From Burkholderia cepacia GG4 (GTDB lineage: Bacteria; Pseudomonadota; Gammaproteobacteria; Burkholderiales; Burkholderiaceae), in assembly GCF_000292915.1 (NCBI RefSeq), contig NC_018513.1:2728001-2792000 (forward strand): 64,000 nt of DNA, written 5' to 3'. The translations under genes were made by a program, and so were the position numbers. Position 1 is the first letter of the stretch, and each line of letters begins with the position of its first letter. This document shows, piece after piece, positions 1-64,000 of this stretch. Under the pieces are notes generated by a model. The model was not told where the DNA came from, searched no databases, and saw nothing but the letters and a program-made list of their open reading frames with translations.

Positions 1-1640
1 GCGATGCCGCACTGCAGCTCAATCTCGGCAATGCGCTGAAGGCGCTCGGCCGGCTCGACGAAGCGATCGACCGCTTTCGCAACGCGCTGACGCTCGCGCC
101 CGAATTTCCGCTCGCGCACTACAACCTCGGCAATGCGTATGCGGCGCTGCAGCGCCACGAGGATGCCGTCGATGCGTTCGGCCGCGCGCTGCGGCTCACG
201 CCCGACGACGCATCGATCCACAACAACCTCGGCAACGCGCTGAATGCGCTCGGCCGCCACGACGACGCGCTCGCCGCGTTCCACCGCGCACTCGAGCTGC
301 GCCCCGGACATGCCGGCGCGCACAACAATCTCGCGATGGCGCTGAGCGCAATGGGCCGGGCCGACGAAGCGATCGCGCACTTCCAGGCCGCGATCGCCGC
401 GCAGCCGCGCTTCGTCGCCGCACATTTCAATCTCGGCAACACGCTGGAAGCGGTCGGCCGTCACGTCGAAGCGGCCGCCGCGTTCGAAGCCGCGCTCGCA
501 CTGCACCCGCCGTTTCCGCTCGCGCTCTTCGGGCTCGCGAACGCGTTGTGCGCGCAGGCGCGCCAGCGCGACGCGCTGCCCTACTACGAACGCGCGGTCG
601 GTCTCGATCCGTCGTTCAGTCTCGCGTGGCTGAACCTCGGCAATGCGCATCACGCGCTCGGGTCACACGAAATGGCGCTGCGCGCGTTCGACCAGGCGCT
701 GCGTGTCGCCCCCGACCTGAAGCTCGCGCAGCTGCACCGCGCCGTCACGCTGCTGACGCTGGGCGACTTCACGCGCGGCCTGCCCGCGTACGAGGCACGC
801 CACGATACGCCGGGGGCGACGCCGCTCGGCACGCTGCCGCGCTGGCAAGGCGAGCCGATTGCGTCGCGCACGCTGCTGATCCGCGCGGAACAGGGCTTCG
901 GCGACACGCTGCAGTTCGTCCGCTTCGTGCCGCTGGCCCGCGCGCGCTGCGCGCGTGTCGTGCTCGAGGTGCAGCCGGAACTCGTGTCGCTGCTCGCACC
1001 GGCTGCAACGCGCTGGCACGTGACGCTTGTCGCGCAAGGCGCGGCGAAACCGCCGGCGGCGGACGTCGCGTGCACGCTGATGAGCCTGCCGTTCCTGCTC
1101 GGGCTGCAACCGGCCGACGTGGTCGCGAGCACGCGCTATCTCGATGCGCCGGACAGCGCGCGCCGCAGCTTTCGCGGCTCGCTCGGCGGCCAGTCGAAAC
1201 GCAAGTTCGGCCTCGCGTGGTCGGGGCGCCAGCAGGCGCAGGAAAACCGCTCGATGCCGTTCGACGCGCTCGCGCCGCTGCTCGCGCTGCCGGACATCGA
1301 CTGGGTCGTGCTGCAGCCGGCACTCGACGACGATGAACGGGCGCGCGTCGATGCGCATCCGCGCGTGCATCGCCTCGACGGCCGGCTCAACGACTTCGCC
1401 GACACGGCCGCGCTGATCGAGCGGCTCGACGGAGTCGTCACGATCGACACGGCGGTCGCGCACGTCGCGGGCGCGCTCGGCAAGCCGCTGTGGATCATGC
1501 TGCCGTTCGCGGCCGACTGGCGCTGGTTCACCGGCGACGACTGTCCGTGGTATCCGCACGCCAGCATTGCCCGCCAGCCCGCACCGGGACAATGGCTCGA
1601 CGCGGCGGCGGCGGTCGCTGGCGCGCTGCGCGACGCCTGA
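1..1640 (+). CDS. TPR protein with C-terminal glycosyltransferase-like domain (5' end cut by window)
   Basis: The reading frame is already open at base 3 and runs to TGA at 1638-1640, so the N-terminus lies outside the window (about 545 residues visible). The first ~230 residues are consecutive 34-residue TPR units with the repeated pattern NLGNAL..LGR.DEA...F..AL. The last ~300 residues resemble the nucleotide-sugar-binding half of GT-B enzymes: the segment IDTAVAHVAGALGKP matches the equivalent VDTGFVHMAHAL of the heptosyltransferase WaaC elsewhere in this window. This TPR plus GT-like arrangement is common in Burkholderia. Substrate and partner are not readable from sequence; protein glycosylation or envelope assembly is only a guess. 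A strong intrinsic terminator follows. Confidence 0.85.
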   Translation, partial: DAALQLNLGNALKALGRLDEAIDRFRNALTLAPEFPLAHYNLGNAYAALQRHEDAVDAFGRALRLTPDDASIHNNLGNALNALGRHDDALAAFHRALELRPGHAGAHNNLAMALSAMGRADEAIAHFQAAIAAQPRFVAAHFNLGNTLEAVGRHVEAAAAFEAALALHPPFPLALFGLANALCAQARQRDALPYYERAVGLDPSFSLAWLNLGNAHHALGSHEMALRAFDQALRVAPDLKLAQLHRAVTLLTLGDFTRGLPAYEARHDTPGATPLGTLPRWQGEPIASRTLLIRAEQGFGDTLQFVRFVPLARARCARVVLEVQPELVSLLAPAATRWHVTLVAQGAAKPPAADVACTLMSLPFLLGLQPADVVASTRYLDAPDSARRSFRGSLGGQSKRKFGLAWSGRQQAQENRSMPFDALAPLLALPDIDWVVLQPALDDDERARVDAHPRVHRLDGRLNDFADTAALIERLDGVVTIDTAVAHVAGALGKPLWIMLPFAADWRWFTGDDCPWYPHASIARQPAPGQWLDAAAAVAGALRDA

Positions 1641-1670
1641 ATGCGTGCAGGCCTCACCTCATACGAACAA

Positions 1671-1697
1671 GGGAGCGCGACGCGCTCCCTTTTTTTA
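1671..1697 (+). terminator. Intrinsic terminator after the TPR gene
   Basis: GGGAGCG CGACG CGCTCCC hairpin followed by seven T residues, 30 bases after the TPR stop codon. Confidence 0.9.
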
Positions 1698-1723
1698 TCT
1701 GACGTGATGCACCGCAGATGGCG

Positions 1724-3016
1724 TCAGGCTGACTTGTACTGGTTGCGCGCCTCGGATGTGCGATACAGCACGAGCGTCGCGATCAGCCCGCAAATCGCGG
1801 CGACGCTGAGCCATAGCCCCGGTGCCGCCTTGTTGCCCGTCTGGTGGATCAGCAACGTCGAGATCGCGGGCGTGAAGCCGCCGATCGTGGTCGCGAGGCT
1901 GTATGCGAGCGAGAATCCGGCCGTGCGCACGTCGGCCGGCATCACTTCGGTCAGCGCGACGACCATCGCGCCGTTGTACGAACCGTACAGGAACGACAGC
2001 CACAGCTCGACCGCGAGCAGCCGCAGGAACGACGGTTCCGCCACGAGCCACAGCACTGCCGGGTAGGCCGACAGCAGCGTGAGGACCGTGAACGCGATCA
2101 GCACCGGGCGGCGTCCGATGCGATCCGACAGCGCGCCGGACAGCGGTAGCCACACGAGGTTGGACAAGCCGACGCACACGGTCACGACGAGCCCGTCGAG
2201 CGACGACAGGTGCAGCACTTCCTTGCCGAACGTCGGCGTATACGCGGTGATCATGTAGAACGACACCGTCGTCATGATCACCATCCCCATGCCGGCAATC
2301 ACGACACCCCAGTTGTCCAGCATCGACTGCATGATCTCGCCCATCGTCGGACGGTGACGCTTCGCGAGGAACTCGTCGGTTTCCTTCAGCGAGCGACGGA
2401 TCAGGAACAGGAACGGCACGATCAGGCAGCCGATCAGGAACGGGATGCGGCCCCACGCGGTCATCTCCTCGGCCGGCAGCACGCGATTCAGCAACACGCC
2501 GACGAACGCGGCGAATACGACCGCCACCTGCTGGCTGCCCGATTGCCACGACGTGTAGAACCCCTTGTGCCCCTTCGTCGCGATCTCGGACAGGTAGACC
2601 GACACGCCGCCGAGTTCGACGCCCGCGGAAAAGCCCTGCAGCAACCGGCCGAGCAGCACGAGCGCCGGCGCGAGCACGCCGATCGTGGCGTAGCCGGGCA
2701 CCGACGCCACCGCCAGCGTGCCGAGCGCCATCAGCCCCAGCGTCAGGATCAGCCCCTTGCGGCGACCATGATGGTCGATGTACGCGCCAAGCACGATCGC
2801 ACCGACCGGCCGCATCAGGAACCCCGCGCCGAACACCGACAGCGACAGCATCAGCGACGCGAACGCGTTGCCGCTCGGAAAGTAGGTTTTCGCGATGGCC
2901 GACGCGTAATACCCGTAGACCATGAAGTCGTACATTTCGAGGAAGTTGCCGCTGACGACCCGGAACACGGTCCGGACTTTCGATTCCTGCGCGACGGCGG
3001 GTGTTGCTGTGGACAT
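1724..3016 (-). CDS. MFS proton symporter, citrate/tricarballylate type (MHS family)
   Basis: A 430-residue, twelve-segment major facilitator. The start [10 protein letters not shown] at 3016 is chosen over the longer frame because it is preceded by a GAGAG Shine-Dalgarno and is followed at once by the family N-terminus [19 protein letters not shown]. The loop 2-3 signature with DHHGRRKGL, the [10 protein letters not shown] motif and the ETDEFL loop between the halves are typical of metabolite:H+ symporters of the CitA/TcuC group. By family it would import citrate or a related tricarboxylate with a proton at the inner membrane. No tricarballylate-catabolic genes are adjacent, so citrate is the more likely substrate, but this is inference. 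Confidence 0.88.
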
Positions 3017-3363
3017 GTTTTTCTCTCGGCGCGGATGGCGCGACATCCGCGCCGGGTGGATCCGACGATGTGTATCGCACCGGCCCGGCGCGCACGGACA
3101 TCGCTGCCCGCCGGCGGCAGGTCGCGCAACGATGCGCACGCCGGCATGGTCGCAAATGATGCCATGTGACGCCGACAGTTGCCTTGTAGCGAGCCTGCGG
3201 TTGCCGACCCTGCGATCGGCTCGTACGAATCGCCTCGAAAGGCGCGCCAGAATCAGATTTGTCCGATCGACCGATCGCCGTCGCCTGACCACAATGTCAC
3301 GATTTGCGACGATATCCGCGCCGCGCCAGCATGGGCCCCCGTGTCGCACGGCGTACCTCCCTC
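3017..3363. other. Intergenic region between divergent genes
   Basis: About 350 bp separate the leftward symporter from the rightward proline-rich ORF. I see no convincing gene; both promoters should lie here, but neither shows a clear -35/-10 pair. Confidence 0.5.
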
Positions 3364-4299
3364 ATGACCCCATCGCCCCTCGTTTCCGTCGAAGGCACGC
3401 TCGCCCGCCCTCGCGCTACCCCGCTCGACGGCGTGCCGCCATTCGGCCGCGAATGGACGTTCGGCGGCACGCCCGCCGACCGACCCGGCAGGCGCTGTCT
3501 CGCCACGCTGACGACCTCATGCATCGACGTCGACACACCGCACCGCACGTGCCGCTGGCAACCGGTGCTCGCGGCCCCGCCGGCGTCGGCCGGGGCGCCG
3601 CTCGTGCCGGCCGACGCCCCGGCCCGGTCGCCCCGACGGACGGCCGATCTCACGCATGACCGGCGTGCGGTGCATGCCGCGTGCTGGAGCGTCGGCGCGC
3701 TCGGCATCATCGGCTGGTTGATCGCCGCGCACGAACCGTTCCCGGCTTTCGCGCCTGCGCCCGCGATTCAGATCGCTGGCGACGTGCCGGCGCATGCCAC
3801 GCATTCGACGGGTACCGTGCGGATCGCCGCAGTTGCGCCTGTCGCGCCGGCGCCGTCACCGGCACCCGCGCGGCACACCGCGGCACAACCGGTCGCGGCA
3901 CCCGCCAGTTCCGCGCCGCGGTACAACGCGACGCCACACGTACGGCACACCACCACCGCATCGCCGCCAGCGCCAGCGCCAGCGCCGGCGCCGGCGTCGC
4001 CACGTCGGCCGAGCGGCAAGCGCATGCCAACTGTACACACCCGTGCATCCTCCGCGCCCCGCCCGCCGGTCGCGCCCGTCGCAGCGCGCACGCCGCCCCA
4101 CGAGCGGCTCGACCCGCTGCCGCACCCGAGCGCAACGCACGACCTGCTCGACGATCCGCTCACGCTGATCGCGATGGCGAACGCGCTGCACGCCGATCGC
4201 CCCGCACGCGCGGCAGACGCAGCGGCGACAGAGTTCGACTGGACGTCGCAACTGTCGCACCGCCGCCTGACCGACGCGCCCGGCACGTTGCGGCGCTGA
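3364..4299 (+). CDS. Hypothetical Ala/Pro-rich single-pass membrane protein
   Basis: A 311-residue ORF starting at ATG 3364 (an in-frame ATG 60 bases upstream is possible). I do not recognise a family. Around residues 100-120 there is one hydrophobic stretch (ACWSVGALGIIGWLIA) that could be a membrane anchor. The ~90 residues before it are polar and ~180 after it are Ala/Pro/Arg-rich low complexity, including an (AP)n run near 3970-4000. The topology resembles TonB-like or cell-envelope linker proteins, but no C-terminal TonB domain is seen. An intrinsic terminator sits 12 bases after the stop. Low-complexity GC-rich ORFs can be spurious, so its reality is uncertain. Confidence 0.5.
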   Translation: MTPSPLVSVEGTLARPRATPLDGVPPFGREWTFGGTPADRPGRRCLATLTTSCIDVDTPHRTCRWQPVLAAPPASAGAPLVPADAPARSPRRTADLTHDRRAVHAACWSVGALGIIGWLIAAHEPFPAFAPAPAIQIAGDVPAHATHSTGTVRIAAVAPVAPAPSPAPARHTAAQPVAAPASSAPRYNATPHVRHTTTASPPAPAPAPAPASPRRPSGKRMPTVHTRASSAPRPPVAPVAARTPPHERLDPLPHPSATHDLLDDPLTLIAMANALHADRPARAADAAATEFDWTSQLSHRRLTDAPGTLRR

Positions 4300-4310
4300 C
4301 GGCCACCCAA

Positions 4311-4346
4311 TAAAAAAACCCGGCGATGACTGCTTCGCCGGGTTTC
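4311..4346 (-). terminator. Intrinsic terminator shared by convergent genes
   Basis: CCCGGCG and CGCCGGG arms around a 10-base loop. A seven-A run on the left gives a strong U tract for the leftward DUF2968 gene; the right side (TTTCGTT) gives a weaker one for the rightward ORF. Confidence 0.85.
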
Positions 4347-4379
4347 GTTCGTCCGTCGATCCGTCGGATCGACACATCG

Positions 4380-5123
4380 TCACTTGCGCGCGGGCAACCC
4401 CGTTTCGGTCTGCCGCTCGAGTTGCCGCACCTGCTCCTGCAGATCGCGCAACTGCATCTGCGCCGCCCGCTTCTCGACCTGCAGCGCCTGCGTCTGCTCC
4501 TGCGCCGACTTCTGCCGCTGCGCGACCTCGGCCTGCTGGCTGCGCGCGACGCTCAGGTCGGCCTGCAGTTGCTGCGCGCGATTCGCCTGCAGTGCGATCA
4601 CGCGCTCGAGGAACGTCTTCTGCGCCTGCAATTCGGTGCGACGGATCTCGACGTCCGCGAGCTGCGCAGTCTGCTGCACGAAGTTCGCATACACCATCTC
4701 CGCGCGGCTCTTCTCCTGCGACTTGATCACGCGCCACAGATGCTTGTCCTGGAACAGCGCGACGTAATACGTCATCTCGCGCGGATCGAACATCAGGCTC
4801 GCGCCATAGCTGCCGTTGTAGGTGGTACGCATCTCGACGATCCGAGCGTCGTGCAGCAACTGCGTGAGTTCGGCGACGTTGCCTTGCGCGGTGGCGTCCG
4901 TCGCGGCCGCCGCCGAAACCGCCGGCGCGGCATTGCCGCTCAGGCTCGTCACCGCGGGGCGGGTGCCCGCGACGGGTGCGGTCGCATCGGCGGACCACAC
5001 CGCGCCCGCGTACGCGCAGGCGACCATCGCAACGATCCACGTTGCGCATCGTGCAGGGGAAAAATCTCGGAAGGCCAACGTCAGACTCCGGCGAACGAAT
5101 CGGGAGCCGCGATTATCGTTCAA
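4380..5123 (-). CDS. DUF2968 family exported protein
   Basis: 247 residues. After a basic N-terminus there is a hydrophobic segment (WIVAMVACAYAGAVWSA) that looks like a signal peptide or anchor. A globular part follows (residues ~80-140, containing RTTYNGSYGASLMFDPREMTYY), then a long heptad-rich coiled coil from about 140 to the end (repeated Q, E, R and L). This matches the DUF2968 family, which I know mainly from Burkholderia and relatives. It is probably periplasmic. No function is established. It stands alone, with a strong terminator immediately downstream and convergent transcription beyond. Confidence 0.82.
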   Translation of the reverse strand: MNDNRGSRFVRRSLTLAFRDFSPARCATWIVAMVACAYAGAVWSADATAPVAGTRPAVTSLSGNAAPAVSAAAATDATAQGNVAELTQLLHDARIVEMRTTYNGSYGASLMFDPREMTYYVALFQDKHLWRVIKSQEKSRAEMVYANFVQQTAQLADVEIRRTELQAQKTFLERVIALQANRAQQLQADLSVARSQQAEVAQRQKSAQEQTQALQVEKRAAQMQLRDLQEQVRQLERQTETGLPARK

Positions 5124-5192
5124 AACGAAACGGCCGCATCTCGAAATTGACGGGATGCGGCCGGCCTTCCTGCGAGGCTATGCAAGCGTCGG

Positions 5193-6359
5193 CTACAGGC
5201 GCGTTTCGCGTGCCGAGCGCAGGAATGCATCGAGCAGCGGCGTGCAGTCGAGCAACTCGCTACCGCCCGCGCGATGAAACTCCGGGTGCCATTGCACGCC
5301 GACGACGAACGGCGCGCGCCGGTAGCGGATGCCCTCGATGATCCCGTCGCCCGCGGACACGGCCTCGATGTTCAGGTCGCGGCCGAGATCGCGGATCGCC
5401 TGATGGTGGATCGAGTTGACGATCGCTTCGCTGCGCCCGGGGAACATGCTCGCGAGCGTCGACGAGTCGGGGAAGCGGATCGCGTGGCGATGCTGGTCGT
5501 AATGCTCGCTCACGTGCGCATTCGCGGTCGGCACATCGGTCGCGATGTCCTGGTACAGCGACCCGCCGAACGCGACGTTGATCAGCTGGCAGCCCCGGCA
5601 CACGCCGAGCACCGGCTTGCCGGACTCGACGAACTCGTGAAACAGCTCGAGCTCGTACATGTCGCGCACGCGGTCGCCAGGCCATTCGGGACGCGCATCC
5701 GACGCCGCGTAGGTTTGCGGCGACACGTCGGCGCCGCCTTGCAGCAGCAGGCCGTCGAGGTGCTTCGCGTAGTCACGCAGGCGGATGTTGCTCGGATGCA
5801 GCATGCCCTGATGACCGACGGTCGGAATCATGAACACGAGCACGTCGCGCGACATCACCCAGTGCGCGATCGATTCCTCGAGATACTGCAGCGTCTTGCC
5901 GCGCAGCCCCTTCGCACCCGGCTCCGGATGGAAGATCCGCGCCGACACGCCGATGCGCAGCGTGCGCTGCGTGATGCGCTGGCCGGCACGGTCGAACATC
6001 CGTCGTGCGCGCGCCGCGATGATCCGGCCGAACACCGACCACGGCGTGTCGCTTTGTTTCAGGTAAGCCGGCGGCACATTCTGCGCGCTGGCGGGCGGCG
6101 GTCGCGGCGTGTCGAAATCGGGCTGCGCGCCGAAGCCGGGCGGCGGTGCACCAGGTTTCGGCGGCGCTGTACTGCTGCCGGCGGCAGCGCCCGGCTCGGA
6201 CGCGGCCGTGACCGGCGATGCGCCGTCCACCGCGACGTGCTGCGCAGCGGCAGGCGCGGCGAGCGCATCGGGCGTTTTCGCCGAATCGGAACGGGGGGAA
6301 TTGGAAGAAGCGGAAGAGGTGCCGGGCAGACCGGCCGGGGAAGGCGTGTTTTCGCTCAT
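5193..6359 (-). CDS. Gamma-glutamyl-gamma-aminobutyrate hydrolase-like class I glutamine amidotransferase (peptidase C26)
   Basis: 388 residues from ATG 6359 (MSENTPSPAG). The first ~110 residues are a disordered Ala/Pro/Ser/Gly-rich extension not found in PuuD itself. From ~140 on it is the class I amidotransferase fold: the nucleophile elbow PVLGVCRGCQLINVAFGG carries the catalytic Cys and GVQWHPEFH carries the catalytic His. A start further upstream at 6506 is open but would add an atypical sequence. By family it hydrolyses gamma-glutamyl amides, for example in putrescine degradation, though no other puu genes are adjacent. It is transcribed away from the GntR gene, with inverted repeats in the shared intergenic region. 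Confidence 0.85.
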   Translation of the reverse strand: MSENTPSPAGLPGTSSASSNSPRSDSAKTPDALAAPAAAQHVAVDGASPVTAASEPGAAAGSSTAPPKPGAPPPGFGAQPDFDTPRPPPASAQNVPPAYLKQSDTPWSVFGRIIAARARRMFDRAGQRITQRTLRIGVSARIFHPEPGAKGLRGKTLQYLEESIAHWVMSRDVLVFMIPTVGHQGMLHPSNIRLRDYAKHLDGLLLQGGADVSPQTYAASDARPEWPGDRVRDMYELELFHEFVESGKPVLGVCRGCQLINVAFGGSLYQDIATDVPTANAHVSEHYDQHRHAIRFPDSSTLASMFPGRSEAIVNSIHHQAIRDLGRDLNIEAVSAGDGIIEGIRYRRAPFVVGVQWHPEFHRAGGSELLDCTPLLDAFLRSARETRL

Positions 6360-6440
6360 GACGATGGTCTGGTACGTCGCTCGCGCGCATTGGATTGACG
6401 AGGATTCATTATGCTTCAGTGCACGATCGCGCGGTAAACC

Positions 6441-6466
6441 TGCAACATCCTGTCGATATTGTTGCA
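6441..6466. promoter_or_regulatory. Inverted repeat TGCAACA-N12-TGTTGCA
   Basis: Perfect 7-base arms separated by 12 bases, in the divergent promoter region between the C26 hydrolase and the GntR gene. A regulator-binding site is likely; which protein binds is unknown. Confidence 0.45.
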
Positions 6467-6545
6467 AGTCGTCGCATGCCGCGCCGGACACATCGCCGCC
6501 GCCCATCTGGCGGCATCAGGACATCGGCAAGCAGGCTGGACATCA

Positions 6546-6557
6546 GTGATATATCAC
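6546..6557. promoter_or_regulatory. Palindrome GTGATATATCAC, candidate GntR operator
   Basis: Perfect 12-base palindrome in an AT-rich patch about 80 bases before the GntR-type start codon. The position suggests autoregulation; this is inference from location and symmetry. Confidence 0.5.
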
Positions 6558-6638
6558 AATAATATCCATGCATCGTCCACGCTACCCGATCGCCCCCGCC
6601 ATGATCGTGCCCCGTCCGGCCGCCGCGCCGCCGCCCGC

Positions 6639-7319
6639 ATGAACGCCCTGACCGACGCCCCGCAAGACCGGCCCGCCGCATCGGCGGTCAGCCTCGCCGA
6701 CCGCGCGTACACGCTGATCCAGCGCGACATCATCACGATGCGCCTGAAGCCGGGCGCCGCACTCAACGAAGCCGACCTCGTCGCGCGCACCGGCATCGGC
6801 CGCACCCCCGTTCACCAGGCCGTGCACCGGCTGGTGCTCGAAGGGCTGCTGTCCGTGATGCCGCGCAAGGGCTTGATGGTGCAGCCGCTGTCGCTCGACG
6901 ACATCGTCGCGGTGATCGACGTGCGGCGCATCAACGAAGCGCACTGCGTCGAACTCGCCGCGCGCCATGCGACGCCCGACGATCTCGCGCGCATGGCCGC
7001 GCTGCTCGACGACGGGCAGGCCTGTATCGACACGCACGACGTCGAGGGCATGATGGAGCTCGACCGTGCGTTTCATCAGACGATCGCCGCCGCAGCGCGC
7101 AACACGGTGCTCGCGGAGATACTGCGCGCGCTGCACGAGCGCTCGCTGCGCTTCTGGTTCGTCACGCTGTCCGAGCCGCACCATCTGTCCGACGTCCAGC
7201 ACGAACACCGCGAACTGTTCGAGCGGCTGGCCGCGCACGACGCCGTCGGCGCGCGCGCAGCCGTCGAACGCCATATCGATTCGTTTCGCGCCACTCTTGT
7301 CCAACGTCTTCGCCCCTGA
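6639..7319 (+). CDS. GntR family transcriptional regulator, FadR/FCD subfamily
   Basis: 226 residues from ATG 6639. Residues ~20-85 form the winged helix (LADRAYTLIQRDIITMRLKPGAALNEADLVARTGIG in two adjoining stretches, then RTPVHQAVHRLVLEGLL), the classic GntR signature. Residues ~95-225 are the all-helical FCD ligand domain, with conserved D/H positions (MELDRAFH, EHRELFERL) that usually hold a metal. The stop is seven bases before the amidase ATG, so the two genes form one unit. The regulator probably responds to the amidase substrate or product. A 12-base palindrome upstream may be its operator. Confidence 0.9.
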   Translation: MNALTDAPQDRPAASAVSLADRAYTLIQRDIITMRLKPGAALNEADLVARTGIGRTPVHQAVHRLVLEGLLSVMPRKGLMVQPLSLDDIVAVIDVRRINEAHCVELAARHATPDDLARMAALLDDGQACIDTHDVEGMMELDRAFHQTIAAAARNTVLAEILRALHERSLRFWFVTLSEPHHLSDVQHEHRELFERLAAHDAVGARAAVERHIDSFRATLVQRLRP

Positions 7320-7326
7320 GCCGCCC

Positions 7327-8703
7327 ATGACCACTTTCACGCCCTTTCCCCCGCTCGCCCAACTCGCCGCCGACCTCGCCGCCGGCCGGACCACGAGCCG
7401 CGCGCTCGTCGACGTCGCGCTCGAACGGATCGCCGATCCGTCGGGCCAGGGCGCGGCCGTCTTCACCGAAGTCGACGCCGACAATGCGCGCACGGCCGCC
7501 GACGCGCACGATCGGCTGCGCGCCGCGGGCACCGTGCTGTCGCCGCTCGCGGGCATCCCCGTGTCGGTGAAGGATCTGTTCGACGTCGCGGGCCAGGTGA
7601 CGCGCGCCGGTTCGCGCGTGCTCGACGGCGCGCCGCCCGCGAAGGCCGATGCGGTCGCCGTCGCGCGGCTCAAGCGCGCGGGCGCGGTGCTGGTCGGCCG
7701 CACCAACATGAGCGAGTTCGCGTTCTCGGGGCTCGGGCTGAACCCGCACTTCGGCACGCCGCGCTCGCCGTACCGTCGCGACGTGCCGGGCGATGCACGA
7801 ATCGCCGGCGGCTCGTCGTCCGGCGCGGCCGCGTCCGTCGCCGACGGGATGGCGGCCGTCGCGCTCGGCACCGACACCGGCGGCTCGATCCGCATTCCCG
7901 CCGCCCTGTGCGGGCTCACGGGCTTCAAGCCGACCGCGAGCCGGATCCCGACGCAAGGCGGTGTGCCGCTGTCGACCACGCTCGACTCGTTCGGCCCGAT
8001 CGGCCTGACGGTGGCATGCTGCGCGCTCGTCGACCGGATGCTCGCCGGCCTCGAGCCGCATGTGCCGGCCGTGCGGCCGCTCGAAGGCGTGCGGCTCGGC
8101 GTGCTGACCAACTATGTCACGGACGGCGTCGACGCCGACGTCGCCGCCGCGCTCGACGCGTCGCTCAAGCATCTCGAGGCCGCCGGCGCGATCGTCACGG
8201 AAGTGCGTTTTTCCGCGCTCGACCGGTTGCCGGACATCAACCGTTTCGGCTTCTCGCCGATCGAGGCGTACGCGTGGCATCGCCCGCTGCTCGCGCAGCA
8301 CCGCGATCAATACGACCCGCGCGTGCTCTCGCGCATCCTGAAGGGCGAACCGGCGAGCGCGGCCGACTATCTCGACCTGCTCGCCGCACGCGCGGCCATG
8401 CTGGACGAAGCGGCGCACACGGTCTGGTCGCGCTTCGACGCGCTCGTCGCGCCGACGGTGCCGGTCGTGCCGCCCCGCATCGCTGAACTCGAAGCGGACG
8501 ACGCCGCGTTCACGCGCGCCAATGCGCTGATCCTGCGCAACCCGAGCGCGTTCAACTTCCTGGACGCGTGCGCGCTGTCGTTGCCGTGCCATCCGCGCGA
8601 CGCGGCGCCGGTCGGCCTGATGCTCGCGGCCGCGCCGCATCGCGATGACGCGCTGCTCGCGATCGGCCAGTCGGTCGAGGCCGTGCTGAACACCATCCGG
8701 TGA
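7327..8703 (+). CDS. Amidase, amidase-signature family
   Basis: 458 residues. The amidase-signature Ser-cisSer-Lys triad is complete: Lys in PVSVKDLFD, the cis-Ser in the [10 protein letters not shown] loop and the nucleophile in [16 protein letters not shown]. Length and C-terminus fit the GatA-like/AtzE group rather than a true GatA, since no gatB or gatC is nearby. It would hydrolyse a small amide to a carboxylate and ammonia in the cytoplasm; the substrate cannot be read from sequence. It is preceded by its GntR regulator. A perfect 11-base inverted repeat (8723-8733 with 8749-8759) follows but lacks a T tract. Confidence 0.9.
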
Positions 8704-8845
8704 CGGCCCGGACGGAATGATGGCGTGCGGCACACCGGGTGTGGCGGGGTGCCGCACGCGCGCGCTGTCAGTTTCGTGCCAGATCGTTCGCGCTAAAATC
8801 GCACGATTGTTTATCGGACCGACCAACGACAGGAACCCCGCCGAC

Positions 8846-9358
8846 ATGAATGACACCTCGCTCGCACTCCGCCGTGAACGCCGCCTGCTGATGCTGCTCG
8901 GCTGGGCGTGCATCGCCCTGCTGGCCGGCGCGCTGTACCTGCAGTACGTGAAGAACGAGGATCCGTGCCCGCTGTGCATCATCCAGCGCTACTTCTTCGC
9001 GGCGATCGGGATCTTCGCGTTCCTGGCGGCCGGGATGCGCAACTGGCGCGGCATCTGGGTGCTCGAGCTGCTGATCGCGATCGCCGCGGCCGGCGGCGTC
9101 GGCACGGCCGCGCGGCACCTGTCGATCCAGATGAATCCGGGCTTCAGCTGCGGCTTCGACACGCTGCAGCCGATCGTCGACAGCCTGCCGCCCGCCCAAT
9201 GGTTCCCCGGCATGTTCAAGGTCGCCGGCCTGTGCGAGACGGTCTACCCGCCGATCTTCGGCATCCTGCTGCCCGGCTGGGCGCTGATCGGCTTCGCCGT
9301 GATCCTGATTGCCGTCGTCTCGAGCCTCTGGCGCCATCGCCGCAAGCTTGCAGCCTGA
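8846..9358 (+). CDS. dsbB: Disulfide bond formation protein B
   Basis: 170 residues from ATG 8846 ([15 protein letters not shown]); the longer upstream frame is not family-like. Four transmembrane segments. The first periplasmic loop carries the CxxC pair ([12 protein letters not shown]) that reduces quinone. The second loop carries the other Cys pair (FSCGF and GLCETVYP) that reoxidises DsbA. Ubiquinone-linked inner-membrane oxidase of the periplasmic disulfide pathway. A TAAAAT -10 lies at 8794-8799. No dsbA in the window. Confidence 0.95.
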
Positions 9359-9963
9359 CCGGCCGCGCGGCCCGGCCGACCGGTCGGCGCCGCGTCGCCG
9401 GCCCTGGTTCGCCCGGCCAGGCCGGCGACGTCCGCTGCGGCCGCACCCTGCCGGCCGCGCGTAAACACCTACCCCCACCGCCGCCCGGATTTCCGGGCGA
9501 ACACGCATCGCGCGACAGCGGCGCTTACGCCCCGCCGCGCGTGCGTTTCGGCCCGATGCCCGCGCATCGGCACCCCGATCCCGCGCGGCGGGCCTATGAT
9601 CGACATGATCGCTGTCTGATAGCCCGGATCACCGCCCGGCGATGTTCCCGTCGCCTTGCGGTGCTATCTTCGCGGCTGGATGGCGATCTACGTGCGCGAG
9701 GCCAGGCGGTCTCACCTCCTGCGTAACGCGCGCCTGATCCGCAATGTCGACTGGATTCATATGACAACGCAAACCATCCGCATCCGTCACCCTCATGGCG
9801 TCCGCATGTTCCGCGGCGTCGTGCGCGCGCGCCTTCGGCGCCCTGCCGCCGCACCGCATCAGTCGTGCGGCCAGCCCGCGCCGCTCCCGTCCGTCCTCGT
9901 TGCCGCCGCGCCCGCCAGCCCGCGCCGCGCGTCGTGCCGCGTCGTCCCGAACGGAGCGCGCTG
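9359..9963. other. 605-bp gap between dsbB and xdhC
   Basis: GC-rich spacer. Several open frames cross it, the best being 9656-9964 on the plus strand, but their Arg/Pro/Ala-rich translations show no family or ribosome-binding site. I see no supported gene. The promoter of the purine operon should lie here. Confidence 0.5.
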
Positions 9964-10968
9964 ATGGAAGCCTGGCTCGGCGATCTGCAGCAACTGCTCG
10001 CGCACGGCGAAGCGGCCGTGCTCGTGACGGTCGCGCATACCGACGGCTCCGCGCCGCGCGAGGCCGGCACCAAGATGCTCGTCACGCGCGACATGGCCCG
10101 CCATACGATCGGCGGCGGTCATCTGGAATGGAAGGCGATCGAGATCGCGCGGCATCTGCTGAAGGACGGCGCGCACGTGCCCCACGCGCGCAGGCTCGAA
10201 CGGCTCGCGCTGGGCCCGAGCCTCGGCCAGTGCTGCGGCGGCGCGGTGGTGCTCGCGTTCGAGCGGCTCGACGTCGGCGATCTCGGCTGGATCATGTCGC
10301 TCGCGAAGCGCGTCGCGGCCGGCGCCGCGACCGTGCGTAGCGTATCATTCGGCCCCGCGCCGGGCGCGCCGCTGCTGAGCGAGCCCGAATCGCCCGCCGC
10401 GCGGGCCGATTGCCTGCTGTGGGAAACCGGCGGCGTATCGCTGATGACCGAAACGATCGCGCCGTATGCGTTCCCCGTCATGTTGTTCGGCGCCGGCCCC
10501 ATCGGCACCGCGCTCGTGAAGGTGCTGGCGACGCTGCCGTGCCACGTGCGCTGGCTCGACGGGCCCGACGCGGTGTTCCCGCCGGCCGACGCGCTCGCCG
10601 GCATCGGCAATCTCGCGATCGACACACTCGCCGCCCCGGCCGATGCCGTCGACGCGGCGCCGCCGCAAGCGTACTTCGTCGTGGTGACGCACGACCACGC
10701 ACTCGATTTCGTGCTGGCCGAGCGCATCCTGCGGCGCGGCGACTATGCGTACTTCGGGATGACCGGCTCGCACACCAAGCGCGTGCAGTTCGACCACCGG
10801 CTGGCCGCGATCGGCATCGACCCGGCCCAGGTCGCGCGGATGCGCTGCCCGATCGGCGTCGAAGGCATCATCGACAAGGCCCCCGAAGTGATCGCGATCT
10901 CGGTGGCCGCGCAGTTGCTGCAGGCCGTCGAGGCGAACGCGCCCGCGCAGGCTTCCCACTCATTCTGA
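9964..10968 (+). CDS. xdhC: Xanthine dehydrogenase accessory protein XdhC
   Basis: 334 residues. The N-terminal XdhC/CoxI part holds the conserved TDGSAPREAGTKMLV, GGGHLEWKAIEIA and LGPSLGQCCGGAV blocks. The C-terminal half is Rossmann-like (VMLFGAGPIGTALVKVLA, and YFGMTGSHTKR near the end). XdhC binds sulfurated molybdenum cofactor and inserts it into xanthine dehydrogenase. It opens a run of purine genes (deaminase 18 bases downstream, then guaD). The xdhA/xdhB structural genes are not upstream here, so the chaperone is separated from its enzyme at least on this side. Confidence 0.93.
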   Translation: MEAWLGDLQQLLAHGEAAVLVTVAHTDGSAPREAGTKMLVTRDMARHTIGGGHLEWKAIEIARHLLKDGAHVPHARRLERLALGPSLGQCCGGAVVLAFERLDVGDLGWIMSLAKRVAAGAATVRSVSFGPAPGAPLLSEPESPAARADCLLWETGGVSLMTETIAPYAFPVMLFGAGPIGTALVKVLATLPCHVRWLDGPDAVFPPADALAGIGNLAIDTLAAPADAVDAAPPQAYFVVVTHDHALDFVLAERILRRGDYAYFGMTGSHTKRVQFDHRLAAIGIDPAQVARMRCPIGVEGIIDKAPEVIAISVAAQLLQAVEANAPAQASHSF

Positions 10969-12012
<1,044 letters not shown>

Positions 12013-12434
12013 CAGCCGGCATCGAGGTTCGCTAGACAGATGAAACACCGCAACGACATCCGCTTCGCGACGACCGGCTCGGCCCCGCGCCGCGCCGGCC
12101 GCATGCGCACACCGCGAGTGCACGCCCGCTTGGCGACGGCGTGGTGCGTCGTCGCTCGCCGAAGCCCGTCGTTGCGGCTCGTCGTGCGGTTCGCCGCCGC
12201 GCCGGTCGCGATTGCGATCGCGATCGCAATCGTAGTCGCAATCGCGGCACCGTCAGTCGGCAACCATGCGATGGCGGCCGCGGCCGCCACGCTCGCGTGC
12301 GCAATCGCAGCCCGCGACGGCGCCTTCGCGCCGCACTGCATCGCGCATGCACGGGCAGCGCCATCCATGCCGTCGCCCGCGCGACGCCGACCGTTTTCTT
12401 CTGTTCGCCTTACCTTGATGCAGGACCATTCGTC
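12013..12434. other. 422-bp gap before guaD with GCGATC-rich repeat
   Basis: An open frame (12040-12438) overlaps the guaD start by ATGA, but its Arg/Ala-rich translation looks like GC-driven noise with one hydrophobic run. The run comes from a six-base GCGATC/GCAATC repeat at about 12206-12246, which contains a perfect 24-base palindrome at 12209-12232. Confidence 0.4.
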
Positions 12435-13757
12435 ATGACGCAAACCGCTTTTCGTTCCCAGCTGCTGACCTTCAACGGCGACCCGGCGCAGTCGAGCCAG
12501 GCCGCGAACTACGAGACCGACGGCCTCCTGGTCGTCGATGACGGCAAGGTCGTCGCGGCCGGCCCGCATGCACGGCTCGCCGCGACGCTCGCACGCGACG
12601 CGGTCGTCCACGACCTGCGCGACAAGCTGATCGTGCCCGGCTTCATCGACACGCACATCCACTATCCGCAGACGGACATGATCGCGTCGCCGGCACCCGG
12701 CCTGCTACCGTGGCTCGACAAGTACACGTTTCCGACCGAGCGCCAGTTCGGCGACCCGGAACATGCGCGCGAAGTCGCCGACTTCTTCGTCGACGAACTG
12801 CTCGCTTGCGGCACGACGAGCGCGCTCGTCTACTGCACCGTGCACAAGCAGTCGGCCGACGCGCTGTTCGCGGCGAGCGACGCGCGTGACCTGCGGATGA
12901 TCGCGGGCAAGGTGCTGATGGATCGCAACTGCCCCGAGTTCCTGCGCGACACGGCGCAATCAGGTTATGACGACAGCGCGGAGCTGATCGATCGCTGGCA
13001 CGGCAACGGCCGCCAGATGTACGCGCTCACGCCGCGTTTCGCGCCGACCTCCACCGAGGCGCAGCTCGAGGCGTGCGGCGAACTCGCGCGCCGCCATCCG
13101 GACGTGTTCGTGCAGAGCCACGTCGCGGAAAACGTCGATGAAGTGAAATGGGTCGCCGAGCTGTTTCCCGGCCACCGCAGCTATCTCGACATCTACGATC
13201 GCTACGGGCTGCTGCGTCCGCGCGCGGTGTACGGCCACTGCATCCACCTCGACGACGAGGACCGCCGCCGAATGGCCGAAACCCGTACCGTCGTCGCGCA
13301 CTGCCCGACGTCGAACTTCTTCCTCGGCAGCGGGCTGTTCGACTTCGACAAGGCCGGCGAATACGATGTGCCCGTCACGCTCGCCACCGACGTCGGCGGC
13401 GGCACGTCGTTCTCGATGCTGCAGACGATGAACGAGGCGCACAAGGTCGCGCGGCTGTCGGGCCACCACCTGACCGCAACGCGGATGTTCTGGCTCGCGA
13501 CGGCCGGCGCCGCGCAGGCGCTCGACCTCGCCGACACGGTCGGCACGCTCGCGCCGCGCACCGAAGCCGACTTCGTCGTGCTCGACCCGCAGGCCACGCC
13601 GCTGCTCGCGCGCCGCACGAAGCGCGCGGATTCGCTCGAGGAACTGCTGTTCGCGTTCGCGCTGCTCGGCGACGACCGTGCCGTGTACCGCACGTACGCG
13701 GCCGGCCGGCTGGTGCACGAGCGCGGTGCGGCACGCCGCGCCGCCGCGGCCGCGTAA
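12435..13757 (+). CDS. guaD: Guanine deaminase
   Basis: 440 residues from ATG 12435 (MTQTAFRSQLLTF). Amidohydrolase-fold enzyme: PGFIDTHIHYPQTDMIAS gives the HxH zinc ligands. QSHVAENVDEV, YGHCIHLDDED and ATDVGGGTSFSML supply the remaining His/Asp ligands and the GuaD-specific TDVGGGTS motif. It deaminates guanine to xanthine in the cytoplasm, complementing the upstream deaminase and XdhC: adenine gives hypoxanthine, guanine gives xanthine, and both go to urate through xanthine dehydrogenase. Confidence 0.95.
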   Translation: MTQTAFRSQLLTFNGDPAQSSQAANYETDGLLVVDDGKVVAAGPHARLAATLARDAVVHDLRDKLIVPGFIDTHIHYPQTDMIASPAPGLLPWLDKYTFPTERQFGDPEHAREVADFFVDELLACGTTSALVYCTVHKQSADALFAASDARDLRMIAGKVLMDRNCPEFLRDTAQSGYDDSAELIDRWHGNGRQMYALTPRFAPTSTEAQLEACGELARRHPDVFVQSHVAENVDEVKWVAELFPGHRSYLDIYDRYGLLRPRAVYGHCIHLDDEDRRRMAETRTVVAHCPTSNFFLGSGLFDFDKAGEYDVPVTLATDVGGGTSFSMLQTMNEAHKVARLSGHHLTATRMFWLATAGAAQALDLADTVGTLAPRTEADFVVLDPQATPLLARRTKRADSLEELLFAFALLGDDRAVYRTYAAGRLVHERGAARRAAAAA

Positions 13758-13837
13758 CTGCCGCGCCCTTGCCCCGTCCTGCTGCGGCGTTCGCCGCGGC
13801 ACGGCCGAATTCGCAGCGGGTGCTGCGCGCGCCGTGC

Positions 13838-13843
13838 TAGAAT
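13838..13843 (+). promoter_or_regulatory. Extended -10 (TGC TAGAAT) ahead of the Mn2+ riboswitch
   Basis: TG-N-TAGAAT about a dozen bases before the GGGGAGTAGC block. The -35 is not clear, as is usual for extended -10 promoters. Confidence 0.5.
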
Positions 13844-13853
13844 TCGCCGCTCA

Positions 13854-14040
13854 TTGGGGAGTAGCCGCTCCGCTCGATGTCCCGCGCCCCCGGCGCGCAT
13901 CGTGACGGAGGCGTCCGTCAACAGACTTGGCCGTACGGCCATGGCGGACGCAGCCACCGAGGCCTGGCGAGACCGATGGTTCACTGCGCGCCGCATCAGG
14001 GCCCGGCGCGCGGTGGATCGTCGCTCGCACGCACAACACC
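13854..14040 (+). ncRNA. yybP-ykoY manganese riboswitch
   Basis: The hallmark GGGGAGTAGC is at 13856-13865. It is followed by a GC-rich P2-like stem, the CAACAGACTTGG segment near 13920 and a GCGAGACCGATGG block at 13967-13979. These correspond to the conserved metal-site strands of yybP-ykoY elements, which bind Mn2+ and switch on exporters. It sits directly upstream of a UPF0016/TMEM165-type gene, the expected target in proteobacteria. The 3' boundary is approximate. Regulation is probably at translation, since no obvious terminator is present and the gene starts with a weak GTG codon. Confidence 0.85.
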
Positions 14041-14059
14041 GGCCCGTGGAATCCCATCC

Positions 14060-14632
14060 GTGACCCAAGCCTTCCTGATCTCCACCGGCGCCGTCGCCCT
14101 CGCTGAAATCGGCGACAAGACCCAACTGCTTTCCCTCGTGCTGGCCGCGCGCTATCGCAAACCGGTGCCGATCATCCTCGGCGTGCTCGTCGCGACGCTC
14201 GTCAACCACGGCTGCGCCGGCGCGCTCGGCGAATGGCTCGGCGTGCTCGTGACGCCGTCGATCATGCGCTGGGCGCTCGCGTTCTCGTTCATCGCGATGG
14301 GCCTGTGGATCCTCGTGCCGGACAAGCTCGACGCCGACGAAGCCAATGCGAACCGCTCGCGGCTCGGCGTATTCGGCGCGACGCTCGTCGCGTTCTTCCT
14401 CGCGGAAATGGGCGACAAGACGCAGATCGCGACCGTCGCGCTTGCCGCGCGCTTCCAGGACTACATCGGCGTCGTGGCCGGCACGACTTTCGGGATGATG
14501 CTCGCGAACGTGCCCGCGATCCTGCTGGGCGACCGTTTCGCGCACCGCCTGCCGACGAAGCTCGTGCACGGCATCGCGGCCGTACTGTTCGTCGTGCTCG
14601 GCGCGCTGGCGTTGCTGGGCGTCGGCGTGTGA
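14060..14632 (+). CDS. UPF0016/TMEM165 family manganese exporter
   Basis: 190 residues from GTG 14060 (VTQAFLISTGAV); no ATG gives the family-length protein. Six transmembrane segments with the two inverted signature motifs E-x-G-D-K-T/S: ALAEIGDKTQLL near residue 17 and FLAEMGDKTQIA near residue 117. This is the duplicated architecture of MneA/Gdt1-type cation/H+ exchangers. With the manganese riboswitch in its leader it is most simply a Mn2+ efflux protein of the inner membrane. Single-gene unit. Confidence 0.92.
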   Translation: MTQAFLISTGAVALAEIGDKTQLLSLVLAARYRKPVPIILGVLVATLVNHGCAGALGEWLGVLVTPSIMRWALAFSFIAMGLWILVPDKLDADEANANRSRLGVFGATLVAFFLAEMGDKTQIATVALAARFQDYIGVVAGTTFGMMLANVPAILLGDRFAHRLPTKLVHGIAAVLFVVLGALALLGVGV

Positions 14633-14684
14633 CGCGCGGCTGCAGGCGGCGCGGCCGGGCGGCCGCGCCGATGTGGATGTCGCG

Positions 14685-15386
14685 TTACTTCGCGACCGCC
14701 GCGCCGGAGGCCGGCGCCGCCGGCACCGCACGCTCGTTGGCAGCCGGCGCGGCCGGCCCGCCGCGCTTGTCGACCGGCAGCCGCACGGTGCGGATCACGC
14801 CGTTCGACAACGGGAAATCGGCGAGCGCGCTGCGCGCGAGGAACGGCATCGCATACAGCAGCGCACCGTTGTCGCCGGTGGTACGCGCGGTCACGTTGTA
14901 GACCTCCTTGCCGGTCGCGCGCTCGGTGATCCGGATGCCGAGCGTGTAGTCGAACACCTGGTACGTTTGCGCGACATAGCCCGCGGGCATGCCGCCCCAT
15001 GGCCCCCACGGGCCCCACGGCCCGCCCCGCCAGTACGGCCCCGGCCCCATGAACCACGGGTCGTAGTAGACCGGCTGCGGCACCGTCACGAGATCGCTGC
15101 CGACCCCGTAGGTCAGCCCGACCAGATAGCGCGCCTGCGCGGGCGGTACCTGCCGGAACGCATACGCGGACAGCTCGTTCGCGACGATCGGCTCGTAGGT
15201 CGACTGCTCGATGCTGTGCTTCTGCGCATCGGCGCGCGTGAAAGCGTAAGTGCGTGTCGCGTCGCTGCCGCTCCAGTCGGAGAAGGCCGTAACCTGTGTC
15301 GTCACGTAGCTGGTGCAGCCCGTCAGCAGCGCCACGCACAGCACCGCCACCCAGCCCGCACCGCGTTGTATCCATTCGCGTTTCAT
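14685..15386 (-). CDS. DUF4136 domain lipoprotein
   Basis: 233 residues. N-terminus MKREWIQRGAGWVAVLCVALLTGCTSY is a lipoprotein signal with lipobox LTGC. The body (residues ~30-205) matches DUF4136, with DWSGSDATRTYAF and ARYLVGLTYG, and includes a short Trp/Gly/Pro tract (WRGGPWGPWGPWGGMP). The last ~25 residues are an Ala/Pro-rich tail. Probably outer-membrane anchored. Function unknown. Convergent with the Mn exporter and divergent from pepN. Confidence 0.88.
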   Translation of the reverse strand: MKREWIQRGAGWVAVLCVALLTGCTSYVTTQVTAFSDWSGSDATRTYAFTRADAQKHSIEQSTYEPIVANELSAYAFRQVPPAQARYLVGLTYGVGSDLVTVPQPVYYDPWFMGPGPYWRGGPWGPWGPWGGMPAGYVAQTYQVFDYTLGIRITERATGKEVYNVTARTTGDNGALLYAMPFLARSALADFPLSNGVIRTVRLPVDKRGGPAAPAANERAVPAAPASGAAVAK

Positions 15387-15572
15387 GTCGATCCTCGTCG
15401 ATCCGTCACCCGTTCGTCGCACCGCGCGAACCGCACGGGATGCCGATAATACGCGGACTGCCGGAACCGGTAAAAAGTTCGCACGGCACGCAGTCGCAAG
15501 CCTTTGTACAATGGGCCGGTTCGCCCAGCCCGTGCTGCGGGCCCGATCCCCACTCCATCGATCTCGACGACC

Positions 15573-18266
15573 ATGTCCGACAACGCTTCCTCCACCGTGA
15601 TCCGCCGCGCCGACTACACGCCGCCGGCCTTCCTCATCGATTCCGTCGCACTCGAATTCGATCTCGCGCCGGCCCGCACGATCGTCAGGAATACGATGCG
15701 CGTGCGCCGTAATCCGGACGCTGCGCCCGCCCCGCATCTGGAGCTGATGGGCGAAGCGCTCGAATTCCTCGGCGCGCAGCTCGACGGCGCACCGTACGGT
15801 GCGGTGCGCGCGCACGAACACGGGCTGACCGTCGAAAACGTGCCCGATGCGTTCGAGCTCACGCTCGACAGCGCGTGCGCGCCGGACCAGAACACGACGC
15901 TGTCCGGGCTGTACGTCTCGAGCGGCAACTTCTTCACGCAGTGCGAGGCCGAAGGCTTTCGCCGCATCACCTACTTCCTCGACCGCCCCGACGTGATGGC
16001 GTCGTACACCGTCACGCTGCGCGCCGACCAGGCCGCGTATCCGGTGCTGCTGTCGAACGGCAACCTGGTCGACTCGGGCGAGCTGCCCGACGGCCGCCAC
16101 TTCGCGAAATGGGAAGACCCGTTCCGCAAGCCGAGCTACCTGTTCGCGCTCGTCGCGGGCAAGCTCGTCGCGATCGAGGAAAAGATCACGTCCGGCTCGG
16201 GCAAGGAAAAGCTGCTGCAGGTCTGGGTCGAACCGGCCGATCTCGACAAGACCCGTCACGCGATGGATTCGCTGATCCATTCGATCCGCTGGGACGAGAA
16301 GCGCTTCGGGCTCGAGCTCGATCTCGACCGCTTCATGATCGTCGCGGTCGGCGACTTCAACATGGGTGCGATGGAGAACAAGGGGCTCAACATCTTCAAC
16401 ACGAAGTACGTGCTGGCGAACCCCGAGACCGCGACCGACACCGACTTCGCGAACATCGAATCGGTGGTCGGCCACGAATACTTCCACAACTGGACCGGCA
16501 ACCGCGTAACCTGCCGCGACTGGTTCCAGCTGAGCCTGAAGGAAGGCCTGACGGTGTTCCGCGACCAGGAATTCTCGGCCGACATGGCCGCGGGCGACGA
16601 CGTCGAATCGGCAGCCCGCGCGGTCAAGCGCATCGAGGACGTGCGCGTGCTGCGCCAGCTGCAGTTCGCCGAGGATGCGGGCCCGATGGCGCATCCGGTG
16701 CGTCCGGAAAGCTATGTCGAGATCAACAACTTCTACACAATGACCGTCTACGAGAAGGGCTCGGAAGTCGTGCGGATGTACCAGACGCTGTTCGGCCGTG
16801 ACGGGTTCCGCAAGGGGATGGACCTGTACTTCAAGCGCCACGACGGCCACGCGGTCACCTGCGACGACTTCCGTCATGCGATGGCCGACGCGAACGAGCG
16901 CGATCTCGCGCAATTCGAGCGCTGGTACAGCCAGGCCGGCACGCCGCGCGTGTCGGTGCGCACCGCGTACGACGCGGCCGCGCGCCGCTATACGGTCACG
17001 CTCGCGCAGGGGTACGGTGACGCATCGCCGGCCGCGCGCGAGACACAGCAGGGGCCGCTGCTGATTCCGTTCGCGATCGGCCTGATCGGCCGCGACGGCC
17101 GCGACCTGCCGTTGCGTCTCGACGGCGAAGCCGCCGCCTCGGGCACGACGCGCGTGCTCGACTTCACCGCGGCCGAGCAGACCTTCACGTTCGTCGACGT
17201 GCCGGAACAGCCGCTGCCGTCGCTGCTGCGCAATTTCTCCGCACCGGTGATCGTCGAATACGACTACAGCGACGACAACCTCGCGTTCCTGCTCGCGCAC
17301 GACAGCGATCCGTTCAACCGCTGGGAAGCCGGCCAGCGCCTCGCCACGCGCGCGCTGCTGACGCTCGCCGCGCGTGCCGCCGCGAACGAATCGCTGACGC
17401 TCGGCGAGAACTTCGTCGCCGCGTTCCGCCGCGTGCTGACCGACGAGAGCCTGTCGCCGGCGTTCCGCGAGCTCGCGCTGACGCTGCCGTCGGAAACCTA
17501 TCTGGCCGACCAGATGGCCGAAGCCAACCCGGCCGCCGTGCATCGCGCGCGCCAGTTCGTGCGCCGCCAGCTCGCGACCGCGCTGCGCGCCGACTGGCTC
17601 GCCGCGTACGAGCAGCACCAGACGCCGGGTGCGTACGAGCCGACGCCCGAAGCGTCCGGCCGCCGCGCGCTGAAGCACCTCGCGCTCGCGTATCTCGCCG
17701 AACTCGAGGATCCGGCCGACGCCGTGCGCATCGCGACCGCGCAGTACGACGCGGCGAACAACATGACCGATCGCGCAGCCGCGCTCGGCGCGCTGCTGTC
17801 CGCCGCGGCCTCGGGCGCGAACGACGCGGCCGGGCGTGCGCTCGACGATTTCTACCGTCGCTTCGAGAACGAAGCGCTCGTGATCGACAAGTGGTTCGCG
17901 ATGCAGGCCGCGCAGCGCGGCACGGCGGCCCAGCCGACGCTCGCCAAGGTCCGCAAGCTGATGGCGCATCCCGCGTTCAACCTGAAGAACCCGAACCGCG
18001 CACGCTCGCTGATCTTCAGCTTCTGTGCGGCGAACCCCGCGCAATTCCACGCGGCAGACGGCTCGGGCTACGCGTTCTGGGCCGAACAGGTGCTCGCGCT
18101 CGACGCGATCAACCCGCAGGTCGCCGCGCGCCTCGCCCGCTCGCTCGAACTGTGGCGCCGCTTCACGCCGGCGCTGCGTGACCGGATGCGCGAAGCGCTC
18201 GAGCAAGTCGCCGCCGGCGCGAAATCGCGCGACGTGCGCGAGATCGTCGAGAAAGCGCTCGCGTAA
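15573..18266 (+). CDS. pepN: Aminopeptidase N
   Basis: 897 residues from ATG 15573 (MSDNASSTVIRR), the usual size of the bacterial M1 enzyme. The substrate-recognition GAMEN is at residues 265-269. The zinc motif HEYFH is at 301-305 with the third ligand Glu at 324 (HExxH-x18-E). The C-terminal helical arch is complete. It removes N-terminal residues from peptides in the cytoplasm. A TACAAT -10 lies at 15507-15512. A strong terminator follows, so it is monocistronic. Confidence 0.96.
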   Translation: MSDNASSTVIRRADYTPPAFLIDSVALEFDLAPARTIVRNTMRVRRNPDAAPAPHLELMGEALEFLGAQLDGAPYGAVRAHEHGLTVENVPDAFELTLDSACAPDQNTTLSGLYVSSGNFFTQCEAEGFRRITYFLDRPDVMASYTVTLRADQAAYPVLLSNGNLVDSGELPDGRHFAKWEDPFRKPSYLFALVAGKLVAIEEKITSGSGKEKLLQVWVEPADLDKTRHAMDSLIHSIRWDEKRFGLELDLDRFMIVAVGDFNMGAMENKGLNIFNTKYVLANPETATDTDFANIESVVGHEYFHNWTGNRVTCRDWFQLSLKEGLTVFRDQEFSADMAAGDDVESAARAVKRIEDVRVLRQLQFAEDAGPMAHPVRPESYVEINNFYTMTVYEKGSEVVRMYQTLFGRDGFRKGMDLYFKRHDGHAVTCDDFRHAMADANERDLAQFERWYSQAGTPRVSVRTAYDAAARRYTVTLAQGYGDASPAARETQQGPLLIPFAIGLIGRDGRDLPLRLDGEAAASGTTRVLDFTAAEQTFTFVDVPEQPLPSLLRNFSAPVIVEYDYSDDNLAFLLAHDSDPFNRWEAGQRLATRALLTLAARAAANESLTLGENFVAAFRRVLTDESLSPAFRELALTLPSETYLADQMAEANPAAVHRARQFVRRQLATALRADWLAAYEQHQTPGAYEPTPEASGRRALKHLALAYLAELEDPADAVRIATAQYDAANNMTDRAAALGALLSAAASGANDAAGRALDDFYRRFENEALVIDKWFAMQAAQRGTAAQPTLAKVRKLMAHPAFNLKNPNRARSLIFSFCAANPAQFHAADGSGYAFWAEQVLALDAINPQVAARLARSLELWRRFTPALRDRMREALEQVAAGAKSRDVREIVEKALA

Positions 18267-18300
18267 CGCACGCGATCGCATCGCGCTCCCGCGCGACGAA

Positions 18301-18336
18301 GCCGGCGCCGCACCGTTGCGGCGCCGGCTTTTTTAT
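18301..18336 (+). terminator. Intrinsic terminator after pepN
   Basis: Perfect 11-base stem GCCGGCGCCGC / GCGGCGCCGGC with a six-base loop and a TTTTTT tail. Confidence 0.93.
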
Positions 18337-18548
18337 TGCACAAGGCACCGTCGGGGTCAGGGCCCGGCCGCAGTTCAACCGCCCGGATGTCCCGCCGCCA
18401 CGGCACGTACCCGGAGCGCGGCGCACGCCGGAACCCGGTCGACGCGGCCACCCGGCCGTGTAACCGGACGAAAAAAGCCGGCGGGTCGGGAGGCGCGCCG
18501 GGTAAAATTGCGGCAATTCAAGGATTCTTTGGCCTTTCGGAGTCTGTC

Positions 18549-19562
18549 ATGTCCATTGCCCGCCGCACCACGCTGTCCAAGTTCCTGATCGAGCAGCAGC
18601 GTGAGACCAACAACCTCCCCGCCGACCTCCGCCTGCTGATCGAAGTCGTCGCCCGCGCGTGCAAGGCGATCAGCTACAACGTGTCGAAGGGCGCGCTCGG
18701 CGACGCACTCGGGACCGCCGGCAGCGAGAACGTCCAGGGCGAAGTGCAGAAGAAGCTCGACATCCTGTCGAACGAGATCCTGCTCGACGCGAACGAATGG
18801 GGCGGCAACCTCGCCGCGATGGCATCGGAAGAAATGGAAACGTTCTTCCCGATTCCCGCGAACTACCCGCGCGGCGAGTACCTGCTCGTGTTCGATCCGC
18901 TCGACGGATCGTCGAACATCGACGTGAACGTGTCGATCGGCACGATCTTCTCGGTGCTGCGCTGCCCGGACGGCAAGCTGGCCACCGAGGAATCGTTCCT
19001 GCAGCCGGGCACCGAGCAGGTCGCGGCCGGCTACGCGGTGTACGGCCCGCAAACCGTGTTCGTGCTGACGACCGGCAACGGCGTGAACTGCTTCACGCTC
19101 GACCGCGAAGTCGGTTCGTGGGTGCTCACGCAGAGCAACATGCAAATCCCGGCCGATACGCGCGAATACGCGATCAACGCATCGAACGCACGCCACTGGT
19201 ACGAGCCGGTCCAGCGCTACGTCGACGAGCTGAACGCTGGCAAGGAAGGCCCGCGCGGCGACAACTTCAACATGCGCTGGATCGCGTCGATGGTGGCCGA
19301 CGTGCACCGGATCCTGAACCGCGGCGGCATCTTCATGTACCCGGCCGACAAGCGCACGCCCGATCGTCCGGGCAAGCTGCGCCTGATGTATGAAGCGAAC
19401 CCGATGTCGTTCATCGTCGAACAGGCGGGCGGCGCCGCGACGACGGGCACGCAGCGCATCATGGAAGTGCAGCCGACCGGCCTGCACCAGCGCGTGCCGG
19501 TGTTCCTCGGTTCGAAGAACGAAGTCGAGCGCGTGACCGGCTATCACAACGAAGGCAAATAA
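18549..19562 (+). CDS. fbp: Fructose-1,6-bisphosphatase class I
   Basis: 337 residues from ATG 18549 ([17 protein letters not shown]). It has the class I metal site: [35 protein letters not shown], read as adjoining blocks, contains the DPLDGSSN signature. Further on are the sugar-phosphate-binding [11 protein letters not shown] and the C-terminal [21 protein letters not shown]. It dephosphorylates fructose 1,6-bisphosphate for gluconeogenesis in the cytoplasm. A TAAAAT -10-like hexamer lies about 45 bases upstream. Monocistronic. Confidence 0.96.
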
Positions 19563-19726
19563 ATTTGCACTGCAGCACTAGACGAAGGTGCGAGACGTCA
19601 GTACAATCGCGCCTTCGCGATGTGGCCCTGACGGGCTGCATCGCAGTGAAGTGAAAGCGGGAAGTCCGCCGGATCGATGGTTTCGCGAAGCAGCAGCAGC
19701 AAGCTGAAAAAAATTCGCAAAACCTA

Positions 19727-19756
19727 TTGCCAAGATCTCGGATTTCACCATATAAT
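19727..19756 (+). promoter_or_regulatory. Sigma-70 promoter of tRNA-Thr
   Basis: TTGCCA at 19727-19732 and a consensus TATAAT at 19751-19756 with an 18-base spacer, 14 bases before the mature tRNA. Confidence 0.88.
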
Positions 19757-19770
19757 TTCATTTCTCTGCT

Positions 19771-19846
19771 GCCGGTGTAGCTCAGTTGGTAGAGCAGCGC
19801 ATTCGTAATGCGAAGGTCGTAGGTTCGACTCCTATCTCCGGCACCA
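19771..19846 (+). tRNA. tRNA-Thr(CGT)
   Basis: 76-base cloverleaf with encoded CCA. Anticodon loop TTCGTAA gives CGT (reads ACG). D-arm GCTC..GAGC and T-arm GTAGG TTCGACT CCTAT are standard. The acceptor stem GCCGGTG/CTCCGGC has one U-U apposition (positions 6-67), and the anticodon stem starts with a G-A apposition (27-43) that I also recall from E. coli tRNA-Thr(CGU). Confidence 0.96.
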
Positions 19847-19853
19847 AGATATA

Positions 19854-19890
19854 AAGGCCTGATAAGCATCGCTTATCAGGCCTTTTCTCT
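19854..19890 (+). terminator. Intrinsic terminator after tRNA-Thr
   Basis: 14-base perfect stem AAGGCCTGATAAGC / GCTTATCAGGCCTT around ATC, followed by a T-rich tail. Confidence 0.93.
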
Positions 19891-20034
19891 TTTCCGGCCA
19901 CGCTACCGACACACGTCATCGTGCGCCCGTCCGCTTCCCGTCTCCGCACCGCTTCCGCTTGCGGGCATCCCCCGACTCCCGCGCCACGCGCCGCCGATTA
20001 CAATCGCCGGACCACCCGGCCCTCCTTCAGCATC

Positions 20035-20844
20035 ATGCGCACCTGGCGTCTCGAGCGACCGAATCTCAGCGGACAACTGGACGTGTCGCACGCGACCAGT
20101 CTCGTCGCCGCGATCGGCGGCAGCGAACCGAACGCGTTCGCCGCGGAAATCCTCAAGCTGTTCGACGACGCTCTGTCCGTCACGCAGTGCACGATCTTCG
20201 CGTACGAGTTCGGCAACCGGCCGCGCACCCTGTCGGTCGCCGATCATCGCGGCGGCCGCTACCTGCGCGACGTCGCCGATACCTATGCGCGGCATTTCTA
20301 TGCGCTCGACGGCAACCAGAAGATCGTCTCGGCTGCAGGTCGCGGCACGCACCGCCGCGATGTGCTGCTGCATCAGCAGGCCGGCGACGAAATCGGCCAC
20401 GACGCGTATCGCGCGGCCTGCTACCGCGGCCCCGACGTATCCGATCGCCTCGCGTTGCTGATGCAGCCGAACGACTCGACCTGGCTGTCGATCAACCTGT
20501 ATCGCGCGCATCGCAGCGGCGCGTTCCAGCCACGCGAGATCGCGGCCATCGAAACGCTCGCGCCGCTCATCGCGCAGGCCGCGCAGCATCACTACGCGCT
20601 CGCCGGCTCGACACAGATCGGGATCCCGCAACTGATGCTCGCGCGACTGCGCGGCGCGTGCCCGACACTGTCCAAGCGCGAACTCGACGTGCTGCGCGGC
20701 GTGCTCGAAGGCCAGACCGCGCACGAGATTGGCGAGACGATCGGCGTGAAGGCATCGAGCGTCGTCACCTACCAGAAGCGCGCGTACCGGCGTCTCGGCA
20801 TCTCGAGCCAGCGCCAGCTGTTTGCGCTGTGCCTGCAACCCTGA
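20035..20844 (+). CDS. LuxR-family transcriptional regulator
   Basis: 269 residues from ATG 20035 (MRTWRLERPNL). The C-terminal ~60 residues are a LuxR helix-turn-helix: LSKRELDVLRGVLEGQTAHEIGETIGV, then KASSVVTYQKRAYRRLGISSQRQL. The N-terminal ~190 residues are not a recognisable response-regulator receiver, and I see no autoinducer-binding motif of LuxR/LasR type; it may be a GAF/PAS-like sensor. A TACAAT -10 lies at 19999-20004. It is followed 176 bases later by an FAD monooxygenase in the same direction, a plausible target. Confidence 0.88.
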   Translation: MRTWRLERPNLSGQLDVSHATSLVAAIGGSEPNAFAAEILKLFDDALSVTQCTIFAYEFGNRPRTLSVADHRGGRYLRDVADTYARHFYALDGNQKIVSAAGRGTHRRDVLLHQQAGDEIGHDAYRAACYRGPDVSDRLALLMQPNDSTWLSINLYRAHRSGAFQPREIAAIETLAPLIAQAAQHHYALAGSTQIGIPQLMLARLRGACPTLSKRELDVLRGVLEGQTAHEIGETIGVKASSVVTYQKRAYRRLGISSQRQLFALCLQP

Positions 20845-21020
20845 ACTGCGCCGGCCGATCCTGAACGCGTCCGGGTAAATCCCGGGCCGCCGACCGCCGT
20901 TCGCTGTACCCGGAATGGGGACAGCGGTATTCGACACGGCTTCCATACTGCATCCGACCTGCCGCACACATCGCATCATCGATGCGTGCGCGTATGACCA
21001 CCGCAACCTGGAAGCCAACG

Positions 21021-22766
21021 ATGGGCATCGAATTCAAGCCATATCCGTTCGTCGCCGCGCGCCATCCTGCGCACCTGCCGACCTGCAGCGACGGTGTCGA
21101 TACGCAGCGGCACCGCGTCGCGATCGTCGGCGGCGGGCCGGTCGGCCTCGCTGTTGCGCTCGGCCTCGCCAACCACGGCATCCGCAGCGTGCTGCTCGAA
21201 GCCGACGATTCGGTTTGCCACGGCAGCCGCGCGATCTGCATCTCGCGACGCAGCCTCGAGATCATCGAGCGGCTCGGCGCGCTCGACGATTTCCTGCGCG
21301 TCGGACTGCCGTGGAGCGGCGGGCGCAGCTTCTATCGTCACGACGAAGTGCTGCATTTCACGATGCCTCAGGACGAGAACCAGAAGCTGCCGCCGATGGT
21401 GAACATCGCGCAGTACCACATCGAGCAGTTCCTGCTCGATGCCGCGCTGCGCCGCCCCGAACTCATCGAGATACGGTGGCAAACGAAGGTCGCGGGCGTC
21501 ACGCGGCACACCGACGGCGTACGCATCGACGTCGATACGCCGCTCGGCGGCTACGCACTCGACGCCGACTGGGTCGTCGCGAGCGACGGCGGGCGCAGCA
21601 CGATGCGCGATGCGCTCGGCCTGTCGCTTCATGGCACAAGCTACGAAGGCCGCTACGTGATCGTCGACATCGCGCTCGACAGCGACCGGCCGACCGAGCG
21701 GCTCGCGTACTTCGACCCGGCGTCGAACCCCGGCTCGACGGTGCTCGTTCACAAGCAGCCCGACAACGTATGGCGGATCGACTATCAGCTGCGCGACGAC
21801 GAGGATCCCGAAGCGGCCGTGAAGCCCGAGAACGTGATCCCGCGCGTGCAGAACCTGCTCGACATGATGGGCGAGCGCGGCGACTGGTCGCCGATCTGGA
21901 TCACGATCTACAAGGCGAACGCGCTGACGCTCGAACGCTACCGGCACGGCCGCGTGCTGTTCTGCGGCGACGCCGCGCATCTGGTGCCGATCTTCGGCGT
22001 GCGCGGCGCGAATTCGGGTATCGACGACGCCGACAACGTCGCGTGGAAACTGGCGTACGTGATCCGCGGCCTCGCGTCGGATGCGCTGCTCGACAGCTAT
22101 TCGGACGAGCGCGTGTTCGCAACGCACGAGAACCTGCGCTACGGCACCAAGAGCACCGAGTTCATGGCGCCGCCGTCGTTCGCATTCGAACTGATGCGCA
22201 AGGCCGTGCTGACGCTCGCGGTCCGGCACCCGGCGTTGCGTTCGCTGATCAATCCGCGCCAGACGTCGGCCATCGCATATGCCGTGTCGCCGCTCAATGC
22301 GCACGAGCGCGATGCATTTTCGGCAGGGCCGGCGCCGGGCACGGTACTCGCGGAAGGTCCGCTGATGCTGCAGGCGTCGCACGACACGGGCAACGACGAC
22401 GGCACGCGTCGCGGCCACCTGACCGATCTCGTCGGCCCGCGCTTCACCGCGTTCCGCTTCACGAGCGACGGCGCGCCCGACCCGTCGTTCGCCGAGCTCG
22501 AGCGACACCTGCGCGACGCCGGAATGCCGTTCGCGCTGGTCACGCTCGCGCGGCACGCGACGCCGCAACAGCCGGGATGCAGCGGCTACGATGCCGACGG
22601 CCGGCTGTTCGACCTGTACGGTGCGCACGACGGCACCGTCTATCTCGTGCGTCCGGACGGGCACGTGCTCGGCCGCTGGCACGTTGCGTGCGCCGCCGAC
22701 CTGAGCGCCGCACTCGAACGTGCGCTCCACCCGCGCACGTCAGCCGATCTTCAGGAGAACGCATGA
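21021..22766 (+). CDS. FAD-dependent aromatic monooxygenase (MhpA/PheA-TfdB family)
   Basis: 581 residues from ATG 21021, chosen because GGAAG stands six bases before it; in-frame ATGs at 20982 and 20994 are alternatives. The N-terminal FAD-binding GxGxxG is [18 protein letters not shown]. The middle has the DG motif (VASDGGRSTMRDALG) and the GD motif (VLFCGDAAHLVPIFGVRGANSGIDDA) of class A flavoprotein hydroxylases. The C-terminus is thioredoxin-like, as in phenol hydroxylases. It would hydroxylate an aromatic substrate with NAD(P)H and O2. The substrate is unknown, and no ring-cleavage genes are adjacent. Confidence 0.88.
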   Translation: MGIEFKPYPFVAARHPAHLPTCSDGVDTQRHRVAIVGGGPVGLAVALGLANHGIRSVLLEADDSVCHGSRAICISRRSLEIIERLGALDDFLRVGLPWSGGRSFYRHDEVLHFTMPQDENQKLPPMVNIAQYHIEQFLLDAALRRPELIEIRWQTKVAGVTRHTDGVRIDVDTPLGGYALDADWVVASDGGRSTMRDALGLSLHGTSYEGRYVIVDIALDSDRPTERLAYFDPASNPGSTVLVHKQPDNVWRIDYQLRDDEDPEAAVKPENVIPRVQNLLDMMGERGDWSPIWITIYKANALTLERYRHGRVLFCGDAAHLVPIFGVRGANSGIDDADNVAWKLAYVIRGLASDALLDSYSDERVFATHENLRYGTKSTEFMAPPSFAFELMRKAVLTLAVRHPALRSLINPRQTSAIAYAVSPLNAHERDAFSAGPAPGTVLAEGPLMLQASHDTGNDDGTRRGHLTDLVGPRFTAFRFTSDGAPDPSFAELERHLRDAGMPFALVTLARHATPQQPGCSGYDADGRLFDLYGAHDGTVYLVRPDGHVLGRWHVACAADLSAALERALHPRTSADLQENA

Positions 22767-22975
22767 TGACCGACACCGAACGCGACATCCTCTACACCGA
22801 CCTGTGCCGCACGATGACCCGCATCGGTGAAACCGACGCATCGCTCTTTCTCGCCCGCTTCGCGCTGCTGGCGATCGAGACGATCGGCGACGCCGCGACC
22901 GTGACCCGACTGATTGCCGACGCCGGCGACTGCCTGCCCGATACGGGCGCCCCTGCACCGATGCACGAACGATGA
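22763..22975 (+). CDS. DUF2783 family small protein
   Basis: 70 residues, overlapping the monooxygenase stop by ATGA, with AGGAGAA just before the ATG. The sequence TDTERDILYTDLCRTMTRIG is typical of DUF2783, a family I know as a small companion of class A flavin monooxygenases. It is short, acidic and helical, without membrane segments. The tight coupling suggests it works with, or stabilises, the monooxygenase; this is inferred from context only. Confidence 0.85.
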   Translation: MMTDTERDILYTDLCRTMTRIGETDASLFLARFALLAIETIGDAATVTRLIADAGDCLPDTGAPAPMHER

Positions 22976-23236
22976 CGCGAGACGCGTTGCCGAGCTGCCG
23001 CCGACGCTTTCTTACAGAATCATTTCGCCACTCATCCTATGCGCGCGCCGCGCCGTAGGCAGACGAATCCCCTGGAAAAACCCGTTAAGGGTGCATAACA
23101 TTACTTAACGATTCCGACCCGTCTATCGCGTTACATTGCGTGGGCGGCGCGGCGGGTCGCACCGCCGCCCTCATGCAGCTTGCGGCGAAGCAGCCGGCGT
23201 CCGGTCATTTCGACTCAATACAAGGAGAGGATCACC

Positions 23237-23491
23237 ATGACTCATGGCTTGATTATGTGGCTCATCATCGGCGCGATCGCCGGCTGGCTGGCGGGCCTGC
23301 TCGTCAAGGGCGGCGGGTTCGGCCTGATCGTCGACATCATCGTCGGCATCGTCGGTGCGGTCATCGGCGGCTGGCTTGCCGGCGTGCTCGGCATCCACCT
23401 CGGCAGCGGCTTCATCGGCTCGGTGATCGTCGCGGTCATCGGCGCCGTGATCCTGCTGTTCGTGATCCGGCTATTCAGGCGAGCGGCCTGA
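23237..23491 (+). CDS. GlsB/YeaQ/YmgE family stress-response membrane protein
   Basis: 84 residues with a perfect ribosome-binding site (AAGGAGAGG) seven bases before ATG 23237. Three short hydrophobic segments rich in Gly (IIGAIAGWLAGLLVKGGGFG, DIIVGIVGAVIGGWLAGVLG, VIVAVIGAVILLFVIRLFRR) are diagnostic of the transglycosylase-associated/YeaQ family. Small inner-membrane protein often linked to envelope or acid stress; molecular function unknown. Single gene between convergent neighbours. Confidence 0.92.
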   Translation: MTHGLIMWLIIGAIAGWLAGLLVKGGGFGLIVDIIVGIVGAVIGGWLAGVLGIHLGSGFIGSVIVAVIGAVILLFVIRLFRRAA

Positions 23492-23567
23492 CGATCTTCT
23501 CGCGCGCCTTCGGGCGCGTTTTCGCATCGAAGCGGCGCGCGGCATCTCCCGCGCGCCGCTGTCCGTT

Positions 23568-24050
23568 TCAGCGTCGCTTTCCGCGCTGCAGCCAGCCGTC
23601 GAGCAGGTCGGTCGTCAGCAAACCGCTGCGCGCCTCGCGTGTGCCATCGCGTCCGATCCACACGGTACGCGGCATTTCCCCCCGCCATCCTGCGTCGAGC
23701 GCCGCCCGCAGACGCTCGGGCATCGGCTCCGCGTTCGCGTACTGCGCAACCTGCGGCGGCAGGTTCATGTGCGCGAGCGCCTGCGCGATCGCCGCGCCGT
23801 TGTCATCGTAAGCATCCAGCGCGACCATCGCGAGTTGCACGTCCGGATGCCGGCGCTGCCACACAACGAGATGCGCGGCGTTCTCGCGACAGTAACCGCA
23901 GTCGAGCGACCAGATCTCGACCGCGAGCGGCCGTTCGTGCGCCGTCGCGTACAACTTCGCGACCTCCGCCGCGCGCAGCGGCTGCAGTTCGCCAGCCCAC
24001 GCGGGCAGGCTGGTGAGCATCGCGCCGATCAACACCATCAGCCGTTTCAT
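23568..24050 (-). CDS. Periplasmic thioredoxin-like protein
   Basis: 160 residues with a cleavable signal peptide (MKRLMVLIGAMLTSLPAWA). A CGYC redox motif at residues 51-54 lies inside EIWSLDCGYCREN, which fits a thioredoxin fold. It is the last gene of the DUF2946/TonB-receptor operon, and its ATG overlaps the upstream stop by four bases (ATGA). A periplasmic CxxC protein in a putative copper operon could reduce or bind copper, or keep the Cys cluster of its partner reduced. That role is inference. Confidence 0.8.
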   Translation of the reverse strand: MKRLMVLIGAMLTSLPAWAGELQPLRAAEVAKLYATAHERPLAVEIWSLDCGYCRENAAHLVVWQRRHPDVQLAMVALDAYDDNGAAIAQALAHMNLPPQVAQYANAEPMPERLRAALDAGWRGEMPRTVWIGRDGTREARSGLLTTDLLDGWLQRGKRR

Positions 24051-25306
24051 TGCGCGCCCTCCACGGGGATCAGCCGGTAGCCGTCGTTACGCGTTCGCCA
24101 TGACAGGTAGATGCGGCCCGCATCGTCGAGCAGTTGCGGGTTGTCGCTCGCGCCCGCCGTCGTCGCGATCACGCGCGGCGCCGACCAGTGCTCGCCGCGA
24201 TCGTCCGAGCGGCGCAGCTTGAGCTGCATCGTGTCGCCGTCGAACGCCTTCCATGCGAGCCAGACGACATCGCCGCGCGCGACGAGCGCGGCATGCGAGG
24301 CCTGCTCGGCCGGCACCGCCGGATTCGCGCCGAACGCCCACGGCGTAGCGCGCGGCTGGCCGTCGGCGCCGATGCGCGAATAGAACACGTCGGCACGGCC
24401 GTCGACGACACCGAACCAGGCGAGATGGCGCGTGCCGTCCGGCGTGATCGCGAGTGCCGGCCCGTGCTCGGGGCATGCCTCGACGTGCCAGTTCGAGAAC
24501 GTCGCACGCACCGGCGCGACGGGAGCCGACGCCGCCACCGGCAGCACTGCCAGCGCATGATCGCGGATCTGCCCCGGGAACACGTTGCGCCACACGGCTT
24601 CGATGTGTCCGGCCGGATCGATCGCCATCGCGATGCGACAGCATTCGCACGTATGGTCCGTCACCTTGCGTTCGGGTTCGAACGATGCGCCACCGTCGCG
24701 CGACACCGCGTAGTAGACGGCCGCGCCTTCGTACGCCTGCCCCGCAGCCTTCGCCGCCACGAGATCGCGTTTGTCGATCCATGCGATCGCGATGTTGCCG
24801 GCGGGATCGACGGCCATCATGTCGAAGCGGTGCGTGATCGCCTGCCGGTCGCGATGCACGGTGACCGGCACGCTCCAGGTCGCGCCGCCGTCGAGCGAAC
24901 GCGAGAAGCGCACCATGCCGGTGTACGGTGCATCGAGCGGCATCGACCACGACACGTACACCGCGCGGCCGTCCGGACTCGTCGCGAGTTTCGGCCGATT
25001 CTCCGCGCTCGTGTAGATCGGCTCGGGCATCGCGTTGACGGTCACGGGCGCGGACAGCGTGCGGCCCGCATCGTCGGAATGCGCGACGACGGCATGCGCG
25101 CCTTCGACCCATGCGACCCACAGCCGGTGCCGTGCATCGAACGTGGCGCCGGTCGCGAGCGGTTGCTTCTGTTGCGCCGGCGCGGCCTGCATGCTCATGT
25201 GCGCCGCATGCGGATCGACGGCCTTCGGCGCGTCGTGCGCGCCGGCGGGCGACAGCGCCGCGAGCCACAGCGCACAGCCTGCCGCGAACGATTTCACAGC
25301 GACCAT
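24047..25306 (-). CDS. Exported Asp-box (sialidase-fold) protein of the putative copper operon
   Basis: 419 residues from ATG 25306, overlapping the receptor gene by 13 bases; a GTG at 25297 giving VKSFAAG is an equally good start. Signal peptide to about residue 23. The mature N-terminus is His/Met-rich (HDAPKAVDPHAAHMSMQ). The body is a beta-propeller with at least four Asp boxes of S-x-D-x-G form (SLDGGATW, SRDGGASF, SDDRGEHW, SDDAGRTL). Residues 218-223 read HTCECC, an unusual metal-ligand-like cluster. Catalytic residues of true sialidases are not evident, so binding rather than hydrolysis is likely. Confidence 0.8.
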   Translation of the reverse strand: MVAVKSFAAGCALWLAALSPAGAHDAPKAVDPHAAHMSMQAAPAQQKQPLATGATFDARHRLWVAWVEGAHAVVAHSDDAGRTLSAPVTVNAMPEPIYTSAENRPKLATSPDGRAVYVSWSMPLDAPYTGMVRFSRSLDGGATWSVPVTVHRDRQAITHRFDMMAVDPAGNIAIAWIDKRDLVAAKAAGQAYEGAAVYYAVSRDGGASFEPERKVTDHTCECCRIAMAIDPAGHIEAVWRNVFPGQIRDHALAVLPVAASAPVAPVRATFSNWHVEACPEHGPALAITPDGTRHLAWFGVVDGRADVFYSRIGADGQPRATPWAFGANPAVPAEQASHAALVARGDVVWLAWKAFDGDTMQLKLRRSDDRGEHWSAPRVIATTAGASDNPQLLDDAGRIYLSWRTRNDGYRLIPVEGAQ

Positions 25307-27648
25307 TTCAGTTCTCCAAAGAAAGTGCGTCCCGGATACGGGTGGAACACGTAGTAGCGGCGGTCCGTCAGGTTGTCGATGCCGACCGACGCGCTCCAGT
25401 GACGGTCGTAGCGGTAGCGTGCCTTCAGGTCGACGACCGTGAAGGTGCTCGTGCCGCCGTACACGTCCGGATTCACGTCGCTGTTGTCGAGCGTGTTGAA
25501 CTGGCGGCCCGAGTAGCGGACGCCGACGCTCGCGAGCCAGTGCTCGTCGAAGCGGTACGACGCGAGCAGGTTCGCGCGCATGCGCGGGATGCGCGGAAAG
25601 CGCGAGCCGACGTATGCGGGATTCGCGGCGTCGGCCAGGATCTGCGCATTGCTCGCCGATACGTTCGCGTCGATATCGAGCCCGCGCAGCCCGACGTTCT
25701 GGCCGCTGAATGCGAGTTCGACGCCGCGCACGCGCACCCGATCGACGTTCGAGATATTGGTGACGGTCGACGCCCCCGATAACGTCGTCTGGCTGTAGAT
25801 CGAATCGCGCAGGTCGCTCTGGAACACGCTCGCACGCACGACGCCGACGCCCACGTCGCGTTCGGCCGTGAAGTCCCAGTCGATCGCCTTTTCAGGGCGC
25901 AGGTTCGGGTTGTTGTTGACGATCGCGTTGTTCGCGATCGTGCCCTGGAACAACTCGCCGACCGTCGGGAAGCGCGTGCCGGTCGCGAACGACAGCCGGA
26001 AGCGCCAGACATCCGTCGCGTCCCATTGCAGCGCGACTTTCGGCGACAGCGCGTTCGCGCCGCGATCAGCATAGCCGTGCGTGCCGCTCGCGTTGCCGAG
26101 CGCGCCGCCGTACGCATCCCAGCGCTCGTAGCGCAGGCCGAGCGTCGCGAGCCACCCGGGCGCGAAACGCCACGCGTCCTGCGCGAACAGCGCCTGCGTG
26201 CGCGTATCGCCCCGGTAGACGTTCGAGAGCGAGGTGCTCGGTCCGGCCAGCCAGTCGGCCGTGTTGTACGTGACGTTGCGCAGGAAATAGTTGTCGTAGT
26301 GATAGCCGAACGTGAACGTGTGGCCCTTCACTTCCGGTGCCTCGGCCTTCAGGTCGAGCGTGCGCCAGCCCGTGCCGTCGCCCTGGAACAGCGTGCCCGC
26401 ACCGCCCCGCGCGGTCGACGCGGCGCGCAGCACGTCGCGCGACACGTCGTACGCGGACACCACGCCCGACAGCCGCCAGCCCGAATCGAGCCGGCCGTTC
26501 AGGCCGAGCGCGTACAGCCAGTTCTCCTGGTCGCCGCGCTGCGGCGCGAACGCACTCGGCGCGACGGTCACGTTCTGGCCGCCGATCGACACGTTGCCGC
26601 CGTAGACCGGATTGCCGGCCGCGTCGCGCAGGAAGGTTTCGCCGTGCTGCCGGAAGTGGTTCTCCCAATGCCCGAGCGTCAGCGTCGCGTCGACGTGGTC
26701 CGTGAACGCGTAGCCCATCCGGACCGTCTCGTTGATCTGCTCGGTCCGTTCGATGTTCTGCGCGCCGACGATCGTGCGCGGCTTGCCGTTGGGCCCGATG
26801 TCGGTAGCCGCGCCCGTCACGGGCACCGCGGCGCCGAGCTTCGGGTTGTAGGTGGAATTGGGGCTCGCATACTGCATCGGCTGACCGTCGTTCTCCAGCC
26901 GGTCGAGCGACAGCGCGAACCAGAATTTGCCGACGCGGTTCGCGATCCGCGCGGTCTGGTGATTGCCGCCGAAGCTGTCCGCAAACCCGTAGCCGTCGTG
27001 ATAGCGCTGCGTGAAGAACTGCGTCGACAGCGACGCCTCGAGTTTTTCGGGGCGTCGCGTGGTCAACAGCACGGTCGAGCCAATCGAGTTGCCGGGATAC
27101 AGCGCGGAAAAGGGGCCATACAGCACGTCGACGCGCGCGATATCGTCGGGTGCAATCAGCGACCAGCGCGGCGGGTACGCATAGCTCGAGCCGAGCAGGT
27201 TCGACAGCAGCACGCCGTCGGCGTAAACGACCCCGCGCGCGCTCTGCAGTTCGTTGAAGTCGCGGCCGGCGAACACGCTGTTGCGGTCACCGATGTAGCG
27301 CTTGCGGACCATCAGGTTCGGCGCGTACTTCAGCGCGTCCTCGGTGGTGACGTTGGTGTGCGTGTCGATCTGCTCGCGCGTGATCGACTCGACGACAGCC
27401 GGCGTATCCGGATCGACGGGCTGCCGCTGCGCGGTGACGCTGACGGCGGTCAGCGTGTTGCCGGTCGGCGCGGGCACGACCGTGGCGACTGATGCTGTGC
27501 TGCCGGCCGGGTGCCCGGCGTTGCCCGGCACCGGATCGGCGGGCGCGCCGTCAAGCGCGGCCGCCTGCGCAGCCGGCCAGGCAAAAGCGGCTGCGCAGGC
27601 GAGCGCGAGCCGACCGCGCGACGGCCGCGCGGCGAAGGTATTCGACAT
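25294..27648 (-). CDS. TonB-dependent outer-membrane receptor, putative copper-regulated (BfrG/OprC-like context)
   Basis: 784 residues from ATG 27648 (MSNTFAARPSRGR), with AGGA upstream. Signal peptide to about residue 30, then a plug domain (~80-200: VVESITREQIDTHTNVTTEDALKYAP, read as adjoining blocks, and RVDVLYGPFSALYPGNSIG). A 22-strand barrel follows, ending in the aromatic YVFHPYPGRTFFGELKWSL; Trp-Ser-Leu at the terminus is less standard than Phe. It would import a metal complex energised by TonB. The copper assignment comes from the DUF2946 gene upstream, not from the receptor itself. A 127-base gap separates it from that gene. Confidence 0.88.
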   Translation of the reverse strand: MSNTFAARPSRGRLALACAAAFAWPAAQAAALDGAPADPVPGNAGHPAGSTASVATVVPAPTGNTLTAVSVTAQRQPVDPDTPAVVESITREQIDTHTNVTTEDALKYAPNLMVRKRYIGDRNSVFAGRDFNELQSARGVVYADGVLLSNLLGSSYAYPPRWSLIAPDDIARVDVLYGPFSALYPGNSIGSTVLLTTRRPEKLEASLSTQFFTQRYHDGYGFADSFGGNHQTARIANRVGKFWFALSLDRLENDGQPMQYASPNSTYNPKLGAAVPVTGAATDIGPNGKPRTIVGAQNIERTEQINETVRMGYAFTDHVDATLTLGHWENHFRQHGETFLRDAAGNPVYGGNVSIGGQNVTVAPSAFAPQRGDQENWLYALGLNGRLDSGWRLSGVVSAYDVSRDVLRAASTARGGAGTLFQGDGTGWRTLDLKAEAPEVKGHTFTFGYHYDNYFLRNVTYNTADWLAGPSTSLSNVYRGDTRTQALFAQDAWRFAPGWLATLGLRYERWDAYGGALGNASGTHGYADRGANALSPKVALQWDATDVWRFRLSFATGTRFPTVGELFQGTIANNAIVNNNPNLRPEKAIDWDFTAERDVGVGVVRASVFQSDLRDSIYSQTTLSGASTVTNISNVDRVRVRGVELAFSGQNVGLRGLDIDANVSASNAQILADAANPAYVGSRFPRIPRMRANLLASYRFDEHWLASVGVRYSGRQFNTLDNSDVNPDVYGGTSTFTVVDLKARYRYDRHWSASVGIDNLTDRRYYVFHPYPGRTFFGELKWSL

Positions 27649-27775
27649 GGATGCATTCCTGAAAACGTGACCGGACACCGCCGGACGCGAGCCGACGCGC
27701 CGCGCACGGACGGCGCGGCGCGCGGACCGGGCCGCGGGCGGTACGCGCGCCACCGGGGCGCGCGGACGATATCAA

Positions 27776-28165
27776 TCAGATCGGGACGTTTTCAGGCGGA
27801 CCGCGCGGCTGCGCGAGGCGGATGCCCTTGCGGGGGAAATCGGGAACGGCCGGGGCAACTGCCCGGTACGCGAAGGCACGCACGAAACCCGGCAACGCGG
27901 GCAGGCTCGTGCCGAGCGCGACGTTCGCGGCGAAGCCGGGACAGTACACGCAGTGCGGCACGCCGGCATGGTCGAACGACGACGTGCGATGGTCGTCGCC
28001 GGACTGCGCGAGCACGACCTGGCGGGCGCCTGCCGCACTGCACAACTCGAGCGTGAGCTCGCCGGAACCGCTCGACGCGAGACGCGCGTAGCCGACGACG
28101 GGCGACAGTACGTTCAGTACCAGCGCCAGCCATACGAGGCCAATCCATCGCGTCGTTCGTTTCAT
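27776..28165 (-). CDS. cruR: DUF2946 family protein, CruR-like copper-responsive leader
   Basis: 129 residues from ATG 28165 (MKRTTRWIGLVWLALVLNVLSP, signal-like). Cys72-Val-Tyr-Cys75 lies in the DUF2946 hallmark GVPHCVYCPGFAAN. Residues 121-124 are RGPP, eight residues from the stop counting from R, in the position of the RAPP stall motif. In Bordetella pertussis the DUF2946 protein CruR heads a TonB-receptor operon. There copper sensed by the nascent CxxC relieves arrest at RAPP and triggers Rho termination before the next gene. Here the same order holds, with a 127-base C-rich gap before the receptor. The mechanism is transferred by analogy. Confidence 0.8.
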   Translation of the reverse strand: MKRTTRWIGLVWLALVLNVLSPVVGYARLASSGSGELTLELCSAAGARQVVLAQSGDDHRTSSFDHAGVPHCVYCPGFAANVALGTSLPALPGFVRAFAYRAVAPAVPDFPRKGIRLAQPRGPPENVPI

Positions 28166-28190
28166 CGCGGTCCAGGAAAAAGTGCGCGCA

Positions 28191-28196
28191 AGTATA
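28191..28196 (-). promoter_or_regulatory. -10 element (TATACT) of the DUF2946 operon
   Basis: TATACT on the minus strand, 25 bases before the start codon, giving a leader of about 20 bases. No good -35 is visible, so an activator or a weak basal promoter is likely. Confidence 0.45.
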
Positions 28197-28362
28197 ACAA
28201 GGGGCCCGATTGTTGCCGATCGTGCCGGAGCAATAGTCGGCATTGCGGCGCGCGCAGCAGCGCATGTGCCGTTAATACAACAGAGACAAAATCTAACGAT
28301 TCGCCACTGGCATAAATCCAAGCGCGAGGTTGATAATTATTGAACTTGTTGGAGAAACGACC

Positions 28363-28509
28363 ATGGACGAAAGACCAACCCGCATGCCCCCGCCCGAGCA
28401 AGTGATGAGCCCGGATCCGGAACCCGTCGGCGTGGAATTCCTCGCCGAATTGCCCGAGCACGTCCGGGCATTCTTCGACGAGCAGCACAAGCTGTACTCG
28501 CCGAAGTGA
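28363..28509 (+). CDS. Small hypothetical protein, 48 residues
   Basis: ATG 28363 is preceded by TTGGAG with an eight-base spacing. The product MDERPTRMPPPEQVMS...QHKLYSPK is acidic and Pro-rich, with no hydrophobic segment; its centre (VEFLAELPEHVRAFFDEQ) could form one amphipathic helix. I do not recognise a family. It lies divergently from the DUF2946 operon, with an AT-rich dyad (ATAATTAT) about 25 bases upstream. Good start signals and an uninterrupted frame favour a real gene. Confidence 0.6.
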   Translation: MDERPTRMPPPEQVMSPDPEPVGVEFLAELPEHVRAFFDEQHKLYSPK

Positions 28510-28729
28510 ACCTACGTTCCGTTCTGTAACCGCCACGTGTCGATCGTTACCGTGCGGTTCATCGCTGCGTTTTCGGCGCAGATCGCTTCGCACCCGGGCT
28601 GCAATGGCCTGACGGTGCCGGATCAGCTCGTCCGCTGATTCTTCTGTCGCGTCGTTCCGCCGCGCGACTGTCTTCGTCTATCCTTCTGGTTTTCCACCTC
28701 CGGCCCGCCCGGCTCTCCCGATCGTTCCG

Positions 28730-29323
28730 ATGAAGCAAGCCATTCGTGCCAGCGTCGCTGTCGCCGCGCTCTGCGCCGCCCTGATTTCTTCGCCGCACAT
28801 CGCCCGCGCAGACGGCGACGACACCGCGCTCACCAATCTCGTCGCGCTCGCGTCGCAGCGGCTCGCGCTTGCCGAACCCGTCGCGCGATGGAAATGGGCC
28901 AACCACCAGGCGATCGAGGACCGGCCGCGCGAAGCGCAGCTGCTCGCGTCGGTAGAACAGCGCGCGGGACAGGCCGGCGTGGATCCCGCGTTCGCGCGGA
29001 CGTTCTTCGAGGACCAGATCGCCGCGAGCAAGGAAGTGCAGAACGCGCTTTTTGCGACCTGGCGCGCGACGCGGCCGCCCGAAGGCGCGCCGCCCGACCT
29101 CGCGACCAGCACGCGGCCGGCGCTCGACCGGATCACGCAGAAGATGCTGGCCGGCCTCGCGCAAGTCGCGCCGTTACGCGACGCGCCCGATTGCCAGGCG
29201 CGGCTCGCACGCAGCATCGCGAACTGGAAGACGCTCACCCGTTACGATCCCACCCAGACGCAGGCGCTCGGCACCGCGCTGTCGCACGTCTGCTCCGCCG
29301 GCGGCGCAAGCGCGATCGGCTGA
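28730..29323 (+). CDS. Secreted (gamma-type) chorismate mutase
   Basis: 197 residues with a signal peptide (MKQAIRASVAVAALCAALISSPHIARA). The mature part is all-helical AroQ: LVALASQRLALAEPVARWKW carries the active-site Arg/Lys, ARTFFEDQIAASKEVQNAL follows, and a C-terminal Cys pair (APDCQARL and SHVCSAGG) fits the disulfide of periplasmic AroQ-gamma enzymes. It would convert chorismate to prephenate outside the cytoplasm, where the physiological role is unclear. Single gene, with no aro/phe genes beside it. Confidence 0.9.
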   Translation: MKQAIRASVAVAALCAALISSPHIARADGDDTALTNLVALASQRLALAEPVARWKWANHQAIEDRPREAQLLASVEQRAGQAGVDPAFARTFFEDQIAASKEVQNALFATWRATRPPEGAPPDLATSTRPALDRITQKMLAGLAQVAPLRDAPDCQARLARSIANWKTLTRYDPTQTQALGTALSHVCSAGGASAIG

Positions 29324-29359
29324 CGACACACGGCTATTGCGCGCCGCGTCGCTCGGCGC

Positions 29360-30487
29360 TCAGTCGGCAGGCGTGAGCGCCGCGAGCGGAATCAACTGCA
29401 GACCGCGTGCGAGCTGGGTCTGCAGCAGGCGATGGGTATGGGGCTCGAACGCGCCGTCCGTGCCGTCGGCCGCGAGCCGCACGGCCGCGTCGAGGGACTC
29501 GGCTGCACCGAGGTAGCACCAGCCGTCGATCACATGAAACAGGCGACGCTCGCCGCTCGCTTCGAACGCGACCGCGCCGTCGAACGGCCAGGGCGCATTG
29601 CCCGCACGGGCGGAATCGGCTGCGGGCCGCCGGTTGAATGACGGACGCAGGCGGGCGATCCACTGCGCTTCGGCGAGCATCGCGCCCAGCTCGTTGCCGG
29701 TCTCGCGCCATTCGACACGCCGCACCTGCTGCGCAATGCGCATTTCCTTCGACGAGCGCCGCTCGCCGGTCAGCAGCGAACGCAAGCGCTGCCGCACGCG
29801 CACGCTGCGGCCGACGTAAAGCGCTTCGTCGCCCTCCCCGAACAGCGCGTACACACCGCATCCGGCGGGCGCGGTATCGAGCCACGCCTCGGTCAGGTCG
29901 CCCGAGAGACGGAAATGGCGCGTCGTGCGCGCGATCTGGTCGCGCAGACGCTCGAGCGGCACGATCTCGTGCAGCTGCCGCCAGAACTGCCAGAGGAGAT
30001 CGGCATCCGCGAGCGCCCGGTGCCGGGCGGCAGGGACGAGGCCGTGCCGCTCGATCAGCGCATCGAGGCCGTGCCGCGACTCGCGCGGAAACAGCGCGCG
30101 CGACAGCCGCACCGTGCAAAGCACATCGGGATTGAACGCAATGCCGGCGCGCTCGAATTCGGCACGCAGGAAGCCCCGGTCGAAGCTCGCGTTGTGCGCG
30201 ACGAACAGCTTGCCGTCGAGGCGCTCGAACAGCGCGGGCGCGAGCGACGCAAACGACGGCGCGTCGCGCACCATCGCATCCGAAATGCCCGTCAGCTGCT
30301 CGATGAACGGCGGAATCGACTGTCCCGGATTGACGAGCGTCGTCCAGGTCGATACGCCGAGCGGGCCGATTTCGACCACGCCGATTTCGGTGATGCGGTG
30401 TTCGGCGGACGAGCCGCCGGTGGTTTCAAGGTCGACGAAAACGAGCGGCTGTTCGCTTGCAGGATCGGACGGACGGGAATCGGACAT
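29360..30487 (-). CDS. Exonuclease / GIY-YIG nuclease fusion
   Basis: 375 residues. Residues ~12-175 are a DnaQ-like 3'-5' exonuclease: Exo I VFVDLETTG (D19, E21), Exo II around FVAHNASFDRGFL and Exo III with HRALADADLLW. Residues ~210-290 are a GIY-YIG domain (GCGVYALFGEGDEALYVGRS) like the UvrC N-terminus or Cho. Such DnaQ-GIY-YIG fusions are known in proteobacteria and are usually labelled DNA polymerase III epsilon-like. The two nuclease activities imply a repair role, but the substrate is not known. Transcribed toward the chorismate mutase gene. Confidence 0.88.
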   Translation of the reverse strand: MSDSRPSDPASEQPLVFVDLETTGGSSAEHRITEIGVVEIGPLGVSTWTTLVNPGQSIPPFIEQLTGISDAMVRDAPSFASLAPALFERLDGKLFVAHNASFDRGFLRAEFERAGIAFNPDVLCTVRLSRALFPRESRHGLDALIERHGLVPAARHRALADADLLWQFWRQLHEIVPLERLRDQIARTTRHFRLSGDLTEAWLDTAPAGCGVYALFGEGDEALYVGRSVRVRQRLRSLLTGERRSSKEMRIAQQVRRVEWRETGNELGAMLAEAQWIARLRPSFNRRPAADSARAGNAPWPFDGAVAFEASGERRLFHVIDGWCYLGAAESLDAAVRLAADGTDGAFEPHTHRLLQTQLARGLQLIPLAALTPAD

Positions 30488-30589
30488 GAAAGGACAGGGA
30501 AACGATGCTTCCGTGAGTATGCACCGGCATGCGTGTTCGCGGCCAGCCCGGACCGGTCTCGATGCGCCGGACGCCTATTTTCGTTCCCA

Positions 30590-30621
30590 AAAAAGCAAAA
30601 AGCCCCCGCGAAGCGGGGGCC
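30590..30621 (-). terminator. Intrinsic terminator of the cold-shock gene
   Basis: GCCCCCGC / GCGGGGGC stem (30602-30620) with an A-rich left flank, giving a U-rich tail on the minus strand. Confidence 0.9.
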
Positions 30622-30647
30622 GGACGTGATCGGCAATGCGTGGCGCG

Positions 30648-30851
30648 TCAGGCCGCCTGGATATTCGCTGCCTGCTTGCCTTTCGGCCCGACTTTCACGT
30701 CGAAGGAAACGCGCTGGTTTTCCTTCAGCGTTTTGAAGCCGTCCATCCGGATTTCGGAAAAATGCGCAAACAAATCTTCGCCGCCATTATCGGACGTAAT
30801 AAAACCGAAACCCTTAGCATCGTTAAACCATTTTACGATACCGGTATCCAT
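30648..30851 (-). CDS. Cold-shock protein, CspA family
   Basis: 67 residues from ATG 30851 ([18 protein letters not shown]); the GTG 15 bases upstream would add an atypical leader. It has both RNA-binding motifs: RNP1 KGFGFI and RNP2 DLFAHFS. Nucleic-acid chaperone in the cytoplasm. It has a promoter with a ~110-base 5' leader, as is common for cold-shock mRNAs, and its own terminator. Confidence 0.95.
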
Positions 30852-30968
30852 ACCTTCGTTCCCCACTCGTTTAGATCAAAAAAGCTACCGTTTATAGCCG
30901 CTTCCCGAAATCCCGCAACATCGCGCCGACACTCCCCCCAGCGCTCCGCCCGGGGACGGAGTGCTGAC

Positions 30969-30998
30969 TTTATAAATTGGACAATCCGGGTGCGTCAA
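30969..30998 (-). promoter_or_regulatory. Sigma-70 promoter of the cold-shock gene
   Basis: On the minus strand TTGACG (30993-30998) and TATAAA (30969-30974) with an 18-base spacer. The predicted start lies near 30962, leaving about 110 bases of leader. Confidence 0.75.
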
Positions 30999-31243
30999 GA
31001 GAATTTTTGGCGCCCTGTTTATCAAAAAAACGTCAATACCAATGGAATCGGTACACCATCGGTTTTCATTAATTGATTCACATCAAAAACCTGTCAATAT
31101 TACCGGGAGCAGATCACTGATAATCCCGACCGCGAAAAACCTACCGGGGACAAATCCAGCCGGTAAATTCCTCGGGTTTTTTCCGGGTTGCGGAAAACGG
31201 GGGACGTTGCGATGCTGGTGTAACGCGATGGAAGGAGAGCGTC

Positions 31244-31516
31244 ATGTGGCTGGACGGAATCAAGCGCTTCGCGAGCCGGCTCACGCGCGTACGCCGCAAG
31301 TCCCGCGCGCTGGCCGAGCCCGCCGGTGAAACGCCATGCGACACCGAATTCGACCCGACCTGGCATGGCGACCATTGGCAGAACCTGCTGGCGTCGCCGC
31401 TGGACGCGCGTCACTACGTGATGGAAGACTGGACGTACACACCGCCACCGACCGAAGCCGACGACACGGAGCCGACACGCAAGCGCAAGCGTAAGCGGCG
31501 CTCGTACACGCAATAG
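31244..31516 (+). CDS. Small basic hypothetical protein
   Basis: 90 residues with a good ribosome-binding site (GGAAGGAGAG) before ATG 31244. An N-terminal basic helix (LTRVRRKSRALA) is followed by an aromatic-rich middle (FDPTWHGDHWQNLL, HYVMEDWTY) and a C-terminal run of Lys/Arg (RKRKRKRRSYTQ). I do not recognise a family. The basic tail suggests nucleic-acid or membrane-surface contact. The ~240 bases upstream are noticeably AT-rich and hold the promoter region of this gene and of the divergent cold-shock gene. Confidence 0.65.
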   Translation: MWLDGIKRFASRLTRVRRKSRALAEPAGETPCDTEFDPTWHGDHWQNLLASPLDARHYVMEDWTYTPPPTEADDTEPTRKRKRKRRSYTQ

Positions 31517-31533
31517 GGATCCGGTGACGGGAC

Positions 31534-31562
31534 AAAAAAAAAGCGCGACTGGGAAGTCGCGC
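31534..31562 (-). terminator. Orphan minus-strand intrinsic terminator
   Basis: Perfect 8-base stem GCGCGACT/AGTCGCGC (31543-31562) with a nine-A run on the left, i.e. a nine-U tail only for leftward transcription. No leftward protein gene precedes it. Confidence 0.85.
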
Positions 31563-31617
31563 CGACAAAGGTTTGGAGATCTTTTCCGTCAACGAAAAAG
31601 TCTGCTTCGGAAAGCAG
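31534..31617 (-). ncRNA. Candidate small RNA ending at the orphan terminator
   Basis: Leftward transcription from a TATACT -10 (minus strand, 31625-31630) would start near 31617 and end in the 31534 terminator, giving an RNA of about 84 bases. It has an internal hairpin from the CTGCTTTCCGAAGCAG stretch. The -35 is poor, although a perfect TTGACA lies further upstream (31685-31690) at the wrong spacing. I do not recognise a known sRNA family. Confidence 0.4.
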
Positions 31618-31995
31618 AGATTGGAGTATAGCGAGAGAACATCCTTTCATTATCCATGCTCCACACAAACCTCTATTGCCGATGTGTCAATAATCGCGCT
31701 AGTACCGCTCTCCCCCGCCCCTGATCGCCTGTCGCGATCGCGCAACGCCCATTACGGATTCGTGTTTGCCCGTTCCGCTTGCTGCGCTGCCACAAGGCCT
31801 TGATGGCAACGGCTCTCGGCGCATTCGCTCGCTGTCGCGTGAGCCCGGATTCAGGATCGGCCAAAGCAGCTTCCTTCTCCGTCCGGTCCAATCCATACAC
31901 CGCGAAGGGATATCCGATGAAGGCGCCCCTGCCCCGCGCCGCGGCCCGTGCCCGCAGCAGGCCCGATCGCCATCATCCCGGCCTGCAGACAGATC
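31563..31995. other. Region between the small basic gene and the porin remnant
   Basis: Apart from the candidate sRNA I see no gene. Several short frames cross it but show no family or start signals. Confidence 0.4.
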
Positions 31996-32261
31996 ATGAA
32001 AAGGACCCTGATCGTCACCGCGTGGGCCGACGTGTTTGCGACTGCCGCCCATGCGCAATGCAGCGTCACGCTGTACGGCCTGATCGATGCCGGCATCACG
32101 TACCCGAACAATCAGGGCCGGCATGCGCATGACAGGAGACGAGCGGCCCGATCAACGGCAGCCGCTGGGGCATTCGCCGGTACCGACGATCTCGGCGGCG
32201 GCCTGAAAGCGATCTTCACGCCGGAAAGCGGCTTCGGGATCAACAACGGCTCGCTCAAGCA
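31996..32261 (+). pseudogene. Remnant of a Gram-negative porin gene
   Basis: ATG 31996 begins a porin-like signal peptide and first strand (MKRTLIVTAWADVFATAAHA, then SVTLYGLIDAGITY). The next segment, SGPINGSRWGIR, is in a different frame (+2) from about 32142 to 32177. One extra base near 32178 returns to frame for GTDDLGGGLKAIF and ESGFGINNGSLK. Homology then stops, so only ~90 of the usual ~350-380 residues remain. Two compensating frame changes and the lost barrel make this a decayed porin. The frame itself stays open to 32358 as a 120-codon ORF. Confidence 0.8.
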
Positions 32262-32333
32262 TCATGACGAAGCGCCCCACCCGGGGCGCTTGTTCGTGAC
32301 GGCGACGCGTTGCGTCGATGCGAGGCTACAGGC

Positions 32334-32894
32334 TCACGCGTTGCGCGACGCCGGATAACGGACGTCAAGCACGTCGATCGGCTGCGGGCCGGCCGGCGTC
32401 ATCAGCGTGACGGTGTCGCCGATCTTCGCCTTGATGAGCGCCCGCGCGACCGGCGAGATCCAGCTGACGCAGCCGTGGTCGAGATCGACCTCGTCGATCC
32501 CGACGATCGTGATCGTGTGATCCTCGCCGTCCGGCGTCGCGTAATCGACGGTCGCGCCGAAGAACACCTGGTCGACGTTCTCCTGCCGGCTCGCGTCGAC
32601 AACTTCGGCGAGATCGAGCCGCTTCGTCAGGAAGCGGATGCGACGATCGATCTCGCGCAACCGCCGCTTGCCGTAGATGTAGTCGCCATTCTCCGACCGG
32701 TCGCCGTTCGACGCGGCCCACGACACGAGCCGCACGACCTCGGGACGCTCGACGTCGATCAGGCTCAGGAGCTCGTCCCTGAGCCGCTTGTGGCCGGCCG
32801 GCGTGATGTAGTTCTTCGCGCCCGCGGGAATCGCGGGTTGAGCCTGGTCGAGATCGTCGTCGCCGTCCGACTCTTTGACAAACGCCTTGTTCAT
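32334..32894 (-). CDS. greB: Transcription elongation factor GreB
   Basis: 186 residues. The N-terminal ~25-residue extension precedes the coiled-coil finger: YITPAGHKRLRDELLSLI, with acidic tip residues near NGDRSENGDYIYGKRRLREID. The C-terminal FKBP-like domain is DYATPDGEDHTITIVG and SPVARALIKAKIGDTV. It enters the RNA polymerase secondary channel and stimulates cleavage of backtracked RNA. The basic finger and length favour GreB over GreA. Single gene, leftward. Confidence 0.93.
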   Translation of the reverse strand: MNKAFVKESDGDDDLDQAQPAIPAGAKNYITPAGHKRLRDELLSLIDVERPEVVRLVSWAASNGDRSENGDYIYGKRRLREIDRRIRFLTKRLDLAEVVDASRQENVDQVFFGATVDYATPDGEDHTITIVGIDEVDLDHGCVSWISPVARALIKAKIGDTVTLMTPAGPQPIDVLDVRYPASRNA

Positions 32895-33004
32895 GATGCA
32901 GATTCAATACAGGGATGACTGATGCTTCAAGAGTACACGAAGGGCGGCCCGGTAAGGCCGCGTCGCATATTTTGCGAATAAGGCTTCCCTTTTCAAACAA
33001 CCCT

Positions 33005-33012
33005 GCTATAAT
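33005..33012 (+). promoter_or_regulatory. Extended -10 promoter of the tRNA-Arg cluster
   Basis: TGC followed by consensus TATAAT at 33007-33012, 13 bases before the first tRNA. The -35 region (CTTCCC) is weak, as expected with an extended -10. Confidence 0.82.
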
Positions 33013-33025
33013 CCCTCTTCTGCGT

Positions 33026-33102
33026 GCGGCTGTAGCTCAGTTGGATAGAGTACTTGGCTACGAACCAAGGGGTCGTGGGTTCGAATCCTGCCAGCCGCGC
33101 CA
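33026..33102 (+). tRNA. tRNA-Arg(ACG), copy 1
   Basis: 77 bases with encoded CCA. Acceptor GCGGCTG/CAGCCGC is fully paired. Anticodon stem CTTGG/CCAAG has loop CTACGAA, giving ACG (inosine-modified, reads CGU/CGC/CGA). First of three identical tandem copies. Confidence 0.97.
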
Positions 33103-33110
33103 CCTTTTTC

Positions 33111-33138
33111 GAGGGCCTTCGGAACCGAAGGCCCTTTC
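33111..33138 (+). terminator. Hairpin between tRNA-Arg copies 1 and 2
   Basis: GGGCCTTCGG AA CCGAAGGCCC stem followed by TTTC. It could attenuate read-through or guide processing rather than fully terminate, because two more copies follow without an obvious new promoter. Confidence 0.6.
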
Positions 33139-33164
33139 AGTTCAAAGTAGTGTTGTTTTTGCGT

Positions 33165-33241
33165 GCGGCTGTAGCTCAGTTGGATAGAGTACTTGGCTAC
33201 GAACCAAGGGGTCGTGGGTTCGAATCCTGCCAGCCGCGCCA
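33165..33241 (+). tRNA. tRNA-Arg(ACG), copy 2
   Basis: Identical in all 77 bases to copy 1, with the same GCGT leader just before it. Confidence 0.97.
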
Positions 33242-33302
33242 CCTTTTTGGGGACCTTCCCACCGTAGAAGGTTCCGACAGTTGAAGTAGTACCGCTTTGC
33301 GT

Positions 33303-33379
33303 GCGGCTGTAGCTCAGTTGGATAGAGTACTTGGCTACGAACCAAGGGGTCGTGGGTTCGAATCCTGCCAGCCGCGCCA
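33303..33379 (+). tRNA. tRNA-Arg(ACG), copy 3
   Basis: Identical in all 77 bases to copies 1 and 2. The copies are spaced 139 and 138 bases apart. Confidence 0.97.
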
Positions 33380-33382
33380 CCT

Positions 33383-33418
33383 CAGAAGGGCCTTCCTCCG
33401 GGAAGGCCCTTTTTTCTT
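33383..33418 (+). terminator. Intrinsic terminator of the tRNA-Arg cluster
   Basis: GAAGGGCCTTCC and GGAAGGCCCTT arms followed by a long T tract. Confidence 0.9.
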
Positions 33419-33510
33419 TTCCACTCCCCTCTTCTCGCTGACCACCTGACCACGTCTCCCGCTCGACGCGAGACGGGCCGCCCCGGCACGAGCCCGTCGC
33501 CTACGTCACC

Positions 33511-33538
33511 AACGAAAACGGCGGCCCATGGCCGCCGT
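33511..33538 (-). terminator. Intrinsic terminator of spoT
   Basis: ACGGCGGCC/GGCCGCCGT stem around CAT, with a TTTCGTT tail on the minus strand, 30 bases after the spoT stop. Confidence 0.8.
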
Positions 33539-33567
33539 CGTATCCCGCTGCAAGGCAACGCGACGCG

Positions 33568-35934
33568 TCAGTAATCCTGCCGCTCGCGCTCGATGCGCAT
33601 GCCGCCGTCGTGACGCGCATGCGCACCGTCGTCGGTGGAGCGTTCGCGCATGATCCGCATCACGTCCGGATTGGTCCGCACGCGCCGCATCACGTTCGCG
33701 AGATGCACGCGATCGCTGACCTGGATCACGAAGCGCAGCACCGTCGATTCGTGCGTCAGATCCTCGTCCATCGCAATGTGAACGATGTTCGCGTCGGCCG
33801 ACGTGATGTCTGCCGCGACGCGCGCGAAGATGCCCTTCGTGTTCTTCACGAGTGCCTTCACCGCGACATCGAACAGGCGGCCCGGCTGCGGCGCCCATTC
33901 GACGTCGATCCAGCGGCCCGGATCGCGGCGATGGATGCGCTGCGCGACACGGCAATCGGTCGTATGAATCGCCATCCCGAGGCCGATGCCGATATAGCCC
34001 ATGATCGCGTCGCCCGGAATCGGCCGGCAGCATGCCGACAGTTGCACGGACATCCCCTCGGTGCCGGTAATCACGACCGGCGGCGCATTGTGCGCGGGAT
34101 GCCGCTCGGACTTCGGCAGGTCGTCGTCCGCATCGCGGCCGCTCATCAACACCTCGATGCGCTTGGCCATCACCGCGGCGACGCGGCGGCCGAGGCCGAT
34201 GTCCGCGAAGATTTCCTGGCGGCTCTTGTTGCCCGTCCACTGCACGAGCTTCTCCCACACTTCCGGCGCAACATCGGCCAGCGCGAGGCCATAGCCCTTC
34301 AGGCTTTGGTCGACAAGCCGCTCGCCGAGCTGCACGGACTCGTTCAGGCGCATCGTCTTCAGGTAGTGACGAATCGCCGAACGCGCCTTGCCGGTGCGCA
34401 CGAAACCGAGCCACGCGGGGTTCGGCTTCGAATACGGCGCGGTGATCACCTCGACGATGTCGCCGCTCTTCAGCTCGGTACGCAGCGGCAGCAACTCGTT
34501 GTTGATCTTCACGGCCACGCACTGGTTGCCGAGATCGCTGTGGATCGAATACGCGAAATCGAGCGCCGTCGCGCCGCGCGGCAGCGCCATGATCTTCGAC
34601 TTCGGCGTGAACACGTAGACCGCGTCCGGGAACAGGTCGATCTTCACGTGCTCGAGGAATTCGCTCGAATCGCCGGCTTCGCTCTGGATGTCGAGCAGCG
34701 ACTTCAGCCACTGGTGCGCGCGCTTCTGCACGTCGTTCAGGTCCGCGCCGCCGTTCTTGTACAGCCAGTGCGCGGCCACGCCGGCCTCGGCGATCTCGTG
34801 CATCTTGCGCGTGCGCACCTGGAACTCGATCGGCGCGCCGAACGGGCCGACGAGCGTCGTGTGCAGCGACTGGTAGCCGTTGATCTTCGGAATCGCGATG
34901 TAGTCCTTGAACTTGCCGGGCACGGGCTTGTACAGCGAGTGCAGCGCGCCGATGCACGTGTAGCAGTCGAGCGGGCTCTCGACGACGACGCGAAAGCCGT
35001 ACACGTCGAGCACCTGCGAGAACGACAGCTGCTTGTCGCGCATCTTGCGATAGATGCTGTAGATCGTCTTTTCGCGGCCGGTGATCTCGGCGTCGATCTT
35101 CGCGTCGGTCATCGCGCGCTGCGCGGACTCGAGGATCTTGCTGATCACTTCGCGGCGGTTGCCGCGCGCGGCCTTCACGGCCTTCTCGAGCGTCGCGTAG
35201 CGATGCGGGTTGAAGTTCGCGAAGCTCATGTCCTGCAGCTCGCGATACGTGTTGTTCAACCCGAGGCGGTGCGCGATCGGCGCATAGATGTCGAGCGTCT
35301 CGCGTGCGACGCGGCGGCGCTTTTCCATCGGCACCGCGCCGAGCGTGCGCATGTTGTGCAGACGGTCGGCGAGCTTGACGAGAATGACGCGCACGTCGCG
35401 CGCCATCGCGAGCAGCATCTTGCGGAAGTTTTCCGCCTGCGCTTCCTCGCGGCTGCGGAACTCCATCTTGTCGAGTTTCGACAGGCCGTCGACCAGTTCG
35501 GCGACCTTCGGGCCGAACCGCTCGGCCAGCTCGCTCTTGGTCACGCCCTGGTCTTCCATCACGTCGTGCAGCAGCGCGGCCATCACGGCCTGCGCGTCGA
35601 GCTTCCAGCCGGCGCAGATTTCCGCGACGGCGACGGGATGGGTGATGTAGGGCTCGCCGCTCTGGCGATATTGACCGAGGTGGGCTTCGTCGCCGAAGTG
35701 GAACGCCGCCTTGACCTCTTTGATTTCCTCCGGAGCGAGATACTCGGCAAGCGTGGCCGTCAGTTTCGCGATCGAAACGACGCCGTGCTTGCGCGGCTGC
35801 TCCGGTGTGGCGGTCGGCCCGAACAGGTGCCGGAAGGACTGTTCGAGGACCGCGTCGATGTACTGGCGCGCAGGCGACTGGGCCGTGGCTTCGGTGGTCG
35901 AATCCGCGGAGGCGGACGATGGGGTGGTGCTCAT
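33568..35934 (-). CDS. spoT: Bifunctional (p)ppGpp synthase/hydrolase
   Basis: 788 residues. Order: HD hydrolase (~60-210, with LLHDVMEDQG and KLADRLHNMRTL, intact so hydrolysis is expected), RelA/SpoT synthetase (~260-370, GREKTIYSIYRKM and DVYGFRVVVE), TGS (~410-475, VYVFTPKSKIMALPRGAT) and a C-terminal ACT (~700-770). It makes and degrades the stringent-response alarmone. The N-terminal ~45 residues are an extension before the HD domain. It ends the leftward yicC-gmk-rpoZ-spoT block, the usual order rpoZ-spoT, 63 bases after rpoZ. Confidence 0.95.
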   Translation of the reverse strand: MSTTPSSASADSTTEATAQSPARQYIDAVLEQSFRHLFGPTATPEQPRKHGVVSIAKLTATLAEYLAPEEIKEVKAAFHFGDEAHLGQYRQSGEPYITHPVAVAEICAGWKLDAQAVMAALLHDVMEDQGVTKSELAERFGPKVAELVDGLSKLDKMEFRSREEAQAENFRKMLLAMARDVRVILVKLADRLHNMRTLGAVPMEKRRRVARETLDIYAPIAHRLGLNNTYRELQDMSFANFNPHRYATLEKAVKAARGNRREVISKILESAQRAMTDAKIDAEITGREKTIYSIYRKMRDKQLSFSQVLDVYGFRVVVESPLDCYTCIGALHSLYKPVPGKFKDYIAIPKINGYQSLHTTLVGPFGAPIEFQVRTRKMHEIAEAGVAAHWLYKNGGADLNDVQKRAHQWLKSLLDIQSEAGDSSEFLEHVKIDLFPDAVYVFTPKSKIMALPRGATALDFAYSIHSDLGNQCVAVKINNELLPLRTELKSGDIVEVITAPYSKPNPAWLGFVRTGKARSAIRHYLKTMRLNESVQLGERLVDQSLKGYGLALADVAPEVWEKLVQWTGNKSRQEIFADIGLGRRVAAVMAKRIEVLMSGRDADDDLPKSERHPAHNAPPVVITGTEGMSVQLSACCRPIPGDAIMGYIGIGLGMAIHTTDCRVAQRIHRRDPGRWIDVEWAPQPGRLFDVAVKALVKNTKGIFARVAADITSADANIVHIAMDEDLTHESTVLRFVIQVSDRVHLANVMRRVRTNPDVMRIMRERSTDDGAHARHDGGMRIERERQDY

Positions 35935-35997
35935 ATTCGCCTCCAGGTCGAGTCGTTGCGCGCGTGGACTACATGGCTGGAACGGGCCGGATGCGCG

Positions 35998-36201
35998 TTA
36001 CACCGGCACCTTCTTCAGCATCTCGACGCCGACCTGGCCGGCGGCGATTTCGCGCAGCGCGACGACGGTCGGCTTGTCGCGGCTCTCGATCTTCGGCGTA
36101 TGGCCTTGCGCGAGCTGCCGCGCGCGGTAGGTGGCGGCGAGCGCCAGTTCGAAGCGGTTGGGGATTTGCTTCAGGCAGTCTTCGACGGTAATGCGAGCCA
36201 T
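35998..36201 (-). CDS. rpoZ: RNA polymerase omega subunit
   Basis: 67 residues, [30 protein letters not shown] in adjoining blocks. This is the standard omega N-terminus, with [11 protein letters not shown] completing the family core. It assists assembly of beta' and in proteobacteria forms one ppGpp site on RNA polymerase, which fits its position next to spoT. Good ribosome-binding site (AGAAGGAA) upstream. Confidence 0.96.
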
Positions 36202-36259
36202 GTTGGAAATTCCTTCTGAATATAGTCCTTATTCTACCTTATGTCCCTCTACCCCCGCG

Positions 36260-36949
<690 letters not shown>

Positions 36950-37873
36950 TTACTCCAGGTTTTGCACTTGCTCGCGCATCTGCTCGATCAACAGCTTGAG
37001 CGCCATCGATGCGTCGGCCAGTTCCTTCGCCGCCGCCTTCGAGCCGAGCGTGTTCGCTTCGCGATTCAGTTCCTGCATCATGAAGTCGAGACGCTTGCCG
37101 ACGCGGCCGCCCTTCTCGATCACGTGACGCGTTTCGTTCAGGTGCGCGGTGAGTCGCGACAGCTCTTCCGCGATGTCGATCCGGATGCCGTACATCGTCA
37201 CTTCCTGACGAATGCGTTCCGCGGCTTCCTCGCGCGTGACGATCGGCGCGCTGCCTTCGGGCGCCGCGATGCCGAGCGCTTCCTGCAGCCGCTCGACGAT
37301 CTTCTGCTGATGCTTCGCGATCAGCTCCGGCACGAGCGGCGTGATGCGCGCGACGATCGCTTCCATCTCGGTGACGTTCGACAGCAGCATCGTCGCAAGC
37401 TGCGCGCCTTCGCGCGAACGCACGACGACGAGCTCGCCGATCGCTTCCTTGCCGCATGCGAGCACCGCGTCGCGGATCGCTTCCGCCGACACGCCGCTCT
37501 CGGCGAGCACGCCGGGCCAGCGCAGGATCTCGCCCGCACGCAGGCGGCCGACACCCGGGAACGAGTCGAGCACCGAGCGTTCGAGCTCGGCGAGCTGGCC
37601 GAGCGCCGACTGGTTCAGCGCGCCCGCGCCGATGCTCTGCTCGCCGCGCTGCAGGTTGATGCGCACGTCGACCTTGCCGCGCGACAGCTTGTTCATCAGC
37701 ATTTCGCGCAACGCGGGTTCGCACGCGCGCACGTCGTCCGGCATGCGGAAATTCAGGTCGAGGAAGCGCGAGTTCACGGTGCGCAGTTCGACCGACACGC
37801 TGGTGCCGCCGTTGCCGGTGGCCGTCGCGAGTTCGCGCGTCGCACTCGCGTAGCCCGTCATGCTGTAGATCAT
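36950..37873 (-). CDS. yicC: YicC family endoribonuclease
   Basis: 307 residues from ATG 37873 ([15 protein letters not shown]), the invariant family N-terminus. The C-terminal conserved [19 protein letters not shown] block (DUF1732) precedes the last ~40 residues. YicC proteins are stress-linked endoribonucleases (MucR/YicC). First gene of the leftward yicC-gmk-rpoZ-spoT run, divergent from rph. Confidence 0.93.
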
Positions 37874-38010
37874 GGTTCGTCTCGCCGTCTGGATGCCCTT
37901 GCGGGCGGGAATATGTCGAGGCGCCCGGCGCATCGCAAGGCGCGGGGCGGGAAGCGCGCATTATCCCATTTTTGCGCCGCCCCCCGCCGGGCAAGGCTGC
38001 CGTTCGGCGC

Positions 38011-38016
38011 TAAAAT
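38011..38016 (+). promoter_or_regulatory. -10 hexamer (TAAAAT) of the rph operon
   Basis: TAAAAT 31 bases before the rph ATG. The same CGCTAAAATCG context occurs before dsbB, suggesting a common local promoter style. Confidence 0.5.
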
Positions 38017-38047
38017 CGGGGTTTCCTCTTCGGTCCACGATTCCCCC

Positions 38048-38788
38048 ATGACGTATTCCCTGTCCCGCCCGAGCGGCCGTCGCGCCGACGAACTGCGCAA
38101 GGTCGCCCTCACGCGCCACTACACGAAACACGCCGAAGGCTCCGTGCTGGTCGAATTCGGCGACACCAAGGTGATCTGCACCGCGAGCGTCGCCGAACGC
38201 GTGCCCGAGTTCCTGCGCGATCGCGGCCAGGGCTGGCTGACGGCCGAATACGGGATGCTGCCGCGTGCGACGCACACGCGCAGCGACCGTGAAGCCGCAC
38301 GCGGCAAGCAGACGGGTCGTACGCAGGAAATTCAGCGCCTGATCGGCCGCGCGCTGCGCGCGGTGTTCGATCTCGACGCGCTCGGCCCGCGCACGATCCA
38401 CATCGACTGCGACGTGATCCAGGCCGACGGCGGCACGCGCACGGCGAGCATCACCGGCGCGTTCGTCGCCGCGCACGACGCCGTGTCGAAGCTGATCGCG
38501 GCCGGCAAGCTCGCGCGTTCGCCGATCACCGACCACGTCGCCGCGATCTCGGTCGGCGTGTACGAAGGCGCACCCGTGCTCGACCTCGACTACGCGGAAG
38601 ATTCACAGTGCGACACCGACATGAACGTCGTGATGACGGGCGCCGGCGGCTTCGTCGAAGTCCAGGGCACCGCCGAAGGCGTGCCGTTCTCGCGCGCCGA
38701 GATGAACGCGCTGCTCGACCTCGCGCAAAGCGGGATCGGCCAGCTCGTGCAGTTGCAGAAGGACGTGCTGGGCGCCGGCCATGTCTGA
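38048..38788 (+). CDS. rph: Ribonuclease PH
   Basis: 246 residues from ATG 38048 ([17 protein letters not shown]). It has the conserved phosphate-binding [22 protein letters not shown] (adjoining blocks), [12 protein letters not shown] and the metal-site [20 protein letters not shown]. Phosphorolytic 3' exonuclease that trims tRNA precursors. Its stop overlaps the rdgB start by eight bases. Confidence 0.96.
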
Positions 38789-39410
38789 CGATCGCACCCT
38801 CGCGCCGCTGTCGCGCATCGTGCTCGCGTCGAACAACGCCGGCAAACTGCGCGAATTCACCGCGCTGTTCTCGACGGTCGGCATCGAGATCGTCCCGCAG
38901 GGCGACCTGGCCGTGCCCGAGGCGGAAGAGCCGTTCGGCACGTTCATCGAGAATGCACTGACGAAAGCGCGGCACGCGTCGCGCCTCACCGGCCTGCCGG
39001 CAATCGCCGACGATTCGGGCCTGTGCGTGCGCACGCTGCGCGGCGCACCGGGCGTCTATTCGGCGCGCTACGCGCAGCGCGCCGGCGGCGACAAGGGCGA
39101 TGCGGCGAACAATGCGTACCTCGTCGAGCAGCTGCGCGGCGTCGACGACCGGCGCGCATACTATTGCTGCGTGCTGGCGCTCGTGCGCCACGCGGACGAT
39201 CCCGAGCCGCTGTTCGCCGAAGGGCGCTGGGCGGGCGAGATCGTCGATACCCCGCGCGGCGAGCACGGATTCGGCTACGACCCGTATTTCTTCCTGCCGG
39301 CGCTCGGCGCGACGGCCGCCGAACTCGAGCCGGCCGTGAAGAACACGCACAGCCATCGCGCGCTGGCGCTGAAGGCGCTGCTCGCACGGCTCGCAGAGGA
39401 ACCAGCATGA
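38781..39410 (+). CDS. rdgB: XTP/dITP pyrophosphatase (RdgB/HAM1)
   Basis: 209 residues. The N-terminal [14 protein letters not shown], the central [24 protein letters not shown] (adjoining blocks) and the C-terminal [12 protein letters not shown] and [11 protein letters not shown] are family signatures. It removes inosine and xanthosine triphosphates from the nucleotide pool. Eight-base overlap with rph indicates translational coupling. Confidence 0.96.
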
Positions 39411-39448
39411 TCGTCTTTTTCACGCATTCGCAGCCGGAGGCCGCATGA
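39407..39448 (+). other. 13-codon mini-ORF bridging rdgB and hemW
   Basis: ATG 39407 overlaps the rdgB stop as ATGA, and its own TGA overlaps the hemW ATG as ATGA. The encoded [13 protein letters not shown] has no function I recognise. A terminating ribosome could move through it to hemW, or the arrangement may be accidental. Confidence 0.3.
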
Positions 39449-40659
39449 GCCAGGCGGCGGAAACCGGCGCGCGCGTCGTCGCGACGTTCACGTCGCCCGG
39501 GCAGGTGCGGCTCACGTCGCTGCCGCCGCTCGCGCTGTACGTGCATTTCCCGTGGTGCGTGCGCAAGTGCCCGTACTGCGATTTCAACTCGCACGAATGG
39601 AAAGGCGAGCGGTTCCCGGAAACCGAGTACCTCGACGCGCTGCGCGCCGATCTCGAGCAGGCGCTGCCGCTCGTGTGGGGGCGGCAGGTGCATACGGTGT
39701 TCATCGGCGGCGGCACGCCGAGCCTGCTGTCGGCGGCCGGCCTCGACCGGCTGCTGTCCGACGTGCGCGCGCTGCTGCCGCTCGATGCCGATGCCGAGAT
39801 CACGCTCGAGGCGAACCCGGGCACGTTCGAAGCCGCGAAGTTCGCGCAGTTCCGCGCGAGCGGCGTGAACCGCCTGTCGGTCGGCATCCAGAGCTTCAAC
39901 GAAGGCCATCTGAAGGCGCTCGGCCGCATTCACGACACCGCGCAGGCGCGCGCGGCCGTCGAGATCGCCGCGAAGAACTTTGACAACTTCAATCTCGACC
40001 TGATGTTCGCACTGCCGAACCAGACGCTCGACGAATGCCGGACCGACATCGAGACCGCGCTGTCGTTCGCGCCGCCGCATCTGTCGCTGTATCACCTGAC
40101 GCTCGAGCCGAACACGCTGTTCGCGAAGTTCCCGCCCGTCGTCCCCGACGACGACGCGTCGGCCGACATGCAGGAATGGATCCACGCGCGCACGGCCGAG
40201 GCCGGCTACGGGCGCTACGAAGTGTCCGCGTATGCGAAGCCGAATCATCAGTGCAAGCACAACCTGAACTACTGGCGCTTCGGCGACTATCTCGGGATCG
40301 GCGCGGGCGCGCACACGAAGCTGTCGTTCCCGAACCGGATCCTGCGGCAGGCACGCTACAAGCACCCGGCGACCTTCATGGAGCAGGCGAAGGCCGGCAC
40401 GGCCGTGCAGGAAGAGCGTGAAGTCGGCGCGCGCGACCTGCCGTTCGAGTTCATGCTGAACACGCTGCGGCTCGTCGAGGGGTTCCCCGTGCACAGTTTC
40501 GCCGAACGCACCGGCCTGCCGATGAGCACGATCGAGCCGGCGCTGCAGGAAGCGGAGCGGCGCGGGCTGATCGCACGCGATTTCGCGCAGATCGCGCCGA
40601 CGCCACTCGGCCAGCGTTTCCTCAACGACCTGCAGGAATTGTTCCTGCGCGACGATTGA
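39445..40659 (+). CDS. hemW: Radical SAM heme chaperone HemW
   Basis: 404 residues. The radical SAM cluster is CVRKCPYCDF (CxxxCxxC), followed by the HemW-type FIGGGTPSLL and SVGIQSFNEGHLKALGR. The C-terminal HemW domain carries LNTLRLVEGF and the winged-helix-like end. It was long annotated as oxygen-independent coproporphyrinogen oxidase; family work shows HemW delivers heme, and it lacks the HemN N-terminal extension. Third gene of the rph-rdgB-hemW run. Confidence 0.95.
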   Translation: MSQAAETGARVVATFTSPGQVRLTSLPPLALYVHFPWCVRKCPYCDFNSHEWKGERFPETEYLDALRADLEQALPLVWGRQVHTVFIGGGTPSLLSAAGLDRLLSDVRALLPLDADAEITLEANPGTFEAAKFAQFRASGVNRLSVGIQSFNEGHLKALGRIHDTAQARAAVEIAAKNFDNFNLDLMFALPNQTLDECRTDIETALSFAPPHLSLYHLTLEPNTLFAKFPPVVPDDDASADMQEWIHARTAEAGYGRYEVSAYAKPNHQCKHNLNYWRFGDYLGIGAGAHTKLSFPNRILRQARYKHPATFMEQAKAGTAVQEEREVGARDLPFEFMLNTLRLVEGFPVHSFAERTGLPMSTIEPALQEAERRGLIARDFAQIAPTPLGQRFLNDLQELFLRDD

Positions 40660-40701
40660 AGCGGATCGAGGCGGCATTTCGGTTACAATGCCGCCTCGTG
40701 T

Positions 40702-40789
40702 GGAAGCGTGGCCGAGCGGTTTAAGGCACCGGTCTTGAAAACCGGCGACGGGAAACTGTCCGTGAGTTCGAATCTCACCGCTTCCGCCA
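40702..40789 (+). tRNA. tRNA-Ser(TGA)
   Basis: 88 bases with encoded CCA, acceptor GGAAGCG/CGCTTCC, long variable arm (GACGGGAAACTGTC) and anticodon loop CTTGAAA giving TGA. TACAAT at 40684-40689 is a likely -10. Confidence 0.97.
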
Positions 40790-40800
40790 GGAAGTTCGCC

Positions 40801-40834
40801 AAACCCCGTCCATTCACCGAATGACGGGGTTTTT
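40801..40834 (+). terminator. Intrinsic terminator after tRNA-Ser(TGA)
   Basis: AAACCCCGTC / GACGGGGTTT stem with a 12-base loop and T tail. Confidence 0.9.
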
Positions 40835-40937
40835 GTTTGATGCGCGATTGCTCCGCCCGCCCTCCCCACGTTCCGACGCGTCCCGCCGGATGCCGTTACA
40901 ATCCGGCGCTCCGATTCGCGAAACGGGAAACCACGTC

Positions 40938-41333
40938 ATGAAGCCCTTCATCGTCTCGTCGCTGGTCGCCATGCTCGCTGCCGTCAGCATGCACGCGGTG
41001 GCCGACACCGCGTCCGGCAGCGACGCGCAGGCGTCGTGCGCGATCGCATACGTCACCGGCGTCGCCGGCTCGCCGCGCGGCCTGAGCGAATACCTCGCGA
41101 GCCCGTCCCCCTACAACTACCTGAAAGACAACGATCTTCAGTGCAAGGTGTCGGACGACGGACGCACGTCGAACTGTACCGGCGTGACCTACCTGCGCAA
41201 CGAACAAGTGAGCGTGTACGACGACTCCGATCCGGCGACGCTCACCGTCGTGGCTCGCGTGGAACTCGACCACGGCCAGAAGTACCCGGTGATCGTCGTC
41301 GTGCAGCGCAAGAACGCACGCTGCAAGCAATGA
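40938..41333 (+). CDS. Small secreted hypothetical protein
   Basis: 131 residues from ATG 40938 with a signal peptide (MKPFIVSSLVAMLAAVSMHAVA). The mature part has four Cys residues (ASCAIAY, LQCKVS, SNCTGV, ARCKQ), probably as two disulfides, in a compact beta-rich domain (EQVSVYDDSDPATLTVVARVEL). I do not recognise the family. Periplasmic or secreted. Alone between a tRNA and a convergent membrane-protein gene. Confidence 0.75.
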   Translation: MKPFIVSSLVAMLAAVSMHAVADTASGSDAQASCAIAYVTGVAGSPRGLSEYLASPSPYNYLKDNDLQCKVSDDGRTSNCTGVTYLRNEQVSVYDDSDPATLTVVARVELDHGQKYPVIVVVQRKNARCKQ

Positions 41334-41351
41334 CGCAGACGCACGCGCCCG

Positions 41352-41747
41352 TCAGTCGAGACGGATCGTGCGTTCGCGCCGCGCCTTGCGCGGCACCTGG
41401 CCGGCCGGCACCGGCGGCGGCCCAGCGTCGCGCGACGGCGGATCCGCGTCCCTGGGCCGGTTGAGCAGCAGGACGAGCGACACCACGCCTGCCAGCCCGT
41501 ACAGCGCCGCCACGCCGTTGCACGCGCCCCAGTGTTCATCCATCCCGCGCACCGTCGCGGCGAACAGCGGCGGTACCGCGGCGCCCAGCGGAAACGCAAG
41601 CGCGTTCGTCACCAGCTGCGGCCGTGTCAGGATCGACCAGGTTCGCTCCGGCGTCCGTTCGCCCGATGCGAACCGGATCAGCATGTAAAGCAGCGAGCCG
41701 GCGCCGTACACAAACGCGCCGTACACGAAAAACACGATGATCCCCAT
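41352..41747 (-). CDS. Small integral membrane protein, function unknown
   Basis: 131 residues from ATG 41747, chosen for the GAGGGAA ribosome-binding site just upstream and because translation then starts in a transmembrane segment (MGIIVFFVYGAFVYGAGSLLYMLIRF, adjoining). Two further hydrophobic segments follow (~45-62 and ~75-93). The cytoplasmic-looking tail is Pro/Arg/Asp-rich. A longer frame to 41873 is open but adds a poor N-terminus. Family not recognised. Confidence 0.6.
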   Translation of the reverse strand: MGIIVFFVYGAFVYGAGSLLYMLIRFASGERTPERTWSILTRPQLVTNALAFPLGAAVPPLFAATVRGMDEHWGACNGVAALYGLAGVVSLVLLLNRPRDADPPSRDAGPPPVPAGQVPRKARRERTIRLD

Positions 41748-41961
41748 TTCCCTCGCTCGCTCGATGATGGAATCGGCGCCGGATCGGCAGCCCAGGATCG
41801 ACATGGTACGCGCGCCCGGGACGCGTGCCGCGAGGCGCCGCGCCGGAAGCCTCCCGGCCGGCTTCGCCATCACCTAGAATTCGTTCAACACGGCGACACG
41901 ACCGCCGCCGCGTACTCGATGCTGCACGCGCCACCCCTGCGTGCGGCACACGGAGACCGCC

Positions 41962-42255
41962 ATGACCGAACTGTCGACAGCGACGGATCACGTCGATTAC
42001 GAAGGCTTCGAGATCCATGTCGTGCCAAGCCTCGCCCTCGGCAGCGACACCCGCTACACCTACACCGGCTACGTATGCCATCCGGGCGCGAATCCTGCGT
42101 TGCCCGGTCATGCGGTGCCATTCCACGCGGACGGCGAGGAAAGCTTCGCGAGCGTCGACGAGGCGGTTCATGAAGCCGTGCACATCGGCAAGAGCATCAT
42201 CGACGGCACACATCCCGACCTGTCGGTTCTGTCGCTCGTCACGCACGGCTACTGA
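41962..42255 (+). CDS. Conserved-looking small cytosolic protein
   Basis: 97 residues from ATG 41962 with an ACGGAGA ribosome-binding site. The central part (YEGFEIHVVPSL, RYTYTGYVCHPG) and the helical end (SVDEAVHEAVHIGKSIIDG) suggest a small alpha/beta fold. No signal peptide or membrane segment. I do not recognise a named domain. Divergent from the small membrane protein. Confidence 0.65.
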   Translation: MTELSTATDHVDYEGFEIHVVPSLALGSDTRYTYTGYVCHPGANPALPGHAVPFHADGEESFASVDEAVHEAVHIGKSIIDGTHPDLSVLSLVTHGY

Positions 42256-42544
42256 CCGGGGACCGGCCGCGCGGCTGCCGTAGCGCGGGCATCGCACACC
42301 CTCATGCCGACTTTGCAACGCGCGCCGGACCGCTTGCCGCCCCGCCCTGCGCGCATGCGCGCGAATCGCGTGCGCGTGCGTCGCGCCCGCACCGTCATAT
42401 GTCACGTCACATCGCGGCTCCAGCCGGTCGTGCCGATCATCAGCGATCGCGACCCCGCGCCCCGCGCGTTATGCGTTTCCCCCGATAACACGTCACGCCC
42501 GGACGCCTATCATTTTTTTTATAGTCACCTCCGGTTCTCCTCCC

Positions 42545-43036
42545 ATGCCCCCTCTTCCCCGCCCGGGCGTCGACCGGCTGCGTCTTGCCGCGCTGGTCGC
42601 CGTCGCGTTGCTTGCCGGCTGCACGATCACGCCGCTGCCGTCGCTGCGCCACGTGCTGACGATCCCGTCGGTCATACGCAGCGCGAATCTCGACCAGTAC
42701 CGCGCGGAGGTTGCGCGGTGCGTCGCCGACCACAATCCGTCCGGCCTGTCGCGCGGAACGCCGCAGGCGATGCTCCGTTCGCTTGTCGTCGTAGCCTTCA
42801 CCGTCGACGGCAGCGGCCGGCTCGTCAACGCGTCCGTCTATCGCAGCAACGGCGACAGCGAGGCGGAAGCGCTCGCGCTCGCATCGCTGCGACGCTCGGC
42901 ACCGCTGCCGCCGCCGCCGTCGAAACTGCTCGACGGCAATGGCCGGCTCGAATTGATGGAAGGCTGGCTGTTCAACGACGACGGCCACTTCCAGTTGCAA
43001 AGCACCGCATCCGCGCAGGCGCAGTCGATCGACTGA
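42545..43036 (+). CDS. Lipoprotein with TonB C-terminal-like domain
   Basis: 163 residues. Signal peptide LAALVAVALLAGC with lipobox LAGC. Residues ~80-125 (RSLVVVAFTVDGSGRLVNAS and EAEALALASLRRSAPLPPPP) match the TonB C-terminal fold, with the usual GxV/L-x-S...A-x-x-A-L pattern. It lacks the Pro-rich periplasmic spacer and N-terminal anchor of true TonB and is instead lipid-anchored, so it probably binds an envelope partner rather than transducing energy. No exbBD nearby. Confidence 0.75.
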   Translation: MPPLPRPGVDRLRLAALVAVALLAGCTITPLPSLRHVLTIPSVIRSANLDQYRAEVARCVADHNPSGLSRGTPQAMLRSLVVVAFTVDGSGRLVNASVYRSNGDSEAEALALASLRRSAPLPPPPSKLLDGNGRLELMEGWLFNDDGHFQLQSTASAQAQSID

Positions 43037-43056
43037 AGCCGCGCCCCCGCCCGCGA

Positions 43057-43086
43057 TTGCCGCTATGCAGCGGCGCTGGCTATAAT
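43057..43086 (+). promoter_or_regulatory. Sigma-70 promoter with a long leader to the MHS transporter
   Basis: TTGCCG (43057-43062) and TATAAT (43081-43086) with an 18-base spacer. The next gene starts at 43333, leaving about 240 bases of GC-rich, hairpin-capable leader. Confidence 0.7.
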
Positions 43087-43332
43087 TTTCCGCAATCGCG
43101 CGGCCATCCTCCCGCGCGCGCGTTCGCGCGCCCCACCCGGCATGCGAGCCGACCACGCCGGCACCGGGCGGCGGCGACCTATCCGTCTCCATCGTCGACC
43201 GGCGGGTGACGTCCGCGCCACGGCGCGCGTCCACACCGCCACCGCATCATCCGCTCGGCTGCTCCCGGCAGGCGTCCCGCCTGCCCGACCGCACGCTCAG
43301 CCGACCGCCCCAACGACAAAACGGAGACATCC

Positions 43333-44643
43333 ATGTCCGCATCTCCCCCGGCCGTTGCACACGCAACCGGTTCGGCCGGCGCCGTCAGCCACCGGCGCAT
43401 CGTGTTCGCGAGCTTCATCGGCACCGCGATCGAGTTCTACGATTTCTATGTCTACGCAACCGCCGCGGCACTCGTCATCGGCCCGGTGTTCTTCCCGCAC
43501 GGCTCCGCGACCGCGCAGGCGCTGTCCGCATTCGTCACGTTCGGCATCGCGTTCATCGCTCGGCCGATCGGTTCGTTCCTGTTCGGTCACTTCGGCGACC
43601 GCATCGGCCGCAAGTCGACGCTCGTCGCGTCGCTGCTGGTGATGGGCGTGTCCACCACGGCGATCGGCTTCGTGCCCGGCTACGACACGATCGGCGCGCT
43701 CGCGCCGGTGCTGCTGTGCGTGCTGCGTTTCGGCCAGGGGATCGGCCTCGGCGGCGAATGGGGTGGCGCGGCGCTGCTCGCGACCGAGCACGCACCGCAA
43801 GGCAAGCGCGGCTGGTTCGGGATGTTTCCCCAGCTCGGGCCGTCGGTCGGCTTCCTGATGTCGAACGGTCTGTTCTTCACGCTCGCACTGTCGCTGTCCG
43901 ACGAACAATTCCGCAGCTGGGGCTGGCGCATCCCGTTCCTCGTGAGCGCGGTGCTCGTCGCGCTCGGGCTGTACGTGCGGCTGAAGATCACCGAGACGCC
44001 CGCGTTCCAGGCCGCGCTCGACCGCAACGAGCGCGTGCGCGTGCCGGTCGCGACGCTCGTCTCGCAACACTGGCAGCCGACGCTGCTCGGCGCGCTCGCG
44101 ATGGTGGTCTGCTATACGCTGTTCTACATCTCGACGGTGTTCTCGCTGTCGTACGGCGTGTCGGCGCTGCACATTCCGCGCCAGAGCTTCCTCGGCCTGC
44201 TGTGCTTCGCGGTCGTGTTCATGGGACTGGCGACGCCGCTGTCGGCATGGGCATCCGACCGCTTCGGCCGCAAGCCGGTGCTGATGGTGGGCTCGATCGC
44301 CGCGCTGCTGTCCGGTTTCGCGATGGAGCCGTTGCTCGGCAGCGGTTCGATGCCGCTCGTCGCGCTGTTCCTGACGCTCGAGCTGTTCCTGATGGGGGTG
44401 ACGTTCGCGCCGATGGGTGCGCTGCTGCCGGAGCTGTTCCCGACCAACGTCCGCTATACGGGCGCGGGCGTCGCATACAACCTCGGCGGGATCCTCGGCG
44501 CGTCGATCGCGCCGTACATCGCGCAGTTGCTCGCGGCGCGCGGTGGCCTGTCGTGGGTCGGCGGCTATGTGTCGGCCGCGGCGGCGATCAGCCTGATCGG
44601 CGTGCTGCTGATGCGCGAAACCCGCCATTCATCGCTCGTCTGA
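43333..44643 (+). CDS. MHS family MFS transporter
   Basis: 436 residues, twelve transmembrane segments, with ribosome-binding GGAGAC before ATG 43333. MHS hallmarks: FIGTAIEFYDFYVYATAAAL, then GSFLFGHFGDRIGRKSTL, RFGQGIGLGGEWGGAALL and ELFPTNVRYTGAGVAYNLGG. Relatives include the shikimate (ShiA), alpha-ketoglutarate (KgtP) and proline/betaine (ProP) symporters. Closest by eye to the YhjE/ShiA type. Proton-coupled import of an organic acid or osmolyte is likely; the substrate is undetermined. Confidence 0.9.
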   Translation: MSASPPAVAHATGSAGAVSHRRIVFASFIGTAIEFYDFYVYATAAALVIGPVFFPHGSATAQALSAFVTFGIAFIARPIGSFLFGHFGDRIGRKSTLVASLLVMGVSTTAIGFVPGYDTIGALAPVLLCVLRFGQGIGLGGEWGGAALLATEHAPQGKRGWFGMFPQLGPSVGFLMSNGLFFTLALSLSDEQFRSWGWRIPFLVSAVLVALGLYVRLKITETPAFQAALDRNERVRVPVATLVSQHWQPTLLGALAMVVCYTLFYISTVFSLSYGVSALHIPRQSFLGLLCFAVVFMGLATPLSAWASDRFGRKPVLMVGSIAALLSGFAMEPLLGSGSMPLVALFLTLELFLMGVTFAPMGALLPELFPTNVRYTGAGVAYNLGGILGASIAPYIAQLLAARGGLSWVGGYVSAAAAISLIGVLLMRETRHSSLV

Positions 44644-44746
44644 GCCTCGGGGCGGCCCGGGTTGTGCGGCGGGCGGCGCTACCTATACTCGATCCTGGGA
44701 GCGCCGCCGCGCGCCCCGGGATCCGTTCGCTGAAGGAGCCGCCGCG

Positions 44747-44926
44747 ATGAACCTCCGCCTCGACAATGCCGACCTCATCCTGATCCTGGCGCTCGCGCTG
44801 GGCGGCGCCCTGCTGCTGGCCGCACGTTTCCGGCCAAAAACCTGGCGCGGCCTCGTGTTCGAGGCGCTGCTGGCCAACCTGGCGGCCATCGCCGCGGTGG
44901 TCACGGTCGAGGCGCTGCTCGCCTGA
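44747..44926 (+). CDS. Small membrane protein, 59 residues
   Basis: GAAGGAGCC lies just before ATG 44747. Two hydrophobic helices (LILILALALGGALLLAA and LLANLAAIAAVVTVEALLA) are separated by a short basic loop (RFRPKTWRG), so a hairpin in the inner membrane with the loop inside is likely. No family recognised. Ends 17 bases before the convergent waaC stop. Confidence 0.7.
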   Translation: MNLRLDNADLILILALALGGALLLAARFRPKTWRGLVFEALLANLAAIAAVVTVEALLA

Positions 44927-44943
44927 GCCCGCGCCCCCCTTCG

Positions 44944-45942
44944 TCAGGCCGTCAGCGGCACGCGCTGCGCGCGATAGGCCGGACCGACCGCATCGATCGC
45001 ATCGAGTGCCTGCGCGACGGACGGCGGCTCGCCCGGCTCGCCGATCGACAACGCATTCGGTGCACCGCCGACGCCGCAATGGTGGCGCGATGTCGCGACG
45101 AAAATCATCACGGTCGGCCGCTGCAGCGCGTGCGCCATGTGCACGAACCCGGTATCGACCCCCACCACCAGCGCGGCCCGGCCGATCGCCGCACCCAGTT
45201 CGCGCACCGACATCGCGGGCAGCACGACCGCGCCAGGCGCGCGCGCGGCGATGTCCTGCGCATCGTCATGCTCGGCGGCCGATCCCCACGGCACCAGCAC
45301 CCGCACGCCACGCGCCATCATCCGCGTGGCCAGCGCGGCCCAGTGATCGGCCGGCCATTTCTTGTCCGGATTGGAGGTCGCGTGAAACAGCAGCATGAAC
45401 GGCGCGCCGTCGGTAACCGCGGCCGGCAGGCTCGCATCCTGCGGCGGGACGATCCCGTAGGCGGCAATGCCTTCGGGGGCATAGCCCAGCGCCTCGCCCG
45501 CGCTCACGCGCATGCCGTGCCATGCGTCGCAGTCCGGCCGCGGGCCGAAGCGGTGCGAGTACGCGAATCGTGCGCCCGTCTCGCCGAGATCCTGCGTCTG
45601 GTAGCCGACGCGGCGCGCGGCGCGCGCGAGCGCCGAGATGATCGCGCTCTTGTACACGCCGTGCAGATCGATGACCGCGTCGTAGCGGTGCGCACGCAGC
45701 GCGCCGATCGATGCGGAGATCGCCTTCAGGTCGCCGCGGTTCCTGAGTTTCTTGAACCGCCGCAGCGGCGCGCACAGCACCTCGCTCACGCCCGGGTGCC
45801 AGCGCACGACCTCGGCGCACGACTCGTCCACGGCCCAATCGACCGTGACGCCCGGAAAGGCACGATGGAGGTCCGCGACGACCGGCAGTGTCTGGACGAC
45901 GTCGCCGAGCGACGTCACTTTTACGATAAGGATGCGTTTCAC
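44944..45942 (-). CDS. waaC: LPS heptosyltransferase I
   Basis: 332 residues, usual length. N-terminal ILIVKVTSLGDVVQTLPVVADL is the heptosyltransferase start with the conserved acceptor-site Asp. FHATSNPDKKWPADHWAALA and VVGVDTGFVHMAHALQRPTV form the ADP-heptose site. It adds the first L-glycero-D-manno-heptose to Kdo in the LPS inner core on the cytoplasmic face. No other waa genes are in view, so it is a lone core gene here. Confidence 0.94.
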   Translation of the reverse strand: MKRILIVKVTSLGDVVQTLPVVADLHRAFPGVTVDWAVDESCAEVVRWHPGVSEVLCAPLRRFKKLRNRGDLKAISASIGALRAHRYDAVIDLHGVYKSAIISALARAARRVGYQTQDLGETGARFAYSHRFGPRPDCDAWHGMRVSAGEALGYAPEGIAAYGIVPPQDASLPAAVTDGAPFMLLFHATSNPDKKWPADHWAALATRMMARGVRVLVPWGSAAEHDDAQDIAARAPGAVVLPAMSVRELGAAIGRAALVVGVDTGFVHMAHALQRPTVMIFVATSRHHCGVGGAPNALSIGEPGEPPSVAQALDAIDAVGPAYRAQRVPLTA

Positions 45943-46082
45943 GTTTCCTGTGGGGAAGGGCAGGCCATTTCGTCATGCTAGCGACGCTTGCAGCGCACAA
46001 ACATTACATCATGATTACCTTTGCAACAAAATGCGTCTCCTTTGTGAAGGTTTGTCGAACCCAGCCGCATCCGGGTTCTTCT

Positions 46083-46088
46083 TATAAT
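46083..46088 (+). promoter_or_regulatory. -10 (TATAAT) before the CLC gene
   Basis: Consensus TATAAT 30 bases before ATG 46118; no matching -35 at standard spacing. Confidence 0.5.
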
Positions 46089-46117
46089 GCGTTCTTTGTC
46101 CTCCCGGCCCGCCGCCG

Positions 46118-47683
46118 ATGCAACGCTCCCCGCTTCCCGCCCTGTTTCCTGCACTCACCCGTCGCTCGCTGCGGATCTGGCGCCAGTATGGCGTATTCTG
46201 GCTCGGCGCAATTGCCGTCGGCCTCGCGGCCGTGCTGTATGCGCGGCTGATCGACTGGGGCTACGACACCTTCCGCACGATGCGCGCGCACGCCGCGTGG
46301 CTGCCACTGCTGCTGACGCCGTCGATCGCCGCGGCGTCGGCCTGGCTCACGCGCCGCTTCTTCCGCGGCGCCGAGGGTAGCGGGATCCCGCAGGTCATCG
46401 CGACGCTGCATGCGAGCCCGGGCGCGTTCGGCGCGCGGTTGCTGACGTTGCGCATCCTGGCCGGCAAGGTGCTGATCTCGTTCATGGGCATCCTCGGCGG
46501 CTTCACGATCGGCCGCGAAGGGCCGACGGTGCAGGTCGGCGCGGCGCTGATGTTCAACCTGCGGCGCTTCTACCCGCGCTCGAACGCGCAGATCGAGCGC
46601 CAGCTCGTGCTCGCCGGCGCGGCGGCCGGCCTGTCGGCCGCGTTCAATACGCCACTCGCCGGGATCGTGTTCGCGATCGAGGAGCTGACTCGTAGCTTCT
46701 CCGCCCGTGCCAGCGGCGTGGTGATCACCGCGATCATTCTCGCCGGCGTCGTCGCGCTCGGCCTGAACGGCAACTACACGTACTTCGGCACGATCGATGC
46801 CGGCCAGCATTTCCCGAAGATGCTCGCCGTCGCCGTGCTCGTCACCGCGATCGTGACGGGCATCGCGGGCGGCCTCTTCAGCTGGTTGCTGCTCAATACC
46901 GGGCGCTGGCTGCCCGCGCGCCTGCTTGGCCTGTATCGCGAGCGGCCGATCGCGTTCGCCGCGTTGTGCGGCTTCGCAATCGCCGTCGTCGGCCTGGTGT
47001 CGGGCGGCACGACGTTCGGCAGCGGCTACGCCGAGGCGCGCGGCCTGCTGGACGGCCATGAACAGCTTTCAGTGCTCTATCCGTTCCTGAAGATGGTGTC
47101 GATGGTCGCGTCGTACCTGCCGGGCATCCCGGGCGGGATCTTCGCGCCTTCGCTGTCGATCGGCGCCGGATTCGGCAACCTGCTGCACCTCGCGTTCGGC
47201 GACATGAGCCTGCCGATGCTGATCGCGCTCGCGATGGTCGGCTACCTGGCAGCGGTCACGCAGTCGCCGATCACGTCGTTCGTGATCGTGATGGAGATGA
47301 TCAACGGCCATGCGCTCGTGATTTCGCTGATGGCCACCGCGCTGGTGTCGAGCCGCATGGCGCGCTTCTTCGCGCCGCCGCTCTACGAGACGCTCGCGCA
47401 GCGCTATCTCGCGCCGCCCGCTGGCGCTGCAGAAACTGCGGCAAAAACCGCCGTGGAACCCGGTACGGCACCGGCGGCTGGCGCCGGCGTCATCGAGCCG
47501 CAGGACGCGGCCGCCGCGCCCGCCGATCCGCTCGACACGCTGCGCGACGAAGGCGACGGCGAGCGGCACGCGCCGGCCGACCACGGCGCCGCGCATGCGC
47601 CGCCGGCGCCGCAGCAAGACGACGGGCCGCCTGCATCCGGCGCGCACGGCTCGGCGCAGAGCGGCCCGCGCGGCGTTCAGTAG
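46118..47683 (+). CDS. CLC-family chloride channel/antiporter (ClcB-like)
   Basis: 521 residues. The three anion-site signatures are GSGIP (87-91), GREGP (132-136, retaining the gating Glu) and GGIFAP (339-344). The IEEL segment after PLAGIVFA keeps the internal proton-Glu position, which favours a Cl-/H+ exchanger over a pure channel. The last ~90 residues (from ~430) are an Ala/Pro/Asp-rich tail without CBS domains. The tail's end overlaps the stop of the small lipoprotein gene on the other strand. Confidence 0.9.
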   Translation: MQRSPLPALFPALTRRSLRIWRQYGVFWLGAIAVGLAAVLYARLIDWGYDTFRTMRAHAAWLPLLLTPSIAAASAWLTRRFFRGAEGSGIPQVIATLHASPGAFGARLLTLRILAGKVLISFMGILGGFTIGREGPTVQVGAALMFNLRRFYPRSNAQIERQLVLAGAAAGLSAAFNTPLAGIVFAIEELTRSFSARASGVVITAIILAGVVALGLNGNYTYFGTIDAGQHFPKMLAVAVLVTAIVTGIAGGLFSWLLLNTGRWLPARLLGLYRERPIAFAALCGFAIAVVGLVSGGTTFGSGYAEARGLLDGHEQLSVLYPFLKMVSMVASYLPGIPGGIFAPSLSIGAGFGNLLHLAFGDMSLPMLIALAMVGYLAAVTQSPITSFVIVMEMINGHALVISLMATALVSSRMARFFAPPLYETLAQRYLAPPAGAAETAAKTAVEPGTAPAAGAGVIEPQDAAAAPADPLDTLRDEGDGERHAPADHGAAHAPPAPQQDDGPPASGAHGSAQSGPRGVQ

Positions 47684-47787
47684 ATCACCACCGGTGCCGG
47701 CCGGTAGTAGACGGGGCGGGCCGGCACGACGATACAGCCGGCCAGCGTGATGGCGACGAGCGCGATGGCGATTGCGGTTCTTTTCAT
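47677..47787 (-). CDS. Small lipoprotein, 36 residues
   Basis: ATG 47787 follows ACGGAGGCG. The product MKRTAIAIALVAITLAGC is a complete lipoprotein signal (lipobox LAGC), followed by an 18-residue mature peptide with a Tyr/Pro end (PARPVYYRPAPVVIY). Its last seven bases overlap the end of the CLC gene. It is 12 bases downstream of the YXWGXW gene and probably co-transcribed with it. Confidence 0.75.
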   Translation of the reverse strand: MKRTAIAIALVAITLAGCIVVPARPVYYRPAPVVIY

Positions 47788-47799
47788 CGCACGCCTCCG

Positions 47800-48201
47800 T
47801 CAGGCCCAGTGCCCGCGGGTCCAGAACCAGTTCGGGCCGCGCTGATCCCAGTGGCCCGGCACCCAGTGCATGCCGATACGCTCGGTTTCCCAGTGGCCGC
47901 CGATCCATACGTAGCGGCCATGATCCCAGCGCCAGTGGCCGCGCTCCCACGCGTAGCCGACCCGCGCATCGGGTACGACCTCGTAGCGCACGGGCGGCGG
48001 CGCGCTCGGCGCGACGACGACGATTTCCTCGGTGCGCACGGCGACCGGTTCGGCGACGACCATCCGGCCCGACGGCACCATCACCGGCGCGCCGACGAGG
48101 ATTTCGTCCGCACGCGCGGCAAGCGGCGCGGCGACGGCAGACAGGCCCGCGGCGAACAGCGCGAGCGAAACGATACGACGTTGAACAGTAGAGACAGCCA
48201 T
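47800..48201 (-). CDS. YXWGXW-repeat exported protein
   Basis: 133 residues from ATG 48201, with a strong AGGAGG site. Signal peptide to about residue 31 (LAARA). The C-terminal half has the aromatic repeat: YAWERGHWRW, YVWIGGHWET, HWVPGHWDQ, WFWTRGHWA, which is the YXWGXW/WXXGXW motif of a widespread envelope-protein family. Probably periplasmic or outer-membrane associated; function not established. Confidence 0.87.
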   Translation of the reverse strand: MAVSTVQRRIVSLALFAAGLSAVAAPLAARADEILVGAPVMVPSGRMVVAEPVAVRTEEIVVVAPSAPPPVRYEVVPDARVGYAWERGHWRWDHGRYVWIGGHWETERIGMHWVPGHWDQRGPNWFWTRGHWA

Positions 48202-48361
48202 CACAACCTCCTGATTGAACAATTGACGCGAGCGTATTCGTTCAATGCGGGAAGACGGCGAACGGCCGACAGACACCGTGTTACGGCGAGCCCGAAAGTG
48301 CAACAGGGCGTAAGACGCGCACGGCGGCATGCGCCGCCGTGCGGAGGGACACCGGCAAAGG

Positions 48362-48616
48362 TCAGGCTTGCGGGATCTCGATCTTCACTTCGAGGACTTC
48401 GAGATCGTCCTGGCGCTCGAGGCTCACGCGGATGTCATCGTTCGAAATATGGACGTACTTCGAGATGACCGCGACCAGCTCCTTCTGCAGCGCCGGCAGG
48501 TAATCGGCCGGCGGCCGGCCACCGACCCGCTCGTGCGCGATGATGAGCTGCAGGCGCTCCTTCGCGACCGATGCGGACTTCTTCTTCTCGCCGAGGAGAA
48601 ACGAAAGGATGGACAT
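48362..48616 (-). CDS. minE: Cell division topological specificity factor MinE
   Basis: 84 residues. The N-terminal amphipathic membrane/MinD-binding part ([30 protein letters not shown]) and the beta-rich dimer domain ([19 protein letters not shown]) are as in the family. It displaces MinD from the membrane and drives oscillation. Twelve bases after minD. Confidence 0.96.
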
Positions 48617-48628
48617 GAGCGACCTCCG

Positions 48629-49444
48629 TTACTTGCTGCCGAAGAGGCGCTGCAGCAGGCCCGGCTTCTGGTATTCGGTGAAACGCAGCGGCTTGTCGTC
48701 GCCGACGAAGCGCGCAACGATGTCCTTGTACGCTTCGGCGACGTCGGTACCGTCGAGGTGCACGGCCGGCAGGCCCTGGTTCGATGCATGCAGCACGGCT
48801 TCCGATTCGGGCACTACGCCGATCAGCTTGATGCGCAGGATCTCGCTGATGTCCTCGAGCGACAGCATCTCGCCTTCGCTCACGCGCTTCGGGCTGTAAC
48901 GCGTGATCAGCAGGTGTTCCTTGATCGGATCCTTGCCTTCGGTCGCGCGCTTCGTCTTCGACGACAGGATGCCGAGAATGCGGTCCGAGTCGCGCACCGA
49001 CGAGACTTCCGGGTTCGTGACGATCAGCGCCTCGTCCGCGAAGTACATCGCGTGCAGCGCGCCTGCCTCGATACCGGCCGGCGAATCGCAGACGATGTAT
49101 TCAAAGTCCATCGCGGCCAGGTCGTTCAGCACCTTCTCGACGCCGTCACGCGTGAGCGCATCCTTGTCGCGCGTCTGCGACGCCGGCAGGATGAACAGGT
49201 TCTCGCACTTCTTGTCCTTGATCAGCGCCTGGTTCAGGTTCGCTTCGCCCTGGATCACGTTCACGAGGTCATACACGACCCGACGCTCGCAGCCCATGAT
49301 GAGATCGAGGTTACGCAGGCCGACGTCGAAGTCGATCACGGCCGTCTTGTGCCCGCGCAGCGCGAGACCCGACGCGAAGCTCGCGCTCGTCGTCGTCTTG
49401 CCCACGCCGCCCTTGCCCGAAGTCACCACGATGATTTTTGCCAT
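48629..49444 (-). CDS. minD: Septum site-determining ATPase MinD
   Basis: 271 residues. The deviant Walker A GKGGVGKTTTSA is at 10-21, the switch II region is CDSPAGIE, and the C-terminal amphipathic membrane-targeting helix is YQKPGLLQRLFGSK. It binds MinC and MinE at the inner membrane to position division. Middle gene of minCDE. Confidence 0.97.
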   Translation of the reverse strand: MAKIIVVTSGKGGVGKTTTSASFASGLALRGHKTAVIDFDVGLRNLDLIMGCERRVVYDLVNVIQGEANLNQALIKDKKCENLFILPASQTRDKDALTRDGVEKVLNDLAAMDFEYIVCDSPAGIEAGALHAMYFADEALIVTNPEVSSVRDSDRILGILSSKTKRATEGKDPIKEHLLITRYSPKRVSEGEMLSLEDISEILRIKLIGVVPESEAVLHASNQGLPAVHLDGTDVAEAYKDIVARFVGDDKPLRFTEYQKPGLLQRLFGSK

Positions 49445-49503
49445 TTACCCAATACCCTGTGTTCGTCAATGAGAGCCGATCGACCCGGAGCGTGCCGCGT
49501 GGA

Positions 49504-50271
49504 TTACGTCAGGCGCAGCGGTTCGATCATCAGTTTTTCCTCTTCGAGCCGGATCTGCACCGCTTTGCCCAGCACCTCGGCGGGCAACGGGTTCTCGGTC
49601 GTTCGATAGATACCCGCAATCGAAATCAGTTCCGGCTCGAGACACGTGCAGAAAATGCGCGCGTCGTGATTGCCGTGCACGCCCGCGAGTGCGCGGCCGC
49701 GCAACGGCGCGTAGATGTGGATGTTGCCTTCCGCGATGATCTCGGCGCCGTGACTGACCGGCGCAAGCACCACGAGGTCTCCTTTCGCGTAAATCTGCTG
49801 CCCCGAACGCAGCGGCCGGTCGATCACCAGCGTCTGCCCGCCCGCCTGAATCGGCATCGGCGCCGGCTCGGGCGCCGGTTCCGCTGCCGCCTCGACGACG
49901 GGCGCGGGCGCCGGTTCCGCTTCGTCGGCCGGCTTCCCGGCCGACATGCGGCGATCGCGCGCCTCGAGCAACGGCAGGCCGGCTTCCCCCGCCCAGCGCT
50001 GCGTGGCCAGCGCGACGACGCCCACCGGGCGCATCCGCACGTCGTTCAGCATCTGGCGGATGTCGGCGAGCGCGACGCGTTCGCCGTCCGCGAGGCGGCG
50101 GACGTCGATCGCGACGACATCATCGGCGAAAAACTCGGGAGTCGCTTCGAAGCGCTTGACCAGTTCGGTACGCAACGCATCGAGATCGGTCGTCTTCACG
50201 GTGAACAGCAACGTATCGACCGATCCGCTGCGCAGCTCGAAGAATGGCGATTTTTTAAGCGACATGGACAC
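49504..50271 (-). CDS. minC: Septum site-determining protein MinC
   Basis: 255 residues. N-terminal FtsZ-inhibiting domain (~1-105, [19 protein letters not shown]), a Pro/Ala/Glu-rich linker (~118-150) and a C-terminal beta-helix ([22 protein letters not shown], then [17 protein letters not shown]). Inhibits FtsZ rings at the poles. Linker longer than in E. coli, as in other Burkholderiales. Confidence 0.96.
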
Positions 50272-50442
50272 TCTGCAAAAAATTTTTGCGTATTTTACAG
50301 GCGTCCACGCGTGCGGCCATTATTTTTGGGGAGCCGGATTGCGGCGGGCGCGGCGCGCGCGCCACCGGCAGGCGGGCCGTCGGACAGGCGACCGGCGCGC
50401 GGCCGGGCCTTCATCGCGCCGTGCGGCCCGCGCGTTCATGCG

Positions 50443-50958
50443 TCAGGGCGCATTGAAATGCGACACGAACAACGACTTCATCGCGCCGGGCATCCGCGCG
50501 ATCGGCGCGTGCTCGCCCGTGTTGCCGAAACCCGCGCGTTCGTAGAAACGGATCGCGTTGCGGTTCGCATCGGCGATCCATGCATAGACGTCCTGCGCAC
50601 CGCGTTCGGTGAGCCACGCGGTAGCCGTTTCGAGCAGCAGCACGCCGCCGCGCAGATGGCGAACCGCGTGCGCGACCCACAGCTCGCTGACGAACGCGCG
50701 CCGCTCGGGCGTATTGTCGAAATACGCGCCGATCATGCCGGCCGGATGGCCTTCGGTGTACAGCAGGAAAGTCGTCGACTCGTCGGATGCGGCGCGCAGC
50801 GCGGCAATTGCCGTCGCCGCGTCGGAATCGACGTTCAGCAATTCGGCCTCCGGCGCTTCGCCGGGCGCATAGGGCTCACGCAACGATGCGGCGCGGAGTT
50901 CGCGATACACACCGCCCTGGTCGGCAGCGATACGACGAACGGTCAAGGTCGAACTCAT
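50443..50958 (-). CDS. GNAT family N-acetyltransferase
   Basis: 171 residues from ATG 50958 (MSSTLTVRRIAADQGGVYREL). Standard GNAT order: beta strands around PAGMIGAYFDNTPERRAFV, the acetyl-CoA loop near RHLRGGVLLLETATAWL (a variant of R/Q-x-x-G-x-G/A) and the C-terminal NRNAIRFYERAGFGNTGEH. Target unknown. A longer upstream frame exists but is not family-like. Confidence 0.85.
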   Translation of the reverse strand: MSSTLTVRRIAADQGGVYRELRAASLREPYAPGEAPEAELLNVDSDAATAIAALRAASDESTTFLLYTEGHPAGMIGAYFDNTPERRAFVSELWVAHAVRHLRGGVLLLETATAWLTERGAQDVYAWIADANRNAIRFYERAGFGNTGEHAPIARMPGAMKSLFVSHFNAP

Positions 50959-51637
50959 GCAGGCACAGCCCCCTTCGGACAGCAAGTTACTAGCTTCAAC
51001 CGAAAGCGGGGCATGAGTCAAATCGTTATTTTCAAATGCCGGCGCGGATCGAAAGGCGGCAGGTGCCGCGCACGCGCGAGTGTGCAGGTGCAGCATCGAC
51101 GCGTCGATGCGAGGCGACGCATCGCAATCCGAACTGCGATACCGGACGCGTTGCCCCGCTCGCCTTGTCATGTCGCGAATCCATGTGGCAAGCGTCCGGT
51201 ATTTCGCTGCCCAGGCCGTAATGATCCGTAATATATGTATCTGAAAACGAGCCTCCGCCGTACTCCTTCACGCCGGAATTATTGCACCGCAACATTTGTT
51301 GCGATCCCCGAGGTCGAATCCACGCGCGATTCGCGTCGCGTATTCGTCTGACTAGAACGTCGGTCGTGGGAGTCGATTCGGCTCGTGCCGGCCTGTTTCA
51401 ATCACCCCGTGACGGCCCTGCCCGACCTGCGTCGCGCGCGGCCGGCCGTTTGGAGTTGCACGCCTAGCGCCGGCGTTTGGCAAGCATGCGCGACGGTCGT
51501 ATAACTGGCAAAGCCGGACCAAGGATCCGGTGCCGCGCTCGGCATCGCGGAGCAGCGACGCTTCGAACGGCTATTTTCCATAACATGCGGCCGCCCTGCG
51601 CCCGACAGCGCCGGAATCGGCCAGAAGGAGGGAGACG
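50959..51637. other. 679-bp gap upstream of alkB
   Basis: No supported ORF. It contains an AT-rich stretch (51225-51245), a perfect palindrome at 51288-51303 and, at the right edge, the strong ribosome-binding site of alkB. The length suggests a regulated alkB promoter. Confidence 0.5.
51288..51303. promoter_or_regulatory. Perfect palindrome CGCAACATTTGTTGCG
   Basis: 16-base perfect dyad in the alkB upstream region, sharing the GCAACA/TGTTGC half-sites seen at 6441-6466 but with a two-base spacer. Possible operator. Confidence 0.4.
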
Positions 51638-52798
51638 ATGGCAATGACCGACGGATCGGCCTCGGGATGGTCGGATGGCAAACGTTATCTGTGGCTGCTC
51701 GGCGCGGTAACGATCACGCTGCCGATCCTCGCGGCCCAGCTGGCGCTGTCGACGGGCCTGCACGTGTTCTGGTGGTTCGGGCCGCTGTTCGCGTTCGGCG
51801 TGATCCCGATCCTCGACACGCTGATCGGCGACGATCGCGACAACCCGCCCGAGTCGGTCGTCCCCCATCTCGAACGGGAGCGCTATTACCGCTTCATCGT
51901 CTATCTCGCGACGCTGGTCGAATACGTCGCGTTCTTCACGTGCGTGTGGATCGTCGGCACGCATGCGCTCGCGTGGTACGACTACGTCGGCTTCGCGATG
52001 TCGCTCGGCGCCGCGACGGGCATCTCGATCAACACCGCGCACGAACTCGGCCACAAGACCAACCGCTTCGAGCGCTGGCTCGCGAAGATCACGCTCGCGC
52101 CGGTCGCGTACGGGCACTTCTTCGTCGAACACAACCGCGGCCATCATGTGCGCGTCGCAACCGCCGAGGATCCGGCGAGCGCGCGTTACGGCGAATCGTT
52201 CTGGGCGTTCCTGCCGCGTACGGTGATCGGCAGCATCCGCTCGGCGTGGCGGCTCGAACAGGCACGCCTCGAGCGGCTCGGGCATTCGCCGTGGACCTGG
52301 CGCAACGAGGTGCTGCACGCGTGGGTGATGACTGTCGTCGTGTGGGGCATCGCGATCGCGATGGCCGGCAAGGTCGCGATCCCGTTCCTCGTGATCCAGG
52401 CCGTGTACGGCGCGTCGCTGCTGGAGGTCGTGAACTACGTCGAACACTACGGGCTGGGCCGCCGCAAGCTGCCGAGCGGCCGCTACGAACGCTGCACGCC
52501 GCAGCATTCGTGGAACAGCAATCACGTCGTCACGAACCTGTTCCTGTATCAGTTGCAGCGGCACGCCGATCATCACGCGAACCCGACGCGCTCGTACCAG
52601 GCGCTGCGCCACTTCGACGACTCGCCGCAACTGCCGGCCGGCTACGCGACGATGATCCTGTTCGCGTACGTGCCGCCGCTCTGGTATCGCATGATGAATC
52701 CGCGCGTCGTCGCACACTACGGCGGCAACATGGCGCAGTCGAACATCAAGCCGTCGATCCGCGAGCGGGTGCTCGCGCAGTATCCCGCGGCGGCGTGA
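51638..52798 (+). CDS. alkB: Alkane 1-monooxygenase
   Basis: 386 residues with AGAAGGAGGGAG before ATG 51638. Six transmembrane helices. All di-iron His boxes are present: HELGHK from 135, EHNRGHH from 164, NYVEHYG with His 270 and HADHH from 309. Integral-membrane enzyme hydroxylating medium-chain n-alkanes at C1, needing rubredoxin and rubredoxin reductase, neither of which is adjacent. Confidence 0.95.
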   Translation: MAMTDGSASGWSDGKRYLWLLGAVTITLPILAAQLALSTGLHVFWWFGPLFAFGVIPILDTLIGDDRDNPPESVVPHLERERYYRFIVYLATLVEYVAFFTCVWIVGTHALAWYDYVGFAMSLGAATGISINTAHELGHKTNRFERWLAKITLAPVAYGHFFVEHNRGHHVRVATAEDPASARYGESFWAFLPRTVIGSIRSAWRLEQARLERLGHSPWTWRNEVLHAWVMTVVVWGIAIAMAGKVAIPFLVIQAVYGASLLEVVNYVEHYGLGRRKLPSGRYERCTPQHSWNSNHVVTNLFLYQLQRHADHHANPTRSYQALRHFDDSPQLPAGYATMILFAYVPPLWYRMMNPRVVAHYGGNMAQSNIKPSIRERVLAQYPAAA

Positions 52799-52828
52799 GG
52801 CAAGACAGCCCGGTCGCTTGCAAGATCG

Positions 52829-54364
52829 TTACGCCGCTTGCGGCAGCCTGAACACGGCCACCGCGTGCCGCAGCGCGCTCGCCTGCTCGGCCAGCGCCTG
52901 CGTCGCGGCCGACGCCTGTTCGACCAGCGCCGCGTTGCGCTGCGTCGCTTCATCCATCTGCGTGACCGCGACGTTCACCTGCTGGATGCCGCCGCTCTGC
53001 TCCTGCGAGGCGGACGAGATCTCGCCGACGATGGTCGTGACCCGCTGCACCGCGCCGACGATCTCGTGGATCGATTCGCCCGCGCGGCCGATCAGCACGG
53101 CGCCCTCGTCGACGCGCCGCGTCGATTGCTCGATGAGCCCCTTGATCTCCTTCGCGGCGGCCGCACTGCGCTGCGCAAGCGTGCGCACTTCCGACGCGAC
53201 GACCGCGAAGCCGCGCCCCTGCTCGCCCGCCCGCGCCGCCTCGACGGCCGCGTTCAGCGCGAGGATGTTGGTCTGGAATGCGATGCCGTCGATCACCGCG
53301 ATGATCTCGCCGACCTTCGCCGCGCTCGCGGCAATCCCGGTCATCGTGTCGACGGCCTGCGTCATCACGCTACCGCCCGCGGACGCGATGCCCGACGCAT
53401 CGTGCGCGAGCTGGGCCGCATGCCGCGCGTGTTCGGCCGACTGGCGCACGACACCGGTCAATTCGGTCATGCTGGCGGCAGTCTCCTCGAGCGACGCGGC
53501 CTGTGCCTCGGTACGCGACGAGAGATCGTGATTGCCTGATGCGATCTCCGCGCTCGCGGTCGCGACGGCTTCGGCATGCGTCCGGACCTCGAGCACGACG
53601 CCCGACAGGCTCGCCTGCATCGTCTGCAACGCGCGCAGCAGATCGGCGATCTCGTCGCGGCCAGCCGCGTCGACGTTGCGCGTCAGGTCGCCGCCGGCCA
53701 CCGCCTGCGCACAGGCCACCGCGCGGTCGAGCGGCCGCAGGATCGCGCGGCTGAACAGGATCGCACCGATCATCGCAATGCCGAGCACGATCAGCATCAG
53801 CACGACGCTCGCCGCGGTCGCATGCCGCGCGTCGCGGCTCGCTTGCGCCGACACGGCGGCGCTCTCGTCGGCGATCGCCTTCGCGGCGTGCTCGAGCAGC
53901 GCGGCTGGCGCCCGGTCGACGCCCGCCACGGCCGCATCGCCGGCCGTCGGCTCGAAGCCCGCGGCCTTGAACGCGTCGAAACCGCGCCGGTAGCCGTCGC
54001 CCATCGCCGCGTGCGCGCGCATGAACTGCTCGACGAGCGTACGGCTCTCGCCGGGCGGCAGCTGGTTGACGAGCTGCGCGGCGAGCGTGTCGACCGTGCG
54101 CTCGCGCGCCTGGAATGCCTGCCAGTACTTGTCGAGCTTGTCGGGCTGCTTGCCGCGCAGCAGCGTGTCCTTCCATTCCTGGACCTGCAGCTTGAACTGC
54201 ACGAGCGTCGCCGACACGAGCCGCTCGTCGGCGACACGGGTCTGCACGTCGTTCGCAAATGTATCGATCGACCGATTGAGGATGCGGATGCCGTACAGCG
54301 CACCGCAGAATATCAGCAGCAGCGCAGCGGCGAATGCGAGGGGAATCTTGTAGCTCAGCTTCAT
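52829..54364 (-). CDS. Methyl-accepting chemotaxis protein
   Basis: 511 residues from ATG 54364 ([19 protein letters not shown]). TM1 at ~7-25, periplasmic helical sensor ~30-185, TM2 ~190-210, HAMP ~212-265, then the signalling domain with the hairpin tip [30 protein letters not shown] in adjoining blocks. No obvious C-terminal CheR pentapeptide (ends FRLPQAA). Ligand unknown. Monocistronic. Confidence 0.93.
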
Positions 54365-54564
54365 GGGACCTTGAATCGACGGGGGACGGCGACGGCGCAA
54401 CAGGCGCCTGGCGCCGCCCTCTGTTAACGGCGCGCGAAGCGAAGGCTTGAAGCAAAACAGCGGTGGCGGGAATTCCGGCCGGTCGGCGATGTGGGCGGGG
54501 TGATCCGGCGACGCTCAGGCTCGGGGGCTGCCGGCAAGCGCGTGCCTGCCGCAGCGTTGCGCAG

Positions 54565-55512
54565 TCAGGTCGGACTTGCCGCGCGCGGCCCGGACGCCTC
54601 GGCCACACGCCGGCCGGCCATCCAGCGGCGCACCGCGACGATCGACACCACGCTGCACACGATCCCGGCGATCACGTCGGCCAGATAGTGCCCGCCCTGC
54701 GTCGGGGTCGACGCGATCATCAGCGCGTTCAGTGCGAGCGCGACTGGAAACACGTAGCGGACATGCCGCACCGCATACGCGAACAGCAGGGCCAGCATCA
54801 CATGGAACGACGGCAACGACACGAGCCCCTGCGCTTCGAACAGGTTCAGTTGACGGAAGTGCCCGTTGCGCAACAGGTCGTAATGCGTCACCGTCGATGC
54901 GGTGCCCGGATCGGTGATGCCGAAATGGACGAATGCGCTTGCCGCCGGGAACGGCGTGGAGACGAGCACGACGACGATCGCCGCAACCATGAACTGGGCG
55001 ATGAACTCGGCAAGATCGTCGACGCGACGGACTGCCGCCAGGATGAACGGCACCGCAACCAGTTGCAGCATGCCGCTGCGATACGCGAGGTCGAGCACTT
55101 GCTGCAGGCCGGCATGTGCCCTCACCCACCGGTACAGGTCGAGCCAATGGAAGCCCAGCATCGCATCGAAGCTGACAAGCTGGTTTTCGATCGACGGCGG
55201 GGCGAGCGCCACGCAAAAGTAGTCGAGGACGGCGACAGCCGCGCTGAGCGTCGCAATCAGCGTCACGCTCAGCATCGCGAACGCAAATTCACGACAGCGC
55301 AGCGTTCGCGTGACACCACGATAGCGGCGCACGCACGACAACACCGCAAGAAACCCGCTGGCGGCGAATCCGCATGCGACGTGCCGCACGAGCGACACGA
55401 CACTGTCGGACTTCACGACCCAATCCGCGTGCATGACACACACAGCGGCCGCGAGTGCTGCCAGCAATGCAGCTCCCGCCAGCCCTCCCCCTATCCGCGC
55501 GCTCGTTTTCAT
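54565..55512 (-). CDS. PAP2-family membrane phosphatase, AUR1-like
   Basis: 315 residues from ATG 55512 (MKTSARIGGGLAGAALL). About six transmembrane segments. The phosphatase motifs are SLPSFHVMLALLFAYAVRH (C2, catalytic His) and GGHYLADVIAG (C3, His/Asp); the first motif is degenerate. The arrangement resembles the PAP2_3/AUR1 inositolphosphotransferase group rather than PgpB. A lipid phosphate or phospho-head-group transfer role at the inner membrane is likely. The upstream coding edge lies about 150 bases from tRNA-Ser(CGA). Confidence 0.8.
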   Translation of the reverse strand: MKTSARIGGGLAGAALLAALAAAVCVMHADWVVKSDSVVSLVRHVACGFAASGFLAVLSCVRRYRGVTRTLRCREFAFAMLSVTLIATLSAAVAVLDYFCVALAPPSIENQLVSFDAMLGFHWLDLYRWVRAHAGLQQVLDLAYRSGMLQLVAVPFILAAVRRVDDLAEFIAQFMVAAIVVVLVSTPFPAASAFVHFGITDPGTASTVTHYDLLRNGHFRQLNLFEAQGLVSLPSFHVMLALLFAYAVRHVRYVFPVALALNALMIASTPTQGGHYLADVIAGIVCSVVSIVAVRRWMAGRRVAEASGPRAASPT

Positions 55513-55623
55513 TAACGCTTTGTTGGTTCGTCGTGATTCGACGGATCGGCGCACGCATCGCACCCCCTGCGCGCCATCGTACACCGCCATCGTCACTGCG
55601 ACGGCCGCCTCGCGACCAAAACG

Positions 55624-55654
55624 AAAAACCCCGTGATCCTTCCGGATCACGGGG
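55624..55654 (-). terminator. Intrinsic terminator of tRNA-Ser(CGA)
   Basis: CCCCGTGATCC/GGATCACGGGG perfect 11-base stem with loop TTCC and AAAAA on the left, i.e. a U tail for leftward transcription. Confidence 0.93.
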
Positions 55655-55664
55655 CTTCGTATTT

Positions 55665-55755
<91 letters not shown>

Positions 55756-55802
55756 TTCCTTGCTGCTTCATTTCCCGGTTGGTCGTGTCCGGGAAAGAAA
55801 AG

Positions 55803-55832
55803 ATTATAGAACGATCTCTTCGAATCTCACAA
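55803..55832 (-). promoter_or_regulatory. Promoter of tRNA-Ser(CGA)
   Basis: Minus-strand TATAAT (55803-55808) and TTGTGA (55827-55832) with an 18-base spacer. About 45 bases separate the -10 from the mature tRNA. Confidence 0.75.
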
Positions 55833-55884
55833 GCCCTTTTTGCAATTTTTTGCGAGGCCTTCGAAAATCGATCGCGCAGCAATC

Positions 55885-57709
<1,825 letters not shown>

Positions 57710-57751
57710 CGCACCCGGGGCGGCACCCGCGCCCGTACCGCACGTGGCCGG

Positions 57752-59062
57752 TCAGTCCTTCTTGCCGGCCTCGCGGTCGAGCTCGCGCAGCCACGCGAGC
57801 TTGTCGGCGATCTTCGATTCGAGCCCGCGCGGCACCGGCTTGTACCAGCGCGGCTCGCGCATCCCTTCCGGCAGATACGACTCGCCGGCCGCATAGGCGT
57901 TCGGCTCGTCGTGCGCGTAGCGATATGCGTGGCCGTAGCCGAGCTCCTTCATCAGCTTGGTCGGCGCATTGCGCAGATGCACGGGCACCTCGCGCGACTT
58001 GTCCTGCTTCACGAACGCCATCGCCTGGTTGAACGCGTTGTAACCCGCGTTGCTCTTCGCCGCGCATGCGAGATAGATCACCGCCTGCCCGAGCGCCAGC
58101 TCGCCTTCGGGCGAACCGAGCCGCTCGTAGGTCTCGGCCGCGTCGTTCGCGACCTGCAGCGCGCGCGGATCGGCGAGGCCGATGTCTTCCCACGCCATCC
58201 GCACGATCCGCCGCGCGAGATATTTGGGATCCGCGCCGCCGTCGATCATCCGGCAGAACCAGTACAGCGCGCCGTCCGGGCTCGAACCGCGCACCGACTT
58301 GTGCAGCGCCGAGATCTGGTCGTAGAAGTTGTCGCCGCCCTTGTCGAAGCGCCGTGCGTTCAACGTCATCGCGCTGCTGACGAAATCGGCATCGATGGTC
58401 GTGACCCTGGCCGACGATGCGGCCGTCTGCGCCTGCTCGAGCAGGTTCAGGAAGCGCCGCGCATCACCGTCCGCGTAACCAATCAGCGTATCGATCGCCT
58501 TGTCGTCGAACGCGAGGCCGTCGAGCGCGATTTCCTGCGCGCGCTTCAGCAGTTGACGCATCTCGTCGTCGTTCAGCGACTGCAGCACGTACACCTGCGC
58601 ACGCGACAGCAGCGCCGAGTTGACTTCGAAGCTCGGGTTCTCGGTGGTCGCGCCAATGAAGGTCACGAGCCCCGACTCGACGAACGGCAGCAACGCATCC
58701 TGCTGACCCTTGTTGAAGCGGTGGATCTCGTCGACGAACAGGATCGTGTGGCGGCCGGTGCGGTTCAGCGTGTCCTTCGCCTGCTCCATCGACTCACGGA
58801 TGTCCTTCACGCCGCCGAGCACCGCGGACAACGCGATGAACTCACAGTCGAACGCGAGCGCCGTGAGTCGCGCGAGCGTCGTCTTGCCGACGCCGGGCGG
58901 CCCCCAGAGAATCATCGAATGCGGCTTGCCGGATTCGAACGCGAGCCGCAGCGGCTTGCCTTCGCCCAGCAAATGCGTCTGGCCGATCACCTCGGCGAGC
59001 GTCTTCGGCCGCAGCGCCTCGGCGAGCGGCCGGCGCGGCTCGACTTGAAACAGGTCGGACAT
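57752..59062 (-). CDS. rarA: Replication-associated recombination protein A (AAA+ ATPase)
   Basis: 436 residues from ATG 59062 ([19 protein letters not shown]). Walker [14 protein letters not shown], Walker [19 protein letters not shown], sensor 1 [20 protein letters not shown], then the C-terminal tetramerisation part with [18 protein letters not shown] [18 protein letters not shown]. Clamp-loader relative (MgsA/WRNIP1) acting at stalled forks with SSB. In the conserved lolA-rarA-serS order. Confidence 0.95.
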
Positions 59063-59223
59063 GAACCCTCGCTCCACATCAAACGATGGCGGCCGAACCG
59101 GCCGCCGGACCCGACATTATGACAGCCGCACGATGACGCCGCCGGGCCTGTCGCACACGCCTGGAAGCGACACGGGCCTGCCGTCGCCGGCAGGCCCGCG
59201 GGAAAAGAACGGCTCGGCGCCGG

Positions 59224-59913
59224 TCAGCCGGTGATCACGTCGGCGCCCTTCGGCACGACGAACTTGAACGTATCGCTCTTCAGCGGCGGGTTCGTCTGGA
59301 TGTTCGTAAACGTGAGGAGCGTGACGTTGCCGAACACGTCGTGCAGTTCCATCGCGGCGAGCGTGCCGTTGCGGAAGCCGATGCCGATCCGCTGGAATTG
59401 CGTGTCCTGCGCCTTCGGCAGCATCTCGAGCCACTCGATACCGCCCTTCTCGCCGGCATCGCGCAGCGTGTAGTTCTTGTCGAGATCGTTGCTGCCGAAC
59501 AGGATCGCGGCCGGGCTCGCGCCCAGCGCGCCGTTCAGCTTGCGCTCGGTGACCTGGTTCAGGTCGCGGTCGTACACGTAGAGCTTGTCGCCGTCAGCCT
59601 GCAGCACTTGCTGGTACGGCTTCTGGTACGTCCAGATGAACTTGCCCGGACGCGCGAACACGAACGTGCCGCTCGAATTGTCGTTCGACTTCGGCACGAC
59701 CTGCGCGGCGCTCGCGCCCTTGGCCGGCGCCTTGACGATCTGCTGCGTGAAATCGCCTTTCGCCGAACGCACTTGCGACACGAAGGCCTTCAGTTGCTCG
59801 GTGCCGCCCGCGCACGCGTGCGTCGCCGCGAGCATCAGCGATGCGCCGGCGAGCGCCGCGCCGAGCCAGCGCCGCGTCGAACGAAGGGAAGGGACGAACG
59901 AAAGTTGCTGCAT
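59224..59913 (-). CDS. lolA: Outer-membrane lipoprotein carrier protein LolA
   Basis: 229 residues from ATG 59913. A long signal peptide ends near THACA (~36). The open-barrel lipoprotein-binding domain follows, with [26 protein letters not shown] and [13 protein letters not shown]. Periplasmic shuttle from LolCDE to LolB. 46 bases after ftsK. Confidence 0.95.
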
Positions 59914-59959
59914 GATGCGGTTTTCTCCCTGGGTGGCCGGCGCTGCGGGCGCCGCGGAC

Positions 59960-62269
59960 TCATTCCGCGTCGCGCGCCGGCACAAGAATTTCGCGGTTGC
60001 CGCTCGACGACATCGCCGACACGAGCCCCGACTGCTCCATCTGCTCGAGCAGCCGCGCCGCGCGGTTATAGCCGATCCGCAGATGACGCTGCACGAGCGA
60101 GATCGACGCGCGGCGGTTCTTGACGACGATCTCGACCGCCTGGTCGTACAGCGGATCAGACTCGCCGCCGCCTTCACCGGTTCCCGCGCCGGCCGAGCCC
60201 TCGTCGCCGTCGACCGTGCCGCCCTCGAGCAGCCCTTCGACGTAGTTCGGCTCGCCCTGCTCCTTGAGCTTATCGACGACGCGATGCACTTCGTCGTCGG
60301 CGACGAACGCGCCGTGCACGCGCACCGGCAACCCGGTGCCCGGCGCCAGGTAGAGCATGTCGCCCATCCCGAGCAGCGATTCGGCGCCCATCTGGTCGAG
60401 AATCGTGCGGGAATCGATCTTCGACGAGACCTGGAACGCGATCCGCGTCGGCACGTTTGCCTTGATCAGGCCCGTGATCACGTCGACGGACGGACGCTGC
60501 GTCGCGAGGATCAGGTGGATGCCGGCCGCGCGCGCCTTCTGCGCGATCCGCGCGATCAGTTCCTCGACCTTCTTGCCGACGACCATCATCAGGTCGGCCA
60601 GCTCGTCGATCACGACGACGATGTTCGGCAGGCGGCCGAGCGGTTCGGGATCGTCCGGCGTCAGGCTGAACGGGTTCGGAATCTTTTCCTCGCGCTTCGC
60701 CGCTTCCTCGATCTTGTTGTTGTAGCCCGCGAGGTTGCGCACGCCGAGCTTGCTCATCAGCTTGTAGCGACGCTCCATCTCCGCGACCGTCCAGTTCAGC
60801 GCATGGCCGGCCTGGCGCATGTCGGTGACGACCGGGCACAGCAGGTGCGGGATGCCTTCGTAGACGCTCATTTCGAGCATCTTCGGATCGATCAGGATCA
60901 GGCGCACCTGCTCGGCGGTCGCCTTGTACAACAGCGACAGGATCATCGCGTTGATCCCGACCGACTTGCCCGAACCGGTCGTGCCGGCCACCAGCAGGTG
61001 CGGCATCTTCGCGAGATCCGCGCACACCGGCTTGCCGCCGATGTCCTTGCCGAGGCTCAAGGTCAGCGCCGACGACGCGGCCGCATAGACTTCCGAGCCG
61101 ATGATCTCGGACAGGTGCACGGTCTGGCGGCGCTGGTTCGGCAACTCGAGCGCCATGTAGTTCTTGCCGGGGATCGTCTCGACCACGCGGATCGACACGA
61201 GCGACAGCGAACGTGCGAGATCCTTCGCGAGGTTGACGATCTGGCTGCCCTTCACGCCGGTGGCCGGCTCGATCTCGTAGCGCGTGACGACCGGGCCCGG
61301 ATACGCGGCGACAACGCTCGCCTCGACGCCGAAGTCCTTCAGCTTCTTCTCGATCAGGCGCGACGTGAATTCGAGCGTATCGGCGGAAATCGCCTCCTGC
61401 GTCTTCGGCGCCGGATCGAGCAGCGACACCGGCGGCAGCGTCGAATCGCCCGGCAGGTCGGTGAAGAGCGGCACCTGGCGCTCGCGCTCGACGCGCTCGG
61501 ACTTCGCCGGCGTGACGACCGGCGGCACGATCGTCACGGGCTCGTGATCCTCGATCCGCACGCGCTCCTCTTCGACCTTGCCCTCGCGGCGCACGGCCGC
61601 GGCCTCGCCGAGCTTGCGGTCGCGCTCGGCCTCGCGGCGCAGCTTCGCGACGTTGACGGCGGACAGGATCGCGCCGCCGACACGCTCGGCGACCGACAGC
61701 CACGAGAAGCGAAAATACAGCGACAGGCCGATCGCGAGCGCGATCAGCAGCAGCAGCGTGCCGCCGGTGAAGCCGAACGCGTGCGACAACGCGCCCGCCA
61801 CGGCTTCGCCGATCACGCCGCCCGGCGCGCGCGGCAACTGCACCTTCAGCGACCACATCCGCAGCGCCTCGATGCCGTCGCACGCGAGCACGACGAGCAC
61901 GAACGCGAAGATCTCGGTGAGCCAGCCGATCGGCCGCTCGGGTTCGTCGGCGACCGCCTCGTGACGCGTGATGCGCCGGTAGTTGACCGCGATGCGCCGT
62001 GCGAGCGGCACGACCAGCCAATAGGCCGACAGGCCGAACAGCAGCAGGATGATGTCGGCCGTCCAGGCGCCGACGCGGCCGGCCCAGTTCGAGATGTGGT
62101 CCACCTGCGCGGCGTGCGTCCAGCTCGGATCGCGCCGGCTGTAGCTCAACAGGGCCATCACCAGAAAAGCGCAGAGCGCGACCTGGAGAATCCAGCGGAT
62201 CTCCGTGAGGAGCTTCGACATCCGGTGCGGCAACGCCTGTGCCTGGGCGGAATAAGGAGCTTTTGCCAT
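59960..62269 (-). CDS. ftsK: DNA translocase FtsK
   Basis: 769 residues. Four N-terminal transmembrane segments (~25-180). A short linker replaces the long Pro/Gln-rich linker of E. coli FtsK. The motor has Walker [18 protein letters not shown], Walker [14 protein letters not shown] and [14 protein letters not shown]. The C-terminal gamma winged helix is [25 protein letters not shown] in adjoining blocks, which reads KOPS sites. Couples chromosome dimer resolution to septation. Divergent from trxB. Confidence 0.96.
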
Positions 62270-63639
<1,370 letters not shown>

Positions 63640-63707
63640 GCCGCGAGCCTTGCCGCGCCGGGCGCTACAATGGCGTCCGCTGCCGCGAAGCGGGCTCGAC
63701 CGGAAAG

Positions 63708-63736
63708 CCGCTGCCGCCGCGCAGCGGTTTTTTTTT
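63708..63736 (+). terminator. Intrinsic terminator after trxB
   Basis: CCGCTGC / GCAGCGG stem with a nine-T tail, 70 bases after the trxB stop. Confidence 0.9.
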
Positions 63737-63774
63737 GCCCGCGCGCCCGAACGCGCCTGCCCTGCTACCGAATC

Positions 63775-64000
63775 ATGGCGAAGAACCAGCCCCATCCCAG
63801 CGATCCCGCGAAGCGGAAGATCGCAGCCCGTCCCGTGACCCCGGCGCCCGAGACGCCACCGCCCGCCCCCGATCCGGCCGCGTTGCGCGGCCAGGGCCTC
63901 GCGGGCCTCGGCGCGTTGCGCAAGTCGCTGCAAGGCGAAGCCGAGCGCCGCGAGCGCACGCGCGTCGAAACCGCGAAGGCCGAACGCAAGGCCGAAGCCG
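63775..64000 (+). CDS. Probable Smr/MutS-type protein (3' end cut by window)
   Basis: ATG 63775 opens a frame that runs off the window (75 residues visible): a basic start (MAKNQPHPSDPAKRKIAARP), a Pro-rich stretch, then a charged helix (LRKSLQGEAERRERTRVETAKAER) resembling a coiled coil. In Burkholderia the gene after trxB is usually an Smr-domain protein with this kind of N-terminus. The Smr domain itself is outside the window, so the identity rests on synteny and the N-terminal style. Confidence 0.55.
   Translation, partial: MAKNQPHPSDPAKRKIAARPVTPAPETPPPAPDPAALRGQGLAGLGALRKSLQGEAERRERTRVETAKAERKAEA

Follow-up and report, generated by a model that had tools for sequence, protein, structure and literature searches.

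To our knowledge, little is understood of bacterial copper import through the outer membrane and of the safe onward transfer of the metal. An operon of Burkholderia cepacia GG4, at positions 23568..28165 on the minus strand of the window (the 64,000-nt stretch of contig NC_018513.1 analysed here), raises the question of whether a copper-sensing leader peptide controls a receptor together with the periplasmic proteins that would receive its cargo. The order of the operon is DUF2946 leader, 127-bp gap, TonB-dependent receptor, Asp-box protein and CxxC thioredoxin-like protein, and it is common to 20 fetched Burkholderia loci (29 Burkholderia genomes, including the window's own, contained a strong match).

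Organization of the operon

Every feature of the layout given in the original prediction was found at its place on the minus strand, including the Asp-box and thioredoxin-like genes in overlapping frames: the receptor and Asp-box genes share 13 bp, and the Asp-box and thioredoxin-like genes share 4 bp. For the gap, described as a C-rich 127 bp, the length stood and the composition did not, because the gap is G+C-rich (C 51 and G 46 of 127). The features are as follows.

28191..28219, minus: sigma-70-like promoter candidate, TCGGCA-17-TATACT, extended -10, lying 25 bp upstream of the start of the leader
27776..28165, minus: CruR-type leader gene, DUF2946, 129 aa (PF11162, E 1.5e-14)
27941..27952, minus: CVYC codons (C72, C75), presumed copper sensor (from sequence; CxxC in relatives)
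27794..27805, minus: RGPP codons (R121-P124), presumed site of ribosome arrest (from sequence)
27678..27932, minus: C>G bubble, candidate rut region (peak C-G 20.5%)
27649..27775, minus: intergenic gap, 127 bp (base composition, fold test)
25294..27648, minus: TonB-dependent receptor, 784 aa, type TB1 (PF00593 184 bits, PF07715 56 bits)
24047..25306, minus: Asp-box secreted protein, 419 aa (PF02012 29.8 bits, cut-off 27)
25187..25237, minus: His/Met-bearing N-terminal tail (HDAPKAVDPHAAHMSMQ), following the predicted signal-peptide cut
24638..24649, minus: CECC codons of the Asp-box protein (C220, C222, C223), kept with C278 in all aligned sequences
24473..24475, minus: codon of the fourth conserved Cys of the Asp-box protein, C278 (alignment)
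23568..24050, minus: secreted thioredoxin-like protein, 160 aa (family profile)
23889..23900, minus: CGYC codons of the thioredoxin-like protein, both Cys in 63/63 representatives

The leader and its control region

The leader matches PF11162 with 55.2 bits (cut-off 23.7), and its N-terminus, where an export signal is expected of a CruR, looks hydrophobic by eye. Its CVYC and RGPP motifs are 45 residues apart, the same spacing as between CxxC and RAPP/RGPP in Bordetella pertussis CruR (PMC9426467). Among the leaders found by profile at the first 120 related loci, 55 of 56 carry both CxxC and a near-terminal RxPP; this figure is independent of the CxxC...RxPP pattern by which 39 nonredundant leaders were chosen, and by which those residues are invariant in the 39 by construction. 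The middle residue of RxPP, unconstrained in the search, was A in 30 of these 39, G in 8 and D in 1, and the spacing fell within 44–46 residues in 56 motif-bearing leaders when 30–60 were allowed. Deviants were QEPP (L057), CC in place of CxxC (L173) and AAPP (L179 and L180). Across 43 distinct Burkholderia/Paraburkholderia-type cores, N/S was 1.33 against 2.51 for uniform change with the pattern-fixed codons omitted (1.10 against 2.58 with them included; pairs uncorrected for kinship), and the leader appears to be selected as a translated peptide.

The C>G bubble reaches its maximum within the final third of the leader and extends into the gap, and its peak is attained by 1.3% of 78-nt windows. 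Relatives also show such a bubble at the leader 3′ end: the mean profile of the 39 nonredundant leaders peaks at 14.8% between -88 and -10 relative to the stop, and the mean of their maxima is 20.9%, a value attained by 7% of control stretches. By itself a C>G bubble is nonspecific, with 10% attained by 60% of control stretches. The promoter candidate is weak (one found in 23400–28700, with 0.4 expected in shuffles). The idea of a conserved RNA structure within the gap was dropped, since the window's gap, folded as a single sequence, shows no advantage over shuffles (z -0.38). As in CruR, the leader is the first gene and is followed by a long gap, here 127 bp and in B. pertussis 162 bp (PMC9426467). 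The proposed CruR-type layout is thus borne out in those defining features that can be read from sequence, namely DUF2946, motif spacing, gap and C>G bubble.

The receptor

The receptor is not OprC, as it scores 46.1 bits against TIGR01778, for which the cut-off is 472.45. It was also rejected as CrtA, two features of which were not seen. A PepSY_TM gene is described as coming next in more than 75% of CrtA loci, and CrtA as having an invariant essential His, H358; here the next genes encode the Asp-box and thioredoxin-like proteins, and no His was conserved at 95% or more in an automatic alignment of TB1 receptors alone (15 representatives). A CrtA locus for direct alignment was sought among the extra DUF2946 loci, where none was identified.

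A TonB receptor lies upstream of the Asp-box gene in about 113 of 133 loci, which were gathered via the Asp-box protein and contain repeats of one genome (for example, L059/L125 and L120/L184). Three or more receptor types accompany the Asp-box/thioredoxin-like pair (the receptors of L106, L121 and L141 were assigned by eye). Five Burkholderia genomes retain leader and receptor with the pair lost or broken, so the pair is not required for receptor retention.

The Asp-box protein and its thioredoxin-like partner

Relatives of the Asp-box protein carry the name 'sialidase family protein'. Asp-box repeats are present in 83/83 representatives and, on this basis, the protein is predicted to adopt a beta-propeller fold. 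Its matches in the PDB are short stretches of sialidases only, and the [FY]RIP motif, a hallmark of sialidases, occurs in 0/83 representatives. What is conserved instead is a CxCC motif with a fourth Cys, found in 234/234 aligned sequences (from the loci of the first set, from the window and from listed proteins no shorter than 370 aa, to the exclusion of weaker matches); the only other Cys of the window's protein, C11, lies inside the signal peptide. Polar residues conserved at 95% or more are R104, H159, D178, R180, D181, R240, R248, D249, H294 and H338. With the mature N-terminus set by a home-made cleavage rule and the tail counted from the predicted cut, His and Met account for 23.3% of residues in the predicted mature tail and 5.2% in the body, the tail being higher in 72/79, and the predicted first mature residue is His in 22/80 Asp-box proteins against 1/59 thioredoxin-like controls.

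The window's thioredoxin-like protein has no Pfam match on its own, and its family profile matches StoA (E 1.4e-8), TlpA (2.1e-7) and ResA (1.9e-5) in the PDB. A simple rule places a cleavage site in 59/63 members. With its CxxC, thioredoxin-like fold and predicted export, the protein has the attributes expected of a TlpA/ResA-type periplasmic thiol-disulfide protein. In 130/133 loci its gene lies 3′ of, and on the same strand as, the Asp-box gene; it falls within 200 nt of the domain end in 115/117 measured, and the two proteins are fused in two independent lineages. The pair is therefore near-inseparable, and it stays constant while receptor type and regulator vary.

Regulators and neighbours across lineages

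The survey used the best 80 of 510 relatives in a named collection, 13 of 16 phylum-wide matches, and 19 of 21 class-wide matches of at least 300 bits plus G050; for neighbours, the scan took in 110 of 157 open frames, and 25 of 114 families were listed. The module spans two or more classes within one phylum, and in another class the same pair stands behind a leader and a receptor of different type. A leader is present at 57 of the first 120 loci, and 63 show none (a few of these are short contigs). A pattern search for divergent leaders 5′ of the leaderless receptors found none (L152 being counted as a leader locus), and frame-by-frame inspection of eight Rhodanobacteraceae loci gave only unrelated-looking frames. 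CruR control thus appears to be only one of the regulatory settings of the module. A RegB/RegA-like system adjoins 38/51 leaderless loci and 0/53 leader-bearing loci. This distribution follows clades and only 3 to 5 independent tree pairs differ in the leader, so that a sign test cannot attain significance and statistical exclusion between leader and RegB/RegA is not provable.

A PCuAC gene lies 3′ of the thioredoxin-like gene, in the same direction, in nine of the 133 loci, three of which also have YcnI and CopCD; at the other 124, PCuAC is not seen after the pair. These neighbours, together with the 130/133 linkage of the pair and the four-cysteine signature, lend support to the guess of a copper route completed by the two extra proteins.

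Proposed mechanism and alternatives

From the operon, its motifs, the conservation and fusions of the pair and its copper gene neighbours, all seen in the sequence, we infer the biochemical steps of an uptake operon induced by copper starvation, with the propeller as copper acceptor and the thioredoxin-like protein keeping its cysteines reduced (probability about 0.6). When copper is scarce, ribosomes would stall at the RGPP of the nascent leader and shield the C>G region at the leader end from Rho, such that transcription continues; copper bound by CVYC would release the stall, and Rho would terminate transcription ahead of the receptor gene. The receptor would bring in a copper complex, from which the periplasmic Asp-box propeller may accept copper, the His/Met tail catching it and the CxCC + Cys site holding it, probably as Cu(I). 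The thioredoxin-like protein would keep the four cysteines reduced, or reduce Cu(II), in a role like that of TlpA towards ScoI, and copper could pass onward to PCuAC/Sco-type chaperones for the respiratory oxidases. The new content lies in the last two genes, whose products look like machinery for handling copper in the periplasm that has not been described before. We put at about even the odds that the pair defines a new class of copper acceptor in the periplasm: a four-cysteine beta-propeller acting as chaperone, served by a reductase of its own, which has several TonB receptor types as donors, feeds the PCuAC/Sco oxidase pathway and is controlled by an arrest peptide or by RegB/RegA according to lineage.

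Other readings start from the same data. The Asp-box protein could be an enzyme that processes an imported copper–ligand complex, cutting or oxidizing the ligand and freeing the copper, with the thioredoxin-like protein as reductant. The universal Asp-box repeats and many highly conserved polar residues do resemble a binding or active site, but the missing [FY]RIP, the short sialidase matches and the fully conserved cysteines, a trait that fits metal or redox chemistry better, make this unlikely. The pair might also serve respiration as a thiol-redox or repair system, with CruR copper control reflecting oxidase demand rather than copper handling; this would suit the RegB/RegA-like neighbours of leaderless loci and the TlpA/ResA-like family, yet it is decidedly unlikely given the TonB receptors upstream, the His/Met tail and the PCuAC, YcnI and CopCD genes at some loci, and RegA is itself described as binding copper in Rhodobacter (PMC9147068). 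That the leader senses, and the receptor imports, another soft or transition metal or a thiol compound we consider very improbable: the only CruR leader tested in cells is copper-responsive (PMC9426467) and copper genes occur in some of the same operons, even if the receptor is not OprC, does not display two CrtA features and is one of three or more types found with the pair.

On the copper-acceptor reading, the module would be a direct candidate for the post-receptor step, recognizable by CxCC, the fourth Cys and the His/Met tail and by its constant redox partner. If this is true, proteins labelled sialidase or glycosyl hydrolase need renaming. An arrest peptide and a redox two-component system that control the same cargo genes would offer a natural comparison.

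Comparison with known systems

The operon resembles the B. pertussis cruR operon in its DUF2946 leader with CxxC and near-terminal R[AG]PP 45 residues apart, the TonB receptor that follows, the long G+C-rich gap and the C>G bubble in the same part, the leader end (PMC9426467). It differs in what comes after the receptor: the third gene of cruR-crtA(bfrG)-crpH(bp2921) encodes a PepSY_TM protein (PMC9426467; PMC12914433; PMC13038864), whereas Asp-box and thioredoxin-like proteins stand here, and the TB1 type has no His as conserved as CrtA H358. In Bradyrhizobium japonicum, a copper-starvation operon is headed by a cruR homologue (PMC9426467). The copper-responsive pcuABCDE of this species likewise combines a TonB receptor with two PCuAC-like proteins and a membrane protein, and the Asp-box/thioredoxin-like pair is absent from its description in the available parts of PMC12617631 and PMC6696091.

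TlpA and ScoI, a periplasmic reductase and a copper chaperone in oxidase assembly (PMC6696091), provide a parallel to the pair itself: in both, a secreted CxxC thioredoxin-type protein stands beside a Cys-bearing copper protein (here putative), and the family profile matches TlpA. Unlike in that system, the partner is an Asp-box protein and no Sco, and the pair is co-encoded or fused. Asp-box repeats are shared with bacterial sialidases and BNR-repeat proteins (PF02012, PF13088), from which the protein is set apart by its lack of [FY]RIP, its four cysteines and its His/Met tail. The oprC operon also begins with a DUF2946 leader followed by a TonB receptor, and differs in its partner genes and in its receptor (46 bits for the window's receptor against the cut-off of 472). 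Besides the leader described here, GG4 has three DUF2946 leaders, which lie upstream of CopC, CopC-PCuAC and OprC genes, the last in such an operon (L037, TIGR01778 842 bits).

A leader-headed gene set and its copper context

As the original prediction had it, a DUF2946 leader gene, a gap, a receptor gene and genes for an Asp-box and a thioredoxin-like (Trx-like) protein in overlapping frames lie in this order; the set is on the minus strand.

27776-28165, minus strand: DUF2946 leader gene, first of the four-gene set
Between leader and receptor gene, minus strand: intergenic gap of 127 bp
25294-27648, minus strand: TonB-dependent receptor gene
24047-25306, minus strand: Asp-box protein gene
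23568-24050, minus strand: thioredoxin-like protein gene

The Asp-box gene overlaps the receptor gene by 13 bp and the Trx-like gene by 4 bp, and GGAG precedes the starts of the Asp-box and Trx-like genes. A B. thailandensis copy shares 74% identity with the Asp-box protein, and a B. pseudomallei one 75% over three quarters of the window protein's length. Plus-strand neighbours are a frame of 48 aa that diverges from the leader and has no family match (28363-28509), a chorismate mutase (PF01817; 28730-29323) whose N-terminus resembles a signal, and a Transgly_assoc protein (PF04226; 23237-23491).

The window's genome (2 contigs, 6.47 Mb) holds four DUF2946 genes, and such genes were present in 61/61 Burkholderia genomes examined. 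Of the other three loci, L035 has the leader ahead of a 311-aa gene and CopC, L036 ahead of a separate CopC–PCuAC set, and L037 ahead of an OprC receptor (TIGR01778, 842 bits). The L037 leader (contig C2, about 1852569-1852898) ends in REPP instead of RAPP or RGPP, possibly a natural arrest variant.

The leader resembles CruR

The window leader matches PF11162 at 55 bits (cut-off 23.7) and contains CVYC (C72, C75) and a near-terminal RGPP (R121–P124). The two motifs are 45 residues apart, the same spacing that B. pertussis CruR has (PMC9426467). Among the first 120 related loci, CxxC and a near-terminal RxPP occurred in 55 of 56 leaders found by profile. Searched between 30 and 60 residues, the spacing in 56 leaders (including L152, found by pattern) was 45 in 46, 46 in nine and 44 in one, and the open residue of RxPP was A in 38, G in 17 and D in one. 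The 13 later loci yielded eight leaders by profile, five with the strict motif; the L175 leader, a pattern hit, reaches 46 bits against PF11162. Deviants form a minority: L057 ends in QEPP, L173 has CC for CxxC, and L179 and L180 have AAPP. According to PMC12992588, CruR arrests in vitro and both RAPP and RGPP support arrest in reporters. Across 43 distinct Burkholderia/Paraburkholderia-type cores, N/S was 1.33 versus 2.51 for uniform change, with codons fixed by the search pattern excluded and pairs uncorrected for kinship; selection therefore acts on the leader as a peptide.

The excess of C over G is highest over the last third of the window leader (20.5%, reached by 1.3% of 78-nt windows), the leader part that in B. 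pertussis contains the bubble as well as the mapped rut site (PMC9426467). Averaged over 39 nonredundant leaders, the profile also peaks in the last third, at 14.8%. Their individual maxima average 20.9%, which 7% of control stretches attain as well; with the bar lowered to 10%, 39/39 leaders pass, but so do 60% of controls. The gap, predicted to be C-rich, proved to be G+C-rich instead, and the RNA fold of its 127 bp was no better than that of shuffles.

The Asp-box–Trx pair as the constant part

Related loci were fetched through the Asp-box protein, so that their neighbours were unselected (120 in a first set, including the best 80 of 510 relatives, and 13 phylum-wide; some genomes are repeated). 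A same-strand Trx-like gene follows the Asp-box gene in 117/120, at most 200 nt from the Asp-box domain in 115 of the 117 and at most 578 nt in all, and in 13/13 of the later set, where the L182 match is weak at 38 bits. It is missing from this position in L051 (contig end), L054 and L049 (Trx-like gene 5 kb upstream). An upstream same-strand TonB receptor was found in 98/120 by profile (one truncated, L146), in three more by eye and in 12/13 later loci. Asp-box and Trx domains are fused in six protein clusters, one named Rhodanobacteraceae, and separately in L044.

In an Asp-box tree with 67 rows, built by quick search and with good support for 22 of its 64 inner branches, receptor type requires at least seven changes, leader presence six and fusion two, while the pair is constant. 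Because receptor type and leader change while the pair stays, the pair is the module core, and receptor and regulator are exchangeable parts. The module is not common (29/369 class genomes at E<=1e-20; 16/398 phylum-wide), with a strong match in 29/37 Burkholderia genomes. Counted against the proposed copper route are five Burkholderia genomes in which the pair is lost or broken: all keep the leader and a receptor of full profile length, with Trx only as fragments in L159, L160, L161 and L164 and an Asp-box fragment in L162. One deletion would explain joint loss of the pair. Every part is broken in L165; L163 and L170, fetched alongside the broken loci, are complete. A metagenome bin labelled Bordetella parapertussis (L157) carries a module with another receptor type, TB2; its Asp-box protein clusters with those of Rhodocyclaceae and Lysobacterales bins, and the label may therefore be mistaken.

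The Asp-box residues C220, C222, C223 and C278 occur in 234/234 aligned sequences, and the window protein has no further cysteine apart from one in its signal peptide. Among 83 representatives sharing less than 75% identity, H294 never varies, H159, H250 and H338 are at least 95% conserved, and the sialidase motif [FY]RIP occurs in none; the PDB matches cover only short parts of sialidases. With the cleavage site set by a simple self-made rule, His and Met make up 23.3% of the predicted mature tail that leads into the repeat domain versus 5.2% of the body (tail higher in 72/79), and the predicted first mature residue is His in 22/80 Asp-box proteins versus 1/59 Trx proteins as control. Both cysteines of the Trx-like family are present in 63/63 representatives, and its profile matches StoA, TlpA and ResA chains.

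Receptors, regulators and copper delivery genes

Receptors adjoining the pair are of several types. OprC is excluded for the window receptor by 46 bits against a profile cut-off of 472. CrtA, compared by its description, depends on a His that never varies and is accompanied by PepSY_TM in >75% of loci (PMC12914433), whereas the window receptor lacks a PepSY_TM partner and no His reached 95% conservation in 15 representatives of its type. Judged by profile score and by that description, it is a further type, apart from both. TonB genes stand beside some modules (L043, L045, L053; TonB_C in 7/110 neighbour frames, ExbB and ExbD in two each), hinting at dedicated energisation. In L057 a second TonB-receptor-like frame (10842-14054) and a 306-aa protein without a Pfam match follow the module.

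Among 104 loci spanning 15 kb or more, the leader is absent from 51 and present in 53. Genes for a RegA-like regulator and a RegB-like kinase lie beside the module in 38/51 leaderless loci (L039, L043, L047, L048, L053 and most of L078–L121) versus 0/53 with a leader, a clade-bound association that was not significant in a pair test on the tree. The best family matches at two loci tested were ActR/PrrA/RegA and ActS/PrrB/RegB, under curated cut-offs, and 8/8 kinases checked had GGxxNPF. RegA binds copper in Rhodobacter, and group 1 regA/regB are cotranscribed with the copper chaperone gene senC (PMC9147068), which suits a copper role for cargo lying next to a RegB/RegA system.

PCuAC is encoded behind the Trx gene in 9/133 loci (L172, L173, L175–L180 and L182) and in none of the other 124, the window's Burkholderia kin included; in L150 a PCuAC gene lies between leader and receptor. 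L172, L177 and L178, from a different class than the window's, have YcnI and CopCD genes as well, so that the series runs leader, receptor, Asp-box, Trx, PCuAC, YcnI, CopCD, all pointing the same way. Pfam matches confirmed L179 for PCuAC and L172 for both YcnI and CopC/CopD; other loci were assigned by similarity to these.

A proposed copper route

We suggest, as the most likely scheme, that the leader, by homology, gates transcription through copper-relieved arrest and Rho, and that the receptor imports a copper complex, as CrtA does in B. pertussis, where it takes up chelated copper destined for haem-copper oxidases (PMC12914433). We infer every step after the receptor: the Asp-box propeller would accept the copper, the Trx-like protein would keep its cysteines reduced, a role modelled on TlpA, which serves ScoI likewise (PMC6696091), and copper would pass on to PCuAC/Sco.

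The regulatory principle is already known, and the cargo pair appears undescribed: in open-licence PubMed Central we recognised no paper that ties copper uptake to Asp-box or sialidase-family proteins, neither the CruR nor the CrtA paper uses 'sialidase' in its main text, and 'Asp-box' is absent from that on CrtA. Pfam AhpC-TSA is matched by 12/20 Trx-like members and not by the window's (E<=0.1). Roy et al. noted 'AhpC_TSA genes' in cruR operons and called their products peroxide-detoxifying (PMC9426467); some of these may belong to the Trx-like family of the pair.
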